64,000 bases of DNA from NCBI RefSeq assembly GCF_025056915.1, contig NZ_JANWVH010000001.1:1-64000 (forward strand). The letters are read 5' to 3'. Of the stretch, positions 1 through 64,000 are shown one piece after another. The first letter of the stretch is position 1; each line of letters begins with the position of its first letter. The position numbers and the translations under genes are program-made. The notes beneath the pieces were generated by a model that was given only the letters and a program-made list of their open reading frames with translations, was not told the DNA's origin and searched no databases. The stretch is from Meiothermus sp. (GTDB lineage Bacteria; Deinococcota; Deinococci; Deinococcales; Thermaceae).

Positions 1-2
1 TT

Positions 3-368
3 CACTGGGAGGGGGGGCAGGTCAACCTGAAAAAAGGGGGGATTGCCGCCATCGTGGCCCTGGCGCGGGTGTACGGCCTCGAGGCCGGCAGCCTGGCCCG
101 CCCCACCCTGGAGCGCCTGCGGGCCGCCGCCCTGGCCCGGCTCATCCCCAAGGAAGAAGCCGAAGACCTGAGCGAGGCTTTTTTGTTCCTCTCCCACCTG
201 CGCCTGAAGCACCAGCTAAAAGCCCTGGAGCGGGGCCAGCCCCCCTCCAACCGGGTGGCCCAGGAAGCCCTCAGCCCCCGCGAGCAGCAGATGCTGCGGC
301 AGGTTTTTCTGCGCATCCGCCAGGCCCAGCAGGCGCTGGCGGGGCGGTTTCGGTTGCAGGTCTTATAA
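3..368 (+). CDS. C-terminal fragment of a DUF294-type nucleotidyltransferase / CBS-domain regulator
   Basis: This is the last 121 codons of a gene that begins before the window; the frame is open from base 3 to a TAA at 366-368. The sequence VNLKKGGIAAIVALARVY, followed by a helical stretch with SEAFLFLSHLRLKHQL and a tail with LSPREQQMLRQVFLRIRQAQ, is the pattern of the DUF294 C-terminal domain. That domain follows CBS and nucleotidyltransferase-like domains in putative signalling proteins related to GlnD. The enzymatic part is not visible, so activity cannot be judged. The assignment rests on the C-terminal pattern only. Confidence 0.6.
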   Translation, partial: HWEGGQVNLKKGGIAAIVALARVYGLEAGSLARPTLERLRAAALARLIPKEEAEDLSEAFLFLSHLRLKHQLKALERGQPPSNRVAQEALSPREQQMLRQVFLRIRQAQQALAGRFRLQVL

Positions 369-391
369 AGTGTCCTTTCCCCTGTTGACGT

Positions 392-463
392 TACCGACGG
401 CCTCACCCCAAGGCTATTTCCTGAAAGCGACCTGAAGACCGGAAAAGCTAAAGGCCGTCGGTA
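392..463. repeat. Long imperfect hairpin between the DUF294 gene and aceA
   Basis: Perfect 11-bp arms TACCGACGGCC (392-402) and GGCCGTCGGTA (453-463) enclose 50 bases. Inside them, a second pairing (GCTATTTCC near 413 with GGAAAAGCT near 441) could extend the stem. The element follows a stop codon by about 25 bases and precedes the aceA terminator. It could be a 3' UTR structure, a small RNA or a degenerate mobile element; nothing identifies which. Confidence 0.5.
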
Positions 464-473
464 GCGCCAAAGT

Positions 474-503
474 AAAAAACACCCGCCATCAACGGCGAGT
501 GTT
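474..503 (-). terminator. Rho-independent terminator of aceA
   Basis: Read on the minus strand, AACACTCGCC-GTTGAT-GGCGGGTGTT (503 to 478) forms a strong stem and is followed by a T run (474-479 on the plus strand is AAAAAAC). It lies about 33 bases after the aceA stop codon. It may also stop plus-strand transcripts weakly. Confidence 0.8.
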
Positions 504-535
504 TGTTCCACGTGTAGACGATTTCCTACCAGCCA

Positions 536-1831
536 TTAATGGAACTGCGCTTCCTCCGTCGAGCCCACCAACGCCGCGGTGGAGGCCTGCCCGGCGGTGA
601 TGGCCATCAGCACCTCGTCGAAGTAGCCTGCGCCCACCTCGCGCTGGTGCTTGACGGCGGTGAAGCCATCTTTCTCGGCGGCGAACTCGAGCTGCTGCAG
701 CTCCACAAAGGCGCTCATGCCGCGCTCCTTGTAGCCCTTGGCCAGCTCGAAGGTGCGGTAGTTGAGGTTGTGCCAGCCGGCCAGGGTGATGAACTGGAAC
801 TTGTAGCCCATGGCCCCCAGCTCCCGCTGGAACTTGGCGATGGTGGCGTCGTCGAGGTTTTTCTTCCAGTTGAAGCTGGGCGAGCAGTTGTAGGCCAGCA
901 TCTTGCCGGGGAACTGGGCATGGATGGCCTCGGCGAACTTGCGGGCGACCTCGAGGTCGGGGGTGCTGGTCTCCATCCAGAGCAGGTCGGCGTAGGGCGC
1001 ATAGGCCAGGCCGCGGGTGATGCAGGCCTCGAGGCCGTTGCGAATGCGGTAGAAGCCCTCGGGGGTGCGCTCGCCTTCCTTCACGAAGGGCTTGTCGCGC
1101 TCGTCAATGTCGCTCGTGAGCAGGGTGGCGGCCTCGGCGTCGGTGCGGGCGATAATCACGGTGGACACGCCCATCACATCGGCGGCCAGCCGGGCCGCGT
1201 TCAGGGTGCGGATGTGCTGCTGGGTGGGAATCAGCACTTTGCCGCCCAGGTGGCCGCACTTCTTCTCGCTGGAAAGCTGGTCTTCCCAGTGCACCCCGGC
1301 GGCCCCGGCCTCAATCATGCCCTTCATCAGCTCGAAGGCGTTCAGGGGCCCGCCAAAGCCAGCCTCGGCATCGGCCACGATGGGGGCGTACCAGTAGCGG
1401 TCGGTCTTGCCCTCGCTGCGCTCGATCTGGTCGGCCCGCTGCAGGGCGTTGTTGATGCGCTTGACCACCGCCGGCACCGAGTTGGCCGGGTAGAGGGACT
1501 GGTCAGGATAAGTCTGGGCGCCCAGGTTGGCGTCGGCGGCCACCTGCCAGCCCGAGAGGTAGATGGCCTCGAGGCCCGCCTTCACCATCTGCACGGCCTG
1601 AGCGCCGGTGTAGGCGCCAAAGGTGTTCACATAGGGACGGGTGTGCAGAAGCTCCCACAGCCGCTCGGCCCCCACTTTGGCCAGGGTCTGCTCGGGCAGA
1701 ATGCTGGGGCGCAGGCGCACCACATCCTCGGCGGTGTAGTCGCGCTGGATGCCCTTCCAGCGGGGGCTGGTTTCCCACTCACGACGCAGCTTCTCGGCTT
1801 CCAGTTTCATCTCGGGGGTCAGTTTGGACAT
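536..1831 (-). CDS. aceA: Isocitrate lyase
   Basis: Isocitrate lyase cleaves isocitrate to glyoxylate and succinate, the first step of the glyoxylate shunt, in the cytoplasm. The 431-residue protein carries the family signature KKCGH around residue 190 with the catalytic Cys, and the motifs [15 protein letters not shown] and ARTDAEAA that bind metal and substrate. Length matches bacterial AceA. The ATG at 1831 was chosen because AGGAGG lies 8 bases upstream; an in-frame upstream start at 1909 would add 26 residues with no ribosome site. A terminator follows the gene. Malate synthase is not in the window. Direct repeats about 65-110 bases upstream may be regulatory. Confidence 0.96.
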
Positions 1832-1895
1832 CGCACTTCCTCCTGTTTTGAGTATGGCCCGGACGACAGATTTTCGAGGCGTGTATATTCCAATA

Positions 1896-1940
1896 AGCGA
1901 CACCTCCAAAAACGTGTACTATTTATTTCGCTACACCTCA
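1896..1940 (-). promoter_or_regulatory. Direct repeats upstream of aceA (candidate operator)
   Basis: On the plus strand, GCGACACCTCC (1896-1906) and GCTACACCTCA (1930-1940) are direct repeats spaced 34 bp. On the minus strand each copy reads GAGGTGT(A/C)GC and is followed by an AT-rich stretch that could hold a -10 element (for example AATATA near 1885). The arrangement suggests paired binding sites for a regulator of the glyoxylate shunt; the binding protein is unknown. Confidence 0.35.
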
Positions 1941-1976
1941 AAAGTATTACACCAGTGTGTACCTAGCCAGTTTATA

Positions 1977-2017
1977 CCGGCTGGTTCAACCGGCCAGAAG
2001 CAGGCCTGGCCTGCTTC
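1977..2017. repeat. Palindromes in the aceA/lipoprotein intergenic region
   Basis: GAAGCAGGC-CTG-GCCTGCTTC (1997-2017) is a perfect 9-bp stem with a 3-base loop. Just before it lies a smaller repeat CCGG...CCGG around 1978-1994. There is no T run, so it is not a typical terminator. The rest of the 478-base gap (1832-2309) shows no gene. Confidence 0.5.
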
Positions 2018-2309
2018 GGGCCCGGCGCTTATGCTTTCGGACTTTGGGGCGTTGTTTGGGAGTTTGACAAAGGCCGATGGTGGCGGACGATTGAACGCAA
2101 AACACCCTGCGCCCCTTGCCCGAGCCCCGGCGTGCTCCGGCCCTTGAACCCACGGCTTGCGACCGGCATCTTTGCAACGCTGTGCGCTGGGCGCTTCAAA
2201 ACCGCTTTGTTGGTGGCGATTAAGCAGGGCTAAAGAAAGCTGCAAGAACATGAGCCGCATCTGAAGGGGTGTCGGGGTAATGTCGTTAGGGTAAGGAAGG
2301 GGAACCTGT

Positions 2310-3437
2310 ATGAAACGCAACTTCGGCTTGGTGCTGGCCGTAGCGGCTATGATGGCAGGCTGTGGGGAGACCAACGTGGTCGAGAACCCGCCGCCAAGAA
2401 GCGGTGGGGCAACGGCCTCTGCCACCGAGAGCGCAGCGGCCAGCAAAAGCTTCGATGATAGCGCCAGCAAGGTGATGCAGAGCCTGCCAGCCGAGCTGGC
2501 CGGCTACTTACGCAGTCTGAACGCACCGGTCAACCTTGACCTGGGCCGTGTGCTGGGCTTGCCAGGGTCGGGGGCCTCGAGTGCGGCGGTGGAAGCGCCA
2601 GGGGGCGGGGTTTCGCTCCAGGCCACCGAGACCCGCCTGACCCGGGGTAGCTGGGACTGCACCACCGGAAGCTGTGTGCGTACCGACAGCGACGACTACC
2701 TGGTGCGCTGGCGCACCGCCCAGGGCCAGACCGCCGAGCTGCTGCTCGACTGGAACGGCTCCACCAGCGGAACGGCCTCGGCCACCGTGCTGGGGCACTA
2801 CAGCGCCAGCAACGAAGCCCTCTTCGAGGCCCCCACCAAGCTCATCGGGCACATCAAGGTGAATAACGCGGTGGTAGCCAGCCTGAACCGAACCACCGTC
2901 TTTCCCGATAGCCGCTGTGTGACGGGGCGCAAGGTGCTGGACATGCCCGACCAGCTCAAGGCCACAGCTTTCCTTGATAAGGCCGGGGCGGGGCGGCTCG
3001 TTGAGGTCAGGAACCTCGAGTGGAACATCGGCAGCAACCTCACCACCAAGGGCGATATGGTGCTCAAGGGCGGCGGCGAGACCGTGAACCTGAGCTGGGA
3101 CGTGACCACCGGGGGCACCGTGGTTCGGGCGCGCTGTGGCAACTTTGCCAGCATCCTGGCCACCAACATGCGGGCCTTGGCTTCACTGGGCAACCTCAAG
3201 AAGACTTTTGCCCTGGGCTTCGAGGCCACCGAGTTCCGCCGCGACCCCCTGCACATCGCCTTCAGCAAGGGTTCGGTGCAGTTCGATGGCAAGACCGCCG
3301 AATTCCGGGGCGTGCTGGACGATGCCAACCGAAATTGCATCCTGGGCGAGAACCTCTCCTTGAGCTTTGCCGGGGGAGAGACCAACCTCGAGCAATACCT
3401 CATCGCGCACCACGCAGCCAAGCCCTGTTCGCGCTGA
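2310..3437 (+). CDS. Predicted lipoprotein of unknown function
   Basis: 375 residues. The N-terminus MKRNFGLVLAVAAMMAGCG is a lipoprotein signal peptide with lipobox MAGC, so the mature protein should be anchored to a membrane by Cys17. A low-complexity Ala/Ser-rich linker (about residues 20-50) follows. The body is soluble and rich in beta-type sequence, with scattered Cys pairs (for example WDCTTGSC around 110) that could form disulfides outside the cytoplasm. I recognise no family. A purine-rich GGAAGGGG lies a short distance upstream of the ATG. It stands alone between aceA and another exported protein. Confidence 0.75.
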   Translation: MKRNFGLVLAVAAMMAGCGETNVVENPPPRSGGATASATESAAASKSFDDSASKVMQSLPAELAGYLRSLNAPVNLDLGRVLGLPGSGASSAAVEAPGGGVSLQATETRLTRGSWDCTTGSCVRTDSDDYLVRWRTAQGQTAELLLDWNGSTSGTASATVLGHYSASNEALFEAPTKLIGHIKVNNAVVASLNRTTVFPDSRCVTGRKVLDMPDQLKATAFLDKAGAGRLVEVRNLEWNIGSNLTTKGDMVLKGGGETVNLSWDVTTGGTVVRARCGNFASILATNMRALASLGNLKKTFALGFEATEFRRDPLHIAFSKGSVQFDGKTAEFRGVLDDANRNCILGENLSLSFAGGETNLEQYLIAHHAAKPCSR

Positions 3438-3614
3438 GGGGGCTAATGGCCGAGGCTCAAAGCAGTCACGATAAGGCCTTGCCGAGGCCAAAAAAACGAA
3501 AGGGTGAACTGCCCGAACCCCTCCTGGTTGGGGGTGGCCTGCGTGTGTCCGGCGGCACGGGGGACTGGTTCTCTGATGAGGCCCTGTTATGATGGGGCAG
3601 ATTTTGGAGGAACC

Positions 3615-4130
3615 ATGAAACGACTTGTGGCCTTGCTGACCTTGGTGATTGGTTTCGCCTTTGCCCAGGCTCCGGCCTACCCCGAAAACACCGTGGGGGT
3701 GGGGTTTGGGATTGGACGCGGGTTGATGGTGCAGGGAAGCCTGGGCCTGCCCTTCAGCCCGCTGGGCATTGATACCGGGCTGGATCTCGAGGTCATCGTC
3801 CCCACCAGCTTCGACAATGTGGAGGTCTGGGCCCTGTTCAAGGCCAACCTGCTGCCGGCCCTTACGCTGGCCGACCTCTCGCTCTCGGCGGGCCTGGGGG
3901 TAGACCTGAGCTTCAATACAGTGGGCAGTGTGTTTGGCTTCCACCTGGGGCCCATTGCCAGCCTCGAGATTCCCGGCGGGGCCATCTCGGGCTATGTGGG
4001 GCTCGGCATTGAGGGGGGCTTCAACCTGGCCTATGGCCTGGGCGGGCGGCTCTACCTGGACCCGGTGGCCCTCGAGGTGGGCCTCTCCGACCGCTATCCC
4101 TTCAAAATTGCGCTGCTGTACCTCTGGTGA
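3615..4130 (+). CDS. Small exported protein, beta-rich and glycine-rich
   Basis: 171 residues starting at an ATG 4 bases after GGAGG. The signal peptide MKRLVALLTLVIGFAFAQAP probably ends after AFA. The rest alternates hydrophobic and small residues (for example VGVGFGIGRGLMVQGSLGL and GYVGLGIEGGFNLAYGLGG) and ends in an aromatic residue (LYLW). This is the look of an outer-membrane beta-barrel of modest size, so location in the outer envelope is inferred. A -10-like TATGAT lies about 20 bases upstream. No specific family is recognised. Confidence 0.7.
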   Translation: MKRLVALLTLVIGFAFAQAPAYPENTVGVGFGIGRGLMVQGSLGLPFSPLGIDTGLDLEVIVPTSFDNVEVWALFKANLLPALTLADLSLSAGLGVDLSFNTVGSVFGFHLGPIASLEIPGGAISGYVGLGIEGGFNLAYGLGGRLYLDPVALEVGLSDRYPFKIALLYLW

Positions 4131-4290
4131 GATAGCCGAAGGCCGAGTGCCAAAAGCGCAAAGCATTGGGTTGCAGTTCTTCGCACTTGGCTCGGGTCGA
4201 ACGGCGCCTCACCCCCGCCTTGGGCCCTGATTTGGGCCTTTTGAGCGCCAGACCCAGCTCAAAGCCTGGCCGTTGCGGCACAATACCCCT

Positions 4291-5817
4291 ATGCGCGGGA
4301 TCTGGGCACTGGTGGTTGCGCTGGGCATGGCGTATGGGCAGCCGGTGTGGGTGCTCACGCCGCAGGGGCGCCTGCAGGGGGGCCTCAACCCGAAGGCCCA
4401 GGTGGCCTATTTTCTGGGCATCCCTTATGCGAAAGCCGAGCGCTGGAAAGCGCCCGAGCCGGTTTTGCGGCTCGAGGGGGTCTTCAAGGCCACCGAGCCA
4501 GGCCTGGCCTGCCCGCAGCGGGGAGTTTTTACCACCCGGCTGGGGGGCTACATGCCCCCCCAGGGCGAGGACTGCCTGAACCTGGGGGTCTGGGCACCCC
4601 TGGCCCCACCGCCACCGGAGGGCTATCCGGTGATGGTCTGGGTGCATGGGGGGAGCTACACCGGGGGCAGCTGGGCCGAGCCCCTCTACGACGGCACCTC
4701 GCTGGCCGCCGAGGGCGTGGTGGTGGTGGGCTTCAACTACCGGCTGGGCCCGCTGGGCTGGCTGGCCCTGCCCGCATTGCAAGCCGAAGACCCCAGCCGC
4801 TCTACGGGCAACTATGGGCTGCTGGACATGCTCGAGGCCCTGCGCTGGGTCGAGCGCAACATCCGCGCCTTTGGCGGCAACCCAGAAAACGTAACGCTCT
4901 TTGGGCATTCGGCGGGGGGGATGGCGGTGTGTACGCTGATGGCCCTACCGAGCGCCCGGGGTTTGTTTCACAAGGCCATCCTCCAGTCGGGCGGGTGCGC
5001 TTATGTGCGAACCCTCGAGCAAGGTTTCGCCTGGGGCGCTCGCTGGGCCGCCCAACTGGGCTGCGCTGCCAGCGACCTGGCCTGCCTGCGCCGGATTCCC
5101 CTGGAACGCCTTTTTCCCCCCGAAGACCGCAGCATTGGGGCGCTTTTGCAAAGGGTCGAAGCCGGGGAGTTCGCCGAGGTGCCCTGGAAGCCCCACCTGG
5201 ATGGGGTCTGGCTGAACAAGGTGCCTTTGCAAGCCCTGCTAGAAGGGGCAGCCCAGGGGATTCCCCTGATTGTGGGGGCCACTGCGCAGGAGACCTGGGG
5301 CGAGCGTCTCGCCGGCCCTTCCGACTGGGGCGGCTTTGCCGAGCGGGTCGAGGCCAAGCTCCCCGGTCAGGGGGTTCGGGCGCGGCAGCTCTACCAGGCC
5401 CGCTACGCCTCGCCCGCCGAGGCCTGGGCCTACTTCCAGACCGACCGAATCCTGCTCTGCCCCACGCTGGCAGCAGGGGTTGCTCAGGCCGACCACGCCC
5501 CCACCTACAGCTACCTGGTGACCTGGGCCTCGCCGGTGCTGGAGCTGCTGGGTAGCTTTCACGGGATTGAGCTGCCCCTGCTCTTTGGCACCGAGACCAC
5601 CTGGCCTGCGCTGGCCCTGTTCCTGACCGCTGAGGCCATGGAAAACTCGCGGCCCCTGGCCAGGGCGCTCCGCAGCCAGTGGCTCCACTTCGCCCGCTCG
5701 GGCGAGCCCTATTTGCAGGGCTGGCCTGAGACCAAAAGCGGCTATGCGATGGGCTTTAGCGCTCGGCCCGGCCTGATTCCCGACCCCTACCCAGGGCGCT
5801 GTGGGTTGTTCCGTTAG
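4291..5817 (+). CDS. Type-B carboxylesterase (para-nitrobenzyl esterase-like), exported
   Basis: 508 residues. A signal peptide ([17 protein letters not shown]) precedes a full type-B carboxylesterase domain. Landmarks are EDCLNLGVW, the oxyanion-hole region [13 protein letters not shown], the nucleophile elbow FGHSAGG with Ser207, the acidic residue in [12 protein letters not shown] and the catalytic His in [10 protein letters not shown]. It should hydrolyse carboxylic esters outside the cytoplasm; the natural substrate is unknown. The ATG at 4291 is preferred to an in-frame ATG 18 bases upstream because the signal peptide then begins cleanly. No ribosome site is obvious, so it may be leaderless. 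Confidence 0.9.
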
Positions 5818-5840
5818 GCCGGGGCGAATAGCATAGAGCC

Positions 5841-6491
5841 ATGCCGGTTCTGAAGGTCTCTGCAGCCGACCAGTTCCTGATTGCCACCGGCGACACGAGG
5901 CTCCTGGAAGTCTGGGAGGCGCTGCCCGAGGGGCTCTTTCCGCCTTTTCCACCGGTGGAGCTACCCGGGGGGCTGGACGGCCTGCTCAAGCGGGGCGGGT
6001 TTGCCCAGACCTTTTTTGTGGGGAGCGAGGTCTTGGGCCTCAAGTTCCAATCGCCCAAAGGCCAGACCATCCAGGCTGGGGGGCTCACGGTGAAAAACGT
6101 GCAGGGCTACGACCTGGTGCGGCCCTTTGTGGGCAGCTTTGGGGCTTTGGGCGACGTGCTCGAGGCCACCCTCAGGCTGCGCCCAGGCCGGGCCTGGGTT
6201 TTTTTGCGCCGCAGGGGCGAGCTGGCCGAGCCTCCCCAGAGGCCGCGCTTCTTGTGGCAGGCGCTGGCCCACACCTATGCTTTTCACTTTGGACATCCCC
6301 TCGAGGTCAGGCGCTTCGCACAAACTTTTGGTGGCGAGGAAGTTCGGGGTACGCTGGACTACACCCCGCTATTCCCGCACGGGATGGGCGTGGGCCCCGG
6401 CAGCCTGATAGACCTGCGCTTTAGCTGGTGCGATGGGGGCGCCAGGCCCCCCATGCCCGAAGCCTACAGGCGCCTGGTGGAAGCCGTTTGA
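5841..6491 (+). CDS. Short FAD-binding (PCMH-type) protein, GlcE-like
   Basis: 216 residues. The segment VKNVQGYDLVRPFVGSFGALG followed by LEATLRLRP matches the FAD-binding half of the glycolate oxidase GlcE / vanillyl-alcohol oxidase family. GlcE proteins are usually about 350 residues, so the cap domain is reduced or missing. The gene follows the carboxylesterase by 23 bases and probably shares its transcript. A GlcD-like subunit is encoded far away (54600-55949), so a functional pair is possible but not shown. It could also be a stand-alone oxidoreductase fragment. Confidence 0.65.
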   Translation: MPVLKVSAADQFLIATGDTRLLEVWEALPEGLFPPFPPVELPGGLDGLLKRGGFAQTFFVGSEVLGLKFQSPKGQTIQAGGLTVKNVQGYDLVRPFVGSFGALGDVLEATLRLRPGRAWVFLRRRGELAEPPQRPRFLWQALAHTYAFHFGHPLEVRRFAQTFGGEEVRGTLDYTPLFPHGMGVGPGSLIDLRFSWCDGGARPPMPEAYRRLVEAV

Positions 6492-6651
6492 GCAGGGGAG
6501 AAAGGGAATAGAGGCCTCAAAGCTACATAGTATGGAGAGCCTACCGATAACCCTTGACCGGCAATTGCTTTTTGACCCATGACCTGAGACTTGCGACCTG
6601 TGACCGTTGCGGCGAATCCACAGGGCCCAGAAACCAAATCATCAGGAATGT

Positions 6652-7521
6652 ATGAAACCCAAATTTACTGTTCCCGACCATCTGAAACCCTACCAGCGGC
6701 GGGTGACGGCCAACGGGGTGGGCTTGCACCTCTACGACTCGGGCGCGGCCCCCTCGCAAGACCCCCCCTTTGTGCTTATTCATGGGCTGGGGGACGAGGC
6801 CGATAGCTGGCAAAAGGTCTTCCCGCTCCTGGCCGGGCGGGGGCGGGTGGTGGCCCTCGACCTGCCGGGGTTTGGCCGCTCCGACCACCCTAAAAGGGCC
6901 TATACCCTTCCCTTTTTTGCCGATACGGTGGTGGCGCTGCTGGAACAACTGAAGGTTCCGCAGGCGGTGCTGGTAGGTAGCTCTTTTGGGGCGGGGGTGG
7001 CCCTGCGGGTGGCCCTGCGCCGGGCCGACCTGGTGGCCCGGCTGGTGCTGGTGGGCGGCCCCCCTGTGCGAAGCAAGCTGGGCCGGCTTCAGATGATGTT
7101 CTTAATTCCGGGCCAGGGCGAAAAAATCTACAACAGCTTCCGGGTTTCGCAGGAGGCCGCCTACGAAAGCCTGCGGCCCTACTATGGCAACCTGGATGCC
7201 CTCCCCCCCGAAGACCGCCAGTTTTTGCGCGAACGGGTCTGGGACCGGGTCTGGAGCGACGACCAGCGGCGGGCCTATTTCTCGACCTTCCGCTGGCTGG
7301 CCCTGGAGGGGTTGCTGGGCCGGCCCAGTCCGTCCCAGCTGGGCCAGCTCCGGATCCCAACCCTGATTGTTTGGGGTGAGCAGGATCGGGTTATCCCTGC
7401 CGAGGCGGGCCGTACCCTACAGCGCTGGATTCCCGGGGCCAAACTTCAAATCATTCCCGGTTGCGGGCACCTGCCGCAACAGGAAAAACCTCTGGAACTC
7501 GTACGCCTGATTTTGCAGTAG
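6652..7521 (+). CDS. Alpha/beta-fold hydrolase
   Basis: 289 residues, cytoplasmic. It shows the HG oxyanion motif (FVLIHGLGDEADSW), the nucleophile elbow VGSSFGAG (G-x-S-x-G), the acid in VWGEQDRVIP and the catalytic His in GCGHLPQQE, in the standard order. Length fits the small alpha/beta hydrolases (esterases, C-C hydrolases, epoxide hydrolase relatives); the substrate cannot be told. The ATG at 6652 has AGGAA upstream; an in-frame start 45 bases earlier gives an atypical N-terminus. The 160 bases before it contain only loosely repeated GACC-rich sequence. Confidence 0.85.
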   Translation: MKPKFTVPDHLKPYQRRVTANGVGLHLYDSGAAPSQDPPFVLIHGLGDEADSWQKVFPLLAGRGRVVALDLPGFGRSDHPKRAYTLPFFADTVVALLEQLKVPQAVLVGSSFGAGVALRVALRRADLVARLVLVGGPPVRSKLGRLQMMFLIPGQGEKIYNSFRVSQEAAYESLRPYYGNLDALPPEDRQFLRERVWDRVWSDDQRRAYFSTFRWLALEGLLGRPSPSQLGQLRIPTLIVWGEQDRVIPAEAGRTLQRWIPGAKLQIIPGCGHLPQQEKPLELVRLILQ

Positions 7522-7526
7522 GGGGG

Positions 7527-7919
7527 CTACATTTGGGCCCGGCACTCGGGGCAGACGCCGTGGTACTCGACCTGCACGTCTTCAATCTCGTAGGCGGGAT
7601 AGCGGGTCTTAACCTCGCTCAGCAGGTCGGGTAGGGGCTGCACGATGTCGAAGAAGCGGTTGCACTTGCGGCAGACCATGTGCAGGTGCCCATCCAGGTT
7701 GGCTTCGTAGCGCAGGGCCTCCCCTGGGCGCGAGAGCGGCACCAGGTAGCCCTCTTCGGTCAGGGCCTCGAGGGTGCGGTAGACCGTGCCCAGGCTGATG
7801 CTGGGCACTTTTTTGCGAACCTCTGCATACACCCAAGCGGCATCGGGGTGGTGGCCCTGGGCATGCCGAACCACCTCGAGGACGGCCTTGCGCTGCTTGG
7901 TCAAGCGTTTCATTCCCAT
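7527..7919 (-). CDS. Fur-family metal-responsive repressor (Fur/PerR/Zur type)
   Basis: About 130 residues. A winged-helix N-terminus (RLTKQRKAVLEVV ... SISLGTVYRTLEALTEEGYL) is followed by a dimerisation/metal domain with HLHMVCRKC and HGVCPEC. The two CxxC pairs form the structural zinc site typical of Fur and PerR. Which metal or peroxide it senses cannot be read reliably. The start is uncertain: ATG at 7919 or 7913, or a TTG at 7931, none with a clear ribosome site. An inverted repeat ACAGTCGG-N19-CCGACTGT lies 20-55 bases upstream. The gene follows hemC on the same strand but appears to have its own promoter. Confidence 0.9.
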   Translation of the reverse strand: MGMKRLTKQRKAVLEVVRHAQGHHPDAAWVYAEVRKKVPSISLGTVYRTLEALTEEGYLVPLSRPGEALRYEANLDGHLHMVCRKCNRFFDIVQPLPDLLSEVKTRYPAYEIEDVQVEYHGVCPECRAQM

Positions 7920-7939
7920 GGTGGTACCCAAATCTTCGG

Positions 7940-7974
7940 ACAGTCGGAAACACGCGGGGCATAATCCCGACTGT
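7940..7974 (-). promoter_or_regulatory. Inverted repeat in the Fur-family gene promoter
   Basis: ACAGTCGG (7940-7947) and CCGACTGT (7967-7974) are perfect 8-bp inverted arms separated by 19 bases. On the minus strand the spacer holds GATTATGCC, a possible -10. Position directly upstream of a Fur-family gene suggests autoregulation. The arms do not resemble the classical AT-rich Fur box. Confidence 0.4.
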
Positions 7975-8044
7975 TAAACTCAAGTTTACTGAAAAGAAAC
8001 ATGGGTGAAAAGGGGGTTGGTTCCGATGGCCCGCAATTTCGCCG

Positions 8045-8938
8045 CTAGCCAGCCTGCACGATGCCCAGCAACTCCCGCCCGCCTTCGGCCAGCAGGTCCT
8101 GGGCCAGGTCGTGCCCCAGCTCGGGGGCCTCCTCGGCGTCGCCCTCAATCTCGGCCCGGATAAGCTCGCGGCCATCGGGCGAGGCGACCACCCCCTGCAA
8201 GACCAGGGTGTCGTCGCCCTCCAGCGTGGCCAGCGCCGCCGCGGCGCATTCGTCCCCCGCACCCAGGGCGCGCAGGAAGGCCCGCTCGGCAGCCACCCGC
8301 ACAAACGAGGCGCGGTGGTTGAGGCTGTAGGCCAGCTCCTCGGCCCAGTCGTCCCCCTGGCGCACCTCGAGGCCCAGGGCCCCCTGGCCGGGTGCGGGCA
8401 GCACAATCTCGGGGTCTATGAGCTGGTCAATGCGGTTGCGCAGGTCGAGCCGCAGCAAACTGGCCGCGCCCATGATCATGGCGTCGTACTCACCGGTGCC
8501 CAGGGCGGTCAGGCGGTCGTCCACATCGCCCTCGAGGTTGCGGATGCAGAGGTCGGAGCGGTAGGCCAGCAGCTGGGCTTTGCGTCGCAGGCTGTTGACC
8601 CCCACCACCGCCCCTTTGGGCAGCTCCTCCAGGCGCTTGGCGCTGCGCCCCACCAGGGCCTCACGGGGTTCCACCCGCTTGGGTACGGCAATCAGGCGAA
8701 TTCCGGGCGTTTCCTGGGTCGGCAAATGCTTTAGCGAGTACACCGCGATATCCACTTCCCGTTTGCTCAGGGCCTGGCGCAGGGCTTCGGCAGCCCCGAC
8801 CTCGGAGGTGTTTTTGGCCTGCACGGTGCGAATTTTGAACTCGGTTTCGGGCCAGTTTTCCTTCAGGCGCTCCACCACCCAGCGGGTCTGGGCCTGTGCC
8901 AGCAGGCTGGCCCTGGCCCCAATTACAATGACGCGCAT
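8045..8938 (-). CDS. hemC: HemC homologue (porphobilinogen deaminase-like) with altered active site
   Basis: 297 residues, colinear with hydroxymethylbilane synthase, which joins four porphobilinogens in tetrapyrrole synthesis. Conserved parts include [36 protein letters not shown] and [12 protein letters not shown]. Several residues known to be essential in E. coli HemC are changed. The KDVP motif with catalytic Asp84 is KHLP here, the RGNV Arg149 is EGDV, and the dipyrromethane-cofactor loop GGCQVP reads AGDECAAA, keeping a Cys but shifting its context. It may be a divergent enzyme or a non-catalytic paralogue. The ATG at 8938 has TAATAT 10 bases upstream, suggesting a leaderless start. Confidence 0.8.
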
Positions 8939-8979
8939 AACGCCCAATATATTAGCGATAAAACGCAGAATGTGAAGAG

Positions 8980-9246
8980 CTATGCCGAAGGCATTTCCTC
9001 GGCGGTGCGGTATGCCGGGGGGAGCTGGTGGGCCTCGAGTTCAAAGTCCTGGTCTACACGCCAGGCTCGGCCTTCTTTTGCCAGCGCATGCAGGGTCTGC
9101 TGCACGTACTGCTGCACCCGCCGCAGCGGCAGGGCATCGGGGTTCAGTTCGGGCCGGTGCAGGCGCAGGAAAGCCCGGTGAAAGGCCGGCAGCTCGTGCA
9201 GGGGGAGCCGGGCCTCGATGGCCGACCAGCGCACACGTTTGCTCAT
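8980..9246 (-). CDS. Small conserved-looking protein of unknown function
   Basis: 88 residues, highly charged ([19 protein letters not shown] at the start). GGAGGGG lies directly before the ATG, and the codon use matches neighbouring genes. It contains no transmembrane segment or recognised motif. It lies upstream of hemC on the same strand and could be cotranscribed, although hemC seems to have its own -10 box in the 41 bases between them. Function unknown. Confidence 0.6.
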
Positions 9247-9340
9247 CCCCTCCAGTTTAACGGGTTGTCCTTGTTTCGCTCAGGCCGCCCCGTCTGGCTG
9301 AGCCATGCCAGGAGGGCGTGGCCCATATCTGAAGCAGGCG

Positions 9341-9769
9341 CTAGCGGGCCTTGCCGAAGGCAAAGACCAGTTCGTCGCCCTTTCGCACCACAAACAGAAG
9401 GGCGGCCTTGCCGGCACTGTCCAGAAGGTCGTAGCGGGTGCGAATTTCACCTGCGACCTGTGTTTCTTGTTGGTTTTCCACAAAGTAGCCTGCCGCGGCA
9501 AAGCCGGTCAGAATCTGCTGCACAAAACCGGCTTGCAGACGGGCTGCCAGACCCCGGGCGGCGTAGACCTCCAGGTTGAACCGGCTGGCGTCGGGAATCC
9601 GGGCCACAATGGCCTCGCTGCCCCGTCCGGCCCGGAAGGAGCCCGAGGGGAAGCGCACGCTGGCATCGAGGGACGACGCAATGGCGGCAACGGTGGTGAC
9701 TTCCACCAGGGTCTGGCCCAGGGCAGGAGCTCCCAACAGAAGCAGAAAGGAGAGGAAGAAGGCTCTCAT
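9341..9769 (-). CDS. Small exported protein of unknown function
   Basis: 142 residues with a clear signal peptide (MRAFFLSFLLLLGAPALGQ). The mature part, about 123 residues, has no Cys and no recognised domain; it contains the pattern AAGYFVENQQ followed by a short beta-rich C-terminus. CGAGGT before the ATG is a weak ribosome site. It probably resides in the periplasm or on the cell surface. The 94 bases separating it from the next minus-strand gene show nothing. Confidence 0.65.
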   Translation of the reverse strand: MRAFFLSFLLLLGAPALGQTLVEVTTVAAIASSLDASVRFPSGSFRAGRGSEAIVARIPDASRFNLEVYAARGLAARLQAGFVQQILTGFAAAGYFVENQQETQVAGEIRTRYDLLDSAGKAALLFVVRKGDELVFAFGKAR

Positions 9770-9866
9770 ACCTCGAGGGTACCGCCGGGCCTGCGAAGGT
9801 TCGGGTCATTTGACGCGGCCATGCGGGGTTTTTGCTTGGGGGGAATGCGGCCCTGCAAAGGGGGCC

Positions 9867-11690
9867 TCAAGGCTCGGTCAGCACCGCCGACTCCCTCGGC
9901 GGTACGGGGGGCAGCCCCAGGGCCTGCCAGCGCTCGTCCACGCGCTGCACGATTTCGGGCGACATGGTGATTTTGGGCGGCCAGCGGCGGGTAAAGCCTT
10001 CCTCGGCCAGCTTGCGGGTGCCATCCAGCACCAGCACCGGCCCCTCCACCCCGCTCATTACCCAGGCGTCGCGCTCGGGGTCTATGTTGTTGAGCACCGC
10101 CCACATCACCTCGTCGAACTCGAGCCGGGTGTCGCTATCGGTCAGGAGCATCAGGCGGATGCCCGCGCTGTGGGGGGCAACCAGCAGGCGCTCGGCGATT
10201 TCCCGGGCCTGGTGGGGGCGGGTTTTCTCCAGCGTGACCATCCAGATGCCGGGCAGTTGCTTCTGGCGCACCCCCGGAATGCCCGGCAGGCTGGGGTGGG
10301 CCTTGGGGGTGAAGGGGAGGGGGCCGCCCTCTTCTTCTAGCTTGGCGGTGCCGTCCACAATCAGCTTGCCGCCGTAGCCCATGGCCCGCGAGGAGTGGTC
10401 GAGCACGTCAATGGGCCCCCTCGAGACCAGGGTGTCGCGCCCCGGCAGGGCGTGTTGCAAAGCGGCTTGCAGGGCCTCAGGGCCTTTGAGCGGGGCCCCG
10501 GCATCCAGCACCACAATCACCTTGGCAAACATCATCTGGCCCAGGCCCAAAAGGCCGCTCGCCACCTTGTAGGCCTGGCCAGGGTAGCGTTTCTCGATGC
10601 TCACGTTCACCCAGTTGTGCGCCACCCCGGCGGGCGGCATGTGGTAGTCGTGGATTTCCGGCAGGATGAGCTGTGCGGCGGGCAGGAAGAGCCGCTCGGA
10701 GGCCTCGATCAGGTAGGCGTCTTCCATGGGGGGGCGGCCCACGATGGTCGCGGGGTAGATGGCTTTTTTGCGGTGGGTGACGGCGGTGACGTGGAAGCGG
10801 GGGTACAGCTCTTCCAGGGTGTAAAAGCCGGTGTGGTCGCCAAAAGGCCCCTCCACCACCAGCTCTTCGGCGGGGTCTACATAGCCCTCCAGCACGAACT
10901 CGGCCTCGGCGGGCACGGGCAAGTCCACCGTCACGCCCTTTGTGAGTTCCACGGGCCGCCCCCGCAGGAACCCGGCCAGGTTGAACTCGTTGACCCCCGG
11001 GATGGGCGGCACCGGCGCGGTGGCGGCGTAGGTCAGGATGGGGTCGCCCCCTAAAGCGACGGCGACCTCGAGCCGCCGCCCCAGCTTTTTGGCCTTGTCG
11101 TAGTGCCGCCGCCCCACCTTGTGCAGCTGCCAGTGCATGGCGGTGCTTTTGCGGTCCAACACCTGCATGCGGTACATGCCCAGGTTCAGTTCGCCGGTCT
11201 CGGGGTCTTTGGTAATCACCAGCGGCAGGGTGATGTAGGGGCCGCCGTCCAGGGGCCAGCACTTTAGGATGGGGATTCTACCGAGATCCACCTGCTCGCC
11301 CCGCCAGATGACCTCCTGCACCGGGCCGCCCCGCACTTTTTTAGGAAAGAAGCCCTTCAACTCGCGCAGCTTGGGCAGCAGGGCCAAGGCCGCCTTGAGG
11401 CCGCCCTTGCCGGGGTTCAGGTTCATCAGGCGGGCCACCCGCTCGGCCAGCTCGTCCAGGCGCCGGACCCCCATGGCCCGCGCGGTGCGCTCGGCTGTGC
11501 CAAAGCCCCCGATAAAGACCGGAAAATCGCGGCCTTCCACGTTTTCGAAGAGCAGGGCCGGGCCACCCAACTTGACCAGGCGGTCGGCGATCTCGGTGAT
11601 TTCCAGCTCGCAGGAGACCCTCTCCCGGACGCGCACCAGCTCGCCCCGGCGCTCGAGGTCTTGTACGAAGGCCTGAAGGTTCTTGTACAT
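9867..11690 (-). CDS. UbiD-family decarboxylase (prenyl-FMN dependent)
   Basis: 607 residues, the length of the large UbiD-family proteins. Seen are NWVNVSIEKRYPGQAYK, the family hallmark EGPFGDHTGFYT, and an N-terminal region that starts MYKNLQAFVQDLERRGELVRV. UbiD enzymes remove carboxyl groups from aromatic or unsaturated acids with prenylated FMN made by UbiX. In bacteria with menaquinone a relative acts in the futalosine route, so a role in menaquinone synthesis is plausible but inferred. No UbiX gene is nearby. The start at 11690 matches the usual N-terminus; longer in-frame starts run into the YraN gene and are rejected. Confidence 0.9.
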   Translation of the reverse strand: MYKNLQAFVQDLERRGELVRVRERVSCELEITEIADRLVKLGGPALLFENVEGRDFPVFIGGFGTAERTARAMGVRRLDELAERVARLMNLNPGKGGLKAALALLPKLRELKGFFPKKVRGGPVQEVIWRGEQVDLGRIPILKCWPLDGGPYITLPLVITKDPETGELNLGMYRMQVLDRKSTAMHWQLHKVGRRHYDKAKKLGRRLEVAVALGGDPILTYAATAPVPPIPGVNEFNLAGFLRGRPVELTKGVTVDLPVPAEAEFVLEGYVDPAEELVVEGPFGDHTGFYTLEELYPRFHVTAVTHRKKAIYPATIVGRPPMEDAYLIEASERLFLPAAQLILPEIHDYHMPPAGVAHNWVNVSIEKRYPGQAYKVASGLLGLGQMMFAKVIVVLDAGAPLKGPEALQAALQHALPGRDTLVSRGPIDVLDHSSRAMGYGGKLIVDGTAKLEEEGGPLPFTPKAHPSLPGIPGVRQKQLPGIWMVTLEKTRPHQAREIAERLLVAPHSAGIRLMLLTDSDTRLEFDEVMWAVLNNIDPERDAWVMSGVEGPVLVLDGTRKLAEEGFTRRWPPKITMSPEIVQRVDERWQALGLPPVPPRESAVLTEP

Positions 11691-11748
11691 CTGCTTCAGG
11701 ATAGCCGATGCCCAGCTGGGCAATGTGGCGATAGCTTTCAACTGAGCG

Positions 11749-12078
11749 TTACGGCTCCAGGCGCAGGTGCTCGAGGCGAAACCGCCGGGGCGTTCCGTAA
11801 ACCAGAACCGCCTCGAGGCGCACCGGCAGGTCGTCGCGGCCCAGCAGGTAGTGCGCCGACTGGAAGATGCGGCGGTACTTGGTGGGGGTGAGGGCCTCGA
11901 GGGGCGTTCCAAATGCAGCGTCGCGGCGCTGCTTGACCTCGACGGCCACGTAGGTAGGCCCGTCCTGCATCCAGAGGTCAATTTCGCCGAAGGGGGTGCG
12001 CCGGTTCTGGCCCAGCAGCAGGTATCCTTTGGCCAACAGGTGCTTGCGGGCCAGCGCTTCGGCCCAGGCTCCTTTCAT
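11749..12078 (-). CDS. YraN/UPF0102 family nuclease-like protein
   Basis: 109 residues. The pattern [20 protein letters not shown], then [25 protein letters not shown], is the UPF0102 (YraN) signature, a small restriction-endonuclease-like fold with the catalytic E-I-D...V-E-V-K arrangement. Its cellular job is not firmly established, though DNA processing is suspected. The start codon overlaps the stop of the upstream PASTA gene as ATGA, so the two are translationally coupled. Confidence 0.85.
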
Positions 12079-13754
12079 AGCGGGCTTTCCAGAACCTGCT
12101 CGCCGTTCACCAGCACCCGCAGCACCGCCGTTCCGCGCACCACAATTTCCTGGCTGAAGCTCCAGGGTTGCTGCACCGGCCCTTCAAACACGGTGTTGAC
12201 CAGCACCTCGTCCTGCACGGTAATCACCACCACCGCATTGGGGATGTTCTCCGGCAGGGTGTAGCTTACGTTGACGCGGCGCTCCTGGGGCCCGGCGGGC
12301 GGGGTGGGCTGGTTTGCGTTGGGGTTGGGTGGTTCTGGGGTTGTTGGAGAGGGAGAGGGCGCTGGTGCAGGCGTTGTGGCGGGAGCGGGCTCAGGGCTTG
12401 GGGTGGGCTCCGGCTCCACGGGGGGCGGTGGGGGCGCGGCCAGACGCGGCGGCTCGAAGGGGGTGGCTTTGGGCAGGGTGGCGACGGGCTGTGCGGCCAC
12501 CAGCACACGCACCACGGTCTCGCGGGGCAGCACCACGCCGGGGCCGGGCTCCTGGCCAATCACCAGACCCTCGGGCGCGCCGGAGGCGACCCGCACCACC
12601 TGGGCCTGAAGCTCGGCCACCGTCAGGATGTAGCGGGCCTCCTCATCGGTCAGGCCGGTCAGGTCGGGCAGGAGGGTCTCGCGCAAGGGAGGCCGGGTTC
12701 CGGTGGAGACCAAAAGGCGCACGCCCTCGCCTGGACGGAGGGGCTGGCCCTCGCGGGGAATGCTGGAGAGCACCGTGTCGGCAGTGTCGCCGGAGGCGAT
12801 GCGGGTAATGCCCGCCACCCGGTAGCCGGAGGCCTCGAGGGCCTGGCGGGCATCCTCCAGAGAGCGTCCGCTCACGGTGGGCACGCTGCCAAAGCGGGGC
12901 TTGTTAATGACCAACTCGAGCTGCCGGCCCGGCTTCACACGGGTGCCGGGGTCGGGGGTTTGCTCCAAAATCTGGTCTTTGGGCAGTGAAACATCGCTCC
13001 CCTCAGCAAACTCCACCTTGAGGCCATAGGTGCGCACGGCCTCGAGGGCCTGCCGGGGGGTTTTGCCGACCAGGTCCGGCAGCACATACTCAGGGGGGTT
13101 CAGGTAGCGGTTGGTCGCCAGCCAGAGCGCTACGCCGCCCAGGGCCAGCATCAAGACGCCCGGCAGCCAGCCAGGCCAGTTCCAGCGGTAGGCGCGCTGC
13201 GGTGGACGGGGCTTGGTGGCTTTGGGGGTAGGGGAGGCTTTGCTGGGTTGGGGAGGCATGGCCGGGCGTGCTTGGACAGAGGTTGTGGGGGGCAACTCGG
13301 AAGGGGGGGCTGGCAGGGTGGGGTTCAGGTCGGGGCGGCTCGAGCCCCCTGGAGCCGGGGTGGTTTGGGGGCGCAGCTTCCCCACCAGGGGCCGCCCGCT
13401 CTCCTCGGTGGCCTCGAGGTCGCTCTCCTGGTAGCCAAAAGGCTCGAGAATTTCCAGCAACGGCTTGAGCCGCCGGGCCTTGAGCGCCGCTTTGGGCTGT
13501 TCGGGCCAGAAAACATAGTAGCGCCCCGGATTGGCCGAGACCAGCACCCCCTGGGGTAAAAAGCCCTGGGCCTCGAGGCGGCGAAGGGCGTTTTTGTAGC
13601 GGTGGAAGGCGGTGCGGGCCTCGGGGGTGTGCACCTCAAACCAATACAACTGCCCCTTCAGACCCTCCTGGGTCTGTACCTGATAGGGGCGCAAAAAACC
13701 CTGGGGGGGCTCTTCGCTCAGAATGGTGAACTTATCGTCCAGTAGCGACACCAC
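12075..13754 (-). CDS. PASTA-domain membrane protein with degenerate kinase-like N-terminus
   Basis: 559 residues. Residues 1-110 ([17 protein letters not shown], then [14 protein letters not shown] and GRYYVFWPE) resemble the N-lobe of a Ser/Thr kinase, but the glycine loop, the ATP-binding Lys and the whole C-lobe are missing. A Pro-rich linker, one transmembrane helix (about 200-218, [18 protein letters not shown]) and three PASTA repeats (about 222-430, each like [16 protein letters not shown]) follow. Then come a second Pro-rich spacer and a C-terminal beta-type domain. PASTA domains bind peptidoglycan fragments or beta-lactams, so an envelope-sensing role outside the cell is inferred. 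TATAAT ends 5 bases before the first GTG and 8 before the second, suggesting a leaderless mRNA. Coupled to the YraN gene. Confidence 0.85.
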
Positions 13755-13955
13755 AAGCGATTATACAGACCGCGCAAAGGGCTTTGTGAGGGGAAGTCGG
13801 GAACTTCCGAAACCTTGCCTGGCCCAAGGCTCGCAACCGCAAAGGCCCGCTTTTGTGGTGCTGCACATGCATCAGCCGTCCCGAATGGCGATTAAGCCTT
13901 TCGGAAAGGGTCGGGGCCAAAATTCACACTTGGCTTGATAACTTCGCGGTATGAT

Positions 13956-13983
13956 TTGCAATTTGACACGCCATTGCTATCAT
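13956..13983 (+). promoter_or_regulatory. Promoter of the methyltransferase gene
   Basis: TTGCAA (13956-13961), a 16-base spacer and TATCAT (13978-13983) precede the ATG at 13994 by 10 bases. A second -10-like TATGAT lies at 13950. The short distance to the start codon points to a leaderless or nearly leaderless mRNA. Confidence 0.5.
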
Positions 13984-13993
13984 AAAACCGAGC

Positions 13994-14788
13994 ATGACGT
14001 CTCATTTCAGTCGGGTGGCCTTTACCTACGACCGCACGCGGTATCATCCGCCCGAGGTTTCCGGGCGTATCGCCACTGCGCTCACGGCTCCCGTCGAAAA
14101 GTTATTCCGCGACCCTTTGTTTCTGGAAGTGGGGGCCGGCACGGGCCGCATTTCGGTGCCGATTATCGCCAGGGGTTACCGCTACATTGCCCTGGATGAC
14201 AACCCGGCCATGCTCGAGGTCTTGCGGCAAAAAGTGGCCGGGGTGGCCCGCAAAGCCCGCCTGGTCGAGGCCGATGCCCGCGAGCTGCCCTTCGAGAAAG
14301 CCAGCCTTCATGCGGTCATTGCAGTGCACTTCTGGCATCTTTTGGACAACTGGCAAAAAGCCTTGCAGGAGTGCTTGCGGGTGCTGCGACCCGGGGGTTT
14401 TCTGTTTGAAGGCTGGGATTTATCCGACCACGAAAGTGAAGACTGGCGCATCCAGCAGAAGTGGAAAGAAATTCTGGCCGGTCTGGGCTATACCCTGGTG
14501 CGGGGCCGCCACCAGGCCCGTCTGGCCGAGGTGGAAAAGGAACTCATGCGCCATGGCCTCGAGCCCAAAGCCAAGACCGTGGCCGACTGGACCGAGATGC
14601 GCAGCCCGCGTACCAGCCTCGAGATGCTGCTGGAGCGCATCTACTCCTTCACCTGGGACGTGCCCGAAGAGGTGTTCAGGCCCTCGGTGGCCGAACTCAC
14701 CCAGTGGGTGGCGGCCACCTACCCCGACCCCGATGCCGAATACCCCATCCACTGGAAATTCGTGGTACGGAGCAGCAGATTGCCATAG
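13994..14788 (+). CDS. Class I SAM-dependent methyltransferase
   Basis: 264 residues. It shows the SAM-binding motif FLEVGAGTGRIS (motif I), ALDDNPAML (motif II), VEADARELPFE (motif III), AVIAVHFWHLLDNW and LRVLRPGG, typical of the UbiE/small-molecule methyltransferase group. Residues 170-264 form a family-specific tail with many charged and aromatic residues. The substrate is unknown. It is monocistronic, with the PfkB gene on the opposite strand downstream. Its TAG stop (14786-14788) coincides with the TA end of a degenerate family A repeat, so the original 3' end may have been altered. Confidence 0.87.
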   Translation: MTSHFSRVAFTYDRTRYHPPEVSGRIATALTAPVEKLFRDPLFLEVGAGTGRISVPIIARGYRYIALDDNPAMLEVLRQKVAGVARKARLVEADARELPFEKASLHAVIAVHFWHLLDNWQKALQECLRVLRPGGFLFEGWDLSDHESEDWRIQQKWKEILAGLGYTLVRGRHQARLAEVEKELMRHGLEPKAKTVADWTEMRSPRTSLEMLLERIYSFTWDVPEEVFRPSVAELTQWVAATYPDPDAEYPIHWKFVVRSSRLP

Positions 14789-14895
14789 ACCAGAGTGCGT
14801 TTCACATATCGAGCCCCCCGACCTCGAGAAAGCTTTGTTCTGGTATAGAGCAGTGGCCGCCTCGATGGGTAGCCGCGTCTGTAGGGAGCCCGATA
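14786..14895 (-). repeat. Family A inverted-repeat element (degenerate, about 110 bp)
   Basis: Degenerate copy in reverse orientation. GTTTCACAT near 14799, AGAAAGCTTTGTTCTGG near 14825, CAGTGGCCGCC near 14851 and the terminal GATA at 14892-14895 match the copy at 24679-24841. It is bounded by TA on both sides and overlaps the stop codon of the methyltransferase gene. The 119 bases from here to the PfkB stop codon contain nothing else recognised. Confidence 0.6.
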
Positions 14896-15014
14896 AGCGA
14901 AGACGCGCCGACCCGGATACAGCGCATGGACGGCGAATGCCCGAAGACTGGCACACCCGATTCCTCACTGCACGCGGCGCGACACCCTCAACAGCCTTTT
15001 CTGCGTTCCTCGTT

Positions 15015-15980
15015 TCAGCGTTGTGAGCATTCAGAAGCAAAGCCAAACCGCTCGAGGCGCCCCCTGACCTCGGCATCCATTGGGGGGCGGGCCCCAAACC
15101 GCCCGATGACCCAGCCGGCGACCTGCACCGCGAGTTGCCCTGCCGCGAGGGCATCCCCTGAGCGCAAGTAATGCCCCAAAAATGCCCCGCCGAACGAATC
15201 GCCCGCGCCTGTGGCATCTACCGGCTGGTCGCGGGTGGCCTGGAGTTCGATCAGGTGGCCCCGGTCAAGAATCAGAGCGCCCTCGGCAGCCAGCTTGAGC
15301 AGAATCATGGCCTCGGGGTAGAGCTTTTGCAGAACCTCGAGCACATCCTTCGGCTCCCTTGCACCGGTCAGGGCCTGACCCTCGTCCAGGTTGGGGAATA
15401 CGAAATCCAGCGAAAGGTCGCGGGTCATCCGGCGGAACTCCTCGCGCCCGATTTCTCGAATCATCTGAAAGGAGCCGGGGTCGAAGGAGATGGTGAGACC
15501 GGCCTCGCGGGCAACCTGCACCGCCTTGAGGGCGGCTTGCCGGGGAGGGTCGGTGAAAAGCGACCAGGCCGTCACGTGCAGGTGCCCGGCCTGCCGAATA
15601 ATCTCAACCGGCACCTCTTCGGGGCGCAGCTCAAAGTCGGCTCCCTGCGAGGTCAGCATGGAGCGCTGCCCGGCTGCATCAATCAAGACCAGAATGACCC
15701 CCGTGGGGGTGCTGCCGTTCCAGATGATGTGCGGTTCCACGCCCTCGGCGGCCAGCTCCTGCACAGCAAACTCGCCGAAGCGGTCTTGTCCGACCTCCCC
15801 TATGAACCCCGCCGGATAGCCCACCCGCGCCGCCCACACCGCCACATTGGCCGCGCTGCCGCCGCCCATGAGGAGCACCCGTCCGGTGGTATCGCCGCCG
15901 GGTAGGAGCAGCGTGTTCGGTTTCGCCAGCACATCCCAGGTGAGGTCGCCAACGGCAATGAGCGGTTTGAGGTCTGCCAT
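15015..15980 (-). CDS. PfkB-family sugar/nucleoside kinase
   Basis: 321 residues, the usual size of ribokinase-like enzymes. The N-terminus LIAVGDLTWDVLAKP and GGGSAANVAVWAARVG form the substrate-binding region, and VDATGAGDSFGGAFLG near residue 260 is the PfkB signature with the catalytic Asp. It should phosphorylate a sugar or nucleoside hydroxyl with ATP; which one cannot be told, and no transporter or catabolic gene is adjacent. On the minus strand TACAAT (15993 to 15988) lies 7 bases before the ATG, a typical leaderless arrangement here. A longer in-frame start at 16115 would run through this promoter and is rejected. Confidence 0.88.
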   Translation of the reverse strand: MADLKPLIAVGDLTWDVLAKPNTLLLPGGDTTGRVLLMGGGSAANVAVWAARVGYPAGFIGEVGQDRFGEFAVQELAAEGVEPHIIWNGSTPTGVILVLIDAAGQRSMLTSQGADFELRPEEVPVEIIRQAGHLHVTAWSLFTDPPRQAALKAVQVAREAGLTISFDPGSFQMIREIGREEFRRMTRDLSLDFVFPNLDEGQALTGAREPKDVLEVLQKLYPEAMILLKLAAEGALILDRGHLIELQATRDQPVDATGAGDSFGGAFLGHYLRSGDALAAGQLAVQVAGWVIGRFGARPPMDAEVRGRLERFGFASECSQR

Positions 15981-16115
15981 CGGGCCGATTGTACTCTGAC
16001 CAGGCGCTTTTGACCGGTCTCGAGGGCCTGGGGTTGACATCCGTATGTCTCCAAGACAAAATGGGGTTTGCGGAGAGTGATGCCGCTGAAAAATGCGATA
16101 AAAAAGGCAAAACAT

Positions 16116-16192
16116 GGGCCGTTAGCTCAGTCCGGTAGAGCACTCGTCTCCAAAACGAGGTGTCGGAGGTTCGAATCCTTCACGGCCCGCCA
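16116..16192 (+). tRNA. trnW: tRNA-Trp (anticodon CCA)
   Basis: A 77-base cloverleaf with the 3' CCA encoded (16190-16192). The acceptor stem GGGCCGT (16116-16122) pairs with ACGGCCC (16182-16188), discriminator G. The D arm has TTAGCTCAGTCCGGTAGAGC, the anticodon stem CTCGT/ACGAG encloses CTCCAAA with anticodon CCA, and the T loop contains TTCGAAT. All stems pair well. It reads divergently from the PfkB gene. Confidence 0.97.
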
Positions 16193-16448
16193 GAGGAAAT
16201 TTTTTTAGCGGTGCTGCGGTTTGGTTGCTTGCCGCCTCTACGATGCGAGGAGTGGAGGCCGGGCAGCCTCCCGTGTTTATGTGGTGGTAGCTCCACTGCC
16301 TCTGCGCTTGTCCCGATTAGGCCACATCACCGTCAGATGGGGCGATTGATGGGCGGATGGCCCAATTGCTGTGTAGCTCGAGCGCCAGTACAACCACATC
16401 CTGTACGGTGAGCGAATCAAGTCAATGATGGTCTGGACTCGCTCTGTC
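16193..16448. other. Gene-free stretch after tRNA-Trp
   Basis: No supportable gene here. A T run (TTTTTTT at 16201-16207) shortly after the tRNA may help end its transcript, though no stem precedes it apart from the tRNA itself. Around 16380-16430 the plus strand can be read as LERQYNHILYGERIKSM, which looks like a short coding remnant, but stop codons surround it. Confidence 0.4.
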
Positions 16449-16581
16449 CCTCCCCTCCTTTGTAGGGGAGGCCAGGTGGGGTGGCTGACCTGGCCCTTCA
16501 CGCAATCTGTGAGTTGAATGCCTCGCCTAATACCTTCCCCAACCCTTCCTGCGCCGGAGGGAGGGGCTTGAGGGCTGCCAC
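16449..16581. repeat. Cluster of REP-like palindromes
   Basis: CCTCCCCT-N7-AGGGGAGG (16449-16471) is a perfect 8-bp stem. It overlaps GGCCAGGT-N10-ACCTGGCC (16470-16495), also perfect. Further on, CCTTCC...GGAGGGAGGGG around 16535-16565 forms a third imperfect stem. The arrangement resembles dispersed GC-rich REP-type sequences; no gene lies inside. Confidence 0.6.
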
Positions 16582-16648
16582 TCTTTGGTATTTGTGCGAG
16601 TGCACGCCTATCTTTACAACTGCCTGCTGCTTCCTTTGAAAATAGTGC

Positions 16649-16680
16649 AGCCCCACCATGCCAAAAGCATGGTGGGGCTT
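16649..16680. terminator. Strong hairpin upstream of the proline operon
   Basis: AGCCCCACCATGC (16649-16661), loop CAAAA and GCATGGTGGGGCT (16667-16679) form a perfect 13-bp stem. No T run follows on either strand, so it may be a factor-dependent terminator or an attenuating insulator before the GntR promoter. No gene lies immediately on either side. Confidence 0.45.
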
Positions 16681-16810
16681 GATGGGGCACCAGAGCGGGC
16701 TGCATAAGCGGTAAGCTGGGCGTCCTCGCCGTTGGCACCCCGGCTCGCTTTTGCTCTTGCCAGAGGACGGGCTATGTAATAGTTAGAGGCTTGTGAGCAA
16801 GCCAAAAAAT

Positions 16811-16847
16811 TTGACCTCGAGCGTTTCAATGTGTATACTGTATACAC
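16811..16847 (+). promoter_or_regulatory. Promoter and palindromic operator of the proline operon
   Basis: TTGACC (16811-16816), a 17-base spacer and TATACT (16834-16839) form a near-consensus promoter. The perfect 17-bp palindrome GTGTATAC-T-GTATACAC (16831-16847) covers the -10 box. GntR regulators of the FadR/FCD class bind palindromes of this kind (TGTATAC/GTATACA), and the next gene encodes one, so autorepression is the natural reading. Confidence 0.8.
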
Positions 16848-16850
16848 TTT

Positions 16851-17510
16851 ATGGCTCACTTCCAGCGACCCCACTCGGTGCGCGAAGCAGCCTACGCACA
16901 CCTGCGGGGTGCGATTCTGGCCGGTTTGTTGCAGCCAGGGACGCGCATCTCCGAGCCAGGGTTGGCCCAGGAGCTCGGCATCAGCCGCACCCCTGTGCGG
17001 GAGGCTTTGCAGCGCTTATCGCAGGAGGGTCTGGTGGAACTGCTGCCCAACAAAGGCGCGCGGGTTCGCGTCCTGTCGGCGGACGACGTGCGCGAGGTTT
17101 ACGACGTGCGGGCTTTGCTCGAGGGCGAGGCAGCGACTCTAGCAGCCCAACACGCCACTCCAGCCGAACTACAACACCTCGAGGAACTCCTAAAAACCCT
17201 GGATTTGCTGCCCAAAGACGATTACAACCGGCAGATGCAGGTTGACTTCGACTTTCACACGGCCCTGGTCGAGGCAGCGCACAACAAGACCCTGGCCCGA
17301 ATTTATGCCGATTTGCGCTCGAGCCTCACGCTTGTTCGCTCCTTTCAGCAAACCCTCTCCCAGCATCCCAAAACCCGCCGGCAGCACCAGGCCATCCTGT
17401 CGGCGCTCAAAGCCCACAACCCCAGGCAGGCCGCCGAGGCTGCGCGGGCGCACGTTTTTTACTTCCGCGATCAGGTGATGCAAAGCCTTCGGGAGCAGGT
17501 CTGGCAGTAG
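16851..17510 (+). CDS. GntR-family regulator (FCD/FadR-like subgroup) of the proline operon
   Basis: 219 residues. The N-terminal winged helix ([17 protein letters not shown] ... [19 protein letters not shown]) is the GntR signature. Residues 80-215 form an all-helical FCD-type effector domain with [16 protein letters not shown] and the metal/ligand positions [13 protein letters not shown] and [12 protein letters not shown]. It lies first in an operon with proline dehydrogenase (10 bases downstream), so proline or P5C is a likely effector. A perfect palindrome overlaps its own promoter. The start ATG is 11 bases after the -10 box and lacks a ribosome site, so the mRNA is nearly leaderless. 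Confidence 0.9.
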
Positions 17511-17520
17511 AGGAGTCCCC

Positions 17521-18444
17521 ATGGATTTTAATCAGACCTACCGTTCGTTTGTGCTGGCCCTGGCCCAGAACCCAAGCATCAAACATCTGGTGCTGACCCG
17601 GGGGCGTAATTTTGCCCGACGCTTCATCGCGGGCGATACCCTGGAGGAAGCCCTGCGGGTGGTGGAGGCCCTCGAGCGCGACCGGGTGCACGCCATCCTG
17701 GATTTGCTGGGTGAGATGGTCACCTCCGAAGCCGAGGCGCGAAAATTTCAGGGCGAGATTGTTCGGCTGGTTCAGGCTTTGGGGGCCCTGCCTTACCCCC
17801 GGTATGTGGCCCTCAAGCTCACCCAGCTGGGCCTCGATTCCTCCGAAGACCTGGCTTTGGCCCTGATGCAGGAAATCCTGACCGAGGCCCGAAAGGTGGG
17901 CTGCTTCGTGCGAATAGACATGGAGGACAGCCCCCGCGTGGAGGCCACGCTGCGGGTTTACCGGCGATTGCGGGAGGCCGGCTTCGACAACACCGGGGTG
18001 GTGTTGCAGAGCTACCTCAAACGCACCGAACAAGACCTGCAAGACCTTATACCCCTCCAGACCCCCGTGCGCATCGTGAAGGGCGCATACAAGGAACCCC
18101 CCGAGGTGGCCTTCCAGGACAAGCGCATGGTGGATGCCCAGTTTGTGGTGTTGTGCAAGAAGGCCCTGGAAAATGGCCTCTATACCGCCATTGCCAGCCA
18201 CGACCCCTTGATCCTCGAGGAGATGAAACGCTGGACAGCCGAGAAAGGCATCGGGCGCGACCGCTTCGAGTTCCAACTGCTGTATGGGGTGCGCCGCGAC
18301 GAGCAGAGAAAACTGGCCGCCGAGGGCTACACCGTGCGGGCTTACGTACCCTACGGCACCGACTGGTACCCCTACTTTTCGCGCCGCATTGCCGAAAGGC
18401 CCGAGAACCTTTTGTTCGTGGCCCGCAGCCTGATTCAGGGATAG
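17521..18444 (+). CDS. Proline dehydrogenase
   Basis: 307 residues, the size of the monofunctional Thermus-type enzyme rather than the fused PutA. It oxidises L-proline to 1-pyrroline-5-carboxylate with FAD and passes electrons to the quinone pool at the membrane. Family positions seen are [60 protein letters not shown] and the C-terminal RVAYPFG-like motif [32 protein letters not shown] lies 7 bases before the ATG. It is the second gene of the operon and is followed after 2 bases by the ACT-like gene. Confidence 0.96.
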
Positions 18445-18446
18445 AT

Positions 18447-18848
18447 ATGGCAGCGAAACTGAATTTGCACGTTCTGGAAGACCTCTATGCGGTTTGCCAG
18501 CTCGAGGCGACCGCCTCCATCCCGGCCTGGGCGCTGGGCGAGGGCTTTCTGAGCATCAGCCGCAGCGAGGAGGAGCTGACCGTGGTCTGTCTGCAGAACC
18601 GCGTGCCCCCCGAAGTCAAGGCCGAACGCAACTGGCGTTGTCTCGGTCTGGCAGGCCCCTTTGATTTTGCCCTCACGGGCATCCTGGCCTCGGTGCTGAA
18701 CCCGCTGGCCAAAGCCGGGGTCGGGATCTTTGCGGTCTCGACCTACAATACCGACTATGTGCTGCTCAAGCACCACCAGCTCGAGCAGGCGGTGGCAGCC
18801 CTCGAGCAGGCTGGACATGTGGTACACGCTGTAGCGCTAAAGCCTTGA
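18447..18848 (+). CDS. Small ACT-like (CASTOR-type) protein in the proline operon
   Basis: 133 residues. The arrangement LTVVCLQNRVPPEVKAERNWRCL, then GPFDFALTGILASVLNPLAKAGVGIFAVSTYNTDYVLL, is the pattern of paired small-ligand-binding ACT domains of the CASTOR type. In known proteins such domains bind amino acids. Placed 2 bases after proline dehydrogenase and 34 before P5C dehydrogenase, it may sense proline or glutamate or modulate the two enzymes; that is inference. The gene has no clear ribosome site and is likely coupled to the gene before it. Confidence 0.75.
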   Translation: MAAKLNLHVLEDLYAVCQLEATASIPAWALGEGFLSISRSEEELTVVCLQNRVPPEVKAERNWRCLGLAGPFDFALTGILASVLNPLAKAGVGIFAVSTYNTDYVLLKHHQLEQAVAALEQAGHVVHAVALKP

Positions 18849-18882
18849 CCCTGAACCCCAAGCCATCCCCGAAAGGAGCGAT

Positions 18883-20430
18883 ATGACCCCCGAACCCTAC
18901 CGTCCCGAACCCATCGAAACCTTCCAGAGCCCCGAAGCCTTTGAGGCCATGCGCAAGGCCCTGACCGAGGTGCGCGCCCAGTTTGGCCGTCACTACCCCC
19001 TCATCATTGGCGGCGAGAAGGTGCATACCCAGGCCAGCATCACCTCCACCAATCCTTCAAATCCCGCGGAGGTGATTGGGGTGAGCGCCAAAGCGGGCAT
19101 TGCCGAGGCCGACGCCGCCCTAGATGCAGCCTGGCGGGCTTTCAAGAGCTGGAAGGACTGGCCCCAGGAGCACCGCAGCCGGGTGTTGCTCAAAGCAGCC
19201 CAGATCATGAAGCGCCGCCAGCGGGAACTCGAGGCCTGGCTGGTCTATGAGATCGGCAAGAACTGGGTGGAAGCCGCCGCCGATGTGGCCGAGGCCATAG
19301 ACTTCATTCGCTACTACGCCCTTTCGGCCCTCAAGTACAAGGACGGCGCTCCGGTGGTGCCTTACCCCGGCGAGGACAACGAGGCCTTCTACATCCCGCT
19401 GGGGGTGGGGGTGGTGATTGCCCCCTGGAACTTTCCCCTGGCCATCCTGACCGGCATGACCGTGGCCCCCATTGCGGTGGGCAACTGCGTGGTTTCCAAA
19501 CCCGCCGAGGACACCGTGGTCATCGCGGCCAAGCTCTTCGAGATCCTGGAAGAGGCCGGCCTGCCCGCAGGGGTGGCTAACTTTTTGCCGGGGTCGGGCA
19601 GCGAAGTGGGGGCCTATCTGGTGCAGCACCCCCGCACCCGCTTTATCAACTTTACTGGCTCCCTCGAGGTCGGCCTCAAAATCAACGAAAGCGCGGCCCG
19701 GCTTTCGCCGGGGCAGGTCTGGCTCAAGCGGGTTTTCCTGGAGCTTGGCGGCAAGGACGGCCTGATTGTGGACGAGACCGCCGACCTGGCTGCGGCGGCT
19801 CAGGCCACCGTGCAGAGCGCCTTTGGCTTCCAGGGGCAAAAGTGCTCGGCGGCCTCGAGGCTGATTGTGGTGGATGCCGTGCACGACCTCCTGATGGAGC
19901 AGGTGCTGGACCGCACCGAAAGCCTGATTGTGGGGCCTGCCGAAGAGAACCCCGACATGGGGCCGGTGGCCAGCGCCCAGCAGGAACAGACCGTGCTCTC
20001 GTACATCGAGATAGGACAGCAGGAGGCCCGGCTGGCCCTGGGGGGTCGGCGGCTCGAGGGCAGCGGCTTCTTCATCGCGCCGACCATTTTCAATCAAGTC
20101 TCGCCCGATGCCCGCATCGCCCAGGAGGAAATTTTTGGCCCGGTGCTCTCGGTGATTCGGGTGCCCGACTTCGACGCTGCGCTCGAGGTGGCCAACGGCA
20201 CCCGCTTTGGCCTGACGGGCGGGGTGTTCTCGCGCAAGCGCGAGCGCCTGGAGCGGGCCCGCCGCGAGTTCCACGTGGGCAACCTCTACTTCAACCGCAA
20301 AATTACCGGGGCGCTGGTCGGCGTGCAGCCTTTTGGTGGCTTCAACCTATCGGGCACCGATACCAAGGCCGGGGGGCCCGATTACCTGCTTAACTTCCTG
20401 CAAATGAAGAGCGTGACCGAGCGGTTCTGA
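18883..20430 (+). CDS. 1-pyrroline-5-carboxylate dehydrogenase
   Basis: 515 residues, an aldehyde-dehydrogenase fold that oxidises glutamate semialdehyde (from P5C) to glutamate with NAD. Seen are [13 protein letters not shown] (cofactor loop), [23 protein letters not shown] with the general-base Glu, [11 protein letters not shown] with the catalytic Cys, and [10 protein letters not shown]. It matches the monofunctional Thermus-type enzyme in length. AAGGAG lies 8 bases before the ATG. It closes the operon, and a strong terminator follows. Together with proline dehydrogenase it converts proline to glutamate. Confidence 0.96.
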
Positions 20431-20451
20431 TTGCAAGACAGCCTGAGAAGC

Positions 20452-20491
20452 AAAATACCCCATCAACGCCATCGTTGATGGGGGTATTTTT
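20452..20491 (+). terminator. Rho-independent terminator of the proline operon
   Basis: AAAATACCCCATCAACG pairs with CGTTGATGGGGGTATTTT across a very short loop, followed by a T-rich end (20486-20491). It lies 21 bases after the P5C dehydrogenase stop codon. The symmetrical A and T runs would let it act on both strands. The following bases to 20632 show no gene. Confidence 0.88.
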
Positions 20492-20632
20492 GGGCTTGCG
20501 CTCCCGGCTCGAGGTCTTGATGCCAACCTTGCTCGAACCCTTGGCATTCTACTGAAGCGGTGCGTCAAGGCAGAGGTCAGGGCGCAGGGGGCAGGTGGGG
20601 AGACCTACCCCCGCTCCAATCCTTTGTCACCC

Positions 20633-20738
20633 TATCGCGCTCTTCACAGACGTGGCCGTCCATCCAGGCGACCACTGTTCCGTTCAGAATCAGGCTTTTT
20701 CGAACTCGAATGGCTCAGAATATGTGAAGAGCGCTCTA
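20633..20738 (+). repeat. Family A inverted-repeat element (106 bp)
   Basis: Begins TATCGCGCTCTTCACAGACG and ends TGTGAAGAGCGCTCTA, TA at both ends. The inner part shares GTGGCCG, CACTGTTC and CGAATGGCTCAGAATATG with other copies. It is an internally shortened version of the 150-165 bp copies. Family B begins at its final TA. Confidence 0.85.
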
Positions 20739-20956
20739 ATACCAAATCTCCCTCAAAGCGGCACCTAAAGTCAGGATCGGGCCATACAACGTCGAAGCGG
20801 CAGGCGGAATTCTGAAGGCGGCATGTACCCTTGGCTGGAGCACCAACGCCTGGCTGCCGAGTGGTATCGTCCAGCTTGCCAGGGTCAGATAGCTTTGGGT
20901 TCTGGTCTTGGATTCAGGAGGCTTTATGCGTTACCTCGTTGTAGATGTTGGTATAA
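20737..20956 (+). repeat. Family B repeat element (about 220 bp)
   Basis: Starts TAATACCAAATCTCCCTCAA and ends AGATGTTGGTATAA, imperfect terminal inverted repeats. It is about 80% alike by eye to the copy at 33146-33366, including CCCTTGGCTGGAGCACC and GTCTTGGATTCAGGAGGCTT. It has no open frame common to both copies. It directly abuts a family A copy. From 20957 to 21060 nothing is recognised. Confidence 0.8.
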
Positions 20957-21060
20957 GATGCTGGTACGCCTAAAGCCCTGGAGGCTGTCTTTGGAGTTCC
21001 ACAGCACTCCCATTGGCTGGGTCGGCTGGTCGCTGTTTGGTAACCAACCAACCGACCCTG

Positions 21061-21522
21061 TTAGAACTCTTCATCCACCTCGTGCAGCCGCCGGGCCCAG
21101 AGGCTTTGGGGCTGGTGGTGCTCCCGCACAATCTGGGCGACCTGAGGGTCCAGGATCCGCATGGCCGCATACTCGGGATGATGGCGGCGAATCTGCCAGG
21201 CCCCGCGCAGCCCTTTGTCGAGGGGTTCGATGGGCACCTCGAGGCCGACAAGCCCGGTCAGAATCCGCTCCAAGGGCCGGTAGGGGCGCAGGGCCTTGCC
21301 GCTGTCGTGCAGCAGGGCTGCCCGCACCGCATAGCTTGGAGCATCGGGGTAGCGCTCCAACAGCCGCTTGGCTACCCGCACCGCGTGTTCCCGGTCCCGG
21401 ACATCCATCGCCTTGTACAGGTGGGCCTCCTCGATGCTGAGTTCGGCCAGGGCCCAGGCATCATCCGGGGTGGCCTGGGCCGGGGCAAAGGCCTTGTACA
21501 ATCGCTTGAGACGCAACCACAC
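21061..21522 (-). CDS. HD-domain protein
   Basis: 153 residues. The sequence DREHAVRVAKRLL ... YAVRAALLHDSGKALR ... RHHPEYAAMRI ... IVREHH shows the H...HD...H...D metal ligands of the HD superfamily (metal-dependent phosphohydrolases). The natural substrate is unknown; nucleotides or cyclic nucleotides are common. The start is a GTG at 21522 (MWLRLKRLYK) with GATAAA about 6-11 bases upstream and no ribosome site, so it is probably leaderless. It is divergent from the aquaporin gene, 96 bases away. Confidence 0.85.
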   Translation of the reverse strand: MWLRLKRLYKAFAPAQATPDDAWALAELSIEEAHLYKAMDVRDREHAVRVAKRLLERYPDAPSYAVRAALLHDSGKALRPYRPLERILTGLVGLEVPIEPLDKGLRGAWQIRRHHPEYAAMRILDPQVAQIVREHHQPQSLWARRLHEVDEEF

Positions 21523-21571
21523 CTATTTATCCTACGCATTGGGGCCTGTTCGTTTTGTCAAATCCGGCCAA

Positions 21572-21601
21572 TTGAGGGAACCCCGCCCACTGGGGTAACG
21601 T
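21572..21601 (+). promoter_or_regulatory. Candidate promoter of the aquaporin gene
   Basis: TTGAGG (21572-21577), an 18-base spacer and TAACGT (21596-21601) lie upstream of a clear GGGAGGAA ribosome site and the ATG at 21619. The match to consensus is moderate. Confidence 0.35.
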
Positions 21602-21618
21602 TATGGCGGGAGGAAAGC

Positions 21619-22269
21619 ATGAACATACGCGCTCTCGTTGCAGAGTTTCTGGGCGTTTTTGCCTTGTGTTTCGTGGGAATTGGGGCTATTGCCTCTACCC
21701 AAGGCGGTGACCTGATGGCGGTGGCCCTGGCCCACGGACTGGCCATTGGCCTTTCGGTGGTGGCCCTGGGGGCCATCTCGGGGGGGCATTTCAACCCTGC
21801 GGTTACCTTTGCCATGCTCATCACCGGTCGCATGACCCCGGTGGGGGCGGTGGGCTACTGGCTCGCTCAACTGCTGGGGGGGCTGGTGGCGGCCTTCTTC
21901 ATTGGCGCTCTTTATGGCGGGAACGCTGTCGCCGAGGGAACCCCGGTGCCCGGCACCAACCACACCGCCATTCAGGCCCTTATGATGGAGGTTTTCCTGA
22001 CCTTTTTCCTGGTCTCGGTGATTTTTGGCTCGGCGGTGTTCAACAACTTTCGTTTTGCGGGTCTGGTCATTGGCCTGGCCGTGACCATGGACATCCTGGC
22101 CGGTGGGGCCATCTCTGGAGCGGCCATGAACCCTGCCCGGGCACTCGGCCCGGCCATCGTAGGGGGCGAGTGGAACGCCCACTGGGTTTACTGGGTAGGC
22201 CCGGTGGTGGGGGCCGGGTTGGCGGCCCTGCTCTACGACTTTTTGTACAGCAAGAAGGCCGAAAGCTGA
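21619..22269 (+). CDS. Aquaporin (MIP family), TIP-like
   Basis: 216 residues with six transmembrane segments and two half-helices carrying NPA (GGHFNPAVTF and GAAMNPARAL). The ribosome site GGGAGGAA precedes the ATG. By alignment to plant TIPs and E. coli AqpZ, the aromatic/arginine filter reads His (ALAHGLAIGL), Ile (VTMDILAGG), Ala (three residues before the second NPA) and Arg (NPAR). This is the TIP-type filter rather than the Phe/His/Thr/Arg of AqpZ or the GlpF filter. The C-terminal HWVYWVGP is also TIP-like. Water transport is expected, and ammonia or small solutes are possible. Confidence 0.9.
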   Translation: MNIRALVAEFLGVFALCFVGIGAIASTQGGDLMAVALAHGLAIGLSVVALGAISGGHFNPAVTFAMLITGRMTPVGAVGYWLAQLLGGLVAAFFIGALYGGNAVAEGTPVPGTNHTAIQALMMEVFLTFFLVSVIFGSAVFNNFRFAGLVIGLAVTMDILAGGAISGAAMNPARALGPAIVGGEWNAHWVYWVGPVVGAGLAALLYDFLYSKKAES

Positions 22270-22297
22270 GGCCCTGAGGTGGGCCCACTGCCAGCAG

Positions 22298-22963
22298 TCA
22301 AGGGCGGTTGGCAAGGCTTTTTGCCCGCTCGAGGATTGCATCGAACATGGCCGCAGTGAGTTTGCCGGTCTGGGTGTTCTGGCGGCTGACGTGGTATGAA
22401 CTCAGCAAGACCTGCCTACCCACACGGTACAGGCTGCCGTGCGCAAAGGGATGGGCTGAGCGGCGCAGGCCGAGGTAATCCAAAAGGGCCTGGTGCGCAA
22501 TCTGACCCAGGGCCAGCAAGACCTTGAGGTTTTTCAGCAGGGCCAGTTCCTGCTGGGTCCAGGTGGCGCAGGTTTTCAGCTCGAGCGGGCTTGGTCTGTT
22601 TTCTGGCGGTGCGCAGCGCACGGCAGCCGTGATGTAAACGTCGTGCAGAACCAGGCCATCCTTTGGGTGGCTCGAGGTGGGTCGGCTGGCGAGTCCGGCG
22701 CGGTAGAGGGCCGGATATAGAAAGTCGCCCGAGGCATCGCCGGTAAAAGGTCGCCCGGTGCGGTTGGAGCCGTGGGCACCGGGGGCCAGCCCAAAAACCA
22801 GGATGCGGGCCTCGGGGTCGCCAAACCCCGGCACAGGCCGGGCCCAGTACTCCTGGTGGCGATAGGCGGCGCGTTTTTCCCGTCCTACCTGCTCGCGCCA
22901 GGCCACCAGCCGGGGGCAGGCCCGGCAGGCGGCCATCTGGGTGTGGAGGGCCTCGAGGCTCAT
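22298..22963 (-). CDS. Uracil-DNA glycosylase, family 5 (UDGb type)
   Basis: 221 residues. It removes uracil and related deaminated bases from DNA. Motif A reads GLAPGAHGSNRTGRPFTGD, in which an Ala/Gly-rich turn replaces the Asp or Glu of family 4, as in family 5. SYHVSRQNTQTG carries the C-terminal motif. Cys residues in CRACPRL, VRCAPP and KTCATW fit the [4Fe-4S] cluster ligands. The ATG at 22963 follows TCTAAT by about 9 bases, suggesting a leaderless mRNA; longer in-frame starts give a non-family N-terminus. Such repair suits a thermophile, where cytosine deamination is fast. Confidence 0.9.
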   Translation of the reverse strand: MSLEALHTQMAACRACPRLVAWREQVGREKRAAYRHQEYWARPVPGFGDPEARILVFGLAPGAHGSNRTGRPFTGDASGDFLYPALYRAGLASRPTSSHPKDGLVLHDVYITAAVRCAPPENRPSPLELKTCATWTQQELALLKNLKVLLALGQIAHQALLDYLGLRRSAHPFAHGSLYRVGRQVLLSSYHVSRQNTQTGKLTAAMFDAILERAKSLANRP

Positions 22964-23193
22964 GCTACCCCCATTAGACCATCCCTTCCCTCGCACGGCC
23001 AGAGCGCCGGGTTTTTTTGCATTCGGCTTCCCCTTTTGGGGGGCGATACAAAAACCTGCCTGCATACCCATTTTGCTTTTCTGTACCCGGTACAGACCCG
23101 CCCGAAGGGGATTTTTGCCTTACGTTCTCACCTGTCCGCGCCGTACAATCAGGCGTCTCGTCTTTAGCCGAGCATTTTTGGAGGTTCGTTCCT

Positions 23194-24669
23194 GTGCAAA
23201 GCGTTTCTAGTTTAGCCCTACCGCGCATAATCCAGGGGGGGATGGGCGTCTCTGTTTCCAACTGGCGCCTGGCCCGCACCGTTTCGATGCTGGGACAACT
23301 TGGGGTTGTCTCGGGTACAGCCATGGACACCGTGATGGTGCGGCGCTTGCAGGATGGCGACCCCGGGGGTCTGGTGCGCCGGGCGCTGGCCGCATTCCCT
23401 TTCCAGCAGTGGGTGGAGCCTGTCTTGAACAGGTATTTCCGGCCCGAAGGCCGCCAGGGGGCGCCTTACAAACGCATCCCCCTGCCGAGTCGCCTGGGTG
23501 ACACCGCATCGCAAATACTGCACGTGCTGGGAGGCTATGTAGAGGTGTTCCTGGCCAAGGAGGGCCATTCGGGCCTGGTCGGGATTAACCTGCTGACCAA
23601 ACTGCAAATCCCAACCCTGGGCACGCTCTACGGGGCCATGCTGGCCGGGGTGGATTATGTGCTGATGGGCGCGGGCATTCCCCGCGAGATTCCGGAGGCC
23701 CTGGACAAACTGGCCGCTGGAAAGACGGCCTCGCTCAAGCTGGACGTGACGGGCTGGACCTCTTCCGAAGCGCCGCGCTTGCAGTTCAACCCGCTGGAAA
23801 TCGCCGGTCAGGCCCAGACCCTGAAGCGCCCCAACTTCTTGCCGATTATTGCTTCCAACTCCCTGGCCACCCTGCTGGCCCGCAAGGTGACGGGCACCAT
23901 CCAGGGTTTCGTGATTGAAGGGCCCACGGCGGGTGGCCACAATGCCCCACCCCGCGGCGCGCCGGTCTTCGACGAGCGGGGGCAGCCGGTGTACGGTGAG
24001 CGGGATGTGGTGGACCTCGAGCAGATCAAAGCCCTGGGCCTGCCCTTTTGGCTGGCTGGCGGCACCGGTTCGCCCGAAGCCCTCGAGCAGGCCCTGGACC
24101 AGGGCGCAGCCGGTATCCAGGTGGGCACGCTTTTTGCCTACAGCCAGGAGTCGGGCTTTGAGGCGGGCCTCAAAGAGCGGGTGCTGGAGCAGGCGGCCAG
24201 GGGTGAGGTCAGGGTTTTTACCGACCCTAAAGCCTCGCCCACCGGTTTCCCTTTCAAGGTCGCGGAGATAGAGGGCACCCTGTCGCAACCGGAGGTCTAC
24301 CGCCGCCGCACCCGAGTCTGTGACCTCGGCTATCTGCGCGAGGCCTATCAGACGCCGGAAGGAAAAATCGGCTTTCGCTGTGCATCTGAGCCCGTTGACC
24401 AGTATCTGGCCAAAGGGGGCGACCCCGCCAACACCGAAGGGCGCAAATGCCTGTGCAATGCGCTGCTGGCGGCGGTGGGGCAGGGCCAGGTGCAGAAAAA
24501 TGGCGACCTCGAGCTGCCCCTCGTGACCAGCGGGGATGACCTCGAGCGCATAGGTCGCTTTGTCAGGCATTTCGGCAAGCGGTACAGCGCCCGGGATGTG
24601 GTGGCTTATCTGCTTGGCAAGCGGCCCATCTCCGAGGCAAACACCCAGCCGTTGGCAGCGGGTGGATGA
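23194..24669 (+). CDS. Nitronate monooxygenase-like (NPD family) flavoprotein
   Basis: 491 residues. The TIM-barrel N-terminus LPRIIQGGMGVSVSNWRLA and the FMN-binding VIEGPTAGGHNAPPRG, GLPFWLAGG and GAAGIQVGTLFAYSQESG are NPD/FabK-like. It is longer than typical 2-nitropropane dioxygenases; the extra C-terminal 130 residues contain a Cys cluster (VCDLGYLREAY and GRKCLCNALLA). PfaD-like or other FMN reductases are alternatives. The GTG at 23194 is chosen because GGAGG lies 9 bases upstream; an in-frame ATG 177 bases earlier crosses a promoter-like TACAAT at 23142. Confidence 0.85.
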   Translation: MQSVSSLALPRIIQGGMGVSVSNWRLARTVSMLGQLGVVSGTAMDTVMVRRLQDGDPGGLVRRALAAFPFQQWVEPVLNRYFRPEGRQGAPYKRIPLPSRLGDTASQILHVLGGYVEVFLAKEGHSGLVGINLLTKLQIPTLGTLYGAMLAGVDYVLMGAGIPREIPEALDKLAAGKTASLKLDVTGWTSSEAPRLQFNPLEIAGQAQTLKRPNFLPIIASNSLATLLARKVTGTIQGFVIEGPTAGGHNAPPRGAPVFDERGQPVYGERDVVDLEQIKALGLPFWLAGGTGSPEALEQALDQGAAGIQVGTLFAYSQESGFEAGLKERVLEQAARGEVRVFTDPKASPTGFPFKVAEIEGTLSQPEVYRRRTRVCDLGYLREAYQTPEGKIGFRCASEPVDQYLAKGGDPANTEGRKCLCNALLAAVGQGQVQKNGDLELPLVTSGDDLERIGRFVRHFGKRYSARDVVAYLLGKRPISEANTQPLAAGG

Positions 24670-24678
24670 TTCCGGGGC

Positions 24679-24841
24679 TAGAGGGCTCTTCACATAGAGC
24701 CATTCGACGATAAGAAAGCTTTGTCCTGGACAGAACAGTGGCCGCCTGGAAACTCGAAAACATGCGTCTCGGCCCAGACCCAACGCAGACACTTGTCCCT
24801 TCTCGTTTTCGTGGGCGGCCACGTCTGTGAAGAGCGCGATA
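24679..24841 (-). repeat. Family A inverted-repeat element (163 bp, full size)
   Basis: Runs from TAGAGGGCTCTTCACATAG to TGTGAAGAGCGCGATA, with TA at both ends, in reverse orientation to the copy at 33408. Subterminal GTGGCCGCC/GGCGGCCAC and an internal GAAAAC/GTTTTC arm would fold the whole element into a long hairpin. It lies 10 bases after the stop of the nitronate monooxygenase-like gene. Confidence 0.88.
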
Positions 24842-24854
24842 GTCCTTCAGGTAT

Positions 24855-25148
24855 TCAGGCTTTGGTCGTATCCAGGGCTTCTGGAATGACCCCGTAGGTC
24901 TCCTCGTAGCGCTGGATGTTCTCGGCCAGGCTGCGCAGGAGGGCTTTGGCGTGCTGCGGGCTGGTGATAACCCGGCTGGTGACTACGGCAACGACCTGGT
25001 TGGGCTGGCTGCCGGGTTGCATCAGAGCAAAGTCGAGGTAGAACTCGTTTTTCTGGTGCGAGAAGATGGCAAAATTGGCGTACTTGCCAAGAGCGGTTTC
25101 GCGGTCGATGTCTACACGTAGTTCGGGTACTTGTGAAACTTCACTCAC
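24855..25148 (-). CDS. DUF3467-family small protein
   Basis: 97 residues. LRVDIDRETALGKYANFAIFSHQKNEFYLDFALMQPG and the tail VVTSRVITSPQHAKALLRSLAENIQRYEETYG match DUF3467, a small protein family of unknown function with a predicted beta-sandwich followed by a helix. Its start overlaps the stop of the upstream roadblock gene as ATGA, so the two products are made together. It is the last gene of a three-gene unit (roadblock, roadblock, DUF3467). Confidence 0.85.
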   Translation of the reverse strand: MSEVSQVPELRVDIDRETALGKYANFAIFSHQKNEFYLDFALMQPGSQPNQVVAVVTSRVITSPQHAKALLRSLAENIQRYEETYGVIPEALDTTKA

Positions 25149-25498
25149 GATAAAGCCTCCTGGAGGCGTGGGACACTCTTTTTGAGCTGGAAGCGCACCC
25201 GGCCCAGGCTTTGCATGGAATCCATCAGCACCACCAGTAAATACCCAGCCTCGAGCGGAACCAGCAGCACCGGCCCCTCGGGGTACTCTACCATGACCTC
25301 TTCAACCTCGCCGCGGTTCAGTTCCTGGGACAAAGCCCGTGCAGAAGCCAGGGCAGTGGAGGCCGCGCCGCCCAGGAAATCCACGTCGGGGGCCTCCTCG
25401 GTGCGCAGACTCTCCACCACAAAACCATCCTCGGCGACCAGCGCCGAGGCCAGTACGCCTTTGGTGACCTGCAACTCGCCAAGCACTTCTTGAACCAT
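25145..25498 (-). CDS. Roadblock/LC7-domain protein
   Basis: 117 residues forming one roadblock/LC7 domain: VLGELQVTKGVLASALVAEDGFVVES at the start, GEVEEVMVEYPEGPVLLVPLEAGYLLVVLMD in the beta-sheet and a final helix VRFQLKKSVPRL. In bacteria such proteins often act with small Ras-like GTPases (MglA/MglB), but no GTPase gene is in the window. AGGAGT precedes the ATG at 25498. The preceding gene encodes a second roadblock protein 10 bases upstream, so a heterodimer is plausible. Confidence 0.85.
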   Translation of the reverse strand: MVQEVLGELQVTKGVLASALVAEDGFVVESLRTEEAPDVDFLGGAASTALASARALSQELNRGEVEEVMVEYPEGPVLLVPLEAGYLLVVLMDSMQSLGRVRFQLKKSVPRLQEALS

Positions 25499-25508
25499 AG
25501 ATTGACTC

Positions 25509-25841
25509 CTAGATGGACTGCGCCAGACGCAAAGCCAGGCGCGAAAGCTCGTTGCCGATGCTTTTGCGATCGGCGCCCTTCTCAACCACGGCTCCCAGAA
25601 AATAGCCGCCAAAAGCCACCACCAGCACCTCTCGGTGTTCGGTCGCAAGGGTGAAGCGCCGCAGGTCTCCGCCCAGGCTTCGGGTCAGGGTGCGGCTGGC
25701 CCTGGCGAGGGTGGCCAGCTCGGCAGCCAGCAGCTCCGGCTCCGGCGTTTGCTTGCCAACGCTCTCGATGACCAGCCCGTCCTGGCTGGTCAGGATGGCC
25801 TGGCGGACTCCCAGAGATACCAGGGTCTCGAGCATCTTCAC
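25509..25841 (-). CDS. Second roadblock/LC7-domain protein
   Basis: About 110 residues. MLETLVSLGVRQAILTSQDGLVIESVG, FTLATEHREVLVVAFGGYFLGAVVEKG and a C-terminal helix match the roadblock fold, although it is divergent from the neighbouring copy. The GTG at 25841 is chosen because GGGGAG lies about 6 bases upstream; ATG at 25835 or TTG at 25865 are alternatives. It is first in the roadblock-roadblock-DUF3467 unit. A regulatory or scaffold role is inferred from the family only. Confidence 0.75.
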   Translation of the reverse strand: MKMLETLVSLGVRQAILTSQDGLVIESVGKQTPEPELLAAELATLARASRTLTRSLGGDLRRFTLATEHREVLVVAFGGYFLGAVVEKGADRKSIGNELSRLALRLAQSI

Positions 25842-25948
25842 GCGCTCTCCCCCCAATCGTCCCAATCCATACGGGTTTTAGCCTAGCATAGCCCCTGCCT
25901 GGGTTTGGCCCAATTGCACCACCAAGCGTTACGTGGTCTTAGACGGCT

Positions 25949-26053
25949 TATCGCGCCCTTTCCAGGCGTAGCCGCCCGGATGGGCAGCCCCTGTTCTGTC
26001 CAGGACAAAGCTTGCTCGAGGTTGAATAGACCCAACAGGTAAAGAGCGCTCTA
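25949..26053 (+). repeat. Family A inverted-repeat element (105 bp)
   Basis: Begins TATCGCGCCCTTTCCAGGCG and ends AAAGAGCGCTCTA, TA at both ends. The inner CTGTTCTGTCCAGGACAAAGC matches the copy at 33408-33573. Its last three bases CTA are the stop codon (TAG) of recR on the minus strand. Confidence 0.85.
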
Positions 26054-26638
26054 CTGATAGCCCCGCCGATTCTCCAGCGCCCGGGCCAGGGTTACCTCGT
26101 CGGCGTACTCGAGGCTCCCGCCCACCGGCAGGCCATAGGCCAGCCGGGTCGAGCGGATGTGCCGCTGGTTCAGTCGTTCGGCCAGATAGCCCGCGGTGGC
26201 CTCGCCCTCCACGGTCATGCCGGTGGCCAGAATGACCTCAGCAACGCCCTCCAGGCGGGCAAAAAGCTTTTCCAGGTTGAGCTGCTCCGGCCCAATCCCC
26301 TCCAGGGGGTTGAGGGCGCCGCCCAGCACGTGATAGAGGCCGTTGTACTCGCCGCTGCGCTCGATGGCCATCAGGTCGGAGATGGTCTCGACCACGCAGA
26401 TGGTCGTTTTGTCGCGCTCGGGGTCGGCGCAGATGGGGCACAGCGCGTCTTCGGCCAGGTTGCCGCACGCCGGGCAGGGATGCAGGGCCCGGGCGGCCTC
26501 CAGGCTGCCCAGCAAATCTCCGGCGGTATCGGGGTTTTGAACCAGAAATAGCCCCAGCTTCTGGGCGCTTTTGGGGCCGACCCCCGGCAGACCGGCCAGG
26601 GCGCGGACAAGTTTTAGGAGCCGCTCAGGGTAGCGCAT
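26051..26638 (-). CDS. recR: Recombination protein RecR
   Basis: 195 residues, the standard RecR length. It acts with RecF and RecO to load RecA at gaps. Seen are the helix-hairpin-helix (LVRALAGLPGVGPKSAQKLGL), the zinc finger CPACGNLAEDALCPIC, the Toprim domain with VVETISDLMAIE and LGGALNPLEGIGPEQL, and a C-terminal Walker-like region LAYGLPVGGSLEYADEVTLARALENR. The ATG at 26638 gives the family N-terminus MRYPERLLKL. The stop codon TAG is provided by the end of a family A element. It follows ybaB by 51 bases in the usual ybaB-recR order; dnaX is absent. Confidence 0.97.
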   Translation of the reverse strand: MRYPERLLKLVRALAGLPGVGPKSAQKLGLFLVQNPDTAGDLLGSLEAARALHPCPACGNLAEDALCPICADPERDKTTICVVETISDLMAIERSGEYNGLYHVLGGALNPLEGIGPEQLNLEKLFARLEGVAEVILATGMTVEGEATAGYLAERLNQRHIRSTRLAYGLPVGGSLEYADEVTLARALENRRGYQ

Positions 26639-26689
26639 GGGTGGCCCGATGCTGAAGGCCAAAAGCACCAGAGGGCTTCTGGCTCTGCC

Positions 26690-27004
26690 CTAGAACATGC
26701 CCCCCAGCATGTTGCCGATGCCGCCGAGTTCGCGGCTCATCTCTTTTTCTGAGAGGTCGTGGGCCTTTTTTTGGGCATCCTGGATGGCGACCAGGAGCAG
26801 GTCTTCGAGGGCCTCGAGGTCGTCCTTGTCCACGGCTTCGGGTTTGAGCTTGACACCCTGGATCTGCCCGTGGCCGTTGGCCGTAACCTCTATTAAGCCG
26901 CCTCCTGCGCTCCCGACCACCAACATCTGGCCCAGCCTTTCTTGTACTTCAGCCGCTTTTCTCTGGGCCTTCTGGGCCTCCTTCATGATTTTCTGGATGT
27001 TCAT
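26690..27004 (-). CDS. YbaB/EbfC nucleoid-associated protein
   Basis: 104 residues. MNIQKIMKEAQKAQRKAAEVQERLGQM, VEVTANGHGQIQGVKLKPEAVD-type beta core and DLEALEDLLLVAIQDAQKKA are the YbaB/EbfC pattern, a dimeric DNA-binding protein that coats the nucleoid. GGAGG lies 7 bases before the ATG. It is upstream of recR and probably cotranscribed. Confidence 0.95.
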   Translation of the reverse strand: MNIQKIMKEAQKAQRKAAEVQERLGQMLVVGSAGGGLIEVTANGHGQIQGVKLKPEAVDKDDLEALEDLLLVAIQDAQKKAHDLSEKEMSRELGGIGNMLGGMF

Positions 27005-27058
27005 CTATGCCTCCAGCACAACGCCATCCATTATGGCATCAAGCGGCGCCCCGTACCA

Positions 27059-28273
27059 TTACCCCGGTCTGGCTTCGGCGGGCAAGCGTGGGATGCCACC
27101 CCATAAAAACACCGTGAAGGCCGCCAAAAACACTGCAACGCCGGAAAAGTACAAGACCGTCAGCACCCCCAGGCGCGGCTCCAGAACCCCGGCCAGAAAG
27201 GTGCCGACCAGAACCGCACTCTGCATGGTAGCGCCGAAAGCGGCCATAATCCGGCCCCGCAGCTCGGCGGGCGCAGCCAGTTGAATGATGGAGCGGGCCG
27301 GAACGATAAACATGGTGTTCAGAATGCCCAGGGCAACCATGGCGACCCCGGCCCAGACCGGGACAGGAAAAAGGCCGGTGGAGGCCAGAAAAAGCCCCCA
27401 AGCCCCAAGCCCCAGCAAAAACACCGTCTCGCGGGATAGGCGCTTAATCAGGGGCATGGTCACGAACAAGCCCACGATGGCCCCTCCGGCCATCAGGCCC
27501 TCCAGCACCCCAAAGCCCTGAACCCCAATTTTGAGCGCGCCCACCGCATACACAATCCCCAAAGCGCCCTCCACCGAGCCGAAAGCAGCAGCCAGGGCCA
27601 GGGTGCCAATGGTTCGGCGAAGGGTGGGGTTTTGCCAGAGCGGGCGAAGGCCCTCTGCCACGGCAGCAAAGTAATTGCCTTTGCCTGCCTTGCCCGGCAG
27701 GGGGGGTAAAAGGGTTAGCAGGCCAGCTGCCACCAGGTATGAAGCGGCATCAATCCAGAAAGCGGGCGCAGGGCCCACATTCGCGACCAGAACGCCCGCG
27801 AGGGCTACAAAGGTCACGTCTGCAAAACGATTGGCAAAGTTCATCAGCCCGTTGGCTTCGTCCAGCGCCCTCTCGGGTACGACATCCGGGATGGCGCTGT
27901 TGCTGGCCGAGTAATAGACCGACTCAAAAGCCGACATCAGAAATGCAATGACCATCAGGAGGGGCATCGAGCCAATGGCAAAAAGCGGGATGCAGGCGAC
28001 CAGGAGGGCCCGGGCCAGGTCGGAGAAAACCATCAGGATGCGCCGGTCATAGCGGTCGGCCAGGGGCCCGAGCAGCGGCCCAAGCGCCGCGCTGGCCAGA
28101 AACTGGGCCCCCAAAATCAGGGAGACCCAGACCGCATTTTGCGACTCCTGGTAGGCCACAAAGAGCAGCGCGACGCGGTGGATTTTGCTGCCAACCAGCG
28201 ATATGAGGGTGGATAGGAATAGCCAGCGAAATCCGGGAAGCCACAATGCTTTCCACATAGGTGCAGTCATCAT
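27059..28273 (-). CDS. Major facilitator superfamily transporter (MFS_3/enterobactin-exporter type)
   Basis: 404 residues with about 12 transmembrane helices and the MFS motif A variant GPLADRYDRRILMVFSD in loop 2-3. The sequence SAFESVYYSASNSAIPDVVPERALDEANGL is typical of the MFS_3 drug/siderophore exporters. The substrate is unknown. The start is one of two adjacent ATGs (28273 or 28270); TATGCT about 9 bases upstream and TTGACA right after it make the promoter region AT-rich. The gene is alone; its neighbour at 28431 is also on the minus strand, with 157 bases between. Confidence 0.88.
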   Translation of the reverse strand: MMTAPMWKALWLPGFRWLFLSTLISLVGSKIHRVALLFVAYQESQNAVWVSLILGAQFLASAALGPLLGPLADRYDRRILMVFSDLARALLVACIPLFAIGSMPLLMVIAFLMSAFESVYYSASNSAIPDVVPERALDEANGLMNFANRFADVTFVALAGVLVANVGPAPAFWIDAASYLVAAGLLTLLPPLPGKAGKGNYFAAVAEGLRPLWQNPTLRRTIGTLALAAAFGSVEGALGIVYAVGALKIGVQGFGVLEGLMAGGAIVGLFVTMPLIKRLSRETVFLLGLGAWGLFLASTGLFPVPVWAGVAMVALGILNTMFIVPARSIIQLAAPAELRGRIMAAFGATMQSAVLVGTFLAGVLEPRLGVLTVLYFSGVAVFLAAFTVFLWGGIPRLPAEARPG

Positions 28274-28430
28274 AAACTGTCAAGCATACATCGTAAACAT
28301 AAACCAAGTTCACTCTTTGATGGAAAGCTGACCATTCATAGGGCTGCTTAGGCACACAGGGTGGCCCCACCCTCGCAACGCTTTGCAGGATGCCATCCCG
28401 GCAGAACACCGCCTTTTTTCAAAGCCGTCC

Positions 28431-30230
28431 TCAGGGAACGGCGTGGTTCTGGGGCTGGATGCTAACCAGGCTGTGGGCGACCCGCGCGCCTTCCCGCGCC
28501 AGCACCAATCCGCCTTCGGGCAGCATCCAGATCATTAAGTCGAGCAGTTTGCGGGGCACCAGCCCGGTTGAAGAGACGTAGATGGCATCGTCCTGGTAGC
28601 GCAGTGAAAGCACTGCGCTGCCCTCCTTGATGGTGCTGGGGCTGTCCCCCACGGTTGTGGAGCTGACGTTCTCGCCCAGGGTATCGCGGGAGGGCGGGCT
28701 GAACCCCAGCCACTCGGAGAGCTCGAGCTGCAAAACCTGGGCATAGCTTTCGAGCTCGAGGGCCCGGGCCACTTCGGCCAGATACGCAATCCAGTTCGAG
28801 TGCTTTTCGATGCGGCCCTTGACTACCTCGAGGCCCTTGCGGGCAAAGTCCTGGAGGTTGTCTATGGGCGCTTCGCCATATTTACTGGCCGTTTCGGGGC
28901 TGAACAGCCCGTAGTTGACCTCGCCCTTGAACCGGGCCGAAAGCGCCCGCAGCAGGCGCAGGTAGGCATAGTGGTTTTCCGGCCACATCAGGAAGGCCAG
29001 GACCCGACCCTCGGCCAGGAGATTGGAAAGGGTGGCTGCCTCGCGGGGCTCGATGCGCAGGTGCAGGTAGTCCTGGTAGCGGATCACGTGCAGCTCTGCA
29101 TCCGGCAGGGTCAGGCTGAAGGCCGCATCTTCTTCAATCATGCGCTCCTGCCCGTCCACGCTCAGACCAAAGAGCTTACCGGCCTGCGAGATGCCAATTT
29201 CGTGGTTCCAGAAGTAGAAGCGCTGCGGCATCAGGCGCAAGTTGAGGGCTTTGGCATCGGGGGGAACGCTCTGAAGCCCAAACTCCGGGCTCTGGCTGCC
29301 CAGGATTTTGGGTGGAATTTGGGGCCAGCTGGCCTCGCCCCGGGGGCTGGGCAGGTAGCGGGTCAGCAGGGTGGTCAGGCGCTCGATGGCTGCCGAAAAG
29401 CGACCCCGGTCTTCTTCCATGACCAAAGACATGCGGCGCTCCTCCGCCGCTGCGGCGTGCAGCCGCTCTTCTAAAGCTCGAATTTCGCCGATGCTCAGCT
29501 TCTGGCGGTGGGCCTCCTCCAGCGCCCGCCGCAGGGTTTCTGAGCTGGGCCCGCGGATACTGGTGCGCAGCGAGCCCTCGCTCTCCAGCACCCGCCGGGC
29601 AAAGCGCCGGAGGTACGGCACGGTTTCTTCGGGGGGGAGCTTGAGCTTGCCGGAGAGCGCAAAGGCCTCGCGGAAAAGTTCCAGCAGCATGTTTTTGGCA
29701 ATTTGGATGTCTTCGAGGTGCACCCGGGGGTCCGAGACGCTGGGGATGGGATGGGAAAGGGTAAAGCGCGACAGGTTGTAGTCCTGGGCAAACTGGGGGC
29801 TTCTGGAGTAGGCCTCGAGGTTTTGCAGGATGGCATAGGTCATGCGCAGCTCGTCGCGCTTGCCGTGATTGAAGGTCTTGGCGGTGCGCAGAAGTTCGCG
29901 CTCGAGCCGGCTCCAGTACACGGCCTCGGCCAGCTTTTCCAGGGCCTCTTGCTCGGGGCTGAGTTGGGCCGCCTCCTCTTCGATCAGAATCATGCCCAGG
30001 TCGGGGGCGCTGCCCTCGTCCACGGTGGTCTTGTAGCCGGGTCGGTGGGCCTTGAAGCGCGCATCAATATCCCGAAACTTTTTGGCCAGGGGGCCCGGCA
30101 GGTTGGACTGAATTAAGGTCTGGCGCAGACGGGTCAGGCCCGCCATTCCCCCCTTGGGTTCGGTGCCAGCAACAAGGTCGTCAACCTTGTATTCATATAG
30201 CTCGAGTAATTCAACCAAGCCCGCCTTCAT
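28431..30230 (-). CDS. Large cytoplasmic protein of unknown function, divergent from PP2C/kinase genes
   Basis: 599 residues with no signal peptide or transmembrane helix. Residues 90-300 are largely helical and charged (for example ERELLRTAKTFNHGKRDELRMTYAIL). The C-terminal half mixes beta segments such as YFWNHEIGISQAGKLFGLSVDGQ and ELHVIRYQDYLHLRIEP, ending with DDAIYVSSTGLVPRKLLDLMIWMLPEGG. I recognise no family. It shares a bidirectional -10 region with the PP2C phosphatase gene (TATAAT 9 bases before its ATG, apparently leaderless). That placement suggests a shared pathway, perhaps as substrate or regulator of the kinase; this is inference. Confidence 0.85.
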   Translation of the reverse strand: MKAGLVELLELYEYKVDDLVAGTEPKGGMAGLTRLRQTLIQSNLPGPLAKKFRDIDARFKAHRPGYKTTVDEGSAPDLGMILIEEEAAQLSPEQEALEKLAEAVYWSRLERELLRTAKTFNHGKRDELRMTYAILQNLEAYSRSPQFAQDYNLSRFTLSHPIPSVSDPRVHLEDIQIAKNMLLELFREAFALSGKLKLPPEETVPYLRRFARRVLESEGSLRTSIRGPSSETLRRALEEAHRQKLSIGEIRALEERLHAAAAEERRMSLVMEEDRGRFSAAIERLTTLLTRYLPSPRGEASWPQIPPKILGSQSPEFGLQSVPPDAKALNLRLMPQRFYFWNHEIGISQAGKLFGLSVDGQERMIEEDAAFSLTLPDAELHVIRYQDYLHLRIEPREAATLSNLLAEGRVLAFLMWPENHYAYLRLLRALSARFKGEVNYGLFSPETASKYGEAPIDNLQDFARKGLEVVKGRIEKHSNWIAYLAEVARALELESYAQVLQLELSEWLGFSPPSRDTLGENVSSTTVGDSPSTIKEGSAVLSLRYQDDAIYVSSTGLVPRKLLDLMIWMLPEGGLVLAREGARVAHSLVSIQPQNHAVP

Positions 30231-30238
30231 TCAAACGG

Positions 30239-30245
30239 TATTATA
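30239..30245. promoter_or_regulatory. Overlapping divergent -10 boxes
   Basis: TATTATA serves both directions: TATTAT (30239-30244) lies 8 bases before the plus-strand ATG of the PP2C gene, and its complement TATAAT (30245 to 30240) lies 9 bases before the minus-strand ATG of the 599-residue gene. Neither side has a clear ribosome site or a good -35 box. The two polymerases could not occupy this site together. Confidence 0.6.
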
Positions 30246-30252
30246 AGGTGTC

Positions 30253-31011
30253 ATGCGATTGGCACGGCTCGAAATTGCCACAGAATCCAATATCGGTCGT
30301 CGTCGTCGAAACAACGAGGACTTTCATCGTGTGGCGGTGCATCCAACCCCTGCCGGCAACCTGGTTTTGCTGGCCGTAGCCGATGGTATGGGCGGGGCCG
30401 AAGCCGGTGAGCTGGCCAGCAAGCTGGCCATCGAGGGGGTCAGCTCAGCGGCCAAATCCTACGCCGAGCATGCGGCCACGGGCCGCCCTGGGGTGGGGCT
30501 CAACCTGGTCATGGACAAAGCCTTCAAGCTATCCCAGCGGCGCATCTTGCAAGAGGGCGAGCGGGTGCCCTCGCGCAAGGGCATGGGCACCACCCTCACC
30601 GCCGTCATGCTGACCGAGTGGAACCGGCAAGCCGTGATTGGGCATGTGGGCGATACCCGCGCCTACCGCTACTCCTCGGGGCGCTGGACCCTGCTGACCC
30701 AGGATCACTCCTGGGTGGCCCAGCAGGTGCGCCAGGGGGTGCTCACCGCCGACCAGGCCGAAGACCACCCCTGGAAGCACATGCTGACCCAGGCCCTGGG
30801 GCTGTCCGACGTTCGGCACGACATTACGGCGGTGAACTTTGCCCCTGGCGAGGTGCTGGTGCTGGCCACCGATGGACTCTACGGCCTGGTGCCGCCCGAG
30901 GAATGGAGCATTACCGGCGATTTGCAATCGGCCCTGGAGAGCTGGGTCAGCAAGGCCCTGGTGCGGGGTGGCACCGACAACATCACGGTGGTTGCAGCGA
31001 GGTTTAAATGA
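30253..31011 (+). CDS. PP2C-type Ser/Thr protein phosphatase
   Basis: 252 residues, a single cytoplasmic PPM/PP2C domain. Metal and substrate motifs are intact: RRRRNNEDF, VADGMGGAEAGE, GMGTTLTAVML, IGHVGDTRAYRY, LTQDHSWV, VLATDGLYGLV and GTDNITVVAA. It removes phosphate from Ser/Thr residues and typically reverses the partner kinase. Its stop overlaps the kinase start as ATGA, so phosphatase and kinase are translationally coupled. The mRNA appears leaderless. Confidence 0.96.
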   Translation: MRLARLEIATESNIGRRRRNNEDFHRVAVHPTPAGNLVLLAVADGMGGAEAGELASKLAIEGVSSAAKSYAEHAATGRPGVGLNLVMDKAFKLSQRRILQEGERVPSRKGMGTTLTAVMLTEWNRQAVIGHVGDTRAYRYSSGRWTLLTQDHSWVAQQVRQGVLTADQAEDHPWKHMLTQALGLSDVRHDITAVNFAPGEVLVLATDGLYGLVPPEEWSITGDLQSALESWVSKALVRGGTDNITVVAARFK

Positions 31012-33032
31012 GCTACCTGATTGCTTTGTTGTTGGTCGGTGTCTCCGCCGCGCTCATCTTGCGCACGGGACGCACCTGGCTGATGCTGGCGTCCATGGTA
31101 TTGGTGCTGGGCGGTCTGGTGGTGCTGGGGGCAGAGCCTTTGGTGTTGGTGGCCGCACTGGTGCTGGGCCTGGCTTCGATGTGGGTGCCCAAGTCCACCC
31201 GGGTGGCCTTTAAGCCCCGCCCCAAGCCCGCCCCCCGCCCCCCCAAGACCAAGCCCAACTCGAAGGTGTCGCTGGGCAACAGCGTAACCGGCCTCGAGGC
31301 CCTCTACGATATTCAGGAAAAGGTCGGTATTGGCGGCATGGCCACCGTCTACAAGGCCCGCAGCAAGAAAGATGGCCGCCTGATTGCGCTCAAGATTCCC
31401 CAGGAAAAATACATCGGCGACCCGCGCTTTGTGCGGCGCTTTCACCGCGAGGCCGAACTGCTGGCCCACCTCGACCATCCGGGCATTGTGAAGGTTTACG
31501 ACCACGGCAACCAGGGCGACACCCACTACATCGCCATGGAATTTCTCGATGGGGAGGGGCTGGATCGCCTGATTGAGAGCAAGCGCCTGGGCATCAGGAG
31601 CATCGTGGAGGTGATGAGCCGGGTCGCCGAGGCCCTGCAACACATTCATGCCCAGGGCATCATCCACCGCGATATCAAACCTGGCAACATCATGGTGCTC
31701 AAGAACGCCGTGCGCGACGACGGCAGCGTGGATCCTCGAGGCGTGCGGCTGATGGACTTTGGGATTGCCGCCGGTAAAGTGCTGACCCGGCTGACCATCA
31801 CCGGGGCCCGCATCGGCACCCCGGTTTACATGAGTCCCGAACAGGCCAAGGGTCAGCGCATTGACCACAAATCCGACATCTACAGCTTTGGGGTGGTGTT
31901 TTATGAGGCCCTGTGCGGGCAGCCGCCCTTCCAGGGGGCCTACGAGGCGGTCATTCACCAGCAGATTACCCAGATGCCCGCTCCCCCCAAGCAGATCAAC
32001 CCCGATATCCCGCAGGTGCTCTCCGATCTGGTGTACCGCATGCTGGAAAAAGACCCGGATAAGCGCCCCGGCCTGGAAGCGGTGCTGGAGGTGCTGCGCG
32101 GCAAGTGGCAGGAAGACCCGGGCCTCTCGGCCCCCGTCTACCTGGCCCTGGCCGTCGAGACCAAGAAGGGCACCCTGCGCCTGATGGACCTGCACGGCAC
32201 CCTGATGCGGATGTGGAGCGGGGTAGGCAGCGGGCGGGGCATGTTCCCCTCGCCCCCGCTCTCGCTTTCGGTGGACAAGAACGGCGGTTTCTGGATTAGC
32301 CTGTTCGAGTATGGTGGGGGTGCGGTACGGCTGGTGCACCGCTTCGATGTGGAGGGTGAGTTGACCCATTCGATTGCACCTTACGGAATGAAGCTGGGCG
32401 AACTGCTCTACCCCATCTCGCTGGCGGCGGTTCCCGACGGCCTGCTGGTGCTGGACGGCGAGGCCTGCACCATCACCCGCTTCGACCTCGAGGGCAATCC
32501 CGTAACCCGGTTTGGTGGCTCCGGACAGGGCCGGGGTACCTTCGAGTCGCCCCGGGCCTTGCTGGCCAGTCGCAAGTACATCTTTGTTCTTGACTACGGC
32601 AACCGCCAGGTGCAGCGTCTGGAGCATAGCGGCCAGTATGTCTCGCGCTACGCCTTCCGCAAGAGCCGGGAGTCGCAGGAACTGCGGCTGCTGGGCGGCC
32701 TGGGCCTGACCCCCGACGAACAGCTCCTGATCTACGATTCAGACAGCCAGAAAATCCGCAAACTGTCCCTCGAGGGCGAGGTCTTGCTCTCGCTTCCGCT
32801 GCCGGTGGCCGAGGGCGAAGACCCCACCAGCCAGGTGGAGATGGTGGTACACGACGACATCGTCTATGCCATTCGCCGGGGAGGTACCAAGATTCACAGA
32901 ATCAAGCTGAGCGGCGAGACCCTCCCCAGCCTGGAAGCCTATGCCCCCCTGCGGGGCATCGCCTGCTGGCACAACACCCTGAAGGCCAAAGCCGAAGTGC
33001 CCGTTGACCTCTCGGCCCAGGCCTTTGACTAG
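31008..33032 (+). CDS. Membrane Ser/Thr protein kinase with C-terminal beta-propeller
   Basis: 674 residues. Three N-terminal transmembrane helices (about 2-18, 24-41, 44-60) are followed by a basic/Pro-rich linker and a complete Hanks-type kinase (about 97-360). Its motifs are GIGGMATVYKA, ATP-binding Lys in ALKIP, HREAELLAHL, HRDIKPGN near 220, DFGIA near 250 and the MSPEQ activation end. Residues about 375-660 form NHL-like propeller repeats (for example VTRFGGSGQGRGTFESPRALLA, YIFVLDYGNRQVQRL). No transmembrane helix separates kinase and propeller, so both should be cytoplasmic, unlike PknD, where the propeller is outside. Coupled to the PP2C gene by ATGA. Confidence 0.94.
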   Translation: MSYLIALLLVGVSAALILRTGRTWLMLASMVLVLGGLVVLGAEPLVLVAALVLGLASMWVPKSTRVAFKPRPKPAPRPPKTKPNSKVSLGNSVTGLEALYDIQEKVGIGGMATVYKARSKKDGRLIALKIPQEKYIGDPRFVRRFHREAELLAHLDHPGIVKVYDHGNQGDTHYIAMEFLDGEGLDRLIESKRLGIRSIVEVMSRVAEALQHIHAQGIIHRDIKPGNIMVLKNAVRDDGSVDPRGVRLMDFGIAAGKVLTRLTITGARIGTPVYMSPEQAKGQRIDHKSDIYSFGVVFYEALCGQPPFQGAYEAVIHQQITQMPAPPKQINPDIPQVLSDLVYRMLEKDPDKRPGLEAVLEVLRGKWQEDPGLSAPVYLALAVETKKGTLRLMDLHGTLMRMWSGVGSGRGMFPSPPLSLSVDKNGGFWISLFEYGGGAVRLVHRFDVEGELTHSIAPYGMKLGELLYPISLAAVPDGLLVLDGEACTITRFDLEGNPVTRFGGSGQGRGTFESPRALLASRKYIFVLDYGNRQVQRLEHSGQYVSRYAFRKSRESQELRLLGGLGLTPDEQLLIYDSDSQKIRKLSLEGEVLLSLPLPVAEGEDPTSQVEMVVHDDIVYAIRRGGTKIHRIKLSGETLPSLEAYAPLRGIACWHNTLKAKAEVPVDLSAQAFD

Positions 33033-33145
33033 CGAACCTCAAGCTGAAAGCGGCGGTCGAAACCAGGAAAACGCCCGGCGCCTGCGTTCAATATCGGGGA
33101 GGTAGTCTTCCATTTGCGCTTGATGCCTGATGCCAGCTTTTGGTG

Positions 33146-33366
33146 TACGACCAAATCTCCCTCAAAGCGACCCCTAAAGCCAGAATGGGGCCCTACGACC
33201 TCGAAGGGGCAGGCAGAACCCTGAAGGCAGCGGGTACCCTTGGCTGGAGCACCCACGCCTTCTGCCGAGTGGCATCTCGTCCAGCTTGCCGGGGTCAGAT
33301 AACCTTGCTTCTAGTCTTGGATTCAGGAGGCTTTATTTGTTACCTCGTCGTGGATTTTGTGTAAAG
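33146..33366 (+). repeat. Family B repeat element (about 221 bp)
   Basis: Starts TACGACCAAATCTCCCTCAA and ends GGATTTTGTGTAAA, imperfect terminal inverted repeats. It matches the copy at 20737-20956 along its length at about 80% by eye. No open frame is shared with that copy. A family A element starts 41 bases downstream. Bases 33033-33145 hold nothing recognised. Confidence 0.8.
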
Positions 33367-33407
33367 CAATTCATGAGGTCGGACAAGCTGGGAGGGGGCG
33401 ATCGGCT

Positions 33408-33573
33408 TATCGCGCCCTTCACAGGCGTGGCCGCCCATGAAAACGAGAAGGGACTAGTGTCTGCGTTGCGTCTGGGCCGAGGCGCATGTTTTCGAGTTTC
33501 CAGGCCGCCACTATTCTGTCCAGGACAAAGCTTTCTTATATTTCGAATGGCTCTAAATGTGAAGAGCGCTCTA
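33408..33573 (+). repeat. Family A inverted-repeat element (166 bp, full size)
   Basis: Runs from TATCGCGCCCTTCACAGGCG to ATGTGAAGAGCGCTCTA with TA at both ends. The central part includes CATGAAAACGAGAAGGGAC and CGCATGTTTTCGAGTTTCC, whose GAAAAC/GTTTTC arms pair. It is colinear with 24679-24841 in the opposite orientation. Confidence 0.88.
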
Positions 33574-33690
33574 GGTTGTGGGCTGGCCGCTGCCTCAGTG
33601 CTTCTGTTGTTTGCACAGGGCCCAAGCAATGGTGGCATGGTTGCGGACTGAATTTAGCCCTGCCTCACAGCCGGGTTTTGGCAAAAACAC

Positions 33691-33696
33691 CATACT
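33691..33696 (+). promoter_or_regulatory. -10 box of the first peroxiredoxin gene
   Basis: CATACT lies 6 bases before the ATG at 33703 with no ribosome site between, indicating a leaderless mRNA. A possible -35 (TTTTGG at 33675-33680) is weak. Confidence 0.45.
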
Positions 33697-33702
33697 GAAC
33701 CC

Positions 33703-34209
33703 ATGAAGTTGAAGCTGGGTGACCCTGCTCCTCTAGTGCAGGTTCAGGACGCTATGGGCCGCACAGTGGATTTGGCGGCGCTGGTCGGGCAGGGGCGTTA
33801 CATTGTGCTGTGGTTCTACCCCAAGGCCAGTTCGCCGGGTTGCACCGCCCAGGGAAAGCAGTACGCCGAGCTGCACGATGCCTTCAGGCAGCTGGGCGCC
33901 GAGGTGTTTGGCGTGAGCGCCGACCCCGCCTCGGCGCAGTGTCGGTTTATAGACCGGCTGGCCTTGCAGGGCGGCATGATTCCCGATCCCTCGGGGGCCT
34001 TGGGGCGTGCTTTTGGGGTGGGCGGTTGGCTGGGCTTTGGCCAGCTGCTGGGGATGTACAACCGCGATACCATTCTGATCAACCCGGAGGGGCGGATTGA
34101 AAAAATCTGGCGCAATGTTAACCCTTTCCAGGATGCCAGGGTGGTGCTGGAATACTTGAAATCGAAGGTGGGTGCGGGCCCCGCTCAGGCCGAGTCTGCG
34201 CCAACTTGA
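33703..34209 (+). CDS. Peroxiredoxin (BCP/PrxQ-like), cytoplasmic
   Basis: 168 residues. WFYPKASSPGCTAQGKQYAEL holds the peroxidatic Cys in a PKAxxxGCT context typical of the BCP/PrxQ group, and FGVSADPASAQCRFID supplies a second Cys. The usual PrxQ resolving Cys five residues after the first is absent (CTAQGK), so the resolving partner may be the later Cys or another molecule. It should reduce peroxides. A paralogue with a signal peptide follows 48 bases later, so the two probably cover different compartments. Confidence 0.9.
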   Translation: MKLKLGDPAPLVQVQDAMGRTVDLAALVGQGRYIVLWFYPKASSPGCTAQGKQYAELHDAFRQLGAEVFGVSADPASAQCRFIDRLALQGGMIPDPSGALGRAFGVGGWLGFGQLLGMYNRDTILINPEGRIEKIWRNVNPFQDARVVLEYLKSKVGAGPAQAESAPT

Positions 34210-34257
34210 AGCCTGGCCCACAGCAGGGTGGGCCTCCTTGCGGGCAGACTCGAGGGT

Positions 34258-34755
34258 ATGAAACGCCTGTGGTTCTTGCCCTTGCTGCTGGCGCCCGCGC
34301 TGGCCCTGGCCCCCGGCGACCCGGTCTCCTTGCCCAGAGTGCAGGACTCCTACGGCAGGCCCGTAGACCTGGCGGCGGTCGCTCGAGAAGGGAAGTATCT
34401 GTTGTTCTGGTTCTACCCCAAGGCCAGCTCGCCCGGCTGCACCGCCCAGGGCAAGCGCTACGCCGAGCTATACGGCGAGTTCGACCGGCTCGGGGTGGAG
34501 ATTTTCGGGGTGAGCGCCGACCCCGCCGCCGACCAGTGCAGCTTCATCGAGCAGATGGCCCTCAAAGGGGCCATGCTCCCCGATAAGGACGGCACCCTGG
34601 CCCGGCTCTTCAAAGTGGGAGGGTTTTTGGGCTTTTACAACCGCGATACCATCCTGGTCAACCCCAAAGGCCGCATCGAGCGCATCTGGCGCAGTGTGAA
34701 CGCCTTCCGCGACCCCGATACGGTGCTGGCCTACGTGCGTGAAATCAAGCGATGA
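34258..34755 (+). CDS. Peroxiredoxin (BCP/PrxQ-like) with signal peptide
   Basis: 165 residues. The N-terminus MKRLWFLPLLLAPALALAPG is a signal peptide. The rest is closely similar to the upstream gene (WFYPKASSPGCTAQGKRYAEL, FGVSADPAADQCSFIEQMALKG, FYNRDTILVNPKGRIERIWR), so the pair arose by tandem duplication with gain or loss of export. An exported peroxiredoxin would detoxify peroxides in the periplasm, where its electron donor is unknown. A GAGGG before the ATG is a modest ribosome site. A longer in-frame start 30 bases upstream would mask the signal peptide. Confidence 0.88.
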   Translation: MKRLWFLPLLLAPALALAPGDPVSLPRVQDSYGRPVDLAAVAREGKYLLFWFYPKASSPGCTAQGKRYAELYGEFDRLGVEIFGVSADPAADQCSFIEQMALKGAMLPDKDGTLARLFKVGGFLGFYNRDTILVNPKGRIERIWRSVNAFRDPDTVLAYVREIKR

Positions 34756-34933
34756 GCGGGCGCCCTTCCGGATGAGCCAAGCCCTGCTGGTTGGCAAAGC
34801 CGCGCCCGAAGGAATAACCGAACCTTTACCTTGCCCTTCACTGGCGGGATGGCCCATCCAGCCGGTCAGCGCGCGGGACAAAGCGGTTTGGGAATCGAAC
34901 CGCGCGTAGCAAGGGCTCCGGGGCTGGCCCCGC

Positions 34934-35041
34934 AATCGTGCTCTACATAGACGTGGCCGCCCACGGAGAATGCGTCTGGGCCGAGACGCTTGTCTTCCAG
35001 GCGGCCACCTCGAATGGCTCAAAATATGCGAAGAGCGCTCG
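34934..35041 (+). repeat. Family A inverted-repeat element (about 108 bp)
   Basis: Begins ATCGTGCTCTACATAGACGTG and ends ATGCGAAGAGCGCTCGAG. The inner GGCCGCCCACGGAGAA, GTCTGGGCCGAGACGC and GGCGGCCACCTCGAATGGC match other copies. The ends have drifted (GTGCTC for GCGCTC and a final CGAG). It lies in the 341-base gap between the peroxiredoxin and CrtI-like genes, which holds nothing else. Confidence 0.75.
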
Positions 35042-35096
35042 AGTTTGTAACCATTCCGTAAGTCTTGGGTCGCTTTAAACCGCAGAATGTGAAGGG

Positions 35097-36626
35097 ATGA
35101 AAGTGGTGGTGATTGGCGCGGGGGTGGGGGGCCTCACCACCGCTGCGCTGCTGGCCCAGGCGGGCCTCGAGGTCACGGTGCTCGAGCACCATACCTACCC
35201 CGGCGGCTCGGCAGGCACCTTCTGGCACCGGGGCTTCCGCTTCGATGCGGGGGCGACCCTGCTGGCCGGTTTCGACGAGGCGGGGGTTTTTACCCGGCTG
35301 GAGCGCCGCTTGGGGGTTCGTTTTCCGGTGCGTCGGCTGGCCCAGGGCCAAACGCTGATGGAGGTCTGGCTGCCCGATGGCCGGGTGGTGCCCCGTCCGG
35401 TGGGGCGCGCGCACGAGCTCGAGGCCCAGGAGCAGGCCTTTGGCAGAGGCGTGCGGGGCTTCTGGGCCTGGCAGGCCCGGCGGGCCGAGGCTTTGTGGGG
35501 GCTGGCCCAGGGCCTGCCCTTTCCCCCCGCCAATGCCCAGGAGTTGCGGCGGCTCTTGCACAAAGGGCTGCCCTGGGCGCTGGGCCACCTGGCCGACCTG
35601 CCCGGCATTCTGGCCGATCTGCTGCGCCGCACCGCGGCCCATGCGCCCGCGAACCCCGCCTTCAGGCGTTTTCTGGACGCCCAGCTGTTGATTGCCGCCC
35701 AGACCGATGCCGGGGGCACCTATGCCCTCTTTGGGGCGGCGGCGCTGGATCTGCCCCACCGGGGCCCCGCCATGCCCCTGGGGGGGATGGGCGCGGTGGC
35801 CGAGACCCTGGCCGAGGCCGTCCGGCGCTACGGGGGCCGGGTGCTCTACCGCCACCGGGTTGAACGGCTCTGGCTTCGCCGGGGACGGGTGGTGGGCGTG
35901 GAGGTGGCCCTGGGCGGGCGGCGGCGGGGGGAGCGCGAGGTGCTGGAGGCCGACCTCTTCATCGCCAACCTGACCCCCGGCGACCTAGCCGCCCTGGTGC
36001 CGGAAGGCCCCCAGCAGCCCCCCCCGGCCGATGCCTGGGGGGCTTTCATGCTGCATGCGGTGGTGCCCGAGGGCCTGGTTCCGCCGGGCGCCCCCTACCG
36101 GCAGTGGGCGGGGGCCGGCGAGTGGACCTTTGTGAGCCTGGCCGAGCCCGGCGATTCCTTGCGCGGCCCGGCGGGCCTGCGGGTTCTGTCGGCCTCGGTG
36201 CACACCCGGCTGGCCGAGTGGCAGGGCCTTGGCAAGGAGGCCTACCAGGCCCAGAAACAAGCCTGGCAGGAGCGGGTCGCGCGTCAGGTGGAGCGGCTCA
36301 TTCCCGGCTTCCGGGCCTCGGCGGCGCTGCTGCTGGGGGCAACCCCCCGCACCTACTGGTTTTACACAAGGCGGCAGAGCGGCTGGGTGGGCGGGTATCC
36401 GCAGGTGCATCCCTTCCGCACCCCCAGCCCCCGAACCCCCTTCCCAAACCTGTGGCGGGTGGGGGAGACCATCTTCCCGGGGCAGTCGGTGCCGGCGGTG
36501 GCCATGGGGGGCGAGCGGGTGGCTGCGCTGGTGCTGGCCCGGCTGGGCCTGGAGCCTGCCGCGCCCTTTGCAGACGGAGCCGCCCACCCTGGCTGCTCTC
36601 TACAGGACAGAGCCTCCTCGGAGTAA
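35097..36626 (+). CDS. CrtI/CrtO-like carotenoid desaturase or oxidase (FAD-dependent)
   Basis: 509 residues. VVVIGAGVGGLTTAALLAQAGLEVTVLEHHTYPGGSAGTF is an intact FAD-binding Rossmann motif with the phytoene-dehydrogenase extension. The C-terminal NLWRVGETIFPGQSVPAVAMGGERVAALVL is the second FAD signature of the family. Members desaturate, isomerise or oxidise carotenoids at the membrane; the exact reaction cannot be told. The C-terminus is Ala/Pro-rich. GAAGGG lies just before the ATG. No other carotenoid gene is in the window. Confidence 0.85.
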   Translation: MKVVVIGAGVGGLTTAALLAQAGLEVTVLEHHTYPGGSAGTFWHRGFRFDAGATLLAGFDEAGVFTRLERRLGVRFPVRRLAQGQTLMEVWLPDGRVVPRPVGRAHELEAQEQAFGRGVRGFWAWQARRAEALWGLAQGLPFPPANAQELRRLLHKGLPWALGHLADLPGILADLLRRTAAHAPANPAFRRFLDAQLLIAAQTDAGGTYALFGAAALDLPHRGPAMPLGGMGAVAETLAEAVRRYGGRVLYRHRVERLWLRRGRVVGVEVALGGRRRGEREVLEADLFIANLTPGDLAALVPEGPQQPPPADAWGAFMLHAVVPEGLVPPGAPYRQWAGAGEWTFVSLAEPGDSLRGPAGLRVLSASVHTRLAEWQGLGKEAYQAQKQAWQERVARQVERLIPGFRASAALLLGATPRTYWFYTRRQSGWVGGYPQVHPFRTPSPRTPFPNLWRVGETIFPGQSVPAVAMGGERVAALVLARLGLEPAAPFADGAAHPGCSLQDRASSE

Positions 36627-36635
36627 AGGAGAGAA

Positions 36636-38393
36636 CTAGCGGGCGGCCAGCTCCTGCCCCACCTTCCAGTAGGCAGCCATGACCTTGCGCGCAGCGGGCA
36701 GGGCCACCCCGCTGCCCTCGCCGCCGTTCTCGAAAAAGGCCACCACCACCAGGGGGGGGCGGGGGTCGGCGGGGTCTACCGGGCCGTAGCCCATGTACCA
36801 GGCGTGCTCGAGGCCAGCGGTGAGGGTTTCGTTCTGGGCGGTGCCGGTCTTGCCCGCTGTAGCCACCGGAAAGCTGCCCAGCACGTGCCGGGCGGTGCCC
36901 CAGGTGACGGTTTTGCGCAGCCCTTCCTGAAGCTCCTTCCAGTACTGGCCGGCCACCGAGGTATGGGGCCTGCGGACGGCCTGGTTGCCAATCCGCAGCA
37001 CCATGTGCAGCTCGGGTTGCTGGCCGCTTTGGGCGATGGTGGCCAGCATGCGGGCAATCTGCACCGGGGTGGCTTTGTTGTAGCCCTGCCCGATGGCAAT
37101 CGAGAGGGTCTCGCCGGGCCACCAGCGGGGGTCTTGGGGGAGGTTCTGTCGCTTCCACTGCAAGGTGGGCACAATGCCGTTCTGCTCGCCAATTTCCAGC
37201 CCGGTGGGGCGGCCTATCCCCAGCTCCAAGGCCCGCTTGTGGAGCCTGTCCACCATGCCGATGGGGTCCAGCATGGCCACCTGGTAGTACCAGGTGTTGC
37301 AGCTTTGGGCAATGGCCTCCTTGACGGTCATCATGCCCATATCCACCCGCGCCCAGTTGCGCCGGATGCCGCCAAAAACGATGTACGGGCTGCAACGGTA
37401 GGCAGTGCCGGGGCTCACGTAGCCGCTTTCCAGAGCCAGGCTCGAGGTCACCAGTTTGTAGGTGGAGCCGGGGGGGTAGGCATTGACCGCCCGGTTCAGG
37501 GTGGGCCTGTCCTTGTCGGCGAACAGCGCGCGAATCTGGTCATTGGGGCGGGGCCGGCGGCCAAACAGGTTGGGGTCGAAGGCCGGGGCGGTGGCCATGG
37601 CCAGCACCTCGCCGTTGCGCGGGTCGAGGGCCACAATGGCCCCCTTGGCCTGGCGGGCCAGCGGAAGCCCGTAGCGGAGGCGAATTCGATTAATGTCCTC
37701 AACTCCCTCCCGCAAGGCCTGCTCGGCAGCTCGTTGCAGATTCAGGTCGAGGGTCAGGTACACGTCGGAACCGGCCTGGGGCTCTTTGAGTTCCTCGAAG
37801 CGCACCCGCTGGCCCCGGGCGTTGACCTCGGCCAGCACCACCCCTTTGATGCCCCGCAGATGGGTTTCCAGGGCGGCCTCGAGGCCCGCCGCTCCGACCA
37901 GCTCTTCGGGGTCGTAGCCTTCCTTGAGCTGTTCCTGGGAGGGCAGCGCCGTGTATCCAATCACCGGCCCGGCAATGGGGTTGGGGTAGACCCGCTCGAT
38001 GCGCTCCAATAGCTTCAGGTTGGGCTCCCCGGCGGTGAGTTCGGCCAGGGTGGGCACCAGCGCCTCCGGAATGTTCACCAAGAGCTCCACCGGCTCCCGC
38101 TCCACCTTGGGCAGCTCCTTGAGCCCCAGCAGGGCCAGGATGCGCTCCTTGAAATGCACCTCTCCACCCGTATAAATCAGATCCACCGCCAGCCGGTTGG
38201 CCGCAATCACCCGTCCATTGCGGTCCAGAATGCGGCCCCTGGGCGCCAGCGAGGTTTCGGTGCGAAGGTAGTTGCCCTGGCTGCGGGTGGCATATTGCTC
38301 GTACTGCAATACCTGCAACTGCCAAAGCCGCCCCACAAACAGCAGCAGTATCAGGTAAAAAAGCCCCAGCAGGATCCAGACGCGGCTGTTCAC
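36636..38393 (-). CDS. mrdA: Penicillin-binding protein 2 (class B, cell elongation)
   Basis: 585 residues. One N-terminal transmembrane helix (VWILLGLFYLILLLFVGRLW), the class-B pedestal with APRGRILDRNGRVIAAN, and a transpeptidase domain with all three motifs: PPGSTYKLV (SxxK), QSCNTW (SxN) and AGKTGTAQ (KTG). It cross-links peptidoglycan during lateral growth. It follows mreD by 9 bases, the classic mreC-mreD-mrdA order, so it works with the elongasome; mreB and rodA are not here. The CrtI-like gene converges from the other strand with 9 bases between stops. Confidence 0.95.
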   Translation of the reverse strand: MNSRVWILLGLFYLILLLFVGRLWQLQVLQYEQYATRSQGNYLRTETSLAPRGRILDRNGRVIAANRLAVDLIYTGGEVHFKERILALLGLKELPKVEREPVELLVNIPEALVPTLAELTAGEPNLKLLERIERVYPNPIAGPVIGYTALPSQEQLKEGYDPEELVGAAGLEAALETHLRGIKGVVLAEVNARGQRVRFEELKEPQAGSDVYLTLDLNLQRAAEQALREGVEDINRIRLRYGLPLARQAKGAIVALDPRNGEVLAMATAPAFDPNLFGRRPRPNDQIRALFADKDRPTLNRAVNAYPPGSTYKLVTSSLALESGYVSPGTAYRCSPYIVFGGIRRNWARVDMGMMTVKEAIAQSCNTWYYQVAMLDPIGMVDRLHKRALELGIGRPTGLEIGEQNGIVPTLQWKRQNLPQDPRWWPGETLSIAIGQGYNKATPVQIARMLATIAQSGQQPELHMVLRIGNQAVRRPHTSVAGQYWKELQEGLRKTVTWGTARHVLGSFPVATAGKTGTAQNETLTAGLEHAWYMGYGPVDPADPRPPLVVVAFFENGGEGSGVALPAARKVMAAYWKVGQELAAR

Positions 38394-38402
38394 CAGGCAC
38401 CC

Positions 38403-38879
38403 CTATTTGCTGCGCACCGCATAAAGCTGCCGGGAGAGCTGAATCACCAAAGGCGCAATCAGCAACGTCAGCAGCATCTCCGGTAAGATAACCGACCACA
38501 GCGTGAGAGGGTTGAAGTTGCCCAAACGCAGCCAGAAGGCCACCAGCAGGATGCCCAGCCATTTGGCTACAAAGCTACCTCCCAGAATGACGACCTGGCC
38601 GGCCAACTCGTCCCAGTGCACCAGGCGCGAAAGACGGTAGTAAGCATAGGCGGCAAAAAGCAACCCCACCGCATGTAACCCTGGGTAACCTGCCGAGAGC
38701 AAGTCTTGCAGCAATCCCAGGGCAAAGGCCAGCGGCAAGCCCACATAGGGCGATGTCGAAGCCACCAGCAACAAGGTGGCCAGATAAATCAAATCGGGGG
38801 GCGAAAAACTATCCCCCAACAAGCCGGAAACAAAGCCCTGGAGTACGAAAGCCAGTCCGCTAATCAAAAGGATTCGCAT
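38403..38879 (-). CDS. mreD: Rod-shape determining protein MreD
   Basis: 158 residues, about five transmembrane helices (MRILLISGLAFVLQGF, PDLIYLATLLLVASTSPYVGL, FALGLLQDLLSAGYPGLHAVGLLFAAYAYY, and others). The LLQDLLS...G..A motif is typical of MreD, an inner-membrane part of the elongasome. The ATG at 38879 gives the expected N-terminus; no strong ribosome site precedes it. A 250-base interval separates it from mreC, unusual for this cluster. Confidence 0.88.
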   Translation of the reverse strand: MRILLISGLAFVLQGFVSGLLGDSFSPPDLIYLATLLLVASTSPYVGLPLAFALGLLQDLLSAGYPGLHAVGLLFAAYAYYRLSRLVHWDELAGQVVILGGSFVAKWLGILLVAFWLRLGNFNPLTLWSVILPEMLLTLLIAPLVIQLSRQLYAVRSK

Positions 38880-39130
38880 AGTGGGCCAAGAATGGGTTTG
38901 CCGTCGCGCCTTGCACGGTGTGGCGCATCGGCACGGCAACAACGGCTGCGCCGGGTGTTCGCAGGCTGCGCTTTGGACAACGGCGGAGCAGAGCCACAGG
39001 GCATGAAAATTGGGGCTGCTGCAAGGCCGGTTCCCAACCGATTATCAAAAGACCGCATCACCCAGGCCTGGCGATACGGGGTGAAAAAGAACCAGGAGGC
39101 GCGTTGGAGGGGGGTCTCGTGTGCATTCAT
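38864..39130 (-). CDS. Doubtful ORF between mreC and mreD
   Basis: 88 codons on the minus strand. Its ATG overlaps the mreC stop as ATGA and its end overlaps the mreD start by 16 bases, so placement looks like a coupled gene. The product (rich in Arg, Cys and Pro, for example NTRRSRCCRADAPHRARRDG) resembles no protein and its codon use is poor. It may only be spacer DNA that happens to stay open, or a decayed gene. Listed because the 247-base gap needs an explanation. Confidence 0.2.
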   Translation of the reverse strand: MNAHETPLQRASWFFFTPYRQAWVMRSFDNRLGTGLAAAPIFMPCGSAPPLSKAQPANTRRSRCCRADAPHRARRDGKPILGPLCESF

Positions 39131-39918
39131 AACGGCTTGAGCACCTGCACTTCCTCCAGCAGCGAAAGTTGCACGGAGGGCCGTACAATCAGGACCTTCT
39201 TCAACGCGCCGGGTGAAACAGGCAAGACCTGCTCCACCGTCCCAACCGAGATGCCCGCGGGGTAGAGGCCCTGCAAAGCGCCGGTCACCACCTTGTCACC
39301 GGGATTGACCTGGGCCTCGGGGGCGATTTCCACCCGCAGCCTGCGGGGAGGGGCGCCATAGGCAATGCCCCGACCCGGGGCACTGGCGAGCCGCACCCCT
39401 ACCCGCGACTCAGGGTCAAGCACCGTGCGAACCACGGCATTGTTTGGCGTGACCTCGGTGATGACCCCCACCAGTCCGCTGGCGGTGGTTACCGGCATGC
39501 CGACCCGCAGCCCCTGGGCCGAACCTGCTCCCAAAAAGAGCCTGCGGTAAAGGCCCGAAGGATCATCGTCAATCACCGGTGCTACCGCGACCACGCCCAG
39601 GCCCTGCACAGCCTGCACCCGCAGGGTGGCCTGTAGTTTGCGGTTTTCCAGTCTCAGGCGCTGGTTTTCTTGCCTGAGCTGCTGCAACTCGGCCTGCACC
39701 TGTCGCAGTTCGGCCCGCAGGTCACGGCGGTCAAACACGGCAGCCAAGCTGGCCCTGGCGTTTTGGCCTAGGCGAAAGGAGAAGCCAAACAAAGGGGCGG
39801 TGCGCGCGGCAAACTCGCCCGGCAGGCTAGGGGCCGATTGCCGGGTCAGGGTGGCGAGCAATACCCCCAGCACCATTAAGCCAATCAGCAAGGCCCTGCG
39901 AATAACGGTATCGCTCAT
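39127..39918 (-). CDS. mreC: Rod-shape determining protein MreC
   Basis: 263 residues. One N-terminal transmembrane helix (RALLIGLMVLGVLLATL), a coiled coil (about 70-100, LRAELRQVQAELQQLRQENQRLRLENRKL) and a two-beta-domain periplasmic part with GSAQGLRVGMPVTTASGLVGVI, DPESRVGVRL and NPGDKVVTGALQGLYPAGISVGTV. MreC links the cytoplasmic MreB filaments to PBP2 in the periplasm. The ATG at 39918 has no strong ribosome site. It is the first gene of the mreC-mreD-PBP2 group. Confidence 0.93.
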   Translation of the reverse strand: MSDTVIRRALLIGLMVLGVLLATLTRQSAPSLPGEFAARTAPLFGFSFRLGQNARASLAAVFDRRDLRAELRQVQAELQQLRQENQRLRLENRKLQATLRVQAVQGLGVVAVAPVIDDDPSGLYRRLFLGAGSAQGLRVGMPVTTASGLVGVITEVTPNNAVVRTVLDPESRVGVRLASAPGRGIAYGAPPRRLRVEIAPEAQVNPGDKVVTGALQGLYPAGISVGTVEQVLPVSPGALKKVLIVRPSVQLSLLEEVQVLKPL

Positions 39919-40232
39919 GGTCTACCGCCAGTCGAGGGGTGCAGGAAACGATGGTCTGTGCTGCAAAGCTTCAAAAAACCCAACTCCCAAACCAGAGTTT
40001 AGCGCATGGCTCCACCGAGCCTGCTTCACTATACAGAACCCTAGAATGCAGTTCAGATTGGGACACCTGCCTCCAGGTTTCACTTCACGGCTTTCGGCAG
40101 AGGGTGGAGCCCCAGAAAACACCCATGCCCACCGTTTTGGCGTGGCCATTTTGCATGGGCCAGTAAACACCCCTTGGTTAGCCAGCCAGTTTGCTTTCGG
40201 AAAGGCTCGCTCACCGGCTCGAGGGGCCGGCG
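39919..40232. other. Intergenic region upstream of mreC
   Basis: 314 bases without a supportable gene. It should hold the mreC promoter (minus strand) but I see no strong -35/-10 pair. AACCCAACTCCCAAACCAGAG and CAGGTTTCACTTCACGGCTTTCGG stretches have no obvious repeats elsewhere in the window. Confidence 0.4.
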
Positions 40233-40994
40233 CTACGTCGCCTGGGGCCTGGGCTGGGCCCCCACGTAGCGGCTAGCCGTCCATATCAACACAACCGCGA
40301 ACAGCAGGCGCAGCCATAGTTCAGGCAGTTGATTGGCCACCAGACCCCCTGCAAAGGCCCCGACCAGAATGCCCACCACCAGCCCTGGCACATAAGCCTG
40401 CGACAGATTGCCGTGGCGATAGTGGGTGTAGGACCCCACCAGGGCCGAAGGAATCATGGCCAGCAGCGAGGTGCCCTGGGCGGTGTGCTGCTCGAGGCCC
40501 ACCAGCAACACCATGATCGGCACGGTGATGGTGCCGCCGCCCACCCCCAGCATCCCCGAGGCAAAGCCCGCCAACCCCCCCGTCAGAAGCAAGGGCAGCA
40601 CCCGCACCCAGCCTTGCAGAGGCTCTTCCACGTGGGGAATGTAGGGCTTGAGCAGCAGCGACAAAGCCACAAAAACCAGATACCAGCCAAAGACCCGCTT
40701 GAGTTTCCACTCGGGCAGGCGGTTGGCAAACCGGGCTCCCAGGTTGGCGGTGACCATGGCCGTCGGGACAATCAGCAAGGCTGCTACCCAGTCCACCGTT
40801 CCATGAGCGGCGTAGGAGAAGGCACCCGCCAATCCGGTAAAAACCACCATTACCAGGCTGGTGGCTACGGCTTCGTGCTGGGTGAGCTTCAGGAAAGCGA
40901 CCATCAGGGGCACAGCCACGACGCCCCCGCCCAGGCCGACCAGGCCCCCAAAGGCCCCGGCGACCAGGCCAATCCACAAACTTGGAAGATTCAC
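40233..40994 (-). CDS. TauE/SafE-family (TSUP) membrane permease
   Basis: 253 residues with about eight transmembrane helices in two repeats. Each repeat starts with the family motif: GAFGGLVGLGGGVVAVPLM and GGLAGFASGMLGVGGGTITVPIM. TSUP proteins export or import sulfite, sulfoacetate or other organosulfur anions; the substrate here is unknown. GTG start at 40994 with GGAGG 6 bases before it, and TATAAC a little further upstream. The gene is monocistronic. Confidence 0.92.
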   Translation of the reverse strand: MNLPSLWIGLVAGAFGGLVGLGGGVVAVPLMVAFLKLTQHEAVATSLVMVVFTGLAGAFSYAAHGTVDWVAALLIVPTAMVTANLGARFANRLPEWKLKRVFGWYLVFVALSLLLKPYIPHVEEPLQGWVRVLPLLLTGGLAGFASGMLGVGGGTITVPIMVLLVGLEQHTAQGTSLLAMIPSALVGSYTHYRHGNLSQAYVPGLVVGILVGAFAGGLVANQLPELWLRLLFAVVLIWTASRYVGAQPRPQAT

Positions 40995-41088
40995 AGCCTC
41001 CGTTATACCACAACAAGTGAGATTTTAGATTCAAAATCTGGCCTGGTTACCTGCCGCCGGGTTCAAAACCCGCCTTCGACCGCTGTTT

Positions 41089-41134
41089 TATCGCGCTTAC
41101 AGACGAGGCCGCCACGTTTGTGAAGAGCGCGATA
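41089..41134. repeat. Miniature family A element (46 bp)
   Basis: TATCGCGCTTACAGACGAGG near one end and GTTTGTGAAGAGCGCGATA at the other leave only the terminal arms and a short centre with GGCCGCCACG. It is a near-perfect palindrome bounded by TA, the smallest member of the family in the window. It abuts a family B end. Confidence 0.8.
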
Positions 41135-41163
41135 TGTGTTACCTCGTTGTAGATTTGGTATTA
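41135..41163 (+). repeat. Fragment of a family B element (right end)
   Basis: ATGTGTTACCTCGTTGTAG followed by AGATTTGGTATTA matches the last 29 bases of the copy at 20737-20956 (GCGTTACCTCGTTGTAGATG). It preserves the terminal arm in its best form (AGATTTGGTATTA, complement of TAATACCAAATCT). The next 130 bases to the dipeptidase stop show nothing. Confidence 0.65.
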
Positions 41164-41294
41164 CAGGCTAAAACGGAACTCAAGGTTCATATCGTATTCG
41201 GTGACCCCTCCCCAGGGCCAACCGGGAAGATGGGCGGAGAGGGCCTCCCCGGATTGTGGGCACGGGGGCGCCTCAGGTGTCTGCTTGGCAGGGT

Positions 41295-42290
41295 TCAGGG
41301 CAGGGCGGTTTGTAACCAGCGCAGCCAGTTCTCCCCCAGCACCCCTTGCTTGAAGGGTTCTGGAACCAAACCGCCTATTTTTTGCAGGTCGCCGGGCTGG
41401 TCTAGCCCCTCCGGGTTTTCGTGCAGGCCGAAGCCCCCGTCAAAGTCGGAGCCGATGCCCACCTTGTCCCAGCCCACCAGGCGGGCGGTGTGGGCCATGT
41501 GCCGCCCAACTACTTCCAGCTTGACCCGCTCCATACCGCGCTGCCAGGTGGGTTCCAGGAAAAACCCAAAGAGCACCGTGCCAATCACGCCGTTTCGCTG
41601 GCCGATGGCCCGAATCATGGCATCGCTCAGGTGTCGGTTGGCATATGGGGGGCCTTCGCCGCCCAGCAGGGCCCTGGGGTTGCTGTGGGTGGCGCAGACC
41701 GCCCCATCAAAAACCTCCAGGGCCTGCCAGAAGGCCTGTTCGTCCATGTGCGAGAAGTCCAGGGCCAGATGATTCTCCCGCATGGCCCGCATGAGTTCAA
41801 AGCCCAGTTCGCTCAGGCCGCCGGGTTCACGGGTTCCGCCCGCATAGCGGGTGCGGTTCCAGGCGGGGCCGATGAGCCGCACCCCCTGCGCTTTCCAGAA
41901 CCCCACCTCGTTTGGCTGGCGGATGCACTCAGCGCCCTCAATCAGGATGACCAGGGCCGTAATCCCATCCTCCGGCCACAAAGCCAGATGCCGCTGCAAA
42001 TCGGCCCGATCGCGCAGAATTCGCACCAGCCCCTGTTCCTCCCAGCGCAAATACACCTCCAGTTGCCGCAGGGCTTGCTGGTAAGCGCTCTGGGGGTCGG
42101 TGTGCTGGCGTGGGTCCACCCAGAGGGTGGCAAAACAGATACCCACCTTGCCTTCTCGCAAGGCTGGTAGGGTCACGACGGGCACATCGGGATGGGCGTC
42201 GCACTTGCGTAACTCTGCGAGCGGCAGGGTGAGGTCGCGCCCCAGGTCGACCACATTGTGGGCCAGGTCGAGGTGGGCATCTACAATCAT
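41295..42290 (-). CDS. Membrane dipeptidase family protein (peptidase M19)
   Basis: 331 residues, no signal peptide, so probably cytoplasmic. Metal-binding motifs of renal-dipeptidase relatives are in order: VDAHLDLAHN (HxD), LVILIEGAECI (bridging Glu), LDFSHMD, CATHSNPRA and GIGSDFDGGFG. It should hydrolyse dipeptides, possibly including D-residues. Length and motif order match bacterial M19 members. The start at 42290 begins the family N-terminus MIVDAHLD with no strong ribosome site. It is divergent from the photolyase gene. Confidence 0.93.
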   Translation of the reverse strand: MIVDAHLDLAHNVVDLGRDLTLPLAELRKCDAHPDVPVVTLPALREGKVGICFATLWVDPRQHTDPQSAYQQALRQLEVYLRWEEQGLVRILRDRADLQRHLALWPEDGITALVILIEGAECIRQPNEVGFWKAQGVRLIGPAWNRTRYAGGTREPGGLSELGFELMRAMRENHLALDFSHMDEQAFWQALEVFDGAVCATHSNPRALLGGEGPPYANRHLSDAMIRAIGQRNGVIGTVLFGFFLEPTWQRGMERVKLEVVGRHMAHTARLVGWDKVGIGSDFDGGFGLHENPEGLDQPGDLQKIGGLVPEPFKQGVLGENWLRWLQTALP

Positions 42291-42400
42291 GGCTCACATC
42301 TTATCGGTTTGCGCCCTGGTGGTATCCTGTCTGGAAGCACGCCAGCGGATTAGGAGCCTGGCCCCAAGTTTTGCGCGGGCTTATCGAGAAAAATGCACCT

Positions 42401-43747
42401 ATGAATCTGGTCTGGCACCGCGCCGATTTGCGCCTGCACGACAACCCCGCCCTTGGCCAGGCCCTGAAGGAGGGGCCCGTACTGGGTCTGGTTGTATTGG
42501 ACCCCAACATTTTGCAAAACACCAGCCCACGCCGGCGGGCCTGGTTTTATCAGAACGTGGCTGCGCTGCGCGAGGGCTACGCCCGACGCGGGGGGGTATT
42601 ACTGGTTCGCCAGGGCCTGCCCTGGGAGGTATTGCCTCAGATGGTCGGGGCGCTCGGTGTGAAGCAGGTCTATGCCGTTCGTAACTTCACCCCTTATGCC
42701 CGCTTTCGCGATCAGAAGGTGGGGTCGGTGCTGCCGGGTCGAGTGAACTGGCTGGACGGACAGTACATCCACGAGCCCGGCGCCATCCTCAAGCCGGAGG
42801 GCGGCCCTTACACGGTCTTTACGCCCTTCTCCAAGCGCTGGTGGGCCGCCCGCAAGCCGGTTTTGCTCGAGGCCCCCCCCCACCTTCCGGCTGTGTCCCT
42901 ACCGCCCGGCTTCGACCTGGGCGTCATCCCCGAGGAAGCCTCGGATGTGCCGTTGCCGCCGGTGGGTGAGGAGGCGGCCCTGGGGGCGCTCGAGGTCTTT
43001 TTGCGCGACAAGCTGCCCCGGTATCACCAGACCCGCGACGGGCTGGCCGGGGAGGGGGTCTCGAGGCTTTCCTACTACTTCACCCTGGGGGTTCTGTCGC
43101 CCCGCCTGGCCGCCCGAAGGGCCTTGCAGGTAGGGGGTGAGGGCGCCCTTAAGTGGGTGAACGAGCTGTGCTGGCGCGACTTCAGCGGCGATCTGCTCTA
43201 CCACCGCCCCGAGATGCTCACCCAGGCCTTCGACCCCCGCTGGAACGACCTCCCCTGGAACGACGACGGCGAGCTGTTTTCGGCCTGGCTGCACGGCCAG
43301 ACCGGCATCCCGGTGGTGGACGCCTGTATGCGCGAATTGCGGGCCACCGGCTTTTTGTCCAACCGGGGGCGCATGGTGGTGGCGCAGTTTGCGGTCAAGC
43401 TGGCCCTTTTGCCCTGGCAGAAGTGCGAGCGGGCCTTCCGCGACCTGCTGCTTGACGGCGACAACGCCTCCAACCTGCAAGGCTGGCACTGGGCGGGGGG
43501 CTTGGGGGTGGATGCGGCGCCTTATTTCCGGGTTTTCAACCTGGTGACCCAGGCCGAGACCCACGACCCCGGCGGTGCGTGGCTCCGGCGCTGGGTGCCC
43601 GAGTCGGGGGGCCGCCCTGAGCCCTACAAAGCCCAGGCGCTGGATCTGGACTTGGCCCGCCGACGCTACCTGGCCGCCGCCGGGCAGATTGCCAAAAAGC
43701 CTGACTGGGCCGCCAGAAGCCGGGAGGCAAAGGCCAAAAGCCCGTAG
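42401..43747 (+). CDS. phrB: DNA photolyase / cryptochrome, class I type
   Basis: 448 residues. The N-terminal antenna domain starts MNLVWHRADLRLHDNPALGQAL, as in class I CPD photolyases. The FAD domain has GVSRLSYYFTLGVLSP, WVNELCWRDF, the catalytic-region LPWNDDGELFSAWLHGQTGIP, MRELRATGFLSNRGRM and DGDNASNLQGWHWAGG. It uses light to split pyrimidine dimers. The antenna chromophore is not evident. The ATG at 42401 gives the standard start; an in-frame ATG 30 bases upstream is less likely. A DUF2256 gene follows, a frequent neighbour of photolyase genes. Confidence 0.95.
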   Translation: MNLVWHRADLRLHDNPALGQALKEGPVLGLVVLDPNILQNTSPRRRAWFYQNVAALREGYARRGGVLLVRQGLPWEVLPQMVGALGVKQVYAVRNFTPYARFRDQKVGSVLPGRVNWLDGQYIHEPGAILKPEGGPYTVFTPFSKRWWAARKPVLLEAPPHLPAVSLPPGFDLGVIPEEASDVPLPPVGEEAALGALEVFLRDKLPRYHQTRDGLAGEGVSRLSYYFTLGVLSPRLAARRALQVGGEGALKWVNELCWRDFSGDLLYHRPEMLTQAFDPRWNDLPWNDDGELFSAWLHGQTGIPVVDACMRELRATGFLSNRGRMVVAQFAVKLALLPWQKCERAFRDLLLDGDNASNLQGWHWAGGLGVDAAPYFRVFNLVTQAETHDPGGAWLRRWVPESGGRPEPYKAQALDLDLARRRYLAAAGQIAKKPDWAARSREAKAKSP

Positions 43748-43804
43748 GATTCCATCAGACCGACGACCCCGGAGATTACACAGCGTTTCTGCCCCATTCA
43801 AGGG

Positions 43805-43966
43805 ATGCATATGCGGCTCAGAGGCTTCAAAGCGCACCTGCCGGTGAAGGTTTGTGCTGTGTGCGGCCGGCCTTTCCAGTGGCGCAGGAAGTGGACCCAG
43901 AACTGGCCGGAGGTCAAGTACTGCTCGGAACGCTGCCGGAATGAGGCCCGGGGGAGGAAGGCTTGA
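43805..43966 (+). CDS. DUF2256 zinc-ribbon-like mini-protein
   Basis: 53 residues (51 if the second ATG at 43811 is used). [19 protein letters not shown] ... [17 protein letters not shown] is the DUF2256 signature, with four Cys that could bind zinc. Such small proteins are often encoded next to photolyase or cryptochrome genes, as here, 57 bases after phrB. Their job is unknown; binding to nucleic acid or helping photorepair are guesses. The stop overlaps the TTG start of the next gene (TTGA). Confidence 0.88.
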
Positions 43967-44331
43967 GCGAACTGGCCGGAGAACGCATAGCCCAGCAACT
44001 GCTGCTGTGGGCGCTGGTGTGCTGGGGGGGCGCTCTTTTTGGCTTATGGCGTACCCGGCATGAGTTTTGGAGGCCCTTCTGGTTCATGACCGGGGTCTGG
44101 GCCTTGGTCAATGCGGCGATTGCCTATGGAGGCTGGCTGGGGGCCGAACCGGACCCGGCCTCCCTGCGACGGCTCCTCTGGATTAACGCCGGCCTGGACG
44201 TTTTGTACATGGCCATTGGTTGGGGTCTGTGGACGCGCCCCAAGCCGGTACTCAAGGGTTTTGGCTTGTCTATCGTAGCACAGGGCCTGTTCTTGTTTTT
44301 CTTCGATCTGTTCCATGCCCTACAAATATGA
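43963..44331 (+). CDS. Small membrane protein with four transmembrane helices
   Basis: 122 residues. Hydrophobic segments are [60 protein letters not shown] and [17 protein letters not shown]. The TTG at 43963 overlaps the preceding TGA (TTGA) and has GGAGGAAG just upstream, so translation is coupled to the DUF2256 gene. I do not recognise a family with certainty. Its place in a photorepair operon is the only functional hint. Confidence 0.8.
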
Positions 44332-44377
44332 ACGTAACCTGTACAAATATTGTACCTACCCTTTACAAGTATGTTGG
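44321..44377 (+). promoter_or_regulatory. Three phased direct repeats upstream of the first DUF4397 gene
   Basis: TACAAATATG (44321), TACAAATATTG (44342) and TACAAGTATG (44364) repeat at 21-22 base intervals, two helical turns. The middle copy is also part of a palindrome GTACAA-ATA-TTGTAC (44341-44355). The block is AT-rich in a GC-rich genome and lies 140-195 bases before the DUF4397 start. It looks like a cooperative operator or activator site. Confidence 0.55.
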
Positions 44378-44516
44378 TCTTGCACACGGTAGGGGGATGT
44401 TGCAAGGGCCTGGTCGAGAGCGTGGGCAAAAGAGTCGAGCAAAAGATGCTTCGCGACCGCAGCCGTGCGACCCTACCTCCAGGGCCTAAAACCCCTGGCT
44501 GCAAGGGAGGCAAACC

Positions 44517-45176
44517 ATGAGGAAGTTGTTGGCATTACTGGCGGTACTGGCTATCGGTCTAGGCTTTGCACAAAGCAACAACGCGATGGTGCGCGTGGCC
44601 CACCTTTCACCCGACGCACCGGCGGTAGATGTCTGGGTCAACGGCGCTCGAGCCCTGCAAAACGTGCCCTTCAAGGCCGTCAGCAACTACCTCTCGCTGC
44701 CCGCCGGAGAAATTACCGTATGGGTGGTGCCTGCAGGTGCGACCACCCCACGGGTGATTGATGCCAAAGCCACCATTGCCGCCGGCAAGATGTACACCAT
44801 TGCGGCCACCGGCCTGCTCAACGCCACCGGCAACCAGCCCAAGCTCGGGCCCACCATCATCGAAGACGTGTTGCCCACCCTGGCGGCGGGCCAGGCCGGC
44901 ATTCGGGTCGTCCACACCTCGCCCACGGCCCCCGCAGTGGACGTGGCGATTCGCGGCGGCGCGGTCGTGGTGCCCAACCTGGCTTTCCCCAAAGCCTCGG
45001 GCTACCTGACGGTGCCGGCTGGTTCCTACAACTTCGACGTGCGCGCTGCCGGAACCACCACCGTGGCCCTGCCGCTCAACAACGTGGCCCTGGAAGCAGG
45101 CAAGGTTTACACCGTTTTCGCGGTCGGTGGTACCACCGCCCAACCTCTGAGCGTGGTCGTAGCGGTCGATAAGTAA
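44517..45176 (+). CDS. Exported DUF4397-domain protein (first of two)
   Basis: 219 residues. Signal peptide MRKLLALLAVLAIGLGFAQ, then two DUF4397 repeats (about 22-120 and 121-219), each beginning with the hallmark VRVAHLSPDAPAVDVWVNG or IRVVHTSPTAPAVDVAIRGG. DUF4397 proteins are secreted or surface proteins with immunoglobulin-like beta-sandwiches and unknown function; some carry anchors, this one does not. GGGAGG lies 7 bases before the ATG. A terminator follows, so it is a single-gene unit. Three phased repeats upstream suggest tight regulation. Confidence 0.93.
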   Translation: MRKLLALLAVLAIGLGFAQSNNAMVRVAHLSPDAPAVDVWVNGARALQNVPFKAVSNYLSLPAGEITVWVVPAGATTPRVIDAKATIAAGKMYTIAATGLLNATGNQPKLGPTIIEDVLPTLAAGQAGIRVVHTSPTAPAVDVAIRGGAVVVPNLAFPKASGYLTVPAGSYNFDVRAAGTTTVALPLNNVALEAGKVYTVFAVGGTTAQPLSVVVAVDK

Positions 45177-45200
45177 GCCTGAGCTCAACTGAAACCGCCT

Positions 45201-45235
45201 TTGGGGTGGCCCTGGTTCGGGGCCACCCAACTTTT
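45201..45235 (+). terminator. Rho-independent terminator of the first DUF4397 gene
   Basis: TTGGGGTGGCC pairs with GGCCACCC-AA across a short loop, followed by CTTTT. It lies 25 bases after the stop codon. Confidence 0.78.
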
Positions 45236-45352
45236 ACCCTGCAAGGCGACATTTTCTGTGCCTAGACCATAACACCAACTTTGCATGAAGGTTTTGCATC
45301 TATCGAAGCCTTGCGTCCAAGCAGTGGGCCGGTGGATTTTGTTTGCCAATTC

Positions 45353-45384
45353 GCTGTTCATGCGATGAACCTCACGGTATGATG
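45353..45384 (+). promoter_or_regulatory. Candidate promoter of the second DUF4397 gene
   Basis: TGTTCA, a 17-base spacer and TATGAT lie about 85-105 bases before the GTG start at 45460. The match to consensus is moderate. Confidence 0.35.
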
Positions 45385-45459
45385 ACAAAGCAACAGTACA
45401 AAGCAGGATGGGCCTGGTCAGGCAGATCCCGACTTTGGACAAACGAAAGGAGTGTAGAC

Positions 45460-46110
45460 GTGAAAAAGTGGCTTGTTTTGGTCGCACTGGCTTTGATGGG
45501 GTTTTCCTTGGCCCAGGGCAACACTGCTTTCGTCCGCTTCGCGCATCTGGTGCCCGATGCGCCGGCGGTGGACATTGTTTCGGGTGGCAGCAAGGTGTTT
45601 GAGGCCCAGGCTTTCAAAGATGTAACTTACTACGCCGAGGTGCCCGCTGGCAGCCTGACCCTGACCGTGCAGACCACCGGGCAGAACCCGGCCAAGGTTG
45701 CCGATGTGTCCATCCGTGTGCAGGCGGGCAAGTACTACACGGTGATGGCCCTGGGCACGCTCTCGACCCTGAAGGCCCGCCTGGTCGAAGACCGCCTCGC
45801 CCCCGCCGAAGGGGTGGCGAAGGTTCGCATTGTTCATGCTTCGCCGGATGCCCCGGCGGTGGACGTGGCGCTAAAGGGGGGGCCGGTGCTGTTCCGCAAC
45901 CTGGCCTTCAACCAGATTTCGGGCTACGGCACGGTTCCGGCGGCTGCCTACAACCTCGAGGTGCGCCCCACCGGCACCACCAACGTGGCCCTTCCGCTCG
46001 AGGGGGTGGCGTTTGAAGCCGGCAAGGTTTACAGCGTGTTTGCGGTGGGCTTGCTGGCCGGACAAACCCTCGAGGTGATTGTGGTCGAGGATAGTTTTGG
46101 TAGTCCATAG
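45460..46110 (+). CDS. Exported DUF4397-domain protein (second of two)
   Basis: 216 residues. The GTG at 45460 is chosen because AAGGAGT lies 8 bases upstream and a signal peptide begins at once (VKKWLVLVALALMGFSLAQG). Two DUF4397 repeats follow, with VRFAHLVPDAPAVDIVSGG and VRIVHASPDAPAVDVALKGG. It is a diverged duplicate of the upstream gene, about 280 bases away, with its own promoter and terminator. The ends LEVIVVEDSFGSP lack an anchor motif. A surface or secreted role is inferred. Confidence 0.93.
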   Translation: MKKWLVLVALALMGFSLAQGNTAFVRFAHLVPDAPAVDIVSGGSKVFEAQAFKDVTYYAEVPAGSLTLTVQTTGQNPAKVADVSIRVQAGKYYTVMALGTLSTLKARLVEDRLAPAEGVAKVRIVHASPDAPAVDVALKGGPVLFRNLAFNQISGYGTVPAAAYNLEVRPTGTTNVALPLEGVAFEAGKVYSVFAVGLLAGQTLEVIVVEDSFGSP

Positions 46111-46126
46111 ATGGAAGGCGGGCTCG

Positions 46127-46152
46127 AGGGGGGCTTCGGCCCCCCTTTTTTT
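46127..46152 (+). terminator. Rho-independent terminator of the second DUF4397 gene
   Basis: AGGGGGGC-TTCG-GCCCCCCT followed by a run of seven T, a textbook stable tetraloop terminator 16 bases after the stop codon. Confidence 0.93.
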
Positions 46153-46202
46153 GTGGGCTTTGGTCAAGTCTGAACCCCAGGCTGGCCTCAGGATAAAAGG
46201 GT

Positions 46203-47492
46203 ATGCGAGGGTGGATGGTTCTGGGGTTGGTTCTGTGGGGCCTGGGTCTGGCTCAGAGCGTGCGCTGGACGGGCCAGCCCGAGTATCGGGCCGTTCCGGG
46301 GGCTTCAACGGCAGCAGGGGCGGCCCTGGATAAGAGCTATGTGCTGGTCTATCCGGCCCAGGGAACGCCGCGCGGCACCATCGTGTTTGTGCCGGGATTC
46401 TTGGGGGGCGCCACCAATTTCGACGCCCTGGCCCGGCGGCTGGTGCTGGCGGCCCCCGGCTGGGCGGTCTGGGCCTGGGACCGGCGGGCCAACGGCCTCG
46501 AAGACCGCCGAGGCTTTACCTCGCCCGACCCCTGGGCCTACTACCAGAACTACCGTGTGCCCGATTTGCCCTTCCTCAAGGACTGGGGCCTGAGGGTACA
46601 CCTGGACGACCTCGAGCAAGTCGTTGACCAGGCCCGGAGCAGCGGCCCGGTGGTGCTGGCCGGGCACTCGCTGGGCGCCAGCCTGGCCTCGCTGTTTGCG
46701 CTGTACCGGGGCGATAAAATCAGCGGCCTGATTTTGCTGGATGGCGCGCCGCGCCTGGTGCCCCTCACCCGGGAGCAATACTTTGGCGGCACCGAAGGGG
46801 GCTTTGGGCGGCTGGCCGGGCTCAACGAACTCCTGGAAGGCCGGGCCCCGCCCTACATCAACGCCTTTGGGCTTAACCCGGTGGGCTTTGCCCAGGCCGA
46901 AGCGCAGGCCTTCATGACCGCGCAGAACCCCCAGGCCGATGCGCCCCCAGGCTGGGCGCCCTACCGGGCGAGTCGGCTGGCGGCGGCCCTTGCCCGCGTG
47001 GACGACCGCTATGCCCTGTCGTCTATTTTTTCGGTCTCGGTGGGCCAGTCCACCGGGCGCGAGGGGATCAGCCTGTTCAGCCTTTTTGTGGGCAGCGTGG
47101 TCTATACCGTTCGGGGCCCAAGGGGGGGGCGGGTGGAGTGGCGCGACAGCGGCGAGGCCACCGACCCGCTGGAGTTCATCTCGCTGTACGCCAACCCCAC
47201 CACCGGCTTCTCGGAGTGGTTTTTCCCTTACCGCCTCTCCCTCGACATCTCGGCCTACGAGGTGGCCATGCCCGAGCTGAGGCCGCGCTCGGTGGCGTAT
47301 CCGGTGCTGGCCCTGGGCGCAGGGCGGGGGTTGCTCCCGCAAGCCAGCAACTTTCGCAGCGTGGGCGAGGCTTTCCCCAATACCCGGGTAGAAGTTCGAA
47401 TCCTGCCGGGCCTCACCCACCTGGACATCCTGACCAGCCGCAGCGGGGATGCGGTCGGCCCCATTGCGGCTTATTTGCAAGGGGTGCGCTAG
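46203..47492 (+). CDS. Exported alpha/beta hydrolase
   Basis: 429 residues. A signal peptide (MRGWMVLGLVLWGLGLAQS) precedes a hydrolase domain with VFVPGFLGGATNF, WAWDRRANGLED, the nucleophile elbow LAGHSLGASLA and a C-terminal His in ILPGLTHLDILTS. A long lid of about 130 residues lies between the nucleophile and the acid. It probably acts on lipids or esters outside the cytoplasm; the substrate is unknown. GATAAA lies 7-12 bases before the ATG with no ribosome site, so the mRNA is probably leaderless. Nine bases separate it from the FeS photolyase gene. Confidence 0.87.
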   Translation: MRGWMVLGLVLWGLGLAQSVRWTGQPEYRAVPGASTAAGAALDKSYVLVYPAQGTPRGTIVFVPGFLGGATNFDALARRLVLAAPGWAVWAWDRRANGLEDRRGFTSPDPWAYYQNYRVPDLPFLKDWGLRVHLDDLEQVVDQARSSGPVVLAGHSLGASLASLFALYRGDKISGLILLDGAPRLVPLTREQYFGGTEGGFGRLAGLNELLEGRAPPYINAFGLNPVGFAQAEAQAFMTAQNPQADAPPGWAPYRASRLAAALARVDDRYALSSIFSVSVGQSTGREGISLFSLFVGSVVYTVRGPRGGRVEWRDSGEATDPLEFISLYANPTTGFSEWFFPYRLSLDISAYEVAMPELRPRSVAYPVLALGAGRGLLPQASNFRSVGEAFPNTRVEVRILPGLTHLDILTSRSGDAVGPIAAYLQGVR

Positions 47493-47501
47493 TCGCCGGG
47501 T

Positions 47502-48998
47502 ATGACCCTCTGGATTCTGGGCGACCAGCTCAACCACGCTGCTGTGGAGCAGCTCGCACCCCGGCGGGTGCTGCTGGTAGAGGCCTACGAGCTGGGGCGC
47601 ACCCCGCCCATGCACCCGCAAAAGCTAGTGCTCTTCTTCAGCGCCATGCGCCATTTTGCAGAGGAACTGCGGGCGGGCGGCAGAGAGGTCATCTATCTTC
47701 AGGCCGAGACCCTGGCCGAAGCCCTGGAGCAGTTTTTCCAGGCCTACCCCGGCGAGACCCTGGCTCAGATGCAGCCAGCCGACTTTGGCTTCGCCGAACG
47801 GGCCAAAGCCCTGGTGGAAGGCCGGGGCGGGCTGTACCGCTTGCTGCCCAACCGGCTCTGGCTCTTGCAGCCGGAGGAGTTTGACCGCTGGGCCGGGAGC
47901 CGCCAGACCTACCGCCTCGAGTACTTCTACCGCTTCATGCGCCAGCGCACCGGTTACCTGATGCAAAAAGGCCAGCCGGTGGGGGGGGCCTGGAACTACG
48001 ACGCCGAAAACCGCAAAGCCCCGCCGCCGGGCTACCGGCCCCCCGCCCCGCTGCGCTTCGCCCCCGATGCCCTCACCCAGGGGGCCATCGAGACCGTAAA
48101 GGCGCGGTTCCAGGGGCATTTTGGGGCCCTCGAGGGCTTCGAGTGGCCGGTGACCCGCCAGCAAGCCCTGGAAGCCCTGGAAGATTTCGTCCAGAAGCGC
48201 CTGGCGGCCTTTGGCCCCTACCAGGATGCCCTGGTGGAGCAAAGCTGGAGCCTGCACCACTCGCTTTTGTCGCCAGCCCTCAACTTAGGGCTTCTGCACC
48301 CCGCCGAGGTGGTGGAGCGGGCCCTGGCCGAGTACGAAAAAGGCGGCGTTCCACTGGCCAGCATCGAGGGCTTTGTGCGGCAGGTGATGGGCTGGCGCGA
48401 GTACATCTACCACGTTTACCGCCGCGAGATGCCGGGGCTCTTGCGGGCCAACCAACTGGCGGCCCAAGCGCCCCTGCCCCCGCTTTTCTGGGGGGCGCCT
48501 ACCCGGATGCGCTGCCTTTCAACCGTCATCACACGGGTTCGGGCGCGCGGTTACGCCCACCACATCGAGCGGCTGATGGTGCTGGCCAACTTTGCGCTCC
48601 TCTATGGCGTCGAACCGCAGGCCCTGAATGCCTGGTTTGTGGCGGCCTTTGTGGACTCCGCCGACTGGGTGATGGTGCCCAACGTGCTGGGCATGGGGGT
48701 TTTTGCTTCACCTATTCTCTCCTCCAAGCCCTATGCGGCCAGCGGAAAGTACATCGCCCGCATGGGCAACCACTGCCAGCACTGCGCCTTCAAGGTAAGC
48801 GAGACCCTGGGCGAGCAAGCCTGCCCCTTCAACAGCCTGTACTGGGACTTCATGGCCCGGCACCGGGCCTTGCTGGAGGGCAACCCCCGTCTGGCGGTGC
48901 TGTACAGGTCCTGGGACAGGCGCCAACCGCAGGAGCAAAGAGCTATTCGCCATCGGGCCGAAAGCCTGCGGCAGGGCATTGCGCAGGGTGAAGTTTGA
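47502..48998 (+). CDS. Cryptochrome/photolyase-related protein, FeS-BCP type
   Basis: 498 residues. The N-terminus MTLWILGDQLNHAAVEQL and the C-terminal part match the bacterial FeS cryptochromes/photolyases (PhrB of Agrobacterium type), which carry a [4Fe-4S] cluster and repair 6-4 photoproducts. Four Cys in MRCLSTV and NHCQHCAFKVSETLGEQACPF fit the cluster ligands. FAD-region motifs VEQSWSLHHSLLSPALNLGLL, VRQVMGWREYIYHVYR and MVPNVLGMGVFA are intact. With the class I photolyase 3.8 kb upstream the cell has two photorepair enzymes. It is likely cotranscribed with the exported hydrolase upstream. Confidence 0.93.
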   Translation: MTLWILGDQLNHAAVEQLAPRRVLLVEAYELGRTPPMHPQKLVLFFSAMRHFAEELRAGGREVIYLQAETLAEALEQFFQAYPGETLAQMQPADFGFAERAKALVEGRGGLYRLLPNRLWLLQPEEFDRWAGSRQTYRLEYFYRFMRQRTGYLMQKGQPVGGAWNYDAENRKAPPPGYRPPAPLRFAPDALTQGAIETVKARFQGHFGALEGFEWPVTRQQALEALEDFVQKRLAAFGPYQDALVEQSWSLHHSLLSPALNLGLLHPAEVVERALAEYEKGGVPLASIEGFVRQVMGWREYIYHVYRREMPGLLRANQLAAQAPLPPLFWGAPTRMRCLSTVITRVRARGYAHHIERLMVLANFALLYGVEPQALNAWFVAAFVDSADWVMVPNVLGMGVFASPILSSKPYAASGKYIARMGNHCQHCAFKVSETLGEQACPFNSLYWDFMARHRALLEGNPRLAVLYRSWDRRQPQEQRAIRHRAESLRQGIAQGEV

Positions 48999-49283
48999 AT
49001 GATAACCCCCTCAAGAATGGGTAAAGCCAGCGTTACACGTAAATACCCTGGCCCTGGCTGCCTGGCCAAATCCTGTGCAGGTCTAGGTTTTGCTCGTGAC
49101 GCCGCAAAGGGTTGCAGCGTTACCTGATGCAGCCATGTGAATAACGTCCTGGGAAGTAGATTTCTCCTGTAGACTCACACCGTGCCATCCTGGCGTTCGA
49201 CGGGCGCAGTGGATTGGGTTGTGTACCCAGACCCGGGGTTGGGTGGGCCCTGGATGGGATGATGCGGATTGGAGGGTGAATTC
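48999..49283. other. Leader region of the GGDEF-EAL gene
   Basis: 285 bases without a gene. A short stem GGTTGCA-N11-TGCAGCC (around 49109-49135) follows the sequence GACGCCGCAAAG. I looked for a cyclic-di-GMP riboswitch because of the downstream gene; the sequence does not match the GEMM consensus well. The rest shows no clear promoter. Confidence 0.35.
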
Positions 49284-51782
49284 TTGCTTTCAGCGGCGAC
49301 GACCTGGCTGGCGCAACGAAGACTCGAGCTCTGGACGGGTCTCCTGATGCTTGGGGTGTATGGGCTTTCCTTTCCGCAACTTTACCAGACCTTCGGCAAC
49401 AATCTGCTGATTCTGGGGTTTCCCGGGCTGTTGCTTTTGAGCTGGGGGCTGGGCCTGTGGGGGGCGGCGCTGGTGGGCCTGCTCAATGTTCCGATGCAGG
49501 TGCTGCTCCTCAACCTGGGCGCTGCTCAGTGGGACGCAGGGCTGAGGGAAGTTGTGCAGCTCATGACCGGAACCGGCCTGGCCGCATGTCTGGCCATGGG
49601 GTTGTTTCGTTTTCAGTATGACCGCCGCTCGAGCGCCGAAGCAGCCATGCGGGAAAGCCAGGCCCAGGCCCAGGACCGCAACCTCGAGCTCTCCCTCTTT
49701 TCGAGGGTGCGCGACGGGCTGACCCGCGACCTCGAGCCCACCGCCTTAATGCGGGGGGTGGTGGACGCCCTGCACGATCACCCCCGCTTCGATAGCGTGG
49801 CTGCCTACCAGCCCGATGGTGAGGGGCTGCGTCAGGTCTGCTCGGGCGGAAAACAAACCCTGCCCGAGCAGTTTGGTCCGGCCCACGAGGTGGTCTATCG
49901 GGCAGCCCGGTCTGCCGAGACGGTGGTGCTGTACACCACCGAGGAGCGCAGCCATGCCGGCGTGCTGGGGGAGCGGAGCCTGATTGCGGTGCCGTTGCTG
50001 GTGAAGGGAAGCGTGCAGGGGGTGCTGGTAGCGAGCTGTGGGGCCTCCGACCTCGACCCGCGCGATGTCCGCTTTTTGGAAGGGGTGGCGGGGCAGCTAA
50101 GCCTGGCCATTGACCGCGCCCAGGTATACGAGGCCCTGCGCGAACAGGAGGCCACCTATCGAACCCTGCTGGAGACCCTGCCCGACGCGGTGGCCCTGTA
50201 CGACGGCTCGAAGCTGCTCTACCTCAACCCGGCGGGCCTGCGCGGGCTGGGCTACCAGCGGCTGGACGAGGTGGTGGGGCAGCCCCTCACGCTCTTCGTG
50301 CACCCCGATTCGCTGCCGCGGGTGGCCGAGCGGGTGCAGCGGATTCTGGGGGGTGAGCCCGACGCGCTCGAAGAGATTCGCCTGGTGGCCCGGGACGGGC
50401 GCGAACTCGAGGTCGAGGCCCTGGGCTTCCTGGTGCAGATTGCGGGCCACAAACAGGTCATGATCTCCATCCGCGATGTGGGCGAGCGCAAACGCCAGCA
50501 GGCCCGCATCGAGTACCTGGCCTACCACGACCCCCTGACCGACCTGCCCAACCGCCGCAAGCTGTGGGCGGTGGCCGAGACGGTCTTTGTGGCCGACCGC
50601 CGCAAGCGTGAAACCCCGGCCCTGATCTACCTCGACCTGGACAACTTTAAAGTAGTTAACGACACCCTCGGCCATCAGGCCGGCGACGAACTTCTGCGCC
50701 AGATAGCCCTGCGGATCAAGGAGGTGCTGCGCCAGGGCGACCTGCTGGCCCGCATGGGGGGCGACGAGTTTGCGGTGCTGCTTCCATCTGCCGACCGTGC
50801 CTCGGCGACTGCTGCCGCTCGCCGGGTGAACGGGGTGTTTGAAACCCCCTTCAACCTGGGCGACCACGCCATTCACGTCCAGGCCAGCCTGGGGGTGGCG
50901 CTTTACCCCGAACACGGCCAGACCCTCGACGAGCTGGCCCGCGCCGCCGATGTGGCCATGTACCAGGCCAAGCACGCCCGCACCGGAATCGCCATCTACG
51001 ACCCCACCCAGGACCTTAATTCCCTCGAGCGCCTGGAGACCGTGCAACAGCTCCGCCAGACCATCCAGGAGGGCCGCTTCCTGATCCAGTACCAGCCTAT
51101 TCTGAACATCCAAAGCCGCTTTGTGAGCAAATGGGAGGCCCTGGTGCGCTGGGAGCACCCCACCCGGGGCCTTCTGCACCCCAGCGAGTTTGTGCCGCTG
51201 GCCGAAGAGGCCGGTCTGGTAGGAGAACTCGACCTGGCCGTGCTCAAGCAGGCCGTGCAGGATCAGCGGCGGCTGGGCGGTGAGCTGGCGATCAATTTTT
51301 CCGCCGTGACCCTGGCCCACCCCAACTGGGTGCGGGAGGTGGTGCGTTCGCTGGTCGAAGAGACCCTCCAGCCCAGCCTGCTGTGGCTCGAGATCACCGA
51401 GTCGGCCCTGCTGCCCGAGCGGCAGAAATGGCTGGGGGGGCTGGTGGCCTTGCGCGGGCTGGGGGTGCGGGTGGCGCTGGACGACTTCGGCATCGGCTAC
51501 TCGTCGCTGGCCCACCTCAAGCAGGTGCCCGTTGACCTCATCAAGATAGACAAAAGCTTCATCGGTGAAATCGGCAGCAACCGGGCCGCCGAGGACATCC
51601 TGCGGGCCATGCTGCAACTGGCCAATGCGTTCGGCCTCAAGACCCTGGCCGAGGGGGTGGAAAACCGGGCGCAGCTCGAGTGGCTGGCCCGCCACGGCTG
51701 CCACTACGCCCAGGGCTACTACATCGGCCTGCCCATGTCCGCCGATCAAGCCGCCAGAGAGGTGTTCACCAAGGCCTTCTGA
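49284..51782 (+). CDS. Membrane-anchored GAF-PAS-GGDEF-EAL cyclic-di-GMP enzyme
   Basis: 832 residues. Two or three N-terminal transmembrane helices (about 15-100), a GAF domain (135-285), a PAS domain (290-405), GGDEF (425-590) and EAL (595-832). The GGDEF motif ARMGGDEFAVLLP is intact near 491 and is preceded by an inhibitory site RQGD. EAL motifs are complete: KWEALVRW, AINFSAV, EITESALL, LDDFGIGYSSL, IKIDKSF and LAEGVEN. So both synthesis and breakdown of cyclic-di-GMP are possible, controlled by the sensory domains. TTG at 49284 is chosen for GGAGGG 7 bases upstream; TTG at 49269 is the alternative. Confidence 0.94.
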   Translation: MLSAATTWLAQRRLELWTGLLMLGVYGLSFPQLYQTFGNNLLILGFPGLLLLSWGLGLWGAALVGLLNVPMQVLLLNLGAAQWDAGLREVVQLMTGTGLAACLAMGLFRFQYDRRSSAEAAMRESQAQAQDRNLELSLFSRVRDGLTRDLEPTALMRGVVDALHDHPRFDSVAAYQPDGEGLRQVCSGGKQTLPEQFGPAHEVVYRAARSAETVVLYTTEERSHAGVLGERSLIAVPLLVKGSVQGVLVASCGASDLDPRDVRFLEGVAGQLSLAIDRAQVYEALREQEATYRTLLETLPDAVALYDGSKLLYLNPAGLRGLGYQRLDEVVGQPLTLFVHPDSLPRVAERVQRILGGEPDALEEIRLVARDGRELEVEALGFLVQIAGHKQVMISIRDVGERKRQQARIEYLAYHDPLTDLPNRRKLWAVAETVFVADRRKRETPALIYLDLDNFKVVNDTLGHQAGDELLRQIALRIKEVLRQGDLLARMGGDEFAVLLPSADRASATAAARRVNGVFETPFNLGDHAIHVQASLGVALYPEHGQTLDELARAADVAMYQAKHARTGIAIYDPTQDLNSLERLETVQQLRQTIQEGRFLIQYQPILNIQSRFVSKWEALVRWEHPTRGLLHPSEFVPLAEEAGLVGELDLAVLKQAVQDQRRLGGELAINFSAVTLAHPNWVREVVRSLVEETLQPSLLWLEITESALLPERQKWLGGLVALRGLGVRVALDDFGIGYSSLAHLKQVPVDLIKIDKSFIGEIGSNRAAEDILRAMLQLANAFGLKTLAEGVENRAQLEWLARHGCHYAQGYYIGLPMSADQAAREVFTKAF

Positions 51783-51848
51783 AAGCGCAACGGCCCGATT
51801 TGCTTCTGCCCCACGGTGTGAAACCCGGCCCCACCTTACCCTCGAGCT

Positions 51849-52490
51849 GTGAATGCGCTCTTGCTGGGAGCTACGGGCGGCATTGGGCAGTCGCTGGCCC
51901 GACATCTGGGAGGCCGGGTGGGCCGGTTGTGGCTTTCGGGGCGCAACGGCCAGATGCTGGCCAGCCTGGCCCGCGACCTGGGGGCGCTGGCAGCCCCCGC
52001 CGAGCTGGGCCATGAGCTCGAGGTGCAGGCGCTGGCCGAAGAGGTAGGGCCCTTAGACTTGCTCCTGTATGCGGCGGGCGCGGTGCAGAAGGCCGGCCTG
52101 CGCGAACAGAACCTGGCCGACCTCGAGCGCCTCGCCGCCGCCAACCTGGGGGGGCTGGCCCTGATGCTTAAGTACGCCCGCTTCAACCCCCAGGCGCGGG
52201 TGGGGGTGCTGGGGGTCTACCCCGACCTCATCAGCGTTCCTGGGCTTTCAGCGTATGCCGCAACCAAGCTGGGGGCCGAAGGATTGGTCAACGTGGCCCG
52301 CAAGGAGTTCCGCCGCGAGGGGGTGCGCTTTTGCCTGGTGCGCCTGCCCGCTGTGGCCACCAACCTCTGGGCCCCGCTGGGCGGGCCGCCCAAAACGGCC
52401 CTGCATCCAGATCTGGCGGCGTTGCGTATTCTGGAAGGCATCCTGGCCGAGCCGATGCCGGAGGTTCTGGAGATTCGCCAGGCGATGTGA
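51849..52490 (+). CDS. Short-chain dehydrogenase/reductase (SDR), small
   Basis: 213 residues. The cofactor motif LLGATGGIGQSLARHLGG, LLYAAGAVQKAGL (NNAG-like), VLGVYPDLISVPGLSAYAATKLGAEGL with the catalytic Ser/Tyr/Lys triad and PAVATNLWAP are all in place. It reduces or oxidises an unknown carbonyl/alcohol with NAD(P). It is shorter than usual SDRs (about 250). The start is a GTG at 51849 with no ribosome site. It follows the GGDEF-EAL gene by 66 bases and precedes the YceI-like gene by 14, so it may be in one transcript with the latter. Confidence 0.87.
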   Translation: MNALLLGATGGIGQSLARHLGGRVGRLWLSGRNGQMLASLARDLGALAAPAELGHELEVQALAEEVGPLDLLLYAAGAVQKAGLREQNLADLERLAAANLGGLALMLKYARFNPQARVGVLGVYPDLISVPGLSAYAATKLGAEGLVNVARKEFRREGVRFCLVRLPAVATNLWAPLGGPPKTALHPDLAALRILEGILAEPMPEVLEIRQAM

Positions 52491-52504
52491 ACGGGGGTAA
52501 AGCC

Positions 52505-53044
52505 ATGAAGCCTTGGAAAACGCTCGGACTCCTGCTGCTGGGGGTGTTTTCCGCTGGGTCGCAGGCCCAGACCAACCAGTATGCCATCGAGGGGCGGGTG
52601 ACCTATGCAGCGAGCTACAACCTGGGCCGCTGGGAGGGGGTCAACACCAGCGTGCGCGGCACCGTGCGCTGGAACAGCCAGAGCGGTGAGGCCTCGGGTC
52701 AGGTATGTGTGGACCTGGGCCGCTTCGACTCGGGCAACCCCCTGCGCGATGCCGATGCGCGGGGGGTTTTCGACGTCAACCGCTTTCCCCAGAGCTGCCT
52801 CGAGCTCGAGCGCCTGCTGCAAACCGGCGAGGATGCCGTGCTCAGCGGCACCCTGGAGATTAGCGGTACCCGGCGGGCGGTGCGGATTAGCGGCAAGCTG
52901 ACTCGAGAGGGCAGCGGCTACCGGTTTGTGGGCGCTTTCAACACCAGCTTCTCGGAGTGGCGGCTTACACCGCCGAGCCTGCTGTTTTTGCGGGTCAACG
53001 ACCCGGTGGAGGTGCGCCTCGAGGCACGGGCCATCTTGCGTTAA
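52505..53044 (+). CDS. YceI-like periplasmic protein
   Basis: 179 residues. Signal peptide MKPWKTLGLLLLGVFSAGSQAQ, then a beta-rich body with YAIEGRVTYAASYNLGRWEGVNTSVRGTVRWN and ARGVFDVNRFPQSCLELERLLQ, the layout of the YceI lipocalin-like fold that binds isoprenoid or amphiphilic ligands. Sequence is divergent, so the ligand is unknown. GGGGGTAAAG lies a few bases before the ATG. It may be cotranscribed with the SDR gene. Confidence 0.75.
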   Translation: MKPWKTLGLLLLGVFSAGSQAQTNQYAIEGRVTYAASYNLGRWEGVNTSVRGTVRWNSQSGEASGQVCVDLGRFDSGNPLRDADARGVFDVNRFPQSCLELERLLQTGEDAVLSGTLEISGTRRAVRISGKLTREGSGYRFVGAFNTSFSEWRLTPPSLLFLRVNDPVEVRLEARAILR

Positions 53045-53067
53045 GTAAAGCAAAACTAAAGAGCTCC

Positions 53068-53096
53068 TTGAACCTCGACCTAAGGTGGGCTGATAG
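53068..53096 (+). promoter_or_regulatory. Promoter of the lipoprotein gene
   Basis: TTGAAC (53068-53073), a 17-base spacer and TGATAG (53091-53096) precede GGAGG and the ATG at 53116. A reasonable housekeeping-type promoter. Confidence 0.5.
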
Positions 53097-53115
53097 GCTC
53101 GGAGTGGAGGTTCCC

Positions 53116-54132
53116 ATGCGGAAACAGACCTTCCTGCTTTGGGCCTTGGTTTCACTGCTGGCCTGCAACGCGCCCGAGGCCAGCCCCCCGGCCCCCCCGC
53201 CCGGTCAGCCCGCACCGGTGGCGGGGCAAGCCTGCCCGGACTGGGTTCACAACCGGCACACCGTGCGCGGCCCCGACGGGGAACTGTATCCAACCTGGCA
53301 TCCTCAAGTGGACCCCGAGTACCGCTGCTACTTCACCCACGACCACGGCGACGACCCCCGCACCAGCCTGGCCAACCCCGAACTGCCGCCCTTCGGCTAC
53401 GTGGGCAAGCTGGCCGGCATGCCCGAGGCCCACGAGGGCTTCAAGGTGTTTGTTTCCAATCGGGGCACCCGCAACGACGAGGACCGCATTGCCCTGACCA
53501 GCACCCGCATCGTGGCCCACATGGGCACCGGTGGGGTGCGGCGCTACAGCGTGCGCCAGCACTCCCTGATGTTCGACCTGGTGGCCCCCAGCGGACACCG
53601 GGTGAGCGTGCAGGGCATGGCCGACACCGGCCTGGTCGGCTCCATCTGTGAGCGCGACCCCACCCTCAACGACGCCGACCCCAACAACGACATTGGCCGC
53701 AGCGTGATGACCCTTCCCGGAACCGGCTGCCACAGCCAAAACCCCGGCTCCCTCTACGAAATCTGGTCCTTCAAACTGCGCCTGGCCGATAAAGCCGAGG
53801 TGATTGCCTCGACCGCCGTCTTCGACCCCATCACCACCATGAACCCTTCCAACCCAAGCGAACTGCACTACACCGAGCAGGTGTTCAGGGGCTTTAGCGA
53901 GTTGCGGGGGTGCAATCGAGAGGCCTACCACGGGCCGGTCTACTGGTACAACTCAAGCGGCCCCGAGGTGTTTTTCACCGATGCCTTCGGCAGGCCCGGG
54001 GGCCCCATCCGGCAGTTCGTCTCCCGCCACAACGACATCGGCATCTGGATGGCGCAGCGCTCAGATGGTTTCCTGAACCAGTTCAAGCTGCCCAAAAACC
54101 ACTGTGCGCCTGGGCTGGGCCTTCTGAACTAG
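53116..54132 (+). CDS. Predicted lipoprotein of unknown function
   Basis: 338 residues. MRKQTFLLWALVSLLACNA is a lipoprotein signal with lipobox LLAC (Cys17), then a Pro-rich linker. The mature part has a conserved-looking core: CPDWVHNRHTVRGPDGELYPTWHPQVDPEYRCYFTHDHGDDPR, FKVFVSNRGTRNDEDR and CHSQNPGSLYEIWSFK. Several His and Asp suggest metal binding, but no known family is recognised. GGAGG lies 5 bases before the ATG. The upstream in-frame start at 52957 lies inside the YceI-like gene and is rejected. Confidence 0.8.
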   Translation: MRKQTFLLWALVSLLACNAPEASPPAPPPGQPAPVAGQACPDWVHNRHTVRGPDGELYPTWHPQVDPEYRCYFTHDHGDDPRTSLANPELPPFGYVGKLAGMPEAHEGFKVFVSNRGTRNDEDRIALTSTRIVAHMGTGGVRRYSVRQHSLMFDLVAPSGHRVSVQGMADTGLVGSICERDPTLNDADPNNDIGRSVMTLPGTGCHSQNPGSLYEIWSFKLRLADKAEVIASTAVFDPITTMNPSNPSELHYTEQVFRGFSELRGCNREAYHGPVYWYNSSGPEVFFTDAFGRPGGPIRQFVSRHNDIGIWMAQRSDGFLNQFKLPKNHCAPGLGLLN

Positions 54133-54167
54133 CCTCCTGACCCAGTCGAAGTTGTCGGGGCTATCTT

Positions 54168-54317
54168 TATCGCGCTCTTCACAGACGTGGCTGCCCACGA
54201 AAACGAGCATGCGTCTGAGCCGAGACGCATGTTTTCGAGTTTCCGGGCGGCCACTGTTCTGTTCAGAACCCGGCTTCCTCCAACTCGAATGGCTCACAAT
54301 ATGTGAAGAGCGCTCTA
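54168..54317 (+). repeat. Family A inverted-repeat element (150 bp)
   Basis: Runs from TATCGCGCTCTTCACAGACG to ATGTGAAGAGCGCTCTA, TA at both ends. The arms GAAAACGAGCATGCGTCT and AGACGCATGTTTTC pair internally, giving a long imperfect hairpin. It starts 36 bases after the lipoprotein stop codon. Confidence 0.88.
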
Positions 54318-54599
54318 TTCGGCACCACACCAACTCCAGACCTACAAGTAACTTTGTGGGAGGTAGGAGGCAGGTAGTGGGTTCGTTCGGCGCATCGCGC
54401 TGTCGGCGTTCCCTCCCACAATGGCATGGGGGAGGTATGGGGTGCCGGGCGAATCATGCCAACTTCAGGCGTCCGGGCAACTTTCAAGGGTACACAGGAT
54501 GGGCGTGGATGGTGGGTCTCCAGCGCGTGCCCTAACCCCAAACCCTGCTCCCTGCCTCATTGCTCATACAGTTTGTGGAGTGTTGAAGCAAGGATGGTA
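54318..54599. repeat. Spacer with a possible third repeat family (C)
   Basis: No gene supported. The segment CCCCAAACCCTGCTCCCTGC (around 54538) and GCAAGGATGGTAT (54588) reappear in similar order near 60853-60901 (CCCCCAAACCCCTGCTCCCTG and GCAAAGATGGTAT). A looser relative lies near 59115-59180. This suggests an old, decayed dispersed sequence. Confidence 0.4.
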
Positions 54600-55949
54600 T
54601 CAATCGAAAATTTTTCCTGGGTTGAGCAGGTTCTGAGGGTCGAAGAGCTGCTTGATCTGCCGCATCCAGGCCAGGGCGGGGCCGTGCTCCTGGAGGAGAT
54701 ATTTTTTCTTGCGCAGCCCCACCCCGTGCTCGCCGGTGCAGGTGCCGCCCAGGGCCAGGGTGTGCTCGACCAGCCGTTCGGAAAAGGTTTCCGCACGCGG
54801 GTCGCCGGGTTCGTGCACCACCAGGGTGTGAAAATTGCCATCGCCCACATGACCCAGGATGTTGCCGGTAAGGTTCATCTCCCGCAACAGGCGGCTCGAG
54901 TACGCCACCAGCTCGGGCATCTTGGAGATGGGCACGGCGGTATCGGTGGAGAGGTATTCCTTGCCGGGAAACAGGTTGACCAAGGCCCAGTAGGCCTGGT
55001 GCCGGGCCTCCCACTGAGCAGTGCGTTCCTCCTGGGTGCGGGCGCTGTCAATGCTAAGGGCTCCGGCCTCCCGCATCAGCCCCAGCGCCATACCTGACTC
55101 GGCTTCCAGGGCTTCTTTGGTCGAAGAGTGAAACTCCACAAACAGGGCCGGTTTTTCAGGGTAGCTGCGGCCCAGGTAGTGGTTGATGGCCTGGATGCCC
55201 ACCTCGTCCACGAGCTCGAGCCTGGCCACCGGCAGCCCGCTGGCCATCACCGCGTAGGCGGCCTGGGCGGTGTCGGAAAGGTCGTTGAAAAAGACCCGAA
55301 GGGTGTGGATGTGCTCGGGGATGGGGTGCAGCCTGAGGGTCAGCCGGGTGATGATGCCCAGGGTGCCCTCGGAGCCGATGAACAAGTCCTTGAGGTCGTA
55401 ACCGGCGCTGGTTTTGCGAACCCCCCGGCCTAGCTCGAGCACCTCGCCACTGGCCAGCACCACCTGCAAAGCCAGGACATTCTGCCGCATGCCACCGTAA
55501 CGCACGGTGGTGGTGCCCGAGGCGTTGGTGGCGGCCATGCCGCCGAGGCTGGCATCGGCCCCGGGGTCTACCGGGAAGAACAGCCCGGTGCCCTTGAGGG
55601 CCTCATTGAGGGCTTTGCGGGTCAGGCCCGGCTCCACCACCACCATGAAGTCCTGGGGCCGGACTTCCAGAATTCGGTTCATCCGGGAAACATCCAGCGA
55701 GAGGGCTTCGCCCTGGGGGATCACGTGCCCTTCGATGCTGGTACCGGCGCCAAAGGGCACCACCGGGACGTGGTTGGCCCGTGCCCAGGCCAGGGTGGTC
55801 TGAATGTCGGCGGGGCTTTCGGCAAAAACCACGGCCAGTGGGGGTTTGCGCAGAGGGTAGCTTTCATCTTTGCCGTGGGTCTCGAGGTCGGCGGGGGCGG
55901 TGCTGACCTTCTGGGGCAGGAGGTGTTTTAGGCTTTCCAGCATGACCAT
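54600..55949 (-). CDS. FAD-linked oxidase, GlcD / D-lactate dehydrogenase-like
   Basis: 449 residues. The PCMH-type FAD domain has VPVVPFGAGTSIEGHVIP, VEPGLTRKALNEAL, DPGADASLGGMAATNASGTTTVRYG and DLFIGSEGTLGIITRLTLRLHP. The C-terminal domain ends in GHVGDGNFH and GGTCTGEHGVGLRKK, the metal/substrate region. These fit D-2-hydroxy-acid dehydrogenases (D-lactate or glycolate). Bacterial glycolate oxidase needs GlcE and GlcF; only a short GlcE-like gene is present, 48 kb away, so D-lactate is equally likely. TAGGCT just before the ATG suggests a leaderless mRNA. Confidence 0.9.
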   Translation of the reverse strand: MVMLESLKHLLPQKVSTAPADLETHGKDESYPLRKPPLAVVFAESPADIQTTLAWARANHVPVVPFGAGTSIEGHVIPQGEALSLDVSRMNRILEVRPQDFMVVVEPGLTRKALNEALKGTGLFFPVDPGADASLGGMAATNASGTTTVRYGGMRQNVLALQVVLASGEVLELGRGVRKTSAGYDLKDLFIGSEGTLGIITRLTLRLHPIPEHIHTLRVFFNDLSDTAQAAYAVMASGLPVARLELVDEVGIQAINHYLGRSYPEKPALFVEFHSSTKEALEAESGMALGLMREAGALSIDSARTQEERTAQWEARHQAYWALVNLFPGKEYLSTDTAVPISKMPELVAYSSRLLREMNLTGNILGHVGDGNFHTLVVHEPGDPRAETFSERLVEHTLALGGTCTGEHGVGLRKKKYLLQEHGPALAWMRQIKQLFDPQNLLNPGKIFD

Positions 55950-56101
55950 AGCCTAACCCGACGGCAGGTTGGGCAGCGTGACCTGTCGCCCGCTGGGTTG
56001 GTGATATTTGGCCCACATAAGGAGGCGGAGCGTTAAGTAAAACACCTTGGTGACGAATGGGCCAAACCATCCGGCGCAAACTGCTACCCTGACCCATAGC
56101 G

Positions 56102-56533
56102 ATGAGCACCCTGACCGACGTGGATCAGCCGATTGTGCGCGAAAACCTGCATCAACTCCTCAAAGATGCCTGGATAAAACTTGAACAGCAACCCCTGGAA
56201 GCAGCGGTTCTGGCGCGAAGGGTAGAACATCTGGCACGGCGCTACGGGAACAATCGGGCCTGGGCCCAGAGCCTTTTTATCTGGGGGGTGGGCAGCCTGT
56301 ACGGCGGGGATGCCCAGGAAGCCATTGGACTTTTGTCGAGGGCGCTGGCCGTCTATCGTTTTTTGGACGACGAGCAGGGGCAGTGGTCGTGCTTGAAGGC
56401 CATTGCCCTGGCCTGGAGCAGTCTTGGCGATGCGGCTCAGGCCCTCGAGACCCATTGCCACGCCAATGCCTTCAAGCGCCGCGCCGAGTTTGCGGCTAAG
56501 GCAGGTTGGTTGCGCTGGTTTGCCCACAACTGA
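56102..56533 (+). CDS. Small helical (TPR-like) protein
   Basis: 143 residues, all-helical, with repeat-like spacing of Ala/Leu/Tyr (for example AWAQSLFIWGVGSLYGGDAQEAIGLLSRALAVYRFLDDEQGQWSCLKAIALAWSSLGDAAQALET). The pattern looks like two to three tetratricopeptide repeats. It resembles the protein at 57381 (VLGVNALDRNQPDEALQRLTTALTRFRW), so the two are likely paralogues. TPR proteins bind other proteins; the partner is unknown. There is no ribosome site; TACCCT lies about 10 bases before the ATG. Confidence 0.75.
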   Translation: MSTLTDVDQPIVRENLHQLLKDAWIKLEQQPLEAAVLARRVEHLARRYGNNRAWAQSLFIWGVGSLYGGDAQEAIGLLSRALAVYRFLDDEQGQWSCLKAIALAWSSLGDAAQALETHCHANAFKRRAEFAAKAGWLRWFAHN

Positions 56534-56548
56534 GATTTTTTCCAAATC

Positions 56549-56575
56549 CTGACACTTTTGATGCCCGAGTGTCAG
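56549..56575. repeat. Inverted repeat upstream of the 132-residue gene
   Basis: CTGACACT (56549-56556) and AGTGTCAG (56568-56575) are perfect arms separated by 11 bases. The first arm with its flank, CTGACACTTTTGA, reappears at 63798-63810 upstream of the last gene of the window, suggesting a shared regulatory motif. It could otherwise be a weak terminator for the TPR-like gene. Confidence 0.5.
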
Positions 56576-56653
56576 CATAAGAAGTGGCGTATAGTTCGTC
56601 TGGCACGGGTTATTTTCGCTTGACCGTTGGCTTGCCTTGTTGCAAGCTGAAGT

Positions 56654-57052
56654 ATGGCGAGTGCTGTGAAACGTGAAGTTTGGCAGGACGTAGAGGTGAA
56701 TCTGGAGCTTTCGCTCGAGTTCGACCCCGAGGAGTTTTTGCGGCGCTACCCAGGGCTCTCGCTGGTTCTGGCAGAGCTGCTGATCGGGCCACCCCGGCGC
56801 TGGCGCGACCCGGCTGAGCTGCTGCCCTATGCCGGTTGCAAGAGCCTCGAGGCCCGGCTGCCCCGCCTGCGCTTCAGCCCCCTGGAAACCCGCCCGTTGG
56901 GTCAGGCCCTCGACCGCCTGTTTACAGCCCTGGAGTTTAGCATCGTCGGGCACAAGGTGATGGCGGTTCCACCCCCGAGCAAAGCCCTCGAGTTGCCCGA
57001 AGGGTGGCGGGCACAAACTGGGGTGTGGCTGTGCCACCAGCCGCTCCGATAG
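56654..57052 (+). CDS. Small cytoplasmic protein of unknown function
   Basis: 132 residues, no transmembrane helix. It has a short beta-type start (MASAVKREVWQDVEVNLEL) and repeated Pro-flanked helices (RRWRDPAELLPYAGCKSLEARLPRLRF). Codon use matches the neighbours. No family is recognised and no ribosome site is obvious. It lies between two TPR-like genes on the same strand. Confidence 0.6.
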   Translation: MASAVKREVWQDVEVNLELSLEFDPEEFLRRYPGLSLVLAELLIGPPRRWRDPAELLPYAGCKSLEARLPRLRFSPLETRPLGQALDRLFTALEFSIVGHKVMAVPPPSKALELPEGWRAQTGVWLCHQPLR

Positions 57053-57253
57053 AGGGCCCGCCTCACCCGGCGGTGTCCCATTGGAAGCGTAATCTCCCGA
57101 AACGCGCTCGCGGTATCGGCCCCGTGTATCCACCCCAAATTCCAGACCCGAAGGCTTGTTTGGGCCCCTTGCAGTTATGCAAAAGGCCTGTATACCTGAC
57201 TAATCTTGCTCTCAGTTCCTGAGGCTTGCCGCAGGACGAACAGCCCGGAAAGC

Positions 57254-57282
57254 ATACCCAGTATGGGTATCCTGCTTTTTTT
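57254..57282 (+). terminator. Rho-independent terminator after the 132-residue gene
   Basis: ATACCCA-GTA-TGGGTAT is a perfect 7-bp stem, followed after CCTGC by seven T (57276-57282). Flanking AAAGC/GCTTT may extend the stem. It lies about 200 bases after the stop codon in a 328-base gap (57053-57380), which otherwise holds only a -10-like TATACT near 57338 for the next gene. Confidence 0.7.
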
Positions 57283-57380
57283 GCGGATATTAAAGGCGAA
57301 TGCCTGCTGCAGCTGCTATACTCAATAGGTTGCTGTGGAAACGCTTTTATGGCGTTTCTTGCAGTAATAAGGAGTTTGAA

Positions 57381-57830
57381 GTGGGTCGCTCGTTTTTAGT
57401 TGAAAGTAAGGCCACCACCGAGCAGGTGGAAGCGCTGGTGGCTCAAGCCTGGCAACTCCTGGTCAACCCTGTGGAGGGCCTCGAGTACAAAAACACCGTT
57501 CGGGAACAAGGGCTGGAAATCGAAAAACAAGCCCGTAGCCTGGGCTCTGAAAGCATCTTCGCCATGTCGCAGCTGATCCTTGGAGTTAATGCCCTGGATC
57601 GCAACCAACCGGATGAGGCCCTTCAGCGCCTGACCACAGCCTTGACCCGCTTTCGCTGGCAGTCCGATGTAGCAAACCAATGGTATTGCCTGGCTGCCAT
57701 TGCCCAGGCCTGGTATCTGCTGGACGATTACGAACAGATGCACGAAACCCTGGTCGGGGCCAAAAACCTGAGCCAACCCAGCACCCAGGACAAAATCCGC
57801 TGGCTGGATCGGGTCGGCATGATTTGCTGA
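57381..57830 (+). CDS. Small helical (TPR-like) protein, paralogue of the one at 56102
   Basis: 149 residues. GTG at 57381 follows AAGGAG by 7 bases; a longer in-frame start 81 bases earlier would cross the promoter. The protein is helical with TPR-like spacing (EALVAQAWQLL, SESIFAMSQLILGVNALDRNQPDEALQRLTTALTRF, WYCLAAIAQAWYLLDDYEQMHETL). TATACT near 57338 is a candidate -10. It is followed by a glycosyltransferase gene after 78 bases, perhaps in one transcript. Function unknown. Confidence 0.78.
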   Translation: MGRSFLVESKATTEQVEALVAQAWQLLVNPVEGLEYKNTVREQGLEIEKQARSLGSESIFAMSQLILGVNALDRNQPDEALQRLTTALTRFRWQSDVANQWYCLAAIAQAWYLLDDYEQMHETLVGAKNLSQPSTQDKIRWLDRVGMIC

Positions 57831-57908
57831 AGGGAAGCGCCCCTGGCCATTCGTCAATAAACCAGAAATGCCCTAATCTGGAAAGGCGCAGCATCGGCTG
57901 CGCCTGAT

Positions 57909-59006
57909 ATGCCGCAACGAATACTGCTGGTTTACACCAAGGCAGGGGGGGGGCACTTTGCCCTGGCCCAGAACCTCTACAACCTGCTGACAGAACTCGA
58001 GCCTGAATCCGAGGTGCGCCTGTTCAACTTTTTTGATGTGGGGCCGCGCTGGATTGGCCAGGCCATTCAAGATGGCTACAATTTTGCCGTCAACAAGCAG
58101 CGCTGGCTTTTTACGGTGTTCCAGGCCTTTTACCAGACCCGCCCGGCCATTCAGTCCTTTGCCCGGGTGCTGGGGATGCGGCTGGCCCCGGCCATCAACG
58201 AATACCTGGAGTCGTTTCGTCCCGACAAAATTATCTACTGCTATCCGGTGAACCACGGGTTTCGCCGGCTGCCCTACGTGCGAAAGCACAAGCCCAAAAC
58301 CCTCACAGTGGTGAGCGATATTTTCAGCCCGCACCTGTACTGGTTCATTGACACCAAAGACCAGTATGTGGTGGCCAGCCCCGAAGCCTACAGCATTGCC
58401 CGCCGCTACCGGGTGCCCCCTGAAAACCTGCACTACTTCCAGACCCTCATTGACCCTAAATACAACCAACCCCTAGACGCTGCCGAGGTAGCACGTTTAC
58501 GTGAGGAATGGGGTCTCGCTCATCCTTACACGGTTCTGGTTACAGGGGGTGGAGCGGGTCTCAAGATTAGCTTCAAGCTGGTGCGCGAGCTGGTCAGAAT
58601 TGAGGGCATCAACGTGGTGGTGGTGTGTGGCTACAACCAGAAGCTCTACCGCCAGCTCGAGGCCTTCAAGCAAAAGAACCACCTTTCCAACCTGATTCTG
58701 TTTGGCTTTACCAGGCAGATGTACGAACTGATCAACGTCTCCAATGTGGTGGTTTCCAAGGCCGGCCCCGCGACCATCGCCGAGGTGCTCTCGCAGCACA
58801 AAGATCTGATTGTGTGCGACTTCGTGTGGCCGCAGGAGTACGGCAACGTCGAGCTCATTCGACACGAGAAACTGGGATACTATATTCGCCAGCCCCGCAA
58901 AATTGCCGAGAAGATAAAGGAACTCAAGGCCCGCCCCTTCGAGCGCAAAACCCTTAACCTGCAAAACGACATCGTTCGGCTGGCCAAGTACATCCTTGCC
59001 TTGTGA
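57909..59006 (+). CDS. Glycosyltransferase of the MGDG synthase / diacylglycerol glycosyltransferase type
   Basis: 365 residues. The N-terminus RILLVYTKAGGGHFALAQNL is the GGGH acceptor-binding loop of the MurG/MGDG-synthase (GT28) fold. The MGDG-specific region YPVNHGFRRLPYVRKHK and TLTVVSDIFSPHLYWFIDTKDQYVVAS follows, and the donor site is VLVTGGGAGLK, VVSKAGPATIAEVL and DFVWPQEYGNVELI. It should add a sugar to diacylglycerol or a related lipid, making membrane glycolipids, which are abundant in Thermaceae. Membrane-associated, no transmembrane helix. It is the last gene before a gene-poor stretch. Confidence 0.9.
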   Translation: MPQRILLVYTKAGGGHFALAQNLYNLLTELEPESEVRLFNFFDVGPRWIGQAIQDGYNFAVNKQRWLFTVFQAFYQTRPAIQSFARVLGMRLAPAINEYLESFRPDKIIYCYPVNHGFRRLPYVRKHKPKTLTVVSDIFSPHLYWFIDTKDQYVVASPEAYSIARRYRVPPENLHYFQTLIDPKYNQPLDAAEVARLREEWGLAHPYTVLVTGGGAGLKISFKLVRELVRIEGINVVVVCGYNQKLYRQLEAFKQKNHLSNLILFGFTRQMYELINVSNVVVSKAGPATIAEVLSQHKDLIVCDFVWPQEYGNVELIRHEKLGYYIRQPRKIAEKIKELKARPFERKTLNLQNDIVRLAKYILAL

Positions 59007-59269
59007 AGCTGAGGCCCGGAGCCAAAGGCCAAAAGCAAAACATCGTCCGGCAAATACCACCAGGTTTCCGCACCAGCACGCCGCAAAGGGGTTTGTAAGC
59101 CTTCTTTGCACGCCAGTTTCAAGGATGCACAAGGTGAGCGTGGGGGGTCGGAGGTGGCTCTGTGACCCCTGCACCCCGCCTCACCGCTCCAGTTGGGTGC
59201 AGGCGTTTGCAGCAAAGGTGGAGAGGTGGCAGGCACGGAAGCTTGAGGAGAGACGCCGGATTCAAAAAA
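59007..59269. other. Gene-free stretch upstream of a family A element
   Basis: No supported gene. The segment GCTGAGGCCCGGAGCCAAAG (near 59009) loosely resembles the spacer at 4134-4160, and the GTGAGCGTGGGGGGTCGGAGG stretch resembles 60794-60815, consistent with old repeat decay. Confidence 0.3.
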
Positions 59270-59462
59270 TATCGCACTCTTCTAGAGACGGGGTCGCCCG
59301 CCAAAACTAGAATGCGTCCCCTACCAGACGCACGCGACGCACTCAGCGTGGCCGGGCCCGGCCCAGGGGGAGCTTGGGTTTCAGGTTTCCAGGCAGCCAC
59401 AGTTCTTTAGAGAACTAGGCTTTCTGGAGGTCGAACGGCTCAGAATACTAAAGAGGGCTCTA
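59270..59462 (+). repeat. Family A inverted-repeat element (193 bp, divergent)
   Basis: Begins TATCGCACTCTTCTAGAGACG and ends CTAAAGAGGGCTCTA, TA at both ends. The centre keeps GGTTTCCAGGCAGCCACAG and TTTCTGGAGGTCGAACGGCTC. Its last three bases (59460-59462, CTA) are the TAG stop codon of the aldo/keto reductase gene on the minus strand. It is the longest and most diverged copy here. Confidence 0.78.
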
Positions 59463-60416
59463 TTCTTTACCCAGAATCTTCTCGATGCGCTCGAGAGCTT
59501 CCTGCGGCAAATCGACTCCCGCCGCTCCCAGGCTTTCCTTGAGCTGTTCGGGCTTGGTGGCCCCGGTAATGGCACTGCTCACGCCTTTTTGCCGCAAGAC
59601 CCAGGCCAGGGCCAGTTGGGTGCGGGAGAGGCCCAGCTCGGCGGCCACTTTCTTGAGCGCCTTGACCCTTTTCACGTTTTCATCGGTCAGGAACCGGCTG
59701 CCAAACTGCGGGTAGCGCTCGAAGCGGCTGTCTTTGGGGATGCCCTTGTCGTAGCGTCCGGTGAGCATGCCCATTGCCAGCGGGCTCCACACCACCATAC
59801 CCAGCCCGAAGCGTTCGGTTTCGGGCAGGATTTCCTGTTCGACGCGCTCCCGGTAGAGCATGGAGTACTGCGGCTGCTCCACGGCTGGCGGGTGCAGTCC
59901 GTTGGTTCGGGCAAACTGCACCGCCTCCGCAATGCGGGCTGCCGGCCACTCCGAAGTGCCCCAGTAGAGCACCAGACCCCGGTCAATCAGGTTGCTCATG
60001 GTGGTTACGATCTCTTCCATGGGCACCTCGGGGTCGTAGCGGTGGCAGAAGTAGAGGTCGAGGTAGTCGGTGCCCATGCGCTTCAGGCTGCGCTCCAGGC
60101 TTTCCCGCACGTGCTTGCGCGAAAGGCCCCGCCCGTTGGCGTCGTCGCTGGTTGGCCAGAAGACCTTGCTGGAGAGAACCAGCTCGTGCCGGGGGAACTG
60201 TTCCAGCAAGGCCTTGCTCATCAGCTCTTCGGCCAGCCCTTTGGCGTACACATCGGCGTTGTCGAAAAAGTTGATGCCCCCCTCGTAGGCGATGCGGGTG
60301 ATGTGTTTGATGCGCTCGAGGTCGCTTACGGCATCACCGTAGGTGACCCAGGCTCCGAGCGAGATTTCTGAGACCTTCAAGCCCCACTGACCAAGTTTGC
60401 GATAGCGCATGGGCAT
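59460..60416 (-). CDS. Aldo/keto reductase (potassium-channel beta-subunit / YghZ-like)
   Basis: 318 residues, TIM-barrel NADPH-dependent oxidoreductase. The catalytic tetrad is in place: Asp and Tyr in FFDNADVYAKG, Lys in LSSKVFWP, His in LYFCHRYDP. VLYWGTSEWPAARIAEAV, QPQYSMLYRE and VVWSPLAMGMLTGRYDKG place it with Kv-beta-like aldo/keto reductases (AKR14/AKR11). Substrate unknown; aldehyde detoxification is common. GGAGG lies 5 bases before the ATG at 60416. Its stop codon is supplied by the end of a family A repeat. Confidence 0.93.
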   Translation of the reverse strand: MPMRYRKLGQWGLKVSEISLGAWVTYGDAVSDLERIKHITRIAYEGGINFFDNADVYAKGLAEELMSKALLEQFPRHELVLSSKVFWPTSDDANGRGLSRKHVRESLERSLKRMGTDYLDLYFCHRYDPEVPMEEIVTTMSNLIDRGLVLYWGTSEWPAARIAEAVQFARTNGLHPPAVEQPQYSMLYRERVEQEILPETERFGLGMVVWSPLAMGMLTGRYDKGIPKDSRFERYPQFGSRFLTDENVKRVKALKKVAAELGLSRTQLALAWVLRQKGVSSAITGATKPEQLKESLGAAGVDLPQEALERIEKILGKE

Positions 60417-60499
60417 GCTAACCTCCGCCCGCTATCTTATGGCTTGTTGGGGGGCCCAGTGTGTTTTTGCTCTCTTTGGGCTTGAGCGAGCCAGATGGT

Positions 60500-60715
60500 C
60501 TAGGCGTCGGTCTTGAGTTCGATAACCGCGGCAGGAGCCACAAAACCGGCGGTCTTATGGCTTCCGTCACAAAAGGGCTTGTTGGCCGAGTGACCGCAGC
60601 GGCACAGCGAGACTTTGGGCTTTTCGATGAGAACCTCCTGCTCGCCCTGCCGAAGCACCAGCGTGCCGCCGGTTTCGATGCCGATGGAGCCATTTTCCCT
60701 GAACTCAATCTTCAT
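60500..60715 (-). CDS. CDGSH iron-sulfur domain protein
   Basis: 71 residues. CRCGHSANKPFCDGSH is a perfect CDGSH motif (C-x-C-x2-S-x3-P-x-C-D-G-S-x-H) that binds a redox-active [2Fe-2S] cluster with three Cys and one His. The first 35 residues are a small beta-type extension (MKIEFRENGSIGIETGGTLVL). Roles of bacterial members are largely unknown; iron or redox sensing is suspected. TACAAT lies 7 bases before the ATG at 60715, so the mRNA is leaderless. Confidence 0.93.
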   Translation of the reverse strand: MKIEFRENGSIGIETGGTLVLRQGEQEVLIEKPKVSLCRCGHSANKPFCDGSHKTAGFVAPAAVIELKTDA

Positions 60716-60953
60716 AACCTGAATTGTAGCGCCCAGCCAGGTGTGGGAAAAGAGCACCTGCTGATACTCGCTTGTGGCGTTCAAGCCACACTGGAGGTGA
60801 GGGTGGGTGGTTGGAGGCAGGCCGTGCGACCGTGCGACTCCAGCACCGACCCCCAAACCCCTGCTCCCTGCAAGTGTGCAAGCAAACAAGCAAAGATGGT
60901 ATGTGGCCCATCCGGGTTTGACCGCTGGCCCTGCCCCGCTCAGAATACGCTTG

Positions 60954-61352
60954 ATGTACACGACCCGGCTGGTCTACGTTCACCTGACCGTGCGGCATCT
61001 GGAATCTGCCGTGACCTTTTACACCCGGTTTCTGGACTTGCAGCTAGCGGAGCGTTTTGGCCCGACCGCGCTGCTGGTTTCCTCTGAAAACCAGGCGCAC
61101 TACGAGCTGGCCCTGACCGAAGGCGAGCCTGCCGGAAGCGTCCGGCTGGGTTTTGAGCTAGCCTCCGAGGCCGATTTCGAGGCAGCCAGAGCGTTTGTGA
61201 GGCTCGAGGAGGTGCCCTGGAAGCTGGAAGATCGGGGCATCGCGTACGTGCTGAGCCTGCACGACCCCGACGGCAATACGGTGGAGCTTTTTTTGGACCG
61301 GCGCCGGCGGGGAGGACGGGCCTTCTGGCGGGGAGAAAGCGAGCCGGTTTGA
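60954..61352 (+). CDS. VOC-superfamily (glyoxalase/dioxygenase-like) protein
   Basis: 132 residues. LVYVHLTVRHLESAVTFYTRFLDLQLAERFG opens the fold with a metal-ligand His; DPDGNTVELFLDRR closes it with a Glu ligand. Two beta-alpha-beta-beta-beta units fit one VOC module, so the active unit is probably a dimer. The reaction is unknown (glyoxalase, dioxygenase or antibiotic resistance). The ATG at 60954 gives the family N-terminus; it has no ribosome site, and a -10-like sequence lies close upstream. Confidence 0.88.
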   Translation: MYTTRLVYVHLTVRHLESAVTFYTRFLDLQLAERFGPTALLVSSENQAHYELALTEGEPAGSVRLGFELASEADFEAARAFVRLEEVPWKLEDRGIAYVLSLHDPDGNTVELFLDRRRRGGRAFWRGESEPV

Positions 61353-61403
61353 GCCGTGCTCCAGCGGCCCGGCCTTATACTGAGGCGCAAAGAGGGAGGA
61401 AGC

Positions 61404-63740
61404 ATGCGCTGGCTGTGGTGGATGGGACGGCTGCTACTGGCTTTGGTGGGATTGGTGCTGCTTTTGGGGGTGGGCGGCTGGTTCTGGCTGCGCGGGGCAA
61501 CCCTTCCGCAACACGCAGGACGGCTGGCCCTCAAAGGGCTTTCGGCCCCGGTGGAGCTGAACCGCACCGCCGAAGGGGTGCTCCACATCAAAGCCCAGAC
61601 CGATGCCGATGCCTTTTTTGCGCTGGGGGTGGCCCATGCCCAGGATCGGCTGTGGCAGATGGAGTTCCAGCGACGGGTCGGGGCGGGGCGGCTTTCGGAG
61701 GTGCTCGGAAAAGCCACCCTTGCACAAGACCGCTTTTTGCGCACCTGGGGCTTCTACCGGGCAGCCGAGCAGGCCTACGGGGGTCTGGGTTCCGAGGCCA
61801 GGGCGGTGGTGGACGCCTACGTGGCGGGCATCAACGCCTACCTGACCACCAACCCACCCCTGCCCCTGGAGTTCCGCTTGCTGGGCTTTAGGCCCGAGCC
61901 CTGGAAGCCCGCCGATGTGCTGGTCTGGGCCAAGATGATGTCCTACGACCTCTCGGGCAACTGGCGCAGCGAGTTACAGCGGCTGCAATGGGCGGCCCAG
62001 GGCATGAGCCCGGAGCGCATGGCCCGGCTCAAGCCACCCTACCCTTCGGATGCCCCTACTGTGCTCCAGGCCGAAGACTTCCAGCAGCCCCCGCCCCCCC
62101 GGCCCGATGGGGAGTCGGCCCGCACGCTGCTGAGCCTGGCCCAGCACCTGCCCAGAGCACTTCACCTGCCCGCCGAGCCGATGGCCCGGGCCTCCAACAA
62201 CTGGGTGATTGGGGGAGGCCGCACCGTGAGCGGCAAGCCCCTGCTGGCCAACGACCCCCACTTAGGCCTGGGCGCGCCCTCGGTCTGGTACCTGGTGCAC
62301 ATGGAGGCCCCCGGCTACAAGGCCATCGGCAGCAGCTTTCCCGGGCTGCCTGCGGTGGTGATTGGCCGCAACGAGCGCATCGGATGGGGGGTGACCACGG
62401 TGGGCGCCGATGTGCAGGATCTCTACATCATGGAAGAAGCTCCAGGCGGCTACCGCTACAAGGGCAGGGTGGAGCCCTGGCGCATCCGTACCGAGGTGAT
62501 TAGGGTCAAGGGAGAACCTGACGTGACCCTGCGGGTGCGGGAGAGCCGCTATGGCCCGGTTATCAACGATGTGGTCAGCAACCCCGGGGCAAGGCCGCTC
62601 TCGCTGCGCTGGACCAGCCTGGACGCCACCGACCGCACAATTGAGGCCTTCCTGGGCATCGCCCGCGCCCAGAACTGGGCACAGTTCAAGGCTGCCCTGG
62701 CCCTCTACAATGCCCCCAGCCAGAACTTTGTCTATGCCGATGTGGACGGCAACATCGGCTATATGGCCCCGGCCCGCTTTCCCATTCGCAGGCCGGGCCA
62801 TTCGGGCCTGATGCCCGTACCGGGCGATGGCAACTGGGACTGGCAGGGCTACCTGCCGCAAGACCAGTGGCCCCAGGTGTATAACCCCAAGGAAGGATTC
62901 ATCGTCACCGCCAACAATAAGGTGACCCCGCCCAACTACCCCCACCCCATCTCCCTCGAGTGGGAGGAACCCTACCGGGCCGAGCGCATCCGGCAGCTGA
63001 TTCTTTCGAAGGAAAAGCTCTCGCCAGAGGACATGGTGGCCATGCAGCAAGACCTCACCAGCCTGCTTTTTCGGGAGTTCAAACCGGTGCTCGAGGCCCT
63101 CAACCCCCTCTCGGAGAACGCTCGAGGGTGGAAGGCCCGCCTGCTGGCCTGGGACGGGGTGATGCGGGCCGAGCAGACCGAGCCCACGGTTTTTCAGGCC
63201 TGGTACACCGAGCTTACCCGCCTGCCCAGCAAGGAGGTGGGCCAGGAGTTCTGGGAACAGCCCCGCTACCTGCTCGAGGCCATGCGCCAGGGCGACCCGG
63301 CCTGCCGCACCAGCGATACCCAGACCTGCCTGGACTTTGCGGCGCTGGCGCTGGATCGGGCCCTCGACCGCCTGGGCAACCCCCCGCGTTGGGGTGAAAT
63401 CCACCGGGCCACCTTTCCCCATGCCATTTTGACCAATGTCGCCCCCCTCAACCGCCTGGCCGACCGCGCGGTGCCCCACGGTGGCGACCGCTACACCCTG
63501 AACCGCGCCTCGTACGACCCCAGCAGCTTCAAGATGACCGTGGGCAGCAGCTACCGCCACATCCTGGATTTCGCCGACCTCGAGCGCTCCCTTTTCATTC
63601 ACCCCATGGGCCAGTCGGGGGCTTTGCTCTCCGGCGACTACGACAGCCTCCTAAAGAAGTGGGCCACAGGTCAGTACCTACCCATGCGGATGGGCGAGAC
63701 CCGCTTCAAAACCCGGCAGACCTTAGAGCCGCTGCGATAG
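61404..63740 (+). CDS. Penicillin-acylase family N-terminal-nucleophile amidase
   Basis: 778 residues. An N-terminal hydrophobic segment (WWMGRLLLALVGLVLLLGVGGWFWL) anchors or exports the protein. The precursor is of the Ntn-hydrolase type: alpha chain (about 30-270), spacer and beta chain beginning at the catalytic Ser in MARASNNWVIGGGRTVSGKPLLANDPHL. Downstream QDLYIMEE and SYRHILDF are family-typical. Self-cleavage before the Ser should activate it. It hydrolyses amides such as penicillins or N-acyl-homoserine lactones; substrate uncertain. GGAGGAA directly precedes the ATG at 61404. Confidence 0.93.
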   Translation: MRWLWWMGRLLLALVGLVLLLGVGGWFWLRGATLPQHAGRLALKGLSAPVELNRTAEGVLHIKAQTDADAFFALGVAHAQDRLWQMEFQRRVGAGRLSEVLGKATLAQDRFLRTWGFYRAAEQAYGGLGSEARAVVDAYVAGINAYLTTNPPLPLEFRLLGFRPEPWKPADVLVWAKMMSYDLSGNWRSELQRLQWAAQGMSPERMARLKPPYPSDAPTVLQAEDFQQPPPPRPDGESARTLLSLAQHLPRALHLPAEPMARASNNWVIGGGRTVSGKPLLANDPHLGLGAPSVWYLVHMEAPGYKAIGSSFPGLPAVVIGRNERIGWGVTTVGADVQDLYIMEEAPGGYRYKGRVEPWRIRTEVIRVKGEPDVTLRVRESRYGPVINDVVSNPGARPLSLRWTSLDATDRTIEAFLGIARAQNWAQFKAALALYNAPSQNFVYADVDGNIGYMAPARFPIRRPGHSGLMPVPGDGNWDWQGYLPQDQWPQVYNPKEGFIVTANNKVTPPNYPHPISLEWEEPYRAERIRQLILSKEKLSPEDMVAMQQDLTSLLFREFKPVLEALNPLSENARGWKARLLAWDGVMRAEQTEPTVFQAWYTELTRLPSKEVGQEFWEQPRYLLEAMRQGDPACRTSDTQTCLDFAALALDRALDRLGNPPRWGEIHRATFPHAILTNVAPLNRLADRAVPHGGDRYTLNRASYDPSSFKMTVGSSYRHILDFADLERSLFIHPMGQSGALLSGDYDSLLKKWATGQYLPMRMGETRFKTRQTLEPLR

Positions 63741-63841
63741 GGCTTTGCCCCGAGGTGGCGGGGGTGAACCAGGCCCCACCCCCGCGCTCACAATGCGTCT
63801 GACACTTTTGACTCAAACTTTCCTGGAGTGAGGTAGGAGCC

Positions 63842-64000
63842 ATGTGGGATGTTCTGTTCCAGACCCAACGCTTTTTTGAGGCCCTGGCCGAGCGCAAACC
63901 CGATCTGGCGGCTCCATTTTTCATTGTGATCGCCAGCACGACGGCCTCGTCGTTGGGGCAGGTTTTGCTGACACGCCTGTTGCCGAGTGGGGTGCCGGGG
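63842..64000 (+). CDS. Start of a membrane-associated protein (fragment, Yip1-like)
   Basis: The first 53 codons of a gene cut by the window end. MWDVLFQTQRFFEALAERKPDLAAPFFIVIASTTASSLGQVL begins with a short amphipathic stretch then a transmembrane helix, a layout seen in Yip1-domain proteins. TAGGAG precedes the ATG at 63842. CTGACACTTTTGA lies 33-45 bases upstream, shared with 56549. The family assignment is tentative. Confidence 0.6.
   Translation, partial: MWDVLFQTQRFFEALAERKPDLAAPFFIVIASTTASSLGQVLLTRLLPSGVPG

Follow-up and report, generated by a model that had tools for sequence, protein, structure and literature searches.

The hydroxymethylbilane synthase (HemC, porphobilinogen deaminase) homolog encoded at positions 8,045 to 8,938 of the window, that is, the whole 64,000-nucleotide stretch of Meiothermus DNA analyzed here, is very likely a pseudoenzyme derived from the HemC that the Thermaceae inherited vertically, with its catalytic inactivity predicted from the residues that it has lost and with a non-catalytic function that is most likely not strictly tied to heme synthesis. 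Three features of the window are relevant to this proposal:

8045..8938, minus strand: pseudo-hemC, 297 residues, probable non-catalytic ortholog of Thermus HemC (open reading frame, family matches, AF2 model, dN/dS)
7527..7931, minus strand: Fur-family regulator gene adjoining pseudo-hemC (Pfam FUR, 1.2e-23; gene order)
8949..8976, minus strand: leaderless-type promoter, TTCACA-N16-TAATAT (promoter scan; upstream comparison of 21 orthologs and of Thermus/f4)

The frame starts with the ATG at 8938-8936 and stops at 8047-8045, with an alternative TTG start at 8947. Its product is homologous to HemC over its whole length: it matches Pfam Porphobil_deam (1.2e-52) and also Porphobil_deamC (PF01379 and PF03900), and it scores 248 bits against the NCBIfam model TIGR00212 (hemC), for which the cut-off is 164. 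The AF2 model of the protein has a pLDDT of 93.7 and a TM score of 0.95 to the E. coli enzyme, and the top PDB matches retrieved by Foldseek are hydroxymethylbilane synthase (HMBS) structures, with around 39% structure-aligned identity to that from E. coli (1ah5). Both Pfam domains and the structural comparisons place the three-domain fold of the enzyme across the full length of the protein, which also keeps the SLRR and GQGALGLE motifs, as the sequence-only reading had indicated.

What distinguishes this protein from HemC is the active site. When it is aligned with E. coli HemC from strain MG1655 (whose numbering is used unless otherwise stated), the following differences appear:

8726..8728, minus strand: His71, at the position of the catalytic Asp84 (His or Tyr in 17 of 17 Meiothermus orthologs)
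8531..8533, minus strand: Glu136, at the position of the substrate-handling Arg149
8252..8254, minus strand: Asp229, at the position of the cofactor-bearing Cys242 (Asp in 17 of 17 Meiothermus)
8246..8248, minus strand: Cys231, two residues past the Cys242 position (16 of 17 Meiothermus; absent from Calidithermus and g4)
8786..8818, minus strand: shortened segment corresponding to the cofactor/lid loop (D46 to F62 in E. coli), which has been replaced or deleted

Three of these changes had been proposed by the sequence-only reading, namely KDVP to KHLP at Asp84, RGNV to EGDV at Arg149 and a modified cofactor loop, and all three hold in the alignment, the last one as the replacement of Cys242 by Asp with a Cys two residues on. 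The loss of D46, the deletion of the lid loop and the changes N151 to D, T127 to V and S128 to N go beyond what had been listed. Residue D46 corresponds to Thr in the window protein and to Ala or Thr across the Meiothermus orthologs, and E. coli residues 55-62, including K59 and F62, fall in a gap in all 17 Meiothermus orthologs as well as in the four from Calidithermus and g4. In these four the position of Cys242 is occupied by Leu or Ile, while the g4 ortholog keeps D84; the Cys231 equivalent is missing in one Meiothermus genome, G001. In the known enzymes, Cys242 bears the dipyrromethane cofactor, Asp84 is catalytic and Arg149 is important for forming the ES2 intermediate, and in the Bacillus megaterium protein the D82A and D82N versions are inactive and D82E is active (PMC8561815). 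Lacking Asp84, Cys242, Asp46, Arg149 and the lid loop, the window protein should neither hold the dipyrromethane cofactor nor polymerize porphobilinogen.

A different set of residues is retained. R11, S13, K83, R131, R132, R155, R176 and Q198 are found in at least 16 of the 17 Meiothermus proteins, and of the arginines R11, R131, R132, R149, R155 and R176 five are kept in this genus, R149 being Glu. Calidithermus and g4 have only part of this arginine set, and most of it is gone from the second degenerate clade described below. It could be argued that the cleft has been remodeled to catalyze another reaction, since the substitutions (H/Y84, E149, D151, D242 and the Cys two residues later) are conserved across Meiothermus. 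Such a new enzyme is improbable: among Meiothermus, Calidithermus and g4 the substituted positions vary, with D84 kept in g4 and the shifted Cys absent in G001, unlike what would be seen in a conserved catalytic center.

The origin of the gene was traced in a sample of 61 genomes, made of the window genome and 60 others from the same order. The genomes called here Thermus, M. ruber, Allomeiothermus silvanus, Marinithermus, Oceanithermus and Truepera are presumed to be such from gene scores and group codes, and these tentative names should be taken as leads only. The degenerate gene occurs in 17 of the 18 Meiothermus genomes (the window genome included), in two Calidithermus and in one sister genus (g4). 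In phmmer searches the window protein scores around 370 against Thermus HemC vs. around 110 against the other HemC of Meiothermus, and it is 58-62% identical to the HemC proteins of Thermus and f4 (Marinithermaceae-type). In the tree, the degenerate Thermaceae clade (support 100/100) is sister to the intact HemC of Thermus, and the joint clade has a support of 96/87. The window gene is, then, the vertically inherited ortholog of the HemC that Thermus and other genera have as a single, intact copy. The genomic context agrees, as the adjacency of hemC and Fur is found in Thermus and f4, both with intact HemC, and in most Meiothermus, indicating that pseudo-hemC occupies the ancestral hemC site; the Fur neighbor is missing at two Meiothermus loci (L032 and L036). 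Upstream of pseudo-hemC, the window encodes at 9344-9769 a small protein, predicted to be secreted and without Pfam matches, that is conserved there in many Meiothermus and in some f4. In spite of the shared neighborhood and the sister position in the tree, Thermus HemC differs from the window protein in keeping D46, D84, R149 and C242 and in being the only HemC in its genome. The changes are therefore not universal among Thermaceae HemC proteins, so that the refuting case named by the sequence-only reading, which had also called for this comparison, does not hold.

The nature of the working enzyme in Meiothermus emerges from the same genomes. Most of them encode a complete HemC within the operon hemA-hemC-hemD-hemB-HK-RR-hemE-hemQ-hemH, and 15 carry both the degenerate copy and this second one. 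The operon HemC belongs to the same family as the window protein and is found in the same genomes, but it is only around 36% identical to it, lies far away in the tree, has all the catalytic residues and shows a dN/dS of 0.20. The histidine kinase/response regulator pair between hemB and hemE (L063:9881-11739 and equivalents) is a feature of this operon in Meiothermus and related families. Across the 61 genomes, the vertical HemC is intact in 26, all of them without a second one. A degenerate vertical HemC is present in 31, of which 26 have the second HemC; of the other five, two (G015 and the window genome, G000) have their assembly broken at the operon and three (G048, G055 and G059) have no hemB or hemE detected. 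Four genomes fall outside both classes: G006 and G040 (the latter classed by its hemB neighbor) have only the second type, G044 has none and G051 is unclassified. An intact vertical HemC without a second copy and a degenerate vertical HemC are mutually exclusive in this sample.

A second hemC and hemB were both to be looked for according to the sequence-only reading. The complete copy turned up in the hem operon of the relatives; in the window assembly only the window copy was found, with hemA, hemB and hemE likewise absent. The first 3.5 kb of the G015 contig carrying the hem operon match the first 3.8 kb of contig C99 of the window genome; the match ends around 250 bases from the end of C99, beside sequence that matches many other places in this genome, and the G015 contig ends just where hemC would begin. 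Judging from the contig match, the hem operon of this genome very probably lies in an assembly gap beside C99. The single copy is thus very probably due to a contig gap and is no evidence that the window protein makes heme. A true single HemC in this organism was considered and rejected as the likely state, because hemA, hemB and hemE are missing too and C99 ends at the start of the G015 operon. At locus L093, the window genome contains what by eye look like siroheme-synthesis genes beside a nitrite reductase-like gene, and enzymes of this kind would need uroporphyrinogen III.

These observations bear on the choice that the sequence-only reading had left between a chemically different heme enzyme and a pseudo-enzyme. 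In the first case, hydroxymethylbilane would still be made, the shifted cysteine carrying the cofactor and His or Tyr standing in for Asp84, a notion that finds some backing in the window protein being the only HemC in its assembly and in the presence, in 16 of 17 Meiothermus, of a Cys two residues further on. It is nonetheless highly improbable: here the whole operon is missing at a contig end, the D82A and D82N mutants of B. megaterium are inactive (PMC8561815), D46 and the lid loop are gone and, since close relatives own a second, complete HemC, no new chemistry is needed. Attachment of the cofactor to the shifted cysteine was itself judged unlikely, that residue being missing in G001, Calidithermus and g4. 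Of the two options, it is the pseudo-enzyme that is supported.

The degenerate copy is not a gene in decay. Among Meiothermus, the median Nei-Gojobori dN/dS of the degenerate HemC is 0.108 (119 pairs), vs. 0.202 (37 pairs) for the operon HemC and 0.153 (75 pairs) for the Fur neighbor. The degenerate copy is the more conserved one in most genome pairs having both, and this is true of all three structural domains. It is under strong purifying selection, with a dN/dS half that of the working HemC. Moreover, a -10 box (TAATAT or close to it) stands around 10 nt ahead of the ATG in the 21 upstream regions compared, in the midst of intergenic sequence that has diverged, and Thermus has TAGTAT at a similar place; this conserved leaderless-type arrangement argues that pseudo-hemC is expressed. 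A decaying pseudogene or a sequencing error, to which the missing catalytic residues and the loss of the gene in G006 might point, is extremely improbable given an open frame in all 17 Meiothermus and four Calidithermus/g4 genomes, a dN/dS of 0.11, the conserved promoter element and a high-confidence fold. The pseudogene was rejected on the dN/dS and the promoter element, and the error proposed as a possible source of the anomaly fails because all 17 Meiothermus orthologs have Asp at position 242 and His or Tyr at 84. In G006 pseudo-hemC has been cleanly lost, with the Fur-family, alpha/beta hydrolase and UbiD genes remaining on different contigs (L164 and L165), and the gene is consequently not essential.

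A similar fate befell HemC elsewhere in the Deinococcota. In families f3 and f5 the vertical hemC is also degenerate, with no Cys242, the lid deleted and most arginines lost, and it forms a separate clade (100/98) beside the intact f2 enzymes. The best tree needs two losses, but a topology with all degenerate proteins in one clade is not rejected by the AU test (p = 0.15), so that two independent origins are favored rather than proven. The genes of this second clade are under weaker constraint, estimated with less certainty (pairwise dN/dS from 0.18 to 0.59). In G048, G055 and G059 (L052, L059 and L060), hemB and hemE were not detected and an intact degenerate hemC frame is kept, G055 being a single contig; the model of the G055 protein is confidently folded (pLDDT 94.0). 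In f3 the gene closely follows metK (recognized by eye from its sequence) instead of Fur. No partner gene conserved across all lineages emerged from gene neighborhoods, Fur (Thermaceae) and metK (f3) being lineage-specific. Residues W32, R172, D174, D200, Y207, R217, E273 and D284 (in numbering 3 above that from the ATG) are conserved in intact and degenerate members of the family and not in other HemC proteins; they may be candidates for a shared second function, and could equally be structural.

All these observations can be integrated in a model in which the second, complete operon HemC would make hydroxymethylbilane, and the old copy, at its ancestral site next to Fur, would have lost the cofactor cysteine and the cofactor/lid loop, followed later by the catalytic aspartate, while keeping the three-domain fold and most of the anion-binding arginines. 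Presumably expressed from its own leaderless-type promoter, it would have a non-catalytic job, as the strong purifying selection argues, most likely the binding of a ligand or a protein partner; constraint across the whole fold is in keeping with a protein for binding or scaffolding, and we infer such a binding or regulatory role. The loss of catalytic residues is conserved in the 17 Meiothermus and four Calidithermus/g4 orthologs, under purifying selection (0.108) and with an intact predicted fold (93.7). With pseudoenzymes in general the window protein shares the loss of the active site, the intact fold, the purifying selection and, in the relatives that carry both copies, a paralog in the same genome that is predicted to be active. 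No description of a HemC-family pseudoenzyme was found in the literature searched; PMC11528492 deals with a dead TrpC-TrpF, not HemC.

The arginine cleft kept in Meiothermus would allow the binding of an acidic ligand, perhaps a pyrrole, but the other degenerate lineages have not conserved it. In a more specific form of the model, the protein would sense tetrapyrrole precursors, binding porphobilinogen, dipyrromethane or hydroxymethylbilane through the retained arginines and regulating the working HemC or its Fur-family neighbor. The eight residues kept in Meiothermus and the adjoining Fur gene speak for such a sensor; it is nevertheless rather unlikely, in view of the Glu at R149, the partial or nearly complete loss of the arginines elsewhere, the three second-clade members without hemB or hemE and the absence of Fur at L032 and L036, Fur being simply the ancestral neighbor.

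Returning to the broader pseudoenzyme proposal, the active ancestor may already have had the second role, which would explain the parallel retention in other lineages, some of them without hemB and hemE. Against it stand the loss of the gene in G006, the AU result, the lack of a partner gene shared by all lineages and the fact that the genomes without hemB and hemE belong to the other, more divergent clade. It can tentatively be suggested, at somewhat less than even chances, that HemC in the Deinococcota had a non-enzymatic second function before catalysis was lost, was stripped of its active site in at least two independent events once another HemC took over or heme synthesis was lost, and was kept for that function even without heme synthesis.

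Most of the degenerate proteins tested (206-249 bits) pass the cut-off of 164 of TIGR00212, an equivalog model for active HMBS, and automatic annotation will therefore call them hydroxymethylbilane synthase. With a score above this cut-off, heme synthesis can be credited to a protein very probably incapable of that step, and this would mislead the reconstruction of pathways from incomplete genomes, the present assembly being one. HemC has been treated as a single-function enzyme; that the dead copy changes at a slower pace than the live one in the same genomes suggests that the HemC fold has a role yet to be discovered. With one intact copy in Thermus vs. a dead and a live copy in Meiothermus, this role could be tested by deletion without stopping heme synthesis.
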